Source: Chloroflexota bacterium
GTDB taxonomy: Bacteria; Chloroflexota; Anaerolineae; J102
Reading direction: 5' to 3'
Assembly (NCBI GenBank): GCA_013151415.1
Contig: JAADII010000188.1
Span: 1 to 32,667, forward strand
Length of the DNA stretch: 32,667 nucleotides
The translations under genes were made by a program, and so were the position numbers. The notes under the pieces are model-generated. The model did not search any database. It was given only the letters and a program-made list of their open reading frames with translations, and was not told where the DNA came from. This document shows positions 1 to 32,667 of the stretch, one piece after another (position 1 is the stretch's first letter; each line of letters starts with the position of its first letter).

Positions 1-2
1 TG

Positions 3-335
3 GCGGCGGGTTTGCGCGCATTGGGTTATCGCGCTCACCAGATTGCCCAAGAGCATTCTGGCGTGCCTGATCTGTGGAGACGGCGCGAGCCGCCTGACGC
101 GTTGATCTATCTCGACGCCAGTGGACCAACCGCGCGACGTCGATATCCTCATCTCGATTTGCATGACGCTTATTTGTCGCAAGAGCGACAACGTTTGGCC
201 CACGCTCTTAAACACGCCGATTGCTACATTCAAACAGATGATTTAACTCCTGAACAGGTTCTTGAACGCGCCTTGAATTGCTTGCAGGCCTTGGGTCTGG
301 AGCCTTTGCCGGAGAAGGTCGCTGGTGAGGGATAA
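3..335 (+). CDS. C-terminal fragment of an unrecognised protein, possibly P-loop kinase-like
   Basis: The reading frame is open from the left edge (first full codon at 3) to a TAA at 333-335, so the 5' part lies outside the window. About 110 residues are visible. They include a hydrophobic beta-strand-like segment ending in Asp (ALIYLDAS), an Arg/Pro-rich stretch (ARRRYPHL), a helix rich in Gln, Arg and His, and a second strand-like segment ending in TDDLTP that is followed by a C-terminal helix. Strand, then Arg-rich lid, then helix, then strand plus Asp is reminiscent of the C-terminal half of small nucleoside or nucleotide kinases. The P-loop, if present, would be outside the window, so this assignment is a guess. 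The tRNA-Lys promoter begins only a few bases after the stop codon. Confidence 0.45.
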   Translation, partial: AAGLRALGYRAHQIAQEHSGVPDLWRRREPPDALIYLDASGPTARRRYPHLDLHDAYLSQERQRLAHALKHADCYIQTDDLTPEQVLERALNCLQALGLEPLPEKVAGEG

Positions 336-341
336 AGTTTT

Positions 342-370
342 TTGAGAGCAGGTGAAATCTGGTGTATAAT
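342..370 (+). promoter_or_regulatory. Sigma70-type promoter of the tRNA-Lys gene
   Basis: A TTGAGA -35 box (342-347), a 17-bp spacer and a perfect TATAAT -10 box (365-370) lie 27 bp upstream of the mature tRNA 5' end. Transcription would start near 377. It is one of the best promoter matches in the window, as expected for a stable-RNA gene. Confidence 0.8.
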
Positions 371-397
371 TACAGATGAAAATGAAATTCTTGCCGA

Positions 398-470
398 GGG
401 CCGGTAGCTCAGTTGGTAGAGCAGCGGACTTTTAATCCGCGGGTCGCAGGTTCGATTCCTGCCCGGCTCA
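398..470 (+). tRNA. tRNA-Lys (anticodon UUU)
   Basis: The 73-nt sequence folds into a complete cloverleaf. The acceptor stem is 398-404 with 463-469 (one G-U pair), the D stem 407-410 with 419-422, and the anticodon stem 424-428 with 436-440. The anticodon stem closes a CTTTTAA loop with anticodon TTT at 431-433. The T stem is 446-450 with 458-462, enclosing TTCGATT, and the discriminator base is A470. The 3' CCA is not encoded (TTT follows) and must be added post-transcriptionally. It stands alone, with no other tRNA adjacent. Confidence 0.97.
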
Positions 471-698
471 TTTTCAGGGTCTCTAAGAAGACCCAGACGC
501 CTGAAAAACGCATGACCGAGCAACGGATGGATATCGAGGTTGTGGGTTGAGGACAGCAACATCCGATTTATGGTGTTCTAAATTTGAAGAGGCGGCGTTT
601 TCGGGCGCAAACGGTGGTTTTGCGCGCTTCATGAACGCTTTGAACAAGTTTTTGGGCTCTGAGCGGGTCTCTTTGCTGGTTTTTGCGATGCAACGCCT
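471..698. other. Spacer between tRNA-Lys and uxaC with two hairpins
   Basis: No gene is supported in these 228 bases. Directly after the tRNA a nested hairpin can form: outer arms TTTTCAG (471-477) and CTGAAAA (501-507), inner arms GGTCT (478-482) and AGACC (489-493). It may help tRNA 3' processing or termination, but no T-tract follows. A second hairpin, GCGCAAA (605-611) with TTTGCGC (619-625) and a 7-nt loop, lies downstream of uxaC on the minus strand. It also lacks a T-tract in either direction, so it is not a convincing intrinsic terminator. Confidence 0.5.
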
Positions 699-2135
699 CT
701 AGTTTTGGCGTTTGTCGAGACGGTATGCAGTTTTTGCCAACTCATAGGCCGAGGCGCGAGCCATATCCATGGCGTCCTCTTCATCAATGACCCCGCGCAC
801 CACCAGCCCGGCTAACCAATTGCTTTCCACCCGGCGCCACACATCATGCCGAACCGGAATAGAAGGATAAGCCCTGGTGTCGTCGTTGAAGCCCACGGTG
901 TTGTATAACCCGGCCGTTTCATGAATCATTTCTCGATAACGGATCATGCCGTAGATGCTATCAAAGAACCACCAGGGCGGCCCCAAAAAGAGCGCAGGGT
1001 AATGACCGGCCAAAGGAGCCAACTCTCGCGAGTAGGCGCTTTCGTCGAGCGCAAAAAGGATGAGCCTGAGCCGGGTGTCGTTGCCATAGGCATTGAGCAG
1101 AGGGCGCAGATTGCGGGTGAATTCTGAACGCACCGGAATGTCCGCCCCTTTATCCGGCCCAAAACGTTCGTAGATGACGCGATTATGATTGCGCAATGAA
1201 CCCACATGGAATTGCATCACCAGTCCATCCTCGATGCTCATGCGGGCCATCTCCATGATCATATGGGCTGTGAAGCGTCGGGCGTCTTGCTCGTCGGCCT
1301 GGCCCGCCAATGCCTTTTGAAAGATGACCTCGGCCTCCATGCGCGAAAGACGCTCTGTGTAGGCGGTGAGGGCCGCATGATCGGTGGCTGTGGCGCCCAT
1401 TTGTTTGAAAAAAGCCCGACGTTGTTCTAAAGCCTGGATGTAACTCGCATAATTGTGGATGTTTACGCCGCTCACTTCCGCTAAACGCTCGATATGTTCT
1501 CTCCATCCTTCGGTGTCGATATTGACCACTGCATCGGGACGAAACGTGGGTCGGATATCGCCGCGCCAGTCCGATTCCTGAATTCGACGATGATGCTCCA
1601 ACGTATCGGTGGCCGCGTCGGTGGTGGTTAACACCTCGATGTTGAATCGCTCATATAGCGCTCGCGGCCGAAATTCAGGCGTGTTCAGTTTTGCCTGAAT
1701 TTGATCGTAGATATCCTGAGCGTTTTCGCTCGTTAATTTTTCCTCGATGCCAAATACTTCGCTGAACTCGGCCGCCAGCCAAATCCCTGTGGGCGTCCCC
1801 CGAAATAGATGGAAATGATCCGCGAAAATTTGCCAGATGCGGCGAGGGTTCTGTTCCACTGGCCCGCCATCGCGGCGCGGAACGCCCACACTCTCGAGAG
1901 GCACGCCCTGGGAGTAAAGCATGCGAAAGATGTAATGATCGGGAATGATGATCATTTCGGCGGGATTGCCGAAACTATAGTTGGGATCGGCGAACACGCG
2001 AGGGTCTACATGTCCATGCGGTGCGACAATGGGCAAGTCGGCAATGGACTGGTAGATCATCCGCGCGAGCCGACGTTGTGTCGGATCAGGATCGAAAAAA
2101 CGGTCAGGCGAGAGGTTCCAGGTGGGGAGAACCAT
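699..2135 (-). CDS. uxaC: Glucuronate isomerase
   Basis: UxaC interconverts D-glucuronate and D-fructuronate (and D-galacturonate and D-tagaturonate), the first cytoplasmic step of hexuronate catabolism. The 478-aa product has the usual family length. Its N-terminal HGHVDPR motif is the metal/substrate-binding signature of this amidohydrolase-superfamily enzyme, and the C-terminal part has the conserved GFNDDTRAYPSIPVRHDVWRR region and an ASAYELAKTAY helix. It starts at an ATG with only a weak GGGA-type ribosome site. It is the last gene of the minus-strand sugar operon, 128 bp after nagB, and no convincing promoter is visible in that gap, so co-transcription is likely. The next enzymes of the pathway (UxuB/UxaB, UxuA) are not in the window. 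The family assignment is secure. Confidence 0.95.
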   Translation of the reverse strand: MVLPTWNLSPDRFFDPDPTQRRLARMIYQSIADLPIVAPHGHVDPRVFADPNYSFGNPAEMIIIPDHYIFRMLYSQGVPLESVGVPRRDGGPVEQNPRRIWQIFADHFHLFRGTPTGIWLAAEFSEVFGIEEKLTSENAQDIYDQIQAKLNTPEFRPRALYERFNIEVLTTTDAATDTLEHHRRIQESDWRGDIRPTFRPDAVVNIDTEGWREHIERLAEVSGVNIHNYASYIQALEQRRAFFKQMGATATDHAALTAYTERLSRMEAEVIFQKALAGQADEQDARRFTAHMIMEMARMSIEDGLVMQFHVGSLRNHNRVIYERFGPDKGADIPVRSEFTRNLRPLLNAYGNDTRLRLILFALDESAYSRELAPLAGHYPALFLGPPWWFFDSIYGMIRYREMIHETAGLYNTVGFNDDTRAYPSIPVRHDVWRRVESNWLAGLVVRGVIDEEDAMDMARASAYELAKTAYRLDKRQN

Positions 2136-2263
2136 GATCTTGTCCCAATGAAGTGATGAATGGTCAGGTGTCGGCGCTCGACGCGTTTGATGGTGATCGT
2201 CAATGCGGAAACCCTGACCCGTGCGACGCCAAGCTCAAAGAGAGGGGGCAAACGAGGGGCGGT

Positions 2264-3064
2264 TCATCCAAGGTCGTTTTGTCGAAGAGCCGGCAGCGCC
2301 GCGGCCGCGGAGTCTGCATCGAGGAAGAGATGGGCGTGAGGCGTCTGACGAAGACTGGAGCCGGGGCAAGATTCGTGAATAGGCTCCAATAGGGCGCGAC
2401 GCACGGCTTCTGCTTTGCGCGTTTCGGGCACAATGCCCAGCACGCGTCGGGCCGCCAGCAATGCGGGAATCGTCAGGGTGACCGCGTGCGTGGGCACTTC
2501 GTCTAGGCGGCTGAAATGACCTTCGCCTACTTGTTGGCGGCGGGAAGCCTCGGCCAGACGCACCACTTTCACCCAAACCGGATCGTTGAATTCAGCAAAA
2601 GGGGGGTCGTTGAATGCAAGATGTCCATTTTCGCCATAGCCTAGCGCGCAAAGGTCGGCAGGATGCGCCCGAAGCAGGGCCGCGTAATCGGCGCAATCTT
2701 GCTCCAAACGCCCGGCGCGCGCTTGCACCGGATGGAATCGCCCTACATCGATGAAATCGAGGAAGTGACGATGCAGAAATGTCGGGAAGCTGGCGGGATG
2801 CCCTTCGGGTAGACCGACGTATTCATCCATGTGGAATACGGTCACTTTTGGCCAATCTACATCCATTTCGCGAAGGGCGTGCAAAAATGTGATTTGCGAA
2901 TTGCCGGTGGCGATGATCATATTGGCCCGGCCGCGAACTGCAATGGCCTTGTTTAAGATTGCCGCGGCCGTCACGGCCGCGGCCCGTCCCATGGCTTCAT
3001 TGCTGGGGTGGACATCGACGCGTAAAGCGTCGACCTGAGTTGAGAAAATGGGTTGGTTGGACAA
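2264..3064 (-). CDS. nagB: Glucosamine-6-phosphate deaminase (NagB/SugarP isomerase family)
   Basis: NagB converts glucosamine-6-phosphate to fructose-6-phosphate and ammonia, feeding amino sugars into glycolysis. Visible hallmarks are the phosphate-binding loop ATGNSQ (residues 52-57), the MDEY catalytic segment (about 79-82) and the GENGHLAFNDP motif (about 144-154) with the catalytic Glu/His pair. The C-terminus carries an ESCPGSSLRQTPHAHLFLD segment. The ATGNSQ loop resembles the broader glucosamine-6-P isomerase/6-phosphogluconolactonase group. The frame opens at a TTG at 3070, but the AAAGGAG ribosome site ends 1 nt before it. A second TTG at 3064 has 7-nt spacing and is preferred, giving 266 aa. 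It lies directly after the NagA-like gene, which supports the deaminase role. Confidence 0.88.
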   Translation of the reverse strand: MSNQPIFSTQVDALRVDVHPSNEAMGRAAAVTAAAILNKAIAVRGRANMIIATGNSQITFLHALREMDVDWPKVTVFHMDEYVGLPEGHPASFPTFLHRHFLDFIDVGRFHPVQARAGRLEQDCADYAALLRAHPADLCALGYGENGHLAFNDPPFAEFNDPVWVKVVRLAEASRRQQVGEGHFSRLDEVPTHAVTLTIPALLAARRVLGIVPETRKAEAVRRALLEPIHESCPGSSLRQTPHAHLFLDADSAAAALPALRQNDLG

Positions 3065-3152
3065 GAGCAAACTCCTTTCAAAGCGTCAAGAGTGGGTTCG
3101 GGGTTGAGGCGCTTTTTTCTCCATTCGCGTCTGGCGCTGAGGTGGACGTCGT

Positions 3153-4331
3153 TCAAAAAACCCAGCGTCCTCGAATTAGCGTGCGCCAAGGACTGAAATC
3201 CTCATCAAAGATGGCGATATCTGCATCTTTGCCTGCATCCAGGCTGCCTTTGCGATCGTCCACGCCAATGACTCGGGCGGGCGTGAGCGTGGCCATGCGC
3301 ACAGCTTCGGGCAGCGGAACGCCCACATGTTCGATGAGAATGGCCACCATGCGGTTGATCAGGGTTGTGCTGCCCGCAAATGAAGAGCGATCGAGCATCA
3401 TGCCCACCCCATCGCACACTTCATAGGTCATTTCGCCCATGCGGAAACGAGCGCCTTCGGGCAAGCCCGCGCCGCTGGTGGCGTCGGAGATGATGCACAG
3501 GCGATCGGGGCCAATGCATTTGTAGGCCAGCTTCATCAGGGTGGGTGGAAGATGCTTGTTATCGCAGATCATTTCCACGGTCAGGTTCTCGTTGGTCAGA
3601 GATGTCTCCAGCAGTCCGGGTTTGCGCCATGGGCCTTGGCGCACGGTGGTGGATTGTGCGCTCCAGATATGGATTATGTGTCGGAGGCCCGCTTCGATGA
3701 TGGGAAGGGTCTCCTCCTCTGTGGCGTTGCTATGGCCGGCTGCGGGGACCACCCCCAAGGCCGAAAGGCGGCGAGCCAGCTGAGCAGCTCCGGGCAATTC
3801 GGGCGCAAAGGTGAATATGCGGATGATGTCGGCGAAGGCCAGCAGGGGGTCGGGCGGAGTGTGGGCTGGGACAAGCAGGTTGGTTGGGTCCTGCGCGCCG
3901 GCCTGAGCCGGGCTGAAATAAGGCCCTTCGACATGTGCGCCCAGCACTTGTGCGCCGGGCCGCTCTTCGCTCATCCATCGCCGAATGAAGGCTAAGCTCG
4001 CGGTCAGGTCTGGCAGGGGCGCGGTGGCGGTGGTGGCCAATAGCGAAGTGATCCCGTTGCGGGCGTTCTCTATGGTGATGGCCGCGAATGCTTCGGTTGT
4101 TGGTTCGTTGAAGGTGTGACCTAGTGCGCCATGGATATGAATGTCGATAAGGCCAGGGGTGATGTAGCGGTTGCCGACATCAACGCGCTCGATTTCTGCG
4201 GGCAGTTCGGTTTCGGGTGAAATCGCGGTGATAAGAGGGCCATCAACGAGTAGCGCGTGGCCGGTAAGGACGCGATCGGGCAAGACGATGCGTCCGTGAG
4301 TAAGGGCGAAACAAGAGGAGGAAGACGGCAT
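3153..4331 (-). CDS. nagA: N-acetylglucosamine-6-phosphate deacetylase-like amidohydrolase
   Basis: The expected reaction is deacetylation of N-acetylglucosamine-6-phosphate, giving the substrate of the downstream NagB. The 392-aa product has the amidohydrolase plan: an N-terminal beta sandwich, DIHIH (63-67), HVEGP (133-137) with the metal-binding Glu, metal/substrate histidines at about 200 (GHSNAT) and 221, and the catalytic Asp in ISDATSGAG (about 283). The segment usually reading HLFNAM in NagA is HIWSAQ here, and the DGxH substrate loop reads DNKH. It is therefore a divergent family member whose N-acyl or sugar specificity could differ. A GGAG ribosome site sits 6 nt before the ATG. It follows the AGE-epimerase gene by 18 bp. 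Confidence 0.88.
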   Translation of the reverse strand: MPSSSSCFALTHGRIVLPDRVLTGHALLVDGPLITAISPETELPAEIERVDVGNRYITPGLIDIHIHGALGHTFNEPTTEAFAAITIENARNGITSLLATTATAPLPDLTASLAFIRRWMSEERPGAQVLGAHVEGPYFSPAQAGAQDPTNLLVPAHTPPDPLLAFADIIRIFTFAPELPGAAQLARRLSALGVVPAAGHSNATEEETLPIIEAGLRHIIHIWSAQSTTVRQGPWRKPGLLETSLTNENLTVEMICDNKHLPPTLMKLAYKCIGPDRLCIISDATSGAGLPEGARFRMGEMTYEVCDGVGMMLDRSSFAGSTTLINRMVAILIEHVGVPLPEAVRMATLTPARVIGVDDRKGSLDAGKDADIAIFDEDFSPWRTLIRGRWVF

Positions 4332-4349
4332 AATGCGCTCCGCTATCGG

Positions 4350-5534
4350 TCAGTCGTTGTTCGATAAAGATTGCAATGTATCAATGCACAGTATCAGCGC
4401 TCGAGGCAAATGGAATGGGTCTTTCACGGGCAAAGCCACAGTTTGATCGAATGGCCGGCCCTCGCGATCCAATTTTTGAGTCCATTCCCCATGTTTATGA
4501 ACCGGAAAGCGCATAAACGCATAATTATGCACTTTCTCATACCAATCCAGGGCCCAAGCTTCGCCCGAAAGTTGATAAGCCAGCAACAAGGCGTAGAGCG
4601 CTTCGGTGTGGGGCCACCACAGCTTGCTGTCTGCAAAGGGCCACCAGGGTTCGCCTCCGGCTGCATCGCGGGCCAAAACAATTCCCCCATAAACGTGATC
4701 CCACCCCAACTCAATATGCCAGCGGATGCTCTCGAGGGCTTGCCGTATACGGGTTTTATCACCCCAATGTTGATAGATGTGAATCATAAACCACATCGAT
4801 TCAATGGCGTGGCCGGGAACAATGGCTCGACCTTGGGGCGCGTCTATGAGCTGGTTGTCGAGGCCGACGTACTCGTAAAGCAGGCGTTGTTCGGGGCGAA
4901 GAAACGCGGTCATCACATCTTCGGCCAGTTCATGCGCCGACGAAAGGATGTGGGCGTCGTTCAATAGCAGACCCAATTCGTGAAAGGCCAGCGCGAAGAT
5001 CATGGCCACGGCATGAGCTTTGGCGCCGGGTGGAATGGCGTAGGGGGCCGTAGCATATGATCCGGGTCGAGCCAACCGCTCTCGCACATTTTTGTAGGTG
5101 GCCAAAGCCAGGTCCACCGCCTGTTGGTCGCCCGCGGCCCGGGCGAATTCGGTGAGACCGTAGATGGCGAACCCGTCAGAGTAAATGCTGATAGCTCCCT
5201 CTCGCACATTGCCTTGCCGGTCCACAGCAAAGACCCAACGCCCCAGCTCGTCTCTGCCATGCTTACATACAAAAGTTGTGATTTGCCTGGCCACATCGAG
5301 CCATTCTGGTCGGGCCTCGATACGGTTATACAGCGCCGAGAATGTCCAGATGGCCCGCAATTGCGACCACATGTATTTGTCGGTGCTGATCAATCGCCCG
5401 TCATCGCGAATGCAGGTGAGAATGCCGCCATATTCCCAATCGATGGTGCGCGGCATCCAGAAGGGAATGACGCGTTCGAGTAGCTCGGAGCGATGAATGG
5501 CCAATAGATCCACCATGCGCGCGTTAAGCTGCAT
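4350..5534 (-). CDS. AGE-family sugar 2-epimerase (N-acylglucosamine 2-epimerase fold)
   Basis: This family has an (alpha/alpha)6 barrel and epimerises at C2 of N-acylglucosamine/N-acylmannosamine, mannose/glucose or cellobiose. The 394-aa length is typical. Family marks visible are the aromatic-rich entrance (YMWSQLRAIWTFSALYN), SIYSDGFAIYGL, the catalytic-helix motif PGHAIES, WWPHTEALYALLLAY and the C-terminal FHLPRAL. The exact substrate cannot be read from sequence. Next to nagA and nagB, ManNAc/GlcNAc interconversion is a reasonable inference. An upstream in-frame ATG at 5546 lacks a ribosome site, whereas the ATG at 5534 has GGAG six bases upstream, so 5534 is chosen. It overlaps the end of the oxidoreductase gene by 11 nt, implying translational coupling. 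Confidence 0.85.
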   Translation of the reverse strand: MQLNARMVDLLAIHRSELLERVIPFWMPRTIDWEYGGILTCIRDDGRLISTDKYMWSQLRAIWTFSALYNRIEARPEWLDVARQITTFVCKHGRDELGRWVFAVDRQGNVREGAISIYSDGFAIYGLTEFARAAGDQQAVDLALATYKNVRERLARPGSYATAPYAIPPGAKAHAVAMIFALAFHELGLLLNDAHILSSAHELAEDVMTAFLRPEQRLLYEYVGLDNQLIDAPQGRAIVPGHAIESMWFMIHIYQHWGDKTRIRQALESIRWHIELGWDHVYGGIVLARDAAGGEPWWPFADSKLWWPHTEALYALLLAYQLSGEAWALDWYEKVHNYAFMRFPVHKHGEWTQKLDREGRPFDQTVALPVKDPFHLPRALILCIDTLQSLSNND

Positions 5535-6540
5535 GATTCGCTCCATAATAATCGCGTAGCATGTGGTCCATCACCCAGGTGGTGCGGGCGGCGCTCACCC
5601 CGGTGCTGATACACGTTCCCCGTCCCAACAGGGCGTCCACCACTTGCTGAATCAACGGCTGTTGAATGTGTCGCGGGTTGGCGATGGTCAGTTTGTTTAC
5701 GCCTTCAGGCGCGCTCACAATGATCGGCGATTCGCCAAAGGTTTCATACACAATGCGGCCCTTATCTCCAACGATTTCGGTGCGGTCCATGTCGTCATAA
5801 GCTGAAAAGCACCAAACGCCAGCGCCCTGCACGCCTGATTCGAAGCGAAAGGTCCCGGTGACAATGTCTTCCGCCGGATAACGTCCCGCTTGATTGGCCG
5901 CAAAACCGCACACCTCGGTGATGGGCCCAAAAAGGAAGTCGAGCAAATCCAACTGGTGTGAGGCCAGGTCGACAAATAAGCCGCCTCCGGCGATCTCGGG
6001 CAGCACGCGCCAGGGCGGCGTTTCATCTTCTGATACATGAGGCAAGATCGGTTGGTGCAAGGTGATGTTGACGAATCGCACCCGGCCAATGGCGCCATTT
6101 TCCACCAATGCTTTGATCTTTAGAAAACGAGGCAGCGCTCGACGATAGTAAGCGACAAAGAGCGGAACCCCCGCTTGCTCGCACGCCTCGATCATGTCCT
6201 GGCATTCCCGATGATTGAGCGCCATAGGTTTCTCGACATACGCGGGTTTGCCCGCGGCCGCGGCCATGAGCGCGTATTGTCGGTGGGACGAAGGCGGGGT
6301 GGCGATGTAGATTGCGTTTACATCGGGGTCATCGATGAGGGCCTGCGCGCTGTCATACCATTTGGCCACATTGTGTCGGCGGGCGTAATCTTGAGCCAAT
6401 GCGCCGTTGCGACGCATAACCGCCACCAAGCTTGAGCCTTGGGCTTTTTGCAACGCAGGCCCGCTTTTCACCTCCGTAACATCTCCACACCCGATGATTC
6501 CCCATCGAATAGGGGCCGAATCGGAAATTAGACCGCTCAT
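5524..6540 (-). CDS. Gfo/Idh/MocA-family NAD(P)-dependent oxidoreductase
   Basis: This is a cytoplasmic sugar or cyclitol dehydrogenase-type protein of 338 aa, normal for the family. The N-terminal Rossmann domain shows [12 protein letters not shown] (about 11-22) and the downstream strand [11 protein letters not shown]. The conserved EKPMALN motif follows, whose Lys is the usual catalytic/cofactor-contacting residue. The C-terminal alpha/beta domain includes [19 protein letters not shown], with the His of the catalytic helix. Its ATG overlaps the stop of the upstream ATPase gene (ATGA), and its end overlaps the epimerase gene, so it belongs to the operon. The substrate is unknown. It may oxidise or isomerise an imported sugar through a keto intermediate, which is inference only. 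Confidence 0.9.
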
Positions 6541-7595
6541 GAGGCTATGATCTCCTGAGGTTTGGCGACGCCTTGCAAAGTGAGTTCATGCGCATAATGA
6601 CACCGAACCAAATGATCGGGCGCTATCTCTTCGAGTTGGGGCGTTTCTTTTGCACATTTCTCCTCGGCATAGGGGCAACGAGGATGAAAATAGCAACCCG
6701 AAGGCGGATTGGCCGGGCTGGGAACATCGCCCTCTAGTGGAACGATTTTGGCGCGGATGCGCGGATTGGCGATGGGCGCCGCAGACATAAGGGCCGAGGT
6801 GTAGGGATGTCGGGGGTGAAAGAAGATCGCATCTGTAGGACCGCTTTCCACGATCTTTCCCACATACATGACGTTGATGCGGTCACAAAAGTGCTTGACC
6901 ACGCTAAGATCGTGAGCGACGAAAAGATAGGTGAGCCCCAGTTTTTCCTGAAGGTCTTTCATTAGATTCAGCACTTGGGCCTGCACAGAGACGTCCAAAG
7001 CCGATACGGGCTCGTCGGCCACGACCAGACGAGGGTTGAGGGCGAGCGCGCGTGCGATCACGATCCGTTGTCGTTGTCCACCGCTGAAGGCGTGAGGAAA
7101 TCGCTGCATATATTCCGGCCGCAATCCGACCAGCTCCAAAAGTTCGGCCACCCGCTCCATGCGTTGTTTGCGGTCCTTCATCTTTTCGATGACCAACAAG
7201 GGCTCGCCCACGATATCCAGGATGTTCATGCGTGGATTGAGCGAAGCGAAGGGGTCTTGAAAGATCATTTGCATGTCGCGGCGCAAGGGGCGAATTTCTT
7301 TCTCTGACAACGCGGCCAGATCAACCACTTCGTTCTGCGCTGTGCGAAAAAGGATCTGGCCTTCGGTGGGATCGATGGCGCGAAGGATGGTTCGCGCTGT
7401 GGTGGTCTTGCCGCAACCGCTCTCTCCCACCAGGCCAAGGGTTTCTCCCTCGCGTATCGCAAAACTGACGTCATCCACCGCACGCACTTGTCCGACGATT
7501 CGCCGGAAAAAACCCGCTCGAATTGGAAAATATTTTTTCAAATGTCTGACTTCAAGCAGATAAGGTTTGTTGGAGAACTTGTCTGACACGATCAC
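6537..7595 (-). CDS. Opp/Dpp-type ABC transporter ATP-binding protein (F subunit)
   Basis: This is the second nucleotide-binding subunit of a binding-protein-dependent importer. The 352-aa protein contains Walker [10 protein letters not shown], the ABC signature SGGQRQRI, Walker [13 protein letters not shown] and the switch His in VAHDLSVV. The C-terminal oligopeptide/dipeptide extension has a cysteine cluster ([14 protein letters not shown]) that in this family typically binds an iron-sulfur cluster. The gene opens with GTG overlapping the stop of the D-subunit gene (GTGA). A second GTG two codons downstream (7589) has better spacing from AAGGA and may be the real start. It ends in an ATGA overlap with the oxidoreductase gene. 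Opp-type systems carry peptides or oligosaccharides, and the operon context argues for sugars here. Confidence 0.93.
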
Positions 7596-8620
7596 GATCC
7601 TTCAACGATGGCGGGAGCATGGTCATAAAGAAAACAACTGACCGATTGCCGGTCGTTGATCGCTTTGAGCTTGGGAATAGCCGCGTTGCACACCCCGGGC
7701 ATGAAAGCCTTGCATCGGGGATGGAAAGGACACCCTGACGGTCGGCTAAAGGGATGCGGTATGGACCCTTCGATGGTGGGCAGCCGTTTTCCGGCCGGCG
7801 CGTAGATGGAGGGGATGGATTCTAGCAACGCTTTTGTATATGGGTGCTGTGGGTTGAAAAAGATGTCCTCCACCGGGCCAGACTCCATCACTCGGCCTAG
7901 ATACATCACCACCACGAAATCCGCGATCTGGGCGATGACGCCCAGATCGTGCGTGATAAAGATGATGGCCATGTTGTGCTGTTTTTGTAATGTGAGCAAT
8001 AAATTCAACACTTGCGCCTGAGTCGTCACATCGATGGCCGTGGTTGGTTCATCTGCAATGAGCAGGCGCGGGTTGCAAGCCAAAGACATGGCGATCATGG
8101 CGCGTTGTCGCAAGCCGCCGCTCAATTCCCATGAATATGCGTTCAATCGTTGTTCGGGGTTGGGCATGCCCACTTCGTGCAGCCGTTCAACAGCGATGCG
8201 ACGCGCTTCCTCTTCGTCCACATCCAGGTGCAGGAGAATGGCCTCCATGATCTGGTCGCCAATGGTATGAACGGGGCTGAAAGAGGCCATAGGTTCTTGG
8301 GGTATAAGTGCGATTTCTGCACCGCGAATGGAGCGAATCGTCTTTCCATGCGGGTCCAACTGGGCCAGGTCGATGATAGTCTCTCGTCCGGCTTCATCAT
8401 GGTGGCGAAACAGGATTTGGCCATCTATGATGCGACCTGGTTTTTGGATGAGTTGCATCACCGATTTGATGGTGACGCTTTTACCGCAACCGCTTTCGCC
8501 CACAATGCCAACGACTTGGCCGGGAAAGACGTCAAAGTCCACCCCATCCACGGCTTTGACAACGCCCTCATCCAGGAAAAAGTGGGTTTTCAGGTTCCTG
8601 ACAGATAATAACGGGGTCAT
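7592..8620 (-). CDS. Opp/Dpp-type ABC transporter ATP-binding protein (D subunit)
   Basis: This is the first nucleotide-binding subunit of the importer, 342 aa. Walker A is GESGCGKSV, the signature is [12 protein letters not shown] (the LSGGLRQR variant is usual for OppD), Walker B is [12 protein letters not shown], and the switch His is in [11 protein letters not shown]. The C-terminal oligopeptide-transporter tail contains [15 protein letters not shown], a cysteine cluster like that in the partner subunit. It starts 15 bp after the C permease, with a GAGGTGA ribosome site at slightly long spacing. It would pair with the F subunit as a heterodimer at the cytoplasmic face of the two permeases. 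Confidence 0.93.
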
Positions 8621-8635
8621 ATTGACGAAATCACC

Positions 8636-9841
8636 TCAGTGGCTATAAGGATCGGCGGCGTCACGCAGGCCATCGCCTAAGATGTTTAGCGCCAGCACGG
8701 TGATAATGACGGCCAGGCCCGGCAACAAGAGCCAGGGGGCTATGGCCACGGATTGCAGATTTTGCGCTTCTTGCAATAACACGCCCCAACTGATGGCGGG
8801 AGGGCGCAAACCCAGGCCCAAGAAGCTGAGAAAGGTTTCGCTGATGATCATGACTGGCACCGCAAGCGTGGCGGTGGCGATGATATGACTATAAAAGGTT
8901 GGAACCATATGTCGAAAGATGATGCGACTTTGGGTGGCGCCAGATAGCTTCGCCGCCATCACAAAATCTTCCTCTCGCAGCACCAAAAAGCGGCCGCGCA
9001 CCTCGCGGGCCAGCGTGGTCCAGCCAATGAGCGCCAGGATGAGCGTGATGGCGAAATATGTTTGCTCCACCGACCAATCCCGAGGCATGGCCGCGGTCAG
9101 CGCCATCCAAATGGGAATGGCGGGCAGAGACTGCAAGATTTCGATCATGCGTTGGATGATCAGATCGGGAACGCCGCCGTAATAACCCGAAACGCCCCCC
9201 AATAGCACGCCCAAAAACACGCTGACAAACACCGAGATCAGACCAATGGACACGGAGACTCGAGTGCCATACATGAGCCGCGACCATTGATCTCGGCCCA
9301 AGCGATCGGTTCCCAGCAGGTAGATGGGGTTTTCTTCGATATCGCCTTCTTTAACGCCGATAAAGTGAATATTGGTGGTGAATAATCCCAAAACCTCATA
9401 TTCGAAACCACGCGCGAAAAAGGTGATGGGAATCTTTTTCTCCTCGTCGATCTTCCATTCCATACGAAGGGTTTCAGGGTTGCGCCTGCCCACGATGCCG
9501 TAGACAAATGGTCTAAACGCGCCGTCATCGATGAAATGGATGCGCTGCACAGGCACAAAGGATTGTTGCGCCCGGCTTTTATGAGGATCCATGGTGCTGA
9601 AAAAGCCGGGAAAGAGCACGATCAACGCCAGCAAGATCACCACCAAGCCGCTGACAAGCGCAAGACGATGTTTTTTGAAGCGCCACCAGGTTAGCTTCCA
9701 GTTGGGAGCCACGTGGATGGCCGCGGCATCCTCTCGCTCATCCTCCAAACGCGCTTGATTCCATTCGGACAACGCGGTGAGATCGGCGTGACGCGCCTCT
9801 TGCGCCTCTTGGTTCGCTTCGGAGACTCGATCATCGCTCAT
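8636..9841 (-). CDS. Opp/Dpp-type ABC transporter permease (C subunit) with long periplasmic insertion
   Basis: This is one of the two membrane subunits. At 401 aa it is longer than the roughly 300 aa usual for OppC/DppC. The extra length is an acidic cytoplasmic N-terminus (about residues 1-45) and an insertion of around 100 residues between the first transmembrane helix (about 60-80) and the permease core, reading roughly from DPHKSRAQQ to the GTDRLGRDQWSR motif. The core is canonical, with TDxLGRD before TM2 and the EAA coupling loop around EEDFVMAAKLSGATQSRIIFRH. The ATG lies 2 bp after the B-permease stop, with GGAGG inside the end of that gene. The insertion could contact the binding protein or substrate at the outer face. 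Confidence 0.93.
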   Translation of the reverse strand: MSDDRVSEANQEAQEARHADLTALSEWNQARLEDEREDAAAIHVAPNWKLTWWRFKKHRLALVSGLVVILLALIVLFPGFFSTMDPHKSRAQQSFVPVQRIHFIDDGAFRPFVYGIVGRRNPETLRMEWKIDEEKKIPITFFARGFEYEVLGLFTTNIHFIGVKEGDIEENPIYLLGTDRLGRDQWSRLMYGTRVSVSIGLISVFVSVFLGVLLGGVSGYYGGVPDLIIQRMIEILQSLPAIPIWMALTAAMPRDWSVEQTYFAITLILALIGWTTLAREVRGRFLVLREEDFVMAAKLSGATQSRIIFRHMVPTFYSHIIATATLAVPVMIISETFLSFLGLGLRPPAISWGVLLQEAQNLQSVAIAPWLLLPGLAVIITVLALNILGDGLRDAADPYSH

Positions 9842-9843
9842 GC

Positions 9844-10830
9844 TCAGGCCTCCATCCGAATGCGGGGATCGAGCCAGGCCAATAACACATCGGATATCAA
9901 GGTTCCGATGATGGCCAGAAAACAGTAGATGAGTACGATCACGCCCGCCAAGAACATGTCCTGGTTGGTCAACGAGCGAAGCAGCAAAGGTCCGATGGTG
10001 GGTAGGTTTAGCACGGTCGCGACGATGACGCTGCCCGAGAAAAGCATGGGCAGATACCAGCCAATGGTGCTAACCAGGGGGTTGATGGCCAGATGCACCG
10101 GATATTTCAACACCAGTCGCCACTCCGACATGCCCTTAGCTCGCGCCATTTCCACATAAGGCTTGTTCAGTTCGTCCAACAGGTTTGCTCGCATGACTCG
10201 AGCCAGACGAGCTGTGCCATCCAATGCCAGGATCAGGGCCGGAAGCCAGAGATGCTTCAGCAAATCGATGACTCGGGCCAAGCTCCATGGCGCATCCACA
10301 TATTCGGGCGAAAACAATCCGGTGACGCTGATCCCAAAATAGGAGTAAGCCAACCACATCAACACCAGGGCGGTCATGAATGTGGGGGTGGCCACGCCCA
10401 AGTAGTTGAACACCGTGAAGAAATAATCAATGAACGAATATTGCTTGGTCGCCGAGATGATCCCAATAGGGATGGCCAGCGACCATGAAATGATGAATGT
10501 TGCAGCGCCCAATAGCACGGTGAGCAATAAGCGCTCTTTGATCAGCTCCATAATAGGGCGTTTCCAATCCAGAGAAACCCCAAAATCCCCGCGCAACATT
10601 CCGCCAACCCAGCGAAAATATTGAACAATCAAGGGTTGGTCCAGGCCATATTGTTCACGTAGCGCCTCGATCTGAGCCTGGTCCATCGAAGAGCCAGACG
10701 CGGCGAGCTCAGCGATATAGCTGGTGACAAAATCGCCCGGAGGCGCCTGGATGATAAAAAACGCAAAGACGGAAAAAATGAACAAGAGCAAGGGCAACAA
10801 CAAAAGCCGCTTGATGATATATTGCGTCAT
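9844..10830 (-). CDS. Opp/Dpp-type ABC transporter permease (B subunit)
   Basis: This 328-aa membrane protein has the standard DppB/OppB layout. It opens with the N-terminal MTQYIIKRLLLLPLLLFIFS helix and a periplasmic region containing ALREQYGLDQPLIVQY. Five further helices follow, with the EAA coupling loop (YVEMARAKGMSEWRLVLKYPVHLA) between them. The protein ends in the LAWLDPRIRM tail. The ATG is preceded by TGGAG at 7-nt spacing. It is separated from the binding-protein gene by 134 bp containing a strong hairpin, and is followed almost immediately by the C permease. It forms the heteromeric translocation pore with that subunit. Confidence 0.94.
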   Translation of the reverse strand: MTQYIIKRLLLLPLLLFIFSVFAFFIIQAPPGDFVTSYIAELAASGSSMDQAQIEALREQYGLDQPLIVQYFRWVGGMLRGDFGVSLDWKRPIMELIKERLLLTVLLGAATFIISWSLAIPIGIISATKQYSFIDYFFTVFNYLGVATPTFMTALVLMWLAYSYFGISVTGLFSPEYVDAPWSLARVIDLLKHLWLPALILALDGTARLARVMRANLLDELNKPYVEMARAKGMSEWRLVLKYPVHLAINPLVSTIGWYLPMLFSGSVIVATVLNLPTIGPLLLRSLTNQDMFLAGVIVLIYCFLAIIGTLISDVLLAWLDPRIRMEA

Positions 10831-10889
10831 AAACGGACTCCATAGACCGCCTCATAACCATCGCGGGCGCGACGGCCGGTGAGATAACG

Positions 10890-10943
10890 TGGAAAATAGG
10901 CTGTCCATACATGCAGCCATGCATGGACAGCCCACTGTTTCCA
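10890..10943 (-). other. Strong intercistronic hairpin between binding-protein and permease genes
   Basis: Arms GGCTGTCCATACATG (10899-10913) and CATGCATGGACAGCC (10918-10932) pair over 15 positions with a single A-C mismatch and a 4-nt loop. A further outer TGGAAA/TTTCCA stem (10890-10895 with 10938-10943) extends it. No T-tract follows on the minus strand, so it looks like an mRNA-stabilising or partial-termination element rather than a full terminator. Such elements often let the binding protein be made in excess over the membrane subunits. Confidence 0.75.
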
Positions 10944-10964
10944 GAATGCAAATGGAAGGAGTTG

Positions 10965-13028
10965 TTATTGACTGAAGTAGAAGGTTTCGGGCCGCGTGTT
11001 GCCGGGCGTGCGCAACGGCCAGTCGTTGCCTGCGGTTTCGGGCACATTGCGCAGGTTGTTGTTTACAACCACCACGCCCTGAATCATGGGGGTCAGGCCC
11101 ACGGTGCCAATTTCCCAGATGTTGTCGGCCCAAACGCGGAAGAGCTCTTGGGCGATCTTGATTTGCTCTTCGCGTCCCGACACTTTGCCCTTGTCGATCA
11201 GCTCCACCAGTTTCTTGATCTCGGCTGGCGGCTCCATGCCCTCTTTGCCGTCGGTCTCATACCATTTGCGGAACAAAGGCCCAAACGTGAGCGCAGGATT
11301 GCTGCGCGGGTCCATCTTTGGTTGGCCGCTGAAGGGAAAACCGGTCGTGTCTTCGTTCCAGATTTCCACCATGAGGTCGTTGGTGTCGCGCATTTGGAAG
11401 GCGAGGGCGCGTTCTCTCACCTCGACATGGGCTTTCACGCCCACTTTGGCCCATTGTTCAACCGCCAGTTGTCCCACATCAGTCCAGTTGCCAAATGCGG
11501 GCACCACATTGATCTCGATATCGAGCGGTTTCCCGCTGGGCAGCAGGCGGAATCCATCGGCATCACGCTCGGTGAGGCCAATGCTGTCGAGCAATTCGTT
11601 GGCTTTGTCGGGATCATACTCGGTGTATTTGTAAGCCCATTCATCGCCAGGATAGTAAGGATGGTTGGGCGCGGGAACGCCTTGTCGGGGTTCGCCCAAC
11701 CCCAAGAACGCCAATTCTTTGATGGCCTCTCGGTCAAGCGCATGGGAGAGGGCGATGCGGAAGTCCTTATTTCGCAGCAGCTCGCCGATTTCAGGGTCGT
11801 TTTGATAAGTTTGATTGAACATGAACACCGCGTCTGAGCCGCCGAACGTAGGCCATGTGACGACGCGATACCCTCCTTTATCCTCATTTTCCTTGAGGAC
11901 CGGGTAATTGCTCATGTTGATATGACGGGCCTGAAAGTCGAGCTCGCCCGAAACCGCGGCCAAGTTCAACGCCTCTTTATCCGCGAAGAAGGTGAAGCGG
12001 ACTTCGTCGATGTATGGCAACTGATTGCCTTCTGGATCAACGCCGACGTAGTAGGGATTGCGTTTCAAAACAAACACCGGATCGGATACGGTGGAATTGT
12101 CGGGGACCCATGCCGCGGTGGTGGGACGGTCTGCATTGGTTTGAGGCAAAGCCTTCACCGTGAACAGCTCCACCCAGGTCTCAAAGCCGGCGTCCTTCAC
12201 CATCTTCTCCAATTCGGCGGCGTCAGCATAAGAGGCGTGGAATTGTTTGAGATAGTGAGCCGGCGCATAAGCGAGATTTGCAATGGAGAGGTCCGCGCCA
12301 TCTTTGTTGGCCAGATCCAGCAAGAAAGCCGTATTGGGTTGTTTAAAGGTCCACTTGACGGTGTAATCGTCGATTTTCTCGACGGTGGCCACCGAACCGT
12401 CGTTATTGACCATCCAATTCGCTGGATTAGGCATTAGGTCCGTGTTTAGCAGAATATCATTGTACCAGAAAAGAATATCATCCGCAGTCAAGGGTTCGCC
12501 ATCCGACCACTTGGCCCCAGGGCGCAAGTACACCGTCCATTCGGTGAAGTCTTCGTTGGATTCCCAACCCTTGGCGATGTGTGGAATCACTTCGCTGCCG
12601 TCGGGCGAGAAACGAACCAGGGCGTCATAGACGACGCGCACATAATTGTTGTGGTCAGAGGGCCCGAGAAAGGCTCGGCGCAATGTCCCCCCATACTGGC
12701 CAATGCCCTCAACCCCTTCTTCCACCAGGGGTTCTTCGGGCAATCGTTCATCTACGGGCGGTAGTTCGCCGGCTTTAACCCGCTCGGCGAGCATAGGCGC
12801 TTCGTTGTATTTGCTCTCTGGCGCGGGGGGTTCGGCCGCGGGAGCCTCGGTTGGGGTTGGAGGGGGGGCTTCGGTGGCTGCTGGCGCTTCGGCTGTGGGC
12901 GCTTCTGTTGCTGCGGGGGCCTGAGTGGGAGCGGGCGCTGATGCGCATGCAGCCAGCACCAAGATCAGGATCAGAGCGGCCACACTGATCAGCAGCAGGT
13001 TGCGTGGGTTCGATGAGTTGCGTTTCAT
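10965..13028 (-). CDS. Extracytoplasmic solute-binding lipoprotein, SBP family 5 (oligopeptide/oligosaccharide type)
   Basis: This is the substrate-capture component of the importer, a 687-aa lipoprotein. From the ATG at 13028 there is a basic N-terminus (MKRNSSNPR), a hydrophobic segment and a lipobox LAAC. A long Ala/Pro/Thr/Glu-rich tether follows (about residues 32-70), then the family-5 fold: YGGTLRRAF near the start, WTVYLRPGAKWSDGEPLTADDILF, and later ALSHALDREAIKELAF. The ATG has an AGGAGGG ribosome site 8 bases upstream. The same frame is open to a TTG at 13109, but that would place 27 residues before the signal peptide and is rejected. The protein is longer than typical peptide-binding DppA/OppA. 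Sugar rather than peptide specificity is inferred from the operon only. Confidence 0.93.
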   Translation of the reverse strand: MKRNSSNPRNLLLISVAALILILVLAACASAPAPTQAPAATEAPTAEAPAATEAPPPTPTEAPAAEPPAPESKYNEAPMLAERVKAGELPPVDERLPEEPLVEEGVEGIGQYGGTLRRAFLGPSDHNNYVRVVYDALVRFSPDGSEVIPHIAKGWESNEDFTEWTVYLRPGAKWSDGEPLTADDILFWYNDILLNTDLMPNPANWMVNNDGSVATVEKIDDYTVKWTFKQPNTAFLLDLANKDGADLSIANLAYAPAHYLKQFHASYADAAELEKMVKDAGFETWVELFTVKALPQTNADRPTTAAWVPDNSTVSDPVFVLKRNPYYVGVDPEGNQLPYIDEVRFTFFADKEALNLAAVSGELDFQARHINMSNYPVLKENEDKGGYRVVTWPTFGGSDAVFMFNQTYQNDPEIGELLRNKDFRIALSHALDREAIKELAFLGLGEPRQGVPAPNHPYYPGDEWAYKYTEYDPDKANELLDSIGLTERDADGFRLLPSGKPLDIEINVVPAFGNWTDVGQLAVEQWAKVGVKAHVEVRERALAFQMRDTNDLMVEIWNEDTTGFPFSGQPKMDPRSNPALTFGPLFRKWYETDGKEGMEPPAEIKKLVELIDKGKVSGREEQIKIAQELFRVWADNIWEIGTVGLTPMIQGVVVVNNNLRNVPETAGNDWPLRTPGNTRPETFYFSQ

Positions 13029-13108
13029 GTGGTTTTCCCTCCTAGGAAACAAGAAAGAGCGTTTTGGGGAGAACAACGGCGGCGTCTTTGATGGGGTTCG
13101 TCTGTGCA

Positions 13109-13119
13109 ATCACCTCCTT
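13109..13119 (-). promoter_or_regulatory. Orphan ribosome-binding-like sequence upstream of the binding-protein gene
   Basis: On the minus strand this reads AAGGAGGTGAT, an 11-base perfect complement of the 16S rRNA 3' end. No ATG follows at normal spacing. The nearest candidates (GTG inside it, ATT and TTG directly after it) are too close. A short frame from the GTG (13113) would encode 23 residues and stop with a TAG at 13042-13044, which overlaps the ribosome site of the real gene. Its role is unknown: leader peptide, ribosome standby site or chance. Confidence 0.35.
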
Positions 13120-13201
13120 ATGCATTGAGCGGCGTTGATGTTGGAAAGATAGATGAACGTGTTGAAAGCGAAAATATCTTTGCGGGCGCGAGAGGTCGCC
13201 A

Positions 13202-14212
13202 TCAGGTGACCTTGGGCGCGCTATTTCGGATGATCAATCGCGTCTTCACCGTGATGACGGGGGTCTCGATGCGCTGTCCTTTCATTTGTCGAAGCAAAAG
13301 ATTCATGGCCTGTCGCCCCATTTCCACCCGCGGAACGCGGCATGTGGTGAGGGCCGGCGTAACCAAGGCGGCGAGGTAAACATCATCGAAGCCGACGATC
13401 GCAATGTCGTTGGGGATGCGCCGGTTTAGCGCGCCGCATGCCTGAATGGCCCCCACTGCCACCAAATCATTGAAACAAAAGAGCGCGTCGAGTTGTGGGT
13501 GTCGCTTCAATAACAATTTAGTCGCCTCCTCACCCCCTTCCACCGTCGGCGTGCAATATTGAATCCAACCATCCTCGACCGAAATCCCCGCGCCTTCCAT
13601 GGCGTCCAGATAACCGCTCTTGCGTTGATTGGCGCTGTATGAAAAAGCGGGCCCCACCAAAATGCCAACGCGCTTCCGGCCCATGTTCAAAATGTGTCCG
13701 ACGGCCTTTTGGGCGCCTTTATGATTGTCCACCATCACGGTGGGATAAGATGCATCATCCATAAGCCGGTTCACAAGCACAATGGCCGGAAACCGTTTCA
13801 AGACATCCTGAAGAGCCGGCGTTTTTTGCCTTAGCCCACATAAAATCACCCCATCAACCTGCTTTTCCTCCAACGAAAACAGCACCTCTAGTTCGCGTTC
13901 TGGGTCTTCATTGCTGTTGCACAAGAAAACATTATAACCCTGATCATAGGCGGTGGCCTCGATGCCGCGGGCGATATCTGAGAAAAAGGGGTTGGAAATG
14001 TCGGGCACAACCATGCCGATGGTGGATGTGCGCGAAGTGGCCAGACCTCGGGCTACGGCGCTGGGCCTGTATCCTGTCTGTTCGATGACTTCCAGCACGC
14101 GTTGGCGGGTTTTTGGGCTCACCTCGGGCTTGTTGTTGATGACGCGCGACACGGTCTGGGAAGAGACTCCGGCCAGTTTCGCGACATCCGAGATTGTAAC
14201 GCGGCGGGTCAT
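13202..14212 (-). CDS. LacI/GalR-family transcriptional regulator
   Basis: This is a DNA-binding repressor of 336 aa, normal for the family. The N-terminal helix-turn-helix and hinge are clear (TISDVAKLAGVSSQTVSRVIN, starting near residue 6, with PEVSPKTRQRV after it). A periplasmic-binding-protein-like effector domain follows (VVPDISNPFFSDIARGIE, FNDLVAVGAIQA, IAIVGFDDVYLA). The recognition helix keeps the Gln and Arg that in E. coli LacI contact GTGAGC half-sites. The ATG has AGGA nine bases upstream. It is the first gene of the sugar operon, and lac-like operators overlap its own promoter region, so it probably represses itself and, by read-through, the downstream genes. The inducer is probably a sugar or sugar phosphate from the pathway. 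Confidence 0.94.
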   Translation of the reverse strand: MTRRVTISDVAKLAGVSSQTVSRVINNKPEVSPKTRQRVLEVIEQTGYRPSAVARGLATSRTSTIGMVVPDISNPFFSDIARGIEATAYDQGYNVFLCNSNEDPERELEVLFSLEEKQVDGVILCGLRQKTPALQDVLKRFPAIVLVNRLMDDASYPTVMVDNHKGAQKAVGHILNMGRKRVGILVGPAFSYSANQRKSGYLDAMEGAGISVEDGWIQYCTPTVEGGEEATKLLLKRHPQLDALFCFNDLVAVGAIQACGALNRRIPNDIAIVGFDDVYLAALVTPALTTCRVPRVEMGRQAMNLLLRQMKGQRIETPVITVKTRLIIRNSAPKVT

Positions 14213-14240
14213 ATGAGGCGTTCCTGAGCATGCGATCGCG

Positions 14241-14280
14241 TGTGAGCGCTGCCGTGAGCGCTCACATATTCAGTGTGAGT
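14241..14280. promoter_or_regulatory. Lac-like operator sites for the LacI-family regulator
   Basis: GTGAGCGCTCAC (14254-14265) is a perfect 12-bp palindrome matching the core of the ideal symmetric lac operator. A second copy of the half-site, TGTGAGCGCT (14241-14250), makes a 10-bp inverted repeat with AGCGCTCACA (14257-14266). A further TGTGAGT half-site is at 14274-14280. The sites cover the predicted transcription start and early leader of the regulator gene. Confidence 0.75.
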
Positions 14281-14309
14281 AATATACAGTACTTTTTCCC
14301 TCCTGTCAA
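14281..14309 (-). promoter_or_regulatory. Promoter of the regulator gene and sugar operon
   Basis: On the minus strand, a consensus TTGACA (14309-14304), a 17-bp spacer and TATATT (14286-14281) form an almost ideal sigma70-type promoter. The lac-like operators lie immediately downstream, a classic repression geometry. No comparable promoter is visible directly upstream of the binding-protein gene, so this may drive the whole operon. Confidence 0.75.
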
Positions 14310-14372
14310 TAGGTTTTTATCCCCAACAAAGATTTTTTCACACCCGGGAATAGCCCGCGAAAGACGCCGTCG

Positions 14373-14438
14373 AAACAAAGGGGCGCCCTCGTTGAAGATG
14401 GGCCTGACAAACCATCTCTCCAAAAACGAGAGCGCCCC
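14373..14438 (-). terminator. Intrinsic terminator of the SPFH gene
   Basis: Outer arms 14425-14438 and 14380-14393 pair over 14 positions with one mismatch. An inner AGATGG/CCATCT stem (14396-14401 with 14412-14417) stacks within the loop. On the minus strand the stem is followed by TTTGTTT (14379-14373). It lies 24 bp after the SPFH stop codon and insulates the sugar operon promoter. Confidence 0.75.
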
Positions 14439-14462
14439 CTTTTCAATATCATCGCCGGTTGG

Positions 14463-15524
14463 CTAGGGCGCGCTGGGCGCGCTGAAGAGATCGCCGGGGA
14501 GAATGAGTTGTTCACCGCCTCCTGTGCTGACCACCGTTGGATAACGGCCATTCCATTGGTTTACGGCTTGCCAACGGATGACTTCGGGCGTCAGGCTTTG
14601 GGCGATGAGCCGGTTCGCCTCGGCCTGAGCTTTGGCCTTTAGCAGGGTGGCTTCAGCTTCGGCTTGTGCTCGCAGCTTGGTGGCCTCGGCTTCGCCCTGA
14701 GCCACACCAATGCGTTCCAGGCGTTGGCGTTCGGCCTCGGCTTCGGCCTGGGTGATGGTGCGTTGTTTTTCGAACTCGGCCTGTTTGGCCAGGTTTTGCT
14801 TGGTGATGATGTTTTCGGCCTCGATTTGCTTCGTCTCCACCGCCTGCTTATAAGCTTCGGTGAACCCGATCTGCCGCAAGCCAAAGAACACCAATTCCAG
14901 GCCTTCGGCCTCGAAGTCCTTTCGCAGTTGCTCGGAAATGGTTTCTTGCGCCTCGCGAATATCGCCCGAGTAGAGCTGGCTCGCCTCGTAATTGCGCAGC
15001 AATGTGCGCACCCAAACGCGGCTATTTTGCTTGACCAATTTTTCCACCACTTCTTCTTCGGTTCCCAGATTGTTGACGATATTGGCGGCTTCTTGCGGTT
15101 TTATGCGAAAACGCACCGTATAACGAGCCGTAATTTGCTGGCCATCGCTGGTGGCCGTGTCCACCGAAATGTCGGTGTAGTCCGCTTTGGAAAGCTCCGG
15201 CGCGTCGCTGGTCTCGTAGACAATTTCCTGAGTGCGGTACACCACGGTTTCATCGATGAATGGAATTTTCCAGTTTAGCCCAGGCTCGAAGACCGCGACC
15301 ACGCGACCCAAGCGTTTGACCACAGCCACCGACCCGGCTTGCACCACGGTGTAGCTATTCATCAAGGCCAATATGGCAAAAACCAGGATGAACACCACGA
15401 CGCCCACCGTGAGACCGGAGCTTGGCTTGGGCTTTCCGCTGCGGGCGCTGGCTCCAACAACCAGCGCGGCCGCGCCGAAACCAATGATGAGCGAGAGTAG
15501 CACCGCGAAAATAAGTTGACCCAT
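14463..15524 (-). CDS. SPFH/Band 7 (prohibitin/stomatin-like) membrane protein
   Basis: SPFH proteins form large membrane-associated oligomers that organise membrane microdomains or regulate membrane proteases. This 353-aa protein has two N-terminal hydrophobic segments (about 2-25 and 37-58) and then the SPFH domain from about 62 (VQAGSVAVVKRLGRVVAVFEPG). A long Ala/Glu/Gln-rich coiled coil follows (about 225-310, repeated AEAEA patterns), with a short C-terminal tail. Start choice is clear: ATG with AAGGAGG six bases upstream. It has its own likely promoter (15622-15650) and a terminator, so it is probably monocistronic. It is prohibitin-like rather than a clear HflC/HflK, and no partner gene (NfeD or second SPFH) is adjacent. 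Confidence 0.9.
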   Translation of the reverse strand: MGQLIFAVLLSLIIGFGAAALVVGASARSGKPKPSSGLTVGVVVFILVFAILALMNSYTVVQAGSVAVVKRLGRVVAVFEPGLNWKIPFIDETVVYRTQEIVYETSDAPELSKADYTDISVDTATSDGQQITARYTVRFRIKPQEAANIVNNLGTEEEVVEKLVKQNSRVWVRTLLRNYEASQLYSGDIREAQETISEQLRKDFEAEGLELVFFGLRQIGFTEAYKQAVETKQIEAENIITKQNLAKQAEFEKQRTITQAEAEAERQRLERIGVAQGEAEATKLRAQAEAEATLLKAKAQAEANRLIAQSLTPEVIRWQAVNQWNGRYPTVVSTGGGEQLILPGDLFSAPSAP

Positions 15525-15621
15525 GCGAACCTCCTTGCATGAAATGAGTGAAGAGATGCGACCTTATCTGTCGCATCCTTTCGACGAAAAAGCTTTCAGA
15601 ACTAGATTTGCCATCGCCCCC

Positions 15622-15650
15622 ATTGTACCGCGTTTAGCCCTTTCTGGCAC
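15622..15650 (-). promoter_or_regulatory. Probable promoter of the SPFH gene
   Basis: On the minus strand GTGCCA (15650-15645), a 17-bp spacer and TACAAT (15627-15622) are positioned about 98 bp upstream of the SPFH start. The -35 box matches consensus at 4 of 6 positions and the -10 box at 5 of 6. Confidence 0.5.
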
Positions 15651-15664
15651 GACGGATTGCTCCC

Positions 15665-15685
15665 AAAAACCTGACATCGGTTTTT
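15665..15685 (-). terminator. Possible weak terminator after the cDPGS-like gene
   Basis: Immediately after the TAA stop, AAAAACC (15685-15679 on the minus strand) pairs with GGTTTTT (15671-15665) around a 7-nt loop. The stem is A/T-rich and the T-run lies within it, so termination strength is doubtful. Confidence 0.4.
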
Positions 15686-17020
15686 TTAAGGAGCCGCGGA
15701 AACAGCCCATTCGCGAAGCAAGTCGTCTAGTGAGGGCTGCCCGATGGGCTGAAGCTCATAGCGCACCCGCTGGTTGGGATGGGGAATGTCGATAAGGCGG
15801 GCCAGATCTATGGGCGTGGCCACCAGAACAAAATCACATTCTGCGGCGGCAATGGTCGCGGCCAGATCGCGCAATTGGGCTTCGCCATATCCCATAGCGG
15901 GCAACACCGGCCCTGTGGAGGGGTGTTTACGATACGTTTCTGCAATGGACGCCACGGCAAATGGCCGCGGGTCTACGATTTCGGCTGCGCCAAAGCGCCG
16001 CGCGGCCACCATGCCCGCCCCATAAGCCATTTCGCCGTGAGTGAGGGTGGGGCCGTCTTCCACCACGAGCACGCGCTTGCCGCGAATGGCCAGCGGGTTT
16101 TCCACAAAAATGGGCGAGGCCGCTTCCACTATGTGCGCTGCCGGAGCCAATCGATTCACATTTTCCCGAACCCGAATGATAGCCTCTAAATCGGCCGTAT
16201 CCACCTTATTGATCACGATGATGTCGGCCATGCGCACGTTGGCCTCGCCCGGCCAGTAGTGCATTTCATGACCGGGTCGGTGCGGATCGACCACCGTAAT
16301 GTGTAAATCGGGTTTGAAAAAGGGTAGATCGTTGTTTCCGCCATCCCACAAAACAATATCCGCTTCGGCCTCGGCCTGCCGCAAGATGCGTTCGTAATCG
16401 ATGCCTGCATACACCACAAGCCCCCGGTTGAGAAGCGGTTCATACTCCTCTCGTTCTTCGATAGTGCAATCATGGCGGGCCAGGTCTTTGTAATTCGCGA
16501 AACGTTGCACGGCCTGCGCCGTCAGGTCGCCATAAGGCATAGGGTGACGCACAACCACCACGCGTTTGCCCAAAGTGCGCAATACATCGGTTACATAACG
16601 CGTGGTCTGACTCTTACCGCTGCCCGTTCGAGCGGCCGTAATGGCCACAACGGGTTTTTCGCTTTTGAGCATGGTCGCTCGAGCGCCCAACAGGCGATAG
16701 TTGGCTCCAGCAGCCACGGCTCGCGCGGCGAGATGCATGACATGTTCGTGCGACACATCGCTATACGAAAACACCGCTTCATCCACTTTTTCGCGTTCGA
16801 TTATGGCTTCCAAATCATCCTCGGGCAATATGGGTATTCCCTGAGGATAAAGCGGGCCGGCCAGTTCTGGCGGGTAAATTCGCCCTTCGATATTGGGGAT
16901 TTGGGCGGCGGTGAACGCCACCACTTCATACGAACGATCATGGCGGAAGGTGGTGTTGAAATTATGAAAATCGCGACCCGCCGCACCCAAAATCACTATG
17001 CGCAACCGATTCTTCGCCAT
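15686..17020 (-). CDS. Cyclic 2,3-diphosphoglycerate synthetase-like P-loop GTPase
   Basis: The 444-aa protein matches the predicted-GTPase family that includes archaeal cyclic 2,3-diphosphoglycerate synthetase. An N-terminal Rossmann-like part (ILGAAGRDFHNFN) is followed by a Walker A loop ARTGSGKSQ near residue 130. DIVLWDGGNNDLPFFKPD and HRPGHEMHYWPGE come next. An NKVD guanine-type specificity motif (IIVINKVD) and VVEDGPTLTHGEMAYGAG complete the set of marks. In some methanogens the product acts as a thermoprotectant or phosphate store. The bacterial role is unproven and the name should be read as a family label. The ATG at 17020 has GGAGG at 8-nt spacing. The frame is open 32 codons further upstream, but without a ribosome site. 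Confidence 0.82.
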   Translation of the reverse strand: MAKNRLRIVILGAAGRDFHNFNTTFRHDRSYEVVAFTAAQIPNIEGRIYPPELAGPLYPQGIPILPEDDLEAIIEREKVDEAVFSYSDVSHEHVMHLAARAVAAGANYRLLGARATMLKSEKPVVAITAARTGSGKSQTTRYVTDVLRTLGKRVVVVRHPMPYGDLTAQAVQRFANYKDLARHDCTIEEREEYEPLLNRGLVVYAGIDYERILRQAEAEADIVLWDGGNNDLPFFKPDLHITVVDPHRPGHEMHYWPGEANVRMADIIVINKVDTADLEAIIRVRENVNRLAPAAHIVEAASPIFVENPLAIRGKRVLVVEDGPTLTHGEMAYGAGMVAARRFGAAEIVDPRPFAVASIAETYRKHPSTGPVLPAMGYGEAQLRDLAATIAAAECDFVLVATPIDLARLIDIPHPNQRVRYELQPIGQPSLDDLLREWAVSAAP

Positions 17021-17075
17021 TGAAGAAACCTCCATGAACATTTGAATTGTGCGTTGCAAAATGCCTGATGCCGTG

Positions 17076-17105
17076 AGTGTATCAGAGAACCCGCTGGTTG
17101 TGCAA
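17076..17105 (-). promoter_or_regulatory. Probable promoter of the cDPGS-like gene
   Basis: On the minus strand TTGCAC (17105-17100), an 18-bp spacer and TACACT (17081-17076) lie 56 bp upstream of the chosen start. Its position downstream of the longer open frame's first ATG would need checking, but it fits the ATG at 17020. Confidence 0.45.
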
Positions 17106-17205
17106 GGTTGGGCCAAAGTGAATCAAGAGCCAGGGCGATTGTTTCGTCGCCAACGCTTGATGCCAGACCGCCGCCGTTTTCAAAAAGAGCCTCAATTGTA
17201 TTACC

Positions 17206-18039
17206 ATGATTTTTGTCATGCGCATCTTTCTTTTCCTTGTCCTGACAATGCTTGCGGGTTGCACTGCTTTAGCCCCGCCCTTGGCTTCTCCGTCGCCCAA
17301 CGCGCCCGGTCTCACGCCTTTGCCTTCAACTCCATCGCCCGCAGCCACGGCCGCGCCAGCCCAACCCGCCAGGGGCGCGTGGCGGAAGCTATGGCCTGGC
17401 GCACAAGTGTTGGAGACCGAGGACGGGGTGTACGCGCTGCGTCATCGTCCGCGAGCGGCCCGTTTTGATCATCGTTTCGAGAGCAACCCCGCGCGCGGCG
17501 ATTTTCTCAGCGGTTGGCTTGATAAGGCGCCTCAGGCCCAGGCCGCGGTGAATTGCGGGTTTTATTGGAACGACGAAGGGGTCTATCGCCATATTGGTTT
17601 GCTTACCACCAATGGAAAGATCGAAAGCAAATTGCGTCGCCGTTGGGGAGGCGTGTTTATTGTGCGCGATGGCAATGCTTTTGTGGTGCCCCAGCCGCGT
17701 AAACTCCTGGCCCCGGCCGCCATAGGCGTGCAGGGCTGGCCTATGTTGGTTTTTGGGGCCGCCATTGTCCCTGATCTCGATGCGGAAACCGCGGCCAGAC
17801 GCACGGCCGTAGGCGTGGACAAGGCCGGTCGCGTAGTGTGGGCGACCGCCCCGCGCGAGACCACATTGGATGCTTGGGCGCAACGTCTTCTCCAGCCAGA
17901 TCTCGCACTTGTCGAGGCCGTCAATCTCGATGGCGGCGCATCCACCGGGCTACGCTGGCGCCAACAGCCCGAAGGCGCTCAAAAAGGCCCGGATAGTTTC
18001 CCCATTCCCTGCGTCATCCTTCTCGCCCCCACGAAATGA
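17206..18039 (+). CDS. Lipoprotein of the phosphodiester glycosidase (NAGPA-domain) family
   Basis: The 277-aa product begins with a short hydrophobic signal and lipobox LAGC (Cys19), then a Ser/Pro/Ala-rich linker to about residue 55. The remainder shows the marks of the phosphodiester glycosidase domain: AAVNCGFYWNDEG, GWPML, RRTAVGVDKAGRVVWAT and VNLDGGASTGL near the C-terminus. Related proteins remove sugars from phosphodiester-linked glycans, such as the mammalian enzyme uncovering mannose-6-phosphate. A surface role in processing glycan phosphodiesters is inferred. Two start codons are possible (17206, or 17218 giving MRIFLFLVL) and neither has a clear ribosome site. It is divergent from the cDPGS-like gene and convergent with the glycosyltransferase. 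Confidence 0.82.
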   Translation: MIFVMRIFLFLVLTMLAGCTALAPPLASPSPNAPGLTPLPSTPSPAATAAPAQPARGAWRKLWPGAQVLETEDGVYALRHRPRAARFDHRFESNPARGDFLSGWLDKAPQAQAAVNCGFYWNDEGVYRHIGLLTTNGKIESKLRRRWGGVFIVRDGNAFVVPQPRKLLAPAAIGVQGWPMLVFGAAIVPDLDAETAARRTAVGVDKAGRVVWATAPRETTLDAWAQRLLQPDLALVEAVNLDGGASTGLRWRQQPEGAQKGPDSFPIPCVILLAPTK

Positions 18040-18063
18040 TCATTCAGAGGAAAAGAGGCCGCA

Positions 18064-18092
18064 TAACCGCGCCGGCATTTCCTAAGCGGTTA
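18064..18092. other. Small inverted repeat between convergent genes
   Basis: TAACCGC (18064-18070) and GCGGTTA (18086-18092) form a 7-bp stem around a 15-nt loop in the 50-bp gap between the glycosidase and glycosyltransferase stop codons. The second arm includes the glycosyltransferase stop. No T-tract follows, so any terminator role is weak. Confidence 0.3.
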
Positions 18093-19361
18093 AGCCGATA
18101 GAGCGACTTTTTCTTGTTTCTTTCCCTCCATCACAGCGCGGAAAAGCCGCTCCAACCGAGCGGCGACATCAGGCCAACGATAACAAGCGGCCAATTCCAA
18201 GGCCTGTTCACCCAATCGTCGCCGCAGTTCGTCATCTTGCAACACGCGTAAAATGCGGTCGGCCATGGCCTGATCATCGCCGTTGGGCACTTGGTAGCCG
18301 GTGACGCCTTCGACGACGGTGAACGTCAGCCCGCCCACCCGCGAGGCGATCACTGGAGTGCCGCACGACATGGCTTCCAGCGCCACCAGACCGAACGATT
18401 CGTAGTGGCTTGGAATAACCACAACATCGGCCGCAGAATAATAATCGGGCAACGCGTCTTGGTTGCGACGCCCTAAAAATGCGGTCAAATGCGCCATTCC
18501 CAATTCTCTGCTCAAGTCTTGTAAACGAATCATCTCTTTCGAGAGTTGCTCGCGCGGGGCCTTGACATCACCGCCAATGATGGCGAGACACAATCGTTTT
18601 CGGCAGCGAGGCCACGCCTCGAATACGCGGCGCATGGCCAGCAGCAGCGTATCCACGCCTTTCAGCGGCTCGATGCGTCCCACATAAAGCACGAGACGCT
18701 TATCGGTGGGCAATCCTATATGGGCTTTGGCTTCGTCTTGAGGGATGGGGCGAAAACGCCGGTGGTCCACGGCCAATGGGATGATGGCGATGCGTTGCGG
18801 AGACGCGCCATATTGGATCACCATCTGCGATTTTTCTAAGGGGCTGGCCGCGACGATGGCGTCGGAAAATGCCATGATTTCGGCTTCCGCCCGGATACGC
18901 GTTTCACTGGCAAGCTCGCCTGTGAATTCGTACACTTCGTTTTTCATGCGCCCCAATGTATGAAACATTTGCACAATGGGCGCGCCCCACACCGCGCGCA
19001 GCTTGCGCGCGACCAAACCAGAAAGCCAATAGTGCGAGTGAATGACTTCATACGAACGACCGTGACGCCGCGCATAGCCCAACACCCCGGCGGTGAACTG
19101 ATCCAAGTAATCGTACACCTCATCGGTGCTGAGGGGCGTTTCAGGCCCGGCGGGAATGTGCACCACCCGACAGTTTGGCCCCAGTTCGTGGCTCACTCGC
19201 GGCGCGCACGCGTCTTGCGAGCGCGTGAACACTTCTACAAAGTGCCCGCGTCGTGCAAATTCAATGGCCAAATCCCGCACATATACATTCATTCCGCCCG
19301 TCTTTTTGCCTCCCAGCGCGGCCAAAGGACAGGTGTGAACGCTGAGCATACAGATTTGCAT
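18090..19361 (-). CDS. GT4-family glycosyltransferase (MshA/sucrose-phosphate-synthase-like)
   Basis: This is a retaining GT-B glycosyltransferase using a nucleotide sugar donor, acting in the cytoplasm on an unknown acceptor. The N-terminal acceptor domain has GGKKTGGMNVYVRDLA and HSHYWLSG. The C-terminal donor domain has VGRIEPLKGVDTLLLAM and the E-x7-E motif in ESFGLVALEAMSCGTPVIAS. The overall layout resembles the MshA/sucrose synthase branch of GT4. The frame opens at an ATG (19376) directly abutting the upstream stop, but the ATG at 19361 has AAGGG at 5-nt spacing and is preferred (423 aa). It is the last gene of an envelope-type operon behind a FemAB-like acyltransferase, which suggests a glycolipid or exopolysaccharide role. 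That role is inference. Confidence 0.9.
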   Translation of the reverse strand: MQICMLSVHTCPLAALGGKKTGGMNVYVRDLAIEFARRGHFVEVFTRSQDACAPRVSHELGPNCRVVHIPAGPETPLSTDEVYDYLDQFTAGVLGYARRHGRSYEVIHSHYWLSGLVARKLRAVWGAPIVQMFHTLGRMKNEVYEFTGELASETRIRAEAEIMAFSDAIVAASPLEKSQMVIQYGASPQRIAIIPLAVDHRRFRPIPQDEAKAHIGLPTDKRLVLYVGRIEPLKGVDTLLLAMRRVFEAWPRCRKRLCLAIIGGDVKAPREQLSKEMIRLQDLSRELGMAHLTAFLGRRNQDALPDYYSAADVVVIPSHYESFGLVALEAMSCGTPVIASRVGGLTFTVVEGVTGYQVPNGDDQAMADRILRVLQDDELRRRLGEQALELAACYRWPDVAARLERLFRAVMEGKKQEKVALSA

Positions 19362-19376
19362 GGAATCCCTTCTCAT

Positions 19377-20411
19377 TTAGCGAGTGACTTCGACTTGCAT
19401 CACCTTTGCATCCACGGCGCCAAAGCGATATTTATAAACTTCGTCACCCTGGAGAAAATCGAAAATTTTGTGACCGGTTTGGATGGCGTCTTCGATGAGA
19501 TGAGAATTGAGTACGATGCCGGGACTTAGATGCTTATACGCCTGCGGATCATACCCTGAATTGTAGACCCAAATACGATCGTCGTAATCGAAGTTGAACA
19601 CTGTGGCCGCCAACTGCTCGTTCACTTCGATAAAGGCCAGCGCCAACCAGCCCTGTTCGGCCGCGGTATGGGCGATCTGGTGGAAGAAGTGGGCCATCTC
19701 TTCCGTCATAAAAGCCTCTTTCTCGGCCGATGCTAAGCGATGCAATCGCAAGAACGCATCCACCCATTCATCCAGATTATCGCCCCCGCGCACCTGAAAC
19801 CAACGCCAGCTCTGCGCTTCGCGCGTAAGTTTATTGCGTTTTCGGCGAATTTCATGGCGTTGTTTTTTGCTCAGCCCGGCCAGATAGGCCTCGAAACTAT
19901 CGGGCAATAGGATATAGGGCGCGACGTCCTCTTGTTTCACCTCCACCTTCAATCCCCTTGTTCGAGCCAACTCGGGGAATAGTCGATAGGTGCTCGAAGG
20001 TTCGTAGAGGTTGCAGAGCAACAAGCGGGTCCAATCGGGCGCGTCCGGGCCGGTGAGAAAATCCAGAAAGGCTGAGTACACTTCGCGTTCGCGTCCTGCG
20101 ATGCTGATGATGTCGAGATAATCGGCCACCTCTGCACAGCCCACCAGGTGCAGATGGCAGACGTTTTCATCTCGACGGCAGAACAAGGGCGCAATGCCAA
20201 TGAGCTGGCCCGCCTGATCGCGAAACGCCACCAAGAACAACTCATCGGTTCCCAGGCAATCCCACCAGGTGGTTTGCCACTCCCAGGCCAAGAACACGGA
20301 GTTGAAACGACTCTTGCGGAGAAGCGGATTCCATTCCAAACGTAGTGCATCAAAGCCAGAGCGGTCTGAATAAATAGTGTATGAGTGCGGCGAGAGGGTT
20401 TTCGAGTTCAT
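19377..20411 (-). CDS. GNAT-superfamily acyltransferase of the FemAB/CelD-like group
   Basis: The 344-aa protein matches the GNAT-like domain group found in cellulose-biosynthesis CelD and FemAB-related proteins. Marks include an N-terminal EWNPLLRKS and FLAWEWQTTWWD, a central basic segment KKQRHEIRRKRNKL, and the acetyl-CoA-binding-type core ALAFIEVNEQLAATVFNFDYDDRIWVYNSGYDPQAYKHLSPG. Its C-terminus has IFDFLQGDEVYKYRFG. Such enzymes transfer acyl or aminoacyl groups during cell-envelope or exopolysaccharide synthesis; the acceptor here is unknown. Its TAA stop directly abuts the next open frame (glycosyltransferase), indicating co-transcription. No ribosome site is obvious before the ATG, but no better start exists. 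Confidence 0.82.
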   Translation of the reverse strand: MNSKTLSPHSYTIYSDRSGFDALRLEWNPLLRKSRFNSVFLAWEWQTTWWDCLGTDELFLVAFRDQAGQLIGIAPLFCRRDENVCHLHLVGCAEVADYLDIISIAGREREVYSAFLDFLTGPDAPDWTRLLLCNLYEPSSTYRLFPELARTRGLKVEVKQEDVAPYILLPDSFEAYLAGLSKKQRHEIRRKRNKLTREAQSWRWFQVRGGDNLDEWVDAFLRLHRLASAEKEAFMTEEMAHFFHQIAHTAAEQGWLALAFIEVNEQLAATVFNFDYDDRIWVYNSGYDPQAYKHLSPGIVLNSHLIEDAIQTGHKIFDFLQGDEVYKYRFGAVDAKVMQVEVTR

Positions 20412-20479
20412 GGTTTGCTATGCGCGCGTCATATCTGGCGTGGATAATCAAGGATCGGCTTTCATCGGCGAACAATCGC

Positions 20480-22483
20480 TCAGTCCAGGTCGTCAGATGG
20501 CGGCGGTGAGGTGGAAGGGGGGGGTGTCGGAGGGGATGGCGGTATCGGAGGCGATGGTGGTGTGGATGGAGGCGGCGTGGGCGGAGGCGGTGAGGTGGGC
20601 GGCGTCGAAAATGGCGTCAGTGGAGGAGAAGGCGGAAATGGGGGTGGTTCGGATTCAACCGGCGCTTCGGTTTCCATCTCCTCTTCGGTCGCTCCTCGAC
20701 TGCGAATAAAGAAAGCGATAGCGATGATGATAAGCATGATCACGACGGCGAGAAGCCATGCCGCCGCGCCAACCAGGCGTTGAGCCATGGTGGGGGGCGG
20801 CGTGGCCGTTGTTTCAGCCGCTGCGATCGCGGCGGCCGGCGTCAATGTTAGCGCCATACTCACGGTGGCCACCAGATCTGGCGTGGGGGTGGGGTTGATC
20901 TCCTCGGGCTGAGGCGTGAGAGGCGTGGGCGTCATGACGATCACTTCGGGTATGGGCGTGGGGCCGCCGGGCGTGGCCGGAACGACGATGACCTCGGGAA
21001 TCGGCGTAGCGATGATGACGATGACCTCTGACACCGCTGTGGGAGTGGGAGGTTCGGATGGCGGAGGCGGCGGAGGCGGCGCGCTTCCCTCCACCGGACA
21101 AATGCCCAATGTCACATCATCCACATACATGGCCGCTCGACCGCCCTCGCCATTGTTGTAGACATTGAAATAAATGATGATGGAGCGCCCCATATAGCGA
21201 GTCAGGTCGAACACCTCTTCTCGCCATTCGCGATCATTGCGATTGACGCGCCATAGCACTTCCAGCGTGCGTCCAGTGCGCGCGTCCAGGATGATCAACT
21301 CTTGTCGATCGCCAGGATCGCCATCGGAAATAGTATAGTGCCAAAAACGAAGCTCAGCCGTGCGATATTTGCCCCGGGGAATAGTCACGCGTTGGCGCAA
21401 GGACGAATAGGATTTATAGTTTGGCGCTTCAGGATTGACATTGCCCAAGCGGGCTGAGCGCAGCCCTGTATGCGCCTGCGCGCCCGAATAGCCGCCTTTT
21501 TGTTTTGTTTTGCCAAAATACCAGGCCTTCCAATTCTCGAAACTGGTGTTCTTCAAACATTCTTTACAGGTGACCGGGCCTGGAGGGGGAGCGGGGGTCA
21601 AGGTGGGGGTCTCGGTGGGAGGAGGCGGAATAGGCGTATCGGTGGCCGGAGCGGGGGCGCCCGTGGGGGAGCCTGGCGCAGGCGTGACTGTGGCCGTTAC
21701 ATGTTCGGGCGTAGGCGTGGGGGTGTTGGTGATGACAATGGGCGTGGGCGTGGCCGACGGCGTGGGCGTGGCCGTAAATATCAGCGGCGTGGGCGTGGGG
21801 GTGTTGGTGATGACAACCGGCGTGGGCGTGGCCGATGGCGTGGGCGTGGCCGTCGCCACCACAGGGGTGGGCGTGTTGGTGGGCGTGGCCGCCTGCGCGG
21901 ATTGCGAACACACGGTCAATTGCGCGTCATCGACGTAAAGCGCCGTCGCTCCGCCCGCGCCATCATTGTATACATGGATGTAAATGCTGATTTCTTGTCC
22001 TATGAATTCACTTATATCGAATTCCAATGTTTGCCAGCTGGCTGCATTGGATAGTCCATTTCCCTGCCACAATGTTCTCAAAATTTGGGTGGCGCTGGCG
22101 TCTCGAATCTGCACCTCTTGAAGATCGTTGGGATCGGGCGGTTCGCTAAGGGGCAGGACCTGAAGCGACAAAGTTAGACTATCGCCTTCGGGGACGACGA
22201 CGGTTTGTCGCATGGCCGACGAGCCTTCGATATTTTCACCATTCACGACGCCCAACCTGGCGCTGCGCGCGGGGCTGACAAATTGGTCGGATGAGTAGTC
22301 GCCCAAGATAGGGGTGAGCTCAAACATCCATCCCGCGCCAGACTCCATGTCGCCATTTTCCAGCAAATCCAGACAGCTGGCCGCGCTCGCCGCGCGAAGA
22401 GGTGCGAAGCCCTGCAAAACCAGCAATATCGCCAAGATTGCTGCCAATGAGAGTCGATGGCCGACTTGCAATAAGCGTGACAT
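20480..22483 (-). CDS. Membrane-anchored surface protein with two beta-rich domains and Thr/Pro linkers
   Basis: No specific function is recognised. The 667-aa protein has a signal peptide (about 1-35). Domain 1 (about 37-192) begins CLDLLENGDMESGAGW and ends in ALYVDDAQLTVC. A Thr/Pro linker (about 195-305) includes two 26-residue repeats. Domain 2 (about 307-460) begins CKECLKNTSFENW and ends AAMYVDDVTLGICP, and is clearly related to domain 1. A second linker, one transmembrane helix (about 570-594) and a Pro/Ser-rich tail of about 70 residues ending DDLD follow. The paired domains look like jelly-roll, carbohydrate-binding-module-like sandwiches, each probably closed by a disulfide. The ATG has AGGGG at 8-nt spacing. 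It is the first gene of the acyltransferase-glycosyltransferase operon. Confidence 0.85.
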   Translation of the reverse strand: MSRLLQVGHRLSLAAILAILLVLQGFAPLRAASAASCLDLLENGDMESGAGWMFELTPILGDYSSDQFVSPARSARLGVVNGENIEGSSAMRQTVVVPEGDSLTLSLQVLPLSEPPDPNDLQEVQIRDASATQILRTLWQGNGLSNAASWQTLEFDISEFIGQEISIYIHVYNDGAGGATALYVDDAQLTVCSQSAQAATPTNTPTPVVATATPTPSATPTPVVITNTPTPTPLIFTATPTPSATPTPIVITNTPTPTPEHVTATVTPAPGSPTGAPAPATDTPIPPPPTETPTLTPAPPPGPVTCKECLKNTSFENWKAWYFGKTKQKGGYSGAQAHTGLRSARLGNVNPEAPNYKSYSSLRQRVTIPRGKYRTAELRFWHYTISDGDPGDRQELIILDARTGRTLEVLWRVNRNDREWREEVFDLTRYMGRSIIIYFNVYNNGEGGRAAMYVDDVTLGICPVEGSAPPPPPPPSEPPTPTAVSEVIVIIATPIPEVIVVPATPGGPTPIPEVIVMTPTPLTPQPEEINPTPTPDLVATVSMALTLTPAAAIAAAETTATPPPTMAQRLVGAAAWLLAVVIMLIIIAIAFFIRSRGATEEEMETEAPVESEPPPFPPSPPLTPFSTPPTSPPPPTPPPSTPPSPPIPPSPPTPPPSTSPPPSDDLD
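21708..21863 (-). repeat. Two tandem 78-bp repeats encoding the Thr/Pro linker
   Basis: Two near-identical 78-bp units (21708-21785 and 21786-21863) encode the 26-residue period ending VITNTPTPTP within the surface protein linker. The difference lies mainly at unit boundaries and silent sites. Copy number could vary by slippage or recombination without breaking the frame. Confidence 0.85.
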
Positions 22484-22547
22484 ACGCGGACCCCTGAATT
22501 ACGGGCGAAAAGTGAAGAGAACAAAGTGTGGGAAGTGATGCGAAAAA

Positions 22548-22576
22548 AGTTTACTATAAATCATCTTTTCAGGCAA
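22548..22576 (-). promoter_or_regulatory. Possible promoter of the surface-protein operon
   Basis: On the minus strand TTGCCT (22576-22571), a 17-bp spacer and TAAACT (22553-22548) lie about 65 bp upstream of the 667-aa gene. Each box matches consensus at 4 of 6 positions. An overlapping TATAGT is also present, at poor spacing. Confidence 0.35.
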
Positions 22577-22678
22577 TTGAGCCGTGAACGAGGTGGTTGC
22601 GGCTGCACTCGGCGGCCTCTGCGCGCATATTAAATTGGGTAACCGCGGTCGTTTTTGTATGAGGGATTACGCGGATAT

Positions 22679-22697
22679 TTGACATATCGTGTATAAT
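22679..22697 (+). promoter_or_regulatory. Promoter region of the LysM-transpeptidase gene
   Basis: A perfect TATAAT (22692-22697), preceded by TG as in the tRNA-Lys promoter, lies 85 bp upstream of the chosen start. A perfect TTGACA (22679-22684) is only 7 bp before it, too close to pair with it. At 17 bp, that TTGACA would pair with a poorer TATGTT (22702-22707). The functional arrangement is uncertain. The remainder of the 299-bp divergent spacer shows nothing else that I can support. Confidence 0.5.
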
Positions 22698-22782
22698 AAC
22701 TTATGTTTTGTTGCTGCAATCATTGAACACGCGTGATGCAGCGCGCAAGGCGCAAGTTTTTCAACCCGTGGAGGTCTCGCCC

Positions 22783-23808
22783 ATGATTCGGTCATCTTCA
22801 TCCAATTTTATCGCCATTGCGCTGGCCGTTTTTTTGTGGCTTCTAATTTTACCTGGGGTGAGCGAAGCGGCCGGAGAGGGCGAGGCTTCGCCGCCTGAGT
22901 TGATCATTCATCGCGTGCAAGCAGGCGAGACTCTGGAGAAAATTGCTGCAAATTACAACGTCAGCCCCCAATCGTTGATGGAGCTGAACGGGTTGCGTCG
23001 CAGCAACGCGATTCGCGCGGGACAACGTCTCGTCGTTAGTCGCCCCTCCTCGAGTGAGGAATCCAACCAGGATAAACGCGGCGGTCGCGTTCACATCGTG
23101 CGTCGCGGCCAGACCTTGTCAGGAATCGCGGCTCGTTATGGGGTTACGGTGGGGGCTATCAAGCGCGCCAACAAATTGCGCACCAACACCATCTATGTTG
23201 GGCAGCGGCTGCGCATCCCGGCAAGCGGGAGCCCATCGTCTCAGGGGGGAGTCATCCATATTGTGCGGCGTGGGGAGACGTTGGCCGCCATTGCCAATCG
23301 TTATGGCGTCAGCGTGAGAAGGTTGGCGCGGCTCAACGGCATCAGCAATACGTCGCTCATTCGGGTGGGGCAGCGATTGATCATCACGCCGGCCGGAGAA
23401 CAGAGCGGAAAGAAAGGCCCTCGCGGGCCCAAGAAGATCGTGGTCGACATTTCTGAGCAGCGCTGTTGGCGTTATGAAGGGGATCGTTTGCTCAACACGT
23501 GGCGTTGCTCTACGGCTCGCAAAGGTTACGCCACCCGCACGGGCACCTTCCGCGTGCAAAGCAAATTGCGCAAAGCCTATGGCTCCACCTGGAATATTTG
23601 GATGCCTTATTGGTTGGGGATTTACTGGTCGGGACGAGTGGAAAACGGTTTTCATGGCTTGCCCTGGAACGCCACTACGGGCGCGCGCACCTGGGCCGGC
23701 ATGGTGGGCACGCCCATCACATATGGTTGCATTATGCTCACCGATAAGGCCATGAAGCAGTTGTGGGAGTGGGCTGATATTGGCACCAAGGTGGTCATTC
23801 GGCGGTAG
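22783..23808 (+). CDS. Secreted triple-LysM L,D-transpeptidase (YkuD domain)
   Basis: This is an exported peptidoglycan-modifying enzyme of 341 aa: signal peptide (about 1-28, hydrophobic core FIAIALAVFLWLLILPG) and three LysM modules. The modules begin near HRVQAGETLEKIA, VHIVRRGQTLSGIA and IHIVRRGETLAAIA, joined by Ser/Gly-rich linkers. The C-terminal YkuD domain starts at KKIVVDISEQRCWRY and ends with FHGLP and TYGCIMLTDKA. The catalytic Cys is present, but the His of the classical S/T-HGC motif is Tyr (TYGC). The LysM modules anchor it to glycan and the YkuD domain would form 3-3 cross-links or attach proteins. The ATG at 22783 with GTGGAGG upstream is chosen over an ATG 25 codons earlier that would precede the signal peptide. 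Confidence 0.93.
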   Translation: MIRSSSSNFIAIALAVFLWLLILPGVSEAAGEGEASPPELIIHRVQAGETLEKIAANYNVSPQSLMELNGLRRSNAIRAGQRLVVSRPSSSEESNQDKRGGRVHIVRRGQTLSGIAARYGVTVGAIKRANKLRTNTIYVGQRLRIPASGSPSSQGGVIHIVRRGETLAAIANRYGVSVRRLARLNGISNTSLIRVGQRLIITPAGEQSGKKGPRGPKKIVVDISEQRCWRYEGDRLLNTWRCSTARKGYATRTGTFRVQSKLRKAYGSTWNIWMPYWLGIYWSGRVENGFHGLPWNATTGARTWAGMVGTPITYGCIMLTDKAMKQLWEWADIGTKVVIRR

Positions 23809-23834
23809 CCAGGTCGTTGAGTTTTCGGGTCGGC

Positions 23835-24221
23835 TTATCCTAAGGTTGCCGTGAATGTCGCGCGCCAGAGCAACCCGGCCAGAAAAAGGGTGAAAAGCCC
23901 ATAGAGCAATTGCTCTTTGGAGCTGTCGGTGCGGCCCTGGGTGTAGGCGTAGAAGGCGGGCAGCGCGATGACGGTGAGCACGCCGTAGAAAAAGTGCATA
24001 AAAGGTCGGCCCAAGGCGACATGCAGATTGAGCCCAAACCAGAGATAGAGGCCCAAAATGAACTGCGTGATCAAAAGGAGTTCGCCCACGACCAAAATGC
24101 CGAAATAATTGCCATCCACCGGTTGTTTTCTCAGGCCGCGATATAAGCCCCAAATCCCGGCGATGAGCATGAACCAAAGGGCGGCGTTTCCGATTCGTGC
24201 GTGAATTTCGTTGATAGGCAT
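23835..24221 (-). CDS. Small four-helix membrane protein of unknown function
   Basis: I do not recognise this 128-aa protein. It has four predicted transmembrane segments (about 12-30, 41-62, 72-92 and 104-124), with short loops containing QPVDGNYFG and a basic/polar loop QGRTDSSKEQ. His residues at 7, 67 and 75 sit at helix starts (HARIGNA, LHVALGRPFMHFFYG), an arrangement that could ligate haem or metal, but this is speculation. The ATG lacks a clear ribosome site. A promoter-like pair lies about 60 bp upstream. It is convergent with the LysM gene and follows the metallopeptidase gene. Confidence 0.75.
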   Translation of the reverse strand: MPINEIHARIGNAALWFMLIAGIWGLYRGLRKQPVDGNYFGILVVGELLLITQFILGLYLWFGLNLHVALGRPFMHFFYGVLTVIALPAFYAYTQGRTDSSKEQLLYGLFTLFLAGLLWRATFTATLG

Positions 24222-24278
24222 AGCGTCGTTGGAATTGAATGAGTGAGTGTTTAGGCGCGGTTTTTTTGGCTAGATGAC

Positions 24279-24306
24279 ATCATATCAAAAAGCAGCGACG
24301 ACGCAA
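24279..24306 (-). promoter_or_regulatory. Probable promoter of the four-helix membrane protein gene
   Basis: On the minus strand TTGCGT (24306-24301), a 16-bp spacer and TATGAT (24284-24279) lie about 58 bp upstream of the start codon and just after the metallopeptidase stop. Confidence 0.5.
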
Positions 24307-24309
24307 TCA

Positions 24310-24675
24310 TCAATAGCCCAATCGTCGCAGTTGCTCTTCGCCCATGCCGAAATGGTGCCCGATCTCGTGCAATACGGTGCGACGCACCTGATCTTTGATG
24401 GCTTCGGGCGTGCGATGAATGCGCACCATGGGATACATGAAGATGGTGATGCGATCGGGTGGCACCAGGCCATAATGCGTGGTTCGCTGCGTAAGGGGAA
24501 TGCCTTCATACAGGCCATATAATGAGCCATGCGGGTCCAGGTTCACGGCTTCGCGTTGCGCCGGCGTGGGCGCATAGGCCACCGTCACCGCCACATTTTC
24601 CATTTTTTCAACGATTTCCGGCGGCAAGGTTTCCAGCGCTTCAGCCACCAGTTGTTCGAATTCTTCCAAAGTCAT
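24310..24675 (-). CDS. Minimal zinc metallopeptidase (metallopeptidase family, zinicin-like)
   Basis: The 121-aa protein has the HEIGHHFGM zinc-binding/catalytic motif (HExxH plus a downstream residue) near the C-terminus, preceded by the RITIFMYPMVR strand. The N-terminal half begins MTLEEFEQLVAEALETLPPEI. This size and order match the short bacterial metallopeptidase family (formerly DUF1025) whose substrates are unknown. It starts 57 bp after nadB on the same strand and is probably co-transcribed with it. No ribosome site is clear. Confidence 0.9.
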   Translation of the reverse strand: MTLEEFEQLVAEALETLPPEIVEKMENVAVTVAYAPTPAQREAVNLDPHGSLYGLYEGIPLTQRTTHYGLVPPDRITIFMYPMVRIHRTPEAIKDQVRRTVLHEIGHHFGMGEEQLRRLGY

Positions 24676-24732
24676 TGTTTTTGACGTAAAGTATGAGGAG
24701 AAGTTAGAGAAGATTAGGGAGAGGCCGCGCGA

Positions 24733-26310
24733 TTACTCGCGATAATGCGCGCCCATGCTGCGTTTATTGGACCAGGCCGCTCGGGAGACGATGATGCCCA
24801 CCCGCACCGCGCTGCGCAATCCCACCAGCGCGTCCGTAAGTTTGCTGCGGCGATAAAATCGTTCGATTTCGCTCTCGAGGTGGGGCAGCGCGCGCAAAGC
24901 TCGCGCCAGACGCCGCGTCGTGCGCACCAGGCCCACGTAATTCCACATAATGCTACGCACCGCGTTCATGTCTTGCAATATCAGAGCCGGATCGGGCGCT
25001 TCCAACCCCTCATCTTGCCAGGGCGGGATGTCGTCAGGGTTGATGGTGGGGCGCTTGAGTGGGTTTTCAAGGATATATTGGGCCGCGCGCATGCCCCAAA
25101 CCAATCCTTCTAGCAACGAAGTGCTGGCCAGGCGGTTGGCCCCGTGCAAACCGGTGCAAGACACTTCGCCGATGGCGTAAAGATGCTCGATGGTGCTGCG
25201 ACCCCACTCATCCACCCAGATGCCTCCACATGAATAATGCGCGGCTGGCGCCACCGGAATCAGATCGCGCGTAATATCCACGCCGTAGGCCAGACACTGT
25301 CGATAAATGGTTGGGAAATGCTCCAGGATGACTTCTTTGGGGATGTAACTGCGCAAATCCAAGTAGACGTTGTCTAGCCCGCGGGTAAGCATTTCCTGAT
25401 GGATGCCTCGCGCGACGACGTCTCGAGGCGCCAGGTCTTTCCATTCCGGCGCGTACTTTTGCATGAATGGTTCGCCATCGGGCGTGACCAATCGCGCCCC
25501 CGCGCCCCGCACCGCTTCAGAGATAAGGAAATTGGGCGCATTGCTCTGCTGAAATGTCGTGGGATGGAATTGAATGAACTCCATGTTGATGACGCGCGCG
25601 CCCGCACGATAGGCCATGGCTACGCCATCTCCGCGCGCGCCGGGCGGGTTGCTGGTGTGCAGAAATATCTCTCCCAAACCGCCGGTGGCGAGGATGGTTT
25701 CTTTGGCCAGACATCGCTTCACCCGTCCTGTTTCTCGATCGAGTACATACGCGCCTACGCACGATCGGCGGTCGTAGACGGCCAGTCGATTGAGCGAGTG
25801 ATGAGAAGGGGTTAAAATATCCACAGCGGTGTGGTTGGTGAGCAATTGAATGTTGGGATGCTCGCTCACAGCCCGGATCAGCGCAGTCTCGATGGCTTTG
25901 CCCGTGGCGTCGGCCACATGAGCGATGCGGGAAACAGAATGTCCGCCCTCGCGCGCCAGATCCAATTCACCTTTTTCGTTGCTATCGAATGCAACCGGCG
26001 CCCGCTTCAACAACATTTCCTCTAGCGCTCGCGGCCCTTCCCGGGCCAGAATCTGCACCGCGCGTGGATTGCAATGCCCCGCCCCCGCGCGTATGATATC
26101 TTCAGCCAGGGCTTCGGGCGAATCTTCTTTTGAGCGATAGATGATGCCGCCCTGGGCGTAATAAGTATTTGATTCTCTTGGCTCTTTTGTGCGCGTAACC
26201 ACGGTGACGGGCATGCCCCCATCCGCCAGGCGCAACGCGGCCGTGCAGCCGGCTATTCCGCTGCCCAAGATGAGCGCGTCGGTTTGGATGAGATCGTTGG
26301 CAAGCGACAT
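24733..26310 (-). CDS. nadB: L-aspartate oxidase
   Basis: NadB oxidises L-aspartate to iminoaspartate with FAD, the first step of de novo NAD synthesis, using oxygen or fumarate. The 525-aa protein shows GSGIAGCTAALRLADGG (FAD dinucleotide-binding), SNTYYAQGGI, REGGHSVSRIAH, EFIQFHPTTF, RDVVARGIHQE and the C-terminal flavin region YAIGEVSCTGLHGANRLASTS, with a helical C-terminal domain. Overall it follows the succinate dehydrogenase/fumarate reductase flavoprotein fold. The frame is open to an ATG at 26424, but that ATG lies within a predicted -10 box and precedes the FAD motif by an acidic, poorly structured stretch. The ATG at 26310 is therefore preferred, though it lacks a strong ribosome site. 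nadA and nadC are not in the window. Confidence 0.93.
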   Translation of the reverse strand: MSLANDLIQTDALILGSGIAGCTAALRLADGGMPVTVVTRTKEPRESNTYYAQGGIIYRSKEDSPEALAEDIIRAGAGHCNPRAVQILAREGPRALEEMLLKRAPVAFDSNEKGELDLAREGGHSVSRIAHVADATGKAIETALIRAVSEHPNIQLLTNHTAVDILTPSHHSLNRLAVYDRRSCVGAYVLDRETGRVKRCLAKETILATGGLGEIFLHTSNPPGARGDGVAMAYRAGARVINMEFIQFHPTTFQQSNAPNFLISEAVRGAGARLVTPDGEPFMQKYAPEWKDLAPRDVVARGIHQEMLTRGLDNVYLDLRSYIPKEVILEHFPTIYRQCLAYGVDITRDLIPVAPAAHYSCGGIWVDEWGRSTIEHLYAIGEVSCTGLHGANRLASTSLLEGLVWGMRAAQYILENPLKRPTINPDDIPPWQDEGLEAPDPALILQDMNAVRSIMWNYVGLVRTTRRLARALRALPHLESEIERFYRRSKLTDALVGLRSAVRVGIIVSRAAWSNKRSMGAHYRE

Positions 26311-26422
26311 ATGAGAATAAGGAAACGGAATGGTTTGGACTGAAGCGTCATCGTCTTCTCGCCCATCGGCTTGCTCGAGCTCTGGGCGGAGGCCGGAAAG
26401 CGCGATGGACGGCGCGCCTGAC

Positions 26423-26450
26423 ATTGTATCATAAGGCGGCGGGGGGGCAA
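26423..26450 (-). promoter_or_regulatory. Possible promoter of nadB
   Basis: On the minus strand TTGCCC (26450-26445), a 16-bp C-rich spacer and TACAAT (26428-26423) form a plausible promoter. It overlaps the upstream ATG at 26424, which would then be untranscribed, supporting the start at 26310. Confidence 0.4.
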
Positions 26451-26465
26451 CCTAGGCGCAATTTG

Positions 26466-27152
26466 TCATTCCGTCCGCGTCATGTCTCGACGTTCGATGA
26501 TTTCGGTCAGCGCCAGTTGTCCTACATTGGCCGTCCAATGCGCGATCACCACCAGTAGCAGACTTGCGCGCCAGAGGAAAAGCCCGCTCAGCAGCAGGCT
26601 GACCAGCGTCACCCCAATCACCCCCCACTCTCCCTGCGGCAAGTGGAGCAGTCCAAAATAGATGGATACGGCCACCGCGAAAAAGGCGACATTGACATAT
26701 GGTGAAAGTCCGCCCAAGAGCAGAGAGCGGAAGATCAGCTCCTCTAACAAGGCCACCGGCAACAAGGCCAGCAACACGGCCGGCCACTGGCCCCGATTTC
26801 GCGGTCGGATGCTGCGCAACACCACATCCGAATGCCATTCCGGGCGATGACGCTGCACCCATAGCGTGGGCGGAAGCAAAACCAAGGGAATGGCTGCGCC
26901 AATCGCCAACCCAATGGCCGCGTCTTTCCAGGGTTGTGTTGGCGTCCATCCTAAAACCGCGGCCTCCTGGCCGCTGAGCAATCCCAAGCCAAAGCATAAT
27001 CCCACCAACACCAGACGCATGCCATTCTCAAATGGCGACAACAGCAAGTTTTCCTCCGGCTCCCACTCCTTGAGCAATTGCCCGGTGCGGTAAGTGGCGA
27101 AGGAGATAAAGGTGAGGAGAATGGCCAAACCGAGAAAGAAGAGGATGGGCAT
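26466..27152 (-). CDS. CPBP-family intramembrane glutamic/metallo-protease
   Basis: The 228-aa polytopic protein carries the three family motifs: EELIFRSLLLGG (EExxxR) near residue 137, FGLLHLPQG (motif 2 His) and AHWTANVGQ (motif 3 His/Asn). Six or more hydrophobic segments are visible. The family includes CAAX-prenyl proteases and bacteriocin-immunity-type proteins, and the bacterial substrate is usually unknown. It starts 18 bp after dnaE on the same strand and may be co-transcribed with it, although no ribosome site is obvious. Confidence 0.92.
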   Translation of the reverse strand: MPILFFLGLAILLTFISFATYRTGQLLKEWEPEENLLLSPFENGMRLVLVGLCFGLGLLSGQEAAVLGWTPTQPWKDAAIGLAIGAAIPLVLLPPTLWVQRHRPEWHSDVVLRSIRPRNRGQWPAVLLALLPVALLEELIFRSLLLGGLSPYVNVAFFAVAVSIYFGLLHLPQGEWGVIGVTLVSLLLSGLFLWRASLLLVVIAHWTANVGQLALTEIIERRDMTRTE

Positions 27153-27170
27153 GATGGCGATAAAGTGACG

Positions 27171-30100
27171 TTATTTCCCCTCTTCAGCCAGATAATTGGG
27201 GCCGAGGAGTCGTTGAAGCTGTTGTTCCAGCTCAGGGCAGATTTGGGTGGTGTCGTTGGGAAAGTCGAGAAGATAGCGTTCGCGGCCGTTCTTGTCGCGT
27301 ATGATGATGCGAAAGTGATCGCGACCCTGATATTGTCTGAACAATGCCACGGTTTCTCGCAAACGTCGCGCGTCCTCCTCGGCGTTATGCGAACGTTGCA
27401 ACGCGACCTGAAAACGGCGGCCCAACGTCGAACGCTCATGTCCATGACCGTTGGCTTTCTTTTCGGTCGTTGTGAGCGACGTTGCGCGCCCGGTCTCGCC
27501 CACCCGCGCGGGCGAGACCATCTCCGCGTCGTATTCGGGCGGGGGCTCGAAAAATGCGTTGGGCGGCGGCTCCTCTTCCCAAGTGGCTGTTAGAGGCGGG
27601 GCCGCGAAAGGGGGGTGTTCGTCCTCGCTCATCGGTTTGGCGTATTCGAACCGATCGGTGATTTCATCGGCGATGACGCTGACGCGATCGTTGCGGCTAT
27701 CCACCTTGCCGCGCACCAAGACAATGGCGCCCTCTTCCAGTAATTGTTCGGGCGTTTCCTTCAGGGTGCGGGGAAAGATCGTGATGTCGCACTGACCTTG
27801 TAGATCTTCCAGGGTGACAAACGCCATGCGATCGCCTTTCTTGGTGTAATGATAACGCATGTTGGCCACCATGCCAGCCAGGGCGACCCGCTTGCCGGTC
27901 TTTTCTTTGGTCACTTCGTTGCATAAACACGTAATGACATGTTTGTAATTGGCGTTGACGCGTTCCAGCGGATGGGCCGAAACATAGACGCCCAACAGCT
28001 CTTTCTCCCATGCCAGCCGCTCGCGGCCGGGTATGGGGTCGTATTGGGGCGACGGTTCGAAAAGCGAGCGTCGGCTGCGTTTTTCCTCGGCAAAATCTAG
28101 TAGATCGAAAAGGCTGCCCTGGCCCACATCTTTGGCCTGCCAGACATTGGCGGAAAGCGTCATCATGCGATCGATGATGGCCAGGATTTGCCCGCGCTCG
28201 CCAAATGCGTCGAACGCGCCCACCTTGATCAGAAATTCCAGCGAGCGACGGTTCACCTGACGCAAATCCACGCGCTCGCAAAAATCTTCCAGCGAAGTGA
28301 AGGGCCCGCCCTCCTTTCGCGCCTTCAGGATCGCCTCCACCGGACCCTCGCCCACATTTTTGATCGCGGCCAAACCATAGCGAATGGCCATCCCTTTGGG
28401 CACAGGGAAAGGATAGCCCAAATTGGGGTCTCGCTCCGGTTCGGGCGCATCCGGCCCCAGCTCTTCCAATGTGAAATCCACATCACTGCGGTTGATGTCG
28501 GGCGGCAACACTGGAATGCCCATGCGCCGGCACTCGGCCAGATAATTGGCCACCTTTTCGCTCTTGTCGCGTTCCACCAATAATAGCGCGGCCATATATT
28601 CCAGGGGGTAATGCGCTTTGAGATAGGCCGTCTGCACAGTGATGAGCGCGTAGTCCGCGCCGTGGGCTTTGGGAAAACCATAACGCGCAAACGCTTCGAT
28701 ATCCGAAAATATCTGTTCGATGGTCTTTTTGGGAATGCCTCGCTTGACCGCGCCGTTGATCACCTGCGAACGGTGTTTCAACAGGTCCTTTTTCTTCTTT
28801 TTGGCTACGGCCTTGCGCATGAAATCGGCCTCTGAGGCCGAATATCCGGCCAAATCGGTGGCCACGCGCATGATCTGTTCTTGATAAACGATGATGCCGT
28901 AGGTTTCGTCCAGGATGGGTTCGAGCGCGGGATGACGGTAAGTAACCGGCTCCTGGCCGTGCATCCGTTTGATGAAGTTGGGAATGTATTCCATGGGGCC
29001 GGGCCGATAAAGCGAGACCACGGCCATGATGTGTTGAAAGCGAGTGGGCCGCATTTCCGAGAGGATGCGTCTCATGCCTGCGCTTTCCACCTGGAAGATG
29101 CCGGTCACTTCGCCGCTCGAAAGCAGTTTGAAGGCTTCGGGATCATCGTCGGGAATGTTTTGCAAGGTGTATTCTTTGCCGTGTCGTTCGCGGATCAGTC
29201 GCGCGGCCTCGCGCATGACCGTCAGGGTGGCCAAGCCGAGGAAATCGACCTTGAGCAAGCCAATAGATTCGCAAATGGGGAATTCGAACTGGGCCACAGC
29301 TTCGGTGACCACCGCTTTTTGAGGCCGCATGATGGGAATGTATTCGGTCAGCGGCTTGTCGGTGATGAGCACGGCCGCGGCGTGGGTCGAGGCGTGACGG
29401 GCCGTGCCCTCGATCCGTTTGGCTGCGTCGATGAGTTTGTGCACATCCTCCTCTTTTTTGTAACGCTCCATCAACTCGGCTGAGTAGAATTCCGATTCGG
29501 GGTCAAGCACTTTCTCGATGGTGACGGGCTTGCCCGGGATGGCCGGGATCAGTTTGGCGATGCGGTCCACCTCTTCCAATGGCATCTCGAAGGCTCGGCC
29601 CACATCGCGCACGGCCGCGCGGGCTTTCATGCGGCCAAAGGCCACGATTTGAGCCACGTGATCCGAACCGTATTTCTCGATGGTGTAGCGGATCATCTCC
29701 TCGCGGCTATCGTCGGGGATGTCGAGATCGAAGTCGGGCATGGAGACGCGACCCGGATTGAGAAAGCGCTCGAAGATGAGACCGTGTTCGAGGGGGTCGA
29801 TGAGGGTGATGCCGATGGCATAGGCGACAATGGACCCCGCGCCCGATCCGCGCACATTCCACCAGATATTGCGCCGCTTCATGGCCTGGCATAGGTCCCA
29901 AACAATGATGAAGTAAACGTCGAACCCCATGTCGTGAATGATCTTGAGCTCTTTTTCAGCGCGTTCCACCACTGGGGCGCTGCTTGCACGACGCCCATAT
30001 TTCTCTTTCAACCCCTCGAAAGTGAGATGGCGCAGGAATGATTCGTAGTCGTGTCCTTCGGGAACATCGATATTGGGAAGATGAAAGGTGGGATCTTCCA

Positions 30101-30962
30101 GATCCACCTCGCACATTTCGGCTATTTTCACCGAGTTGGTGAAAGCCGAGTGGGGCAAGTCGATGTAGGGCCGAAAAGCGGCCTCCATCTCCGCGAGGGA
30201 TTTGAGATAGAAGCTGTCATCGGCGTAGCGCAGCCGGCTTTTGTCGTATTTGCTTTTGCCCGTTTGCACGCAAAGCAAGGTGTCGTGAGCGTCGGCGTCC
30301 TCGGCATAGACATAATGGACATCGTTGGTGACCAAAAGGGGCACATCGTATTTTTTCGCCCATTGCACCAACGTTTTGTTGATTTGATGCAGCGCTTCGA
30401 TGTCGTGGGATTGCAGTTCGACATAAAAACGATCGGGACCGAACAGGTCGCGATACCAAAGAAAGCGCTCTAGGGCCTTTTCCTCATCGGGTCGCCCTTT
30501 TTCAGGGCTGAGCAGGCGCGGCACCTCCGCGGCCATGCAGCCTGTAGAGGTGATAAGCCCTTCCGAATACTTGGCCAAAGTGTCGGCGTCGATGCGCGGT
30601 TTGTAATAATAACCCTCCATTTGCGCAATGGAGGCCAATTTGATGAGGTTTTTATAGCCGCGATCATTCTGCGCCAACAGCAGGAGATGACAACGCTCTT
30701 TGTCGAGTTCGGGATCGCGGCCTGTCATGGGGCGGCCAGGCAGGGTGATATAGGCCTCCATGCCAATAATGGGCCGCACGCCCGCACTTTTTGCGGCGCG
30801 AAAGAAGGGCACCACGCCATGCATGACGCCATGATCGGTGAGCGCGATCGCAGGTTGGCCCAATTCGGCCGCTCGTTGCACCAGGCCATCGATCTTGGCC
30901 AAACCGTCGAGTAATGAGAATTCGCTGTGAACGTGAAGGTGGGCGAAGTCTTCGTGGGGCAT
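27171..30962 (-). CDS. dnaE: DNA polymerase III alpha subunit
   Basis: This is the replicative polymerase catalytic subunit, 1263 aa from the ATG at 30962. The N-terminal PHP domain begins [13 protein letters not shown] and also shows [19 protein letters not shown] and NDVHY. That is most of the metal-ligand set, so PHP exonuclease activity is plausible. The polymerase core has the catalytic acidic residues in [10 protein letters not shown] (about 407-416) and LLKVDFLGL (about 566-574). A helix-hairpin-helix is near 870 (IKNVGEG), a QGSLFDLL clamp-binding-like motif is near 950, and an OB domain is near 1024-1075, followed by a C-terminal tail. The frame stays open 97 codons further upstream through a repeat array, and that extension is not family-like. 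Confidence 0.96.
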
Positions 30963-30971
30963 GAGGTTATG

Positions 30972-31027
30972 GGGGAATGGCGAATAGGGGGATGAGCGAG
31001 TGGGCGATGGGGCGAGGGACGAGGGGA
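30972..31027. repeat. Degenerate octamer repeats in the dnaE leader
   Basis: On the plus strand seven consecutive 8-base units can be read from 30972: GGGGAATG, GCGAATAG, GGGGATGA, GCGAGTGG, GCGATGGG, GCGAGGGA and CGAGGGGA. The opposite strand is an extended pyrimidine-rich leader directly in front of the dnaE start codon, in place of a ribosome site. Confidence 0.7.
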
Positions 31028-31049
31028 TGCACCGACCAATAACAACTTG

Positions 31050-31079
31050 ATTATACGTGGGAAAGCCCATCGACAACAA
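31050..31079 (-). promoter_or_regulatory. Probable promoter of dnaE
   Basis: On the minus strand a perfect TATAAT (31055-31050) is preceded by TTGTTG at 18 bp (31079-31074), or by TTGTCG at 15 bp. Transcription would start near 31043, giving a leader of about 80 nt that contains the octamer array. Confidence 0.5.
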
Positions 31080-31205
31080 CTCACGCCGCGGGTCTGGACC
31101 CAGCTCATCTGGCGTAGGCGGGAGGTTCGGCCCGCGCCGCGTGAGCGTGATGGCCGCGCTTGCTAACGTTTTTGTTTTTCGGTCTAAGTATGACAAAATG
31201 AAAGG

Positions 31206-32252
31206 ATGAACAAGTCCCTTCTCTTCATCGGTTTTGGCGCGGTGCATCGGCATTTGGCCCGCATTTTACTGGATAAGATAGACGTTTTGGCCGCTCGGCA
31301 TGGCATTCGACCGCGAGTGGTGGGTGTGGCCGATAGTGGCGGGGCCATTTATCAACCTGAGGGCCTCGATCTGTTCGCGCTTCTTGCTCATAAGGAGAGA
31401 GGCGAGAGCGTGCGCGCGTTCCCCGATGGTCAATCCTTCCCCGATGCGCTCAGTCTGGCCCAAGCTGCAAATTACGATATCCTCTTGGAGGCGTCGCCAG
31501 TGAATCTAGACGATGGCGAACCGGCCATAAGTTGTGTGCGAGCGGCTTTGAGCCGAGGTCGGTCCGTGGTGTTGGCCAATAAAGCTCCGCTGGCTCTCGA
31601 TTTCGCGGGGCTTCACGCCCTGGCTCGCGAGCGCGGCGCGGGTCTTGCTTTCAGCGCGACCGTGTGCGGCGGGTTGCCTGTGATCAATGTGGGCCAACGC
31701 GACTTGGTGGCGGCCGAGATTCGTCGCGTCGAGGGCATTTTCAATTCCACCACCAACTACATCCTTTCGCGTATGGCCGCGGGCGAATCATATGAAAGCG
31801 CTCTGGCCGAGGCGCAGCGCCGCGGCGTCGCGGAAACGGATCCGCGTTTGGATGTGGAGGGTTGGGATGCGGCCAATAAGCTGGTTATTGTGGTCAATGC
31901 TGTGATGGGCGCGAGCGCCACCCTGGACGATGTCGCGGTGCAAGGCATTCAGGAGGTGGGGCCGGCGCAGATGTTCGAGGCTAGGAAGCAGGGGCGGGTG
32001 ATCAAGTTGGTGGCGCAAGCCGAATGTTCGGGCGGCGAATGGCGCTTAAGCGTGGCCCCTCGCGCGGTTCGGCGGGACAGCTTTTTGGGCGGGATCAGCG
32101 AATGGCAGATGGGCGTTGTCTTCTATACCGATATTTACGAGGAGATCTATCTCAAAATCGACGAACGCGGCCCCCTGGCCACATCTGCGGCCATGCTGCG
32201 AGATTGTGTTATACTAAATTTCCAGCACAACGCGGAAGCTTCCTCATTATGA
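31206..32252 (+). CDS. hom: Homoserine dehydrogenase (short form, no ACT domain)
   Basis: This enzyme reduces aspartate-4-semialdehyde to homoserine with NAD(P)H, the branch point to threonine and methionine. The 348-aa protein has the N-terminal dinucleotide fold ([17 protein letters not shown]), the catalytic region [11 protein letters not shown] (Lys), [13 protein letters not shown], the family signature [12 protein letters not shown], and the substrate-binding segment [17 protein letters not shown]. It ends near [12 protein letters not shown] without the regulatory ACT domain of longer forms, so feedback control by threonine may be absent. The ATG follows AAAGG without spacing, so initiation may be unusual. 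It is divergent from dnaE, with 243 bp between start codons. I see no convincing promoter for it. Confidence 0.92.
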
Positions 32253-32525
32253 GCGCTTGCGGGAAAAGCTGCGCCAGAAATACGGGGTGAGAATCGTGGT
32301 GAGGTCACAGATAGTCGAAAGCAACAAGGGATTCGATGCTTTGTTCAATGGGCTTTAAGATCGGCATCGTCTTATCGTCCTATTGTCTCATTGTCCACCG
32401 GCCAACCAACCGCGGACATTGGACATTCGACTTGGAACCATTTACGAAATGGAGGTAACTATTGCCTCTCTCGCGTCATCTAAGGGTCAGCTTAAACAAA
32501 AGTCACCAAGGAGAGTAGACAAATT
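32253..32525. other. Spacer between homoserine dehydrogenase and thioredoxin-like genes
   Basis: These 273 bases hold a short open frame without a start signal (ending 32358), an octamer repeat (32365-32396) and two GGACATT copies (32414-32427). There is also an orphan GGAGGTAA (32451-32458) followed by ATT rather than a normal start codon. No clear promoter or terminator is visible. Confidence 0.5.
32365..32396. repeat. Four degenerate octamer repeats (YATYGTCY)
   Basis: Four contiguous units read CATCGTCT, TATCGTCC, TATTGTCT and CATTGTCC, differing only by pyrimidine transitions. The same period of eight and strong strand asymmetry occur in the dnaE leader array. Confidence 0.7.
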
Positions 32526-32667
32526 ATGGCGCTTATCGATCAAAACGACGCCCAAATCATTCGCGATCAGTTCGCTGAGAAATTACAACGCCCGGTCAAG
32601 CTGGTGGTGGTCACCACCCAAAGCGATTGCATGTATTGCAATGAAGTGCAGCAGCTCACCGAGGAGC
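32526..32667 (+). CDS. Thioredoxin/glutaredoxin-like CxxC protein, N-terminal fragment
   Basis: The frame runs from an ATG to the window edge, 47 codons. It begins MALIDQNDAQIIRDQF and continues with a strand VKLVVVTT and the redox-type SDCMYCNEVQQL, placing a CxxC (CMYC) at the start of a helix as in thioredoxin-fold proteins. The N-terminal helix followed by strand, then CxxC, resembles protein disulfide oxidoreductases and AhpF N-terminal domains, which in related bacteria partner with a thioredoxin-reductase-like protein. AAGGAG lies 12 bases upstream of the ATG, a longer than usual spacing. The rest is outside the window. Confidence 0.8.
   Translation, partial: MALIDQNDAQIIRDQFAEKLQRPVKLVVVTTQSDCMYCNEVQQLTEE

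Follow-up and report, generated by a model that had tools for sequence, protein, structure and literature searches.

Gene content and regulator of the locus

The window, by which we mean the whole 32,667-nucleotide stretch of DNA analysed, carries on its minus strand a gene for a LacI-family repressor of 336 aa (13202–14212) followed by a long run of transport and catabolic genes. The first gene past the regulator, which adjoins it in relatives too, encodes a family 5 solute-binding lipoprotein (SBP; 10965–13028), and is followed on the same strand by an Opp-type ABC transporter with two permeases and two ATPases (6537–10830), a Gfo/Idh/MocA oxidoreductase (5524–6540), a protein of the N-acylglucosamine 2-epimerase (GlcNAc 2-epimerase) family (4350–5546), an N-acetylglucosamine-6-phosphate deacetylase scoring above the curated cut-off (NagA; 3153–4331) and a glucosamine-6-phosphate isomerase/deaminase-like protein (NagB-like; 2264–3070). 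On account of this gene content, the operon looks like a system for amino-sugar uptake and breakdown. Relatives keep the order regulator–SBP–permeases–ATPases–Gfo/Idh–epimerase–NagA–NagB, wholly or in part. In the window, a glucuronate isomerase (UxaC) gene (699–2135, minus strand) lies after the nagB-like gene; among the relatives examined, no UxaC gene was found beside the operon. The operon of genome G006 (L146) holds two inserted genes (5270–6688 and 8955–10058), encoding a sulfatase-like protein and a 367-aa protein, possibly a sign that the substrate is a sulfated amino sugar. The initial annotation considered the sequence Chloroflexota-like, which fits by inference: among seven named genomes, an Anaerolineales MAG has the closest counterpart of the window's dnaE (52%).

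The regulator scores above cut-off for PF00356, PF00532 and PF13377, indicating that both the LacI helix-turn-helix and the periplasmic-binding-protein (sugar-binding) core are present. It has no C-terminal extension past this core, and its length gives no sign of a tetramerisation segment. Its recognition helix reads GVSSQTVSRV, so that Gln18 and Arg22 are kept as in LacI, in agreement with the initial annotation, and Tyr17 of LacI is replaced by Ser. Among proteins of solved structure, it is closest to CcpA, RbsR and PurR and considerably further from LacI; as the operon is also amino-sugar-like, the regulator was rejected as an orthologue of the lactose repressor. A search of the named GTDB collection returned no close orthologues, the best match having 37% identity.

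Promoter and tandem operator

A sigma-70-type promoter precedes the regulator on the minus strand (14309–14281), with a −35 hexamer TTGACA (14304–14309) and a −10 hexamer TATATT (14281–14286) separated by a 17-nt spacer and matching 11 of the 12 consensus bases. This was the only promoter-like site in the scanned region 13050–14600. Directly downstream, 15 nt past the −10 hexamer, lies operator unit 1, GTGAGCGCTCAC (14254–14265, minus strand), a perfect palindrome with a central CpG that matches the palindromic core of the ideal symmetric lac operator without mismatch; on both the promoter and this core the initial annotation was right. Operator unit 2, GGCAGCGCTCAC (14242–14253, minus strand), is a two-mismatch copy of GTGAGCGCTCAC with a degenerate inner half-site (GGCA); it abuts unit 1 at a centre-to-centre distance of exactly 12 bp and ends 29 nt before the regulator ATG (14212). 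The window thus shows the LacI-family trait of an even palindrome with central CG near a regulated promoter. Within the window itself, two matches to the palindrome with up to two mismatches were found against 1.66 expected, which is chance level, so the weight of evidence rests on conservation. The perfect 12-mer and the 25-bp double site each occur once in the 4.52-Mb genome, in which 13 single-mismatch sites, mostly within reading frames, were also found, and no convincing further target of the regulator was detected there.

Conservation in orthologues and sites in trans

Two same-family orthologues, L027 (72% identity) and L028 (64%), have both promoter hexamers with the 17-nt spacer and the double site nearly letter for letter, the latter reading TGTGAGCGCT(C/A)ACGGCA(G/A)CGCTCACA. 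A third (L029, 55% identity) carries GTTACCGCTCAC twice in tandem, that is, with changed half-sites. The initial annotation had described a second full and a third partial half-site around the palindrome. The second copy stands and is kept in the orthologues, but the third (ACTCACAC, just past the −10 hexamer) is missing from L027 and L028 and is therefore probably a chance match. Similarly, the proposed overlap of half-sites is real and conserved, but two abutting 12-bp CpG-centred units describe it better than a palindrome plus a 6-bp-spaced inverted repeat. Further relatives were collected by a class-wide search and their upstream regions read. A perfect 24-bp array, GTTAGCGCTAAC twice, is present in L118, together with a regulator bearing Met at position 18 (M18).

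The palindrome is thus kept upstream of orthologous regulators, as the initial annotation proposed to check, and arrays stand before transporter genes as well. In four genomes (G714, G570, G596 and G686), the double site is also found upstream of genes for this type of transporter (SBP, permeases and ATPases), on a different contig from the regulator (the G596 contig ends inside the SBP gene). Because the sequences match, these trans sites can be assigned, with due reserve, to the particular regulators of those genomes, and the trans arrays appear to tie the site to the function of the operon and not to the regulator's own gene alone. With promoter and operator conserved in orthologues, the initial proposal of an autoregulatory LacI-family operator in front of a sugar operon is borne out at the sequence level, and the stretch is probably where an amino-sugar operon is autoregulated, through a tandem operator bound by the encoded repressor. 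The LacI-family dimer (13202–14212) would bind through its recognition helix (Q18, R22), with the hinge helix at the CpG, to the two abutting 12-bp units, at roughly +10 to +33 relative to the probable transcription start. Bound repressor would block RNA polymerase at the single promoter serving the regulator and the downstream genes, and an amino-sugar metabolite would act as the inducer that releases it.

Spacing of the operator units

Among 50 related genes having a site, which share ancestry and hence are not independent, 30 have a second CpG-centred unit (score of at least 8/10) exactly 12 bp away; 2000 rounds with shuffled flanks gave 0.12 such genes on average and never more than three. 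None of the other non-harmonic spacings recurs in this set. The remaining 20 genes carry a single unit only, so the family does not depend on the second. The tree shows 13 changes between the double and the single state, with the spacing always 12 bp, and three loci (L109, L110 and L112) have three-unit arrays. It is improbable that the window has one ordinary operator, with unit 2 arising by chance or persisting as a neutral relic: the single-unit relatives and the degenerate inner half-site of unit 2 would suit such a reading, but it conflicts with the excess of double sites over the shuffled expectation, with gains and losses that repeatedly arrive at the same spacing, and with the retention of unit 2 in L027 and L028. 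Both units therefore appear, from comparison of the sequences, to be under selection.

When 392 genomes of the class were searched blind for two consecutive copies of GTKANCGNTMAC, 47 sites turned up in 43 of them, and the reversed control pattern gave no match in the same genomes. A LacI-family gene starts 28–120 bp downstream of the array in 27 of 30 loci inspected, and many of these genes belong to subfamilies only about 30–36% identical to the regulator of the window. When units starting with GTGA were counted in the class genomes, 31 sites were directly abutting versus nine for all gaps of 1–24 bp together. In 191 genomes sampled across the phylum, the sole match came from the same family as the window, and the 168 genomes from other classes contained no exact double units. 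Similarly, 12-bp spacing was absent from 180 genomes of the family of an Arthrobacter MAG, in which units are spaced 16 and 24 bp apart. Within the samples searched, the strict 12-bp arrangement seems restricted to one class.

Residue 18 and the half-site base

The base of the best unit follows residue 18 of the regulator, with 40 G and 12 T for Q18 regulators and 2 G and 46 T for M18 regulators; GTGA half-sites accompany Q18 and GTTA half-sites accompany M18. The tree contains three Q/M switches, at least two of them required by well-supported branches, and co-change of residue and base paired on the tree was not significant, three switches being too few events. A recognition code for the LacI family has already been published (PMC2978694).

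Occupancy of the tandem operator

The remark in the initial annotation that the half-sites suggest alternative binding registers or two dimers is its strongest part. The most likely reason for selection on both units is that two dimers can bind next to each other on roughly one face of the DNA, 12 bp (about 40 angstrom, 51 degrees) apart, which would give tighter or steeper repression. Co-binding with fixed geometry is favoured because the 12-bp spacing is strict and three-unit arrays exist. Given that both units matter, we put co-occupancy by two dimers at about an even chance, and regard co-binding as no more than plausible. LacI-type base contacts are reported to overlap at about 13 bp, and dimers so placed are held to be unable to interact (PMC4052901). 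A coarse geometric sphere model placed the non-clash limit mostly at 11–13 bp, with parameter-dependent values from 8 to 14; the closest-packing argument was dropped as proof since this threshold shifts with the parameters.

The half-sites of the arrays differ in conservation. The outer ones are conserved best and the inner ones are weaker, T at the NT-5 position being found in 59 of 62 outer and 41 of 62 inner half-sites (Fisher p = 6e-5, for related sequences that are not independent). Such weakening is compatible with crowding of neighbouring DNA-binding domains or with alternative registers. In the latter case, the operator would accommodate only one dimer at any moment, with unit 2 serving as a neighbouring overlapping position that raises local occupancy and rebinding. 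This is a genuine possibility, if short of probable: besides the weak inner half-sites, the contacts in published structures span the seven bp nearest the site centre and would overlap at 12-bp spacing (PMC4052901). However, rebinding or register exchange alone needs no exact spacing, yet 12 bp is found in every tandem relative, and the three-unit arrays also speak against it. The strong outer half-sites could instead be spanned by one dimer (TGTGAGCG-N10-CGCTCACA) in the manner of CytR, which binds inverted octamers with spacers of 10–13 bp (PMC3454398). We consider such bridging unlikely, as the inner half-sites, like both CpG centres, persist in nearly all arrays, one compact unit suffices in 20 of the 50 relatives, and three-unit arrays are incompatible with it.

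For side-by-side docking, a wider generalisation can be offered tentatively, although we rate it as rather doubtful: many LacI-family repressors of the class may bind as lateral arrays of two or three dimers at the closest possible spacing of 12 bp, the DNA-binding domains of adjacent dimers touching each other, a form of cooperativity that would not have been described before in the LacI family. Natural double and triple arrays of strict spacing occur in the class alongside single-unit relatives that can serve as controls, as do Q18/M18 pairs whose half-sites match. As an observation on the inner half-sites themselves, the second base is G in place of T (GGCA, GGTA or GGGA) in L125, L126, L129, L132, L133 and the window. 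The recurrence of this T-to-G change in separate clades suggests that it is selected.

Comparison with known operators

The lac-like sequence itself is ordinary. The initial annotation regarded its closeness to the enterobacterial operator as remarkable, a view that does not hold up: a central CG occurs in 1173 of 1303 published LacI-family motifs, autoregulation applies to 72% of the regulators (PMC4052901), and natural counterparts of the symmetric lac operator were already reported in 2010 (PMC2978694). The window and E. coli LacI with its symmetric (ideal) operator have the core GTGAGCGCTCAC, Q18 and R22 in common; they differ in that the window has Ser for Tyr17, a protein nearer to CcpA, RbsR and PurR, and a doubled operator.

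Conserved in orthologues and centred roughly a helical turn from each other, the units belong among the overlapping LacI-family operators. Such sites, about 13 bp apart, have been described at 110 operons including E. coli gntKU, their occupancy being unexplained (PMC4052901), and we found no structural explanation of them in the literature. At gntKU, E. coli GntR likewise has two overlapping palindromic sites conserved in orthologues (PMC4052901, citing Tsunedomi 2003), and its Met18 and GTTA half-sites resemble those of the M18 relatives of the window's regulator. However, we measured 13 bp in the gntK site (GTTACCGATAAC-A-GTTACCCGTAAC), whereas the units in the window's class are strictly 12 bp apart and abut with no base between; the operator was therefore not assigned to the GntR type. 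In addition, unlike gntKU, the arrays of the window's type are autoregulatory, occur in many subfamilies of one class and comprise up to three units. The strict 12-bp double operator is thus a new form of a known, unexplained overlapping LacI-family arrangement.

Two further systems offer partial parallels. CodY binds overlapping 15-nt boxes as two or three dimers with strict spacing (PMC10415144), resembling the arrays here, and its cooperativity is abolished by one or two extra base pairs (PMC10415144); it is an unrelated winged-helix protein with a 9-bp shift, and is an analogy for the mechanism only. CytR, itself of the LacI family, has inverted half-sites about one helical turn apart as in the window (PMC3454398), but its sites are CRP-dependent and of variable spacing, whereas here the spacing is fixed at 12 bp and both CpG centres are kept, so a CytR-like, variably spaced operator was rejected.

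Some other arrangements were encountered in the searches. Units in L194–L201, from the family of the Arthrobacter MAG, are paired 16 or 24 bp apart, a spacing rule unlike that of the class. Paired GTGAACGTTCAC units 15 bp apart occur at G663:C3:1673608-1673634, and likewise in G642 and G532, and a 42-bp quasi-palindrome made of GTGAACGCTCAC-like half-sites lies at G577:C4:79759-79800. Finally, a perfect 24-bp palindrome, GTTACCGGTCACGTGACCGGTAAC, also with 12-bp unit spacing, precedes the genes L167, L170, L186 and L188, which form a different LacI-family subgroup (roughly 30–44% identical) with the helix GVSHQTVSRV.
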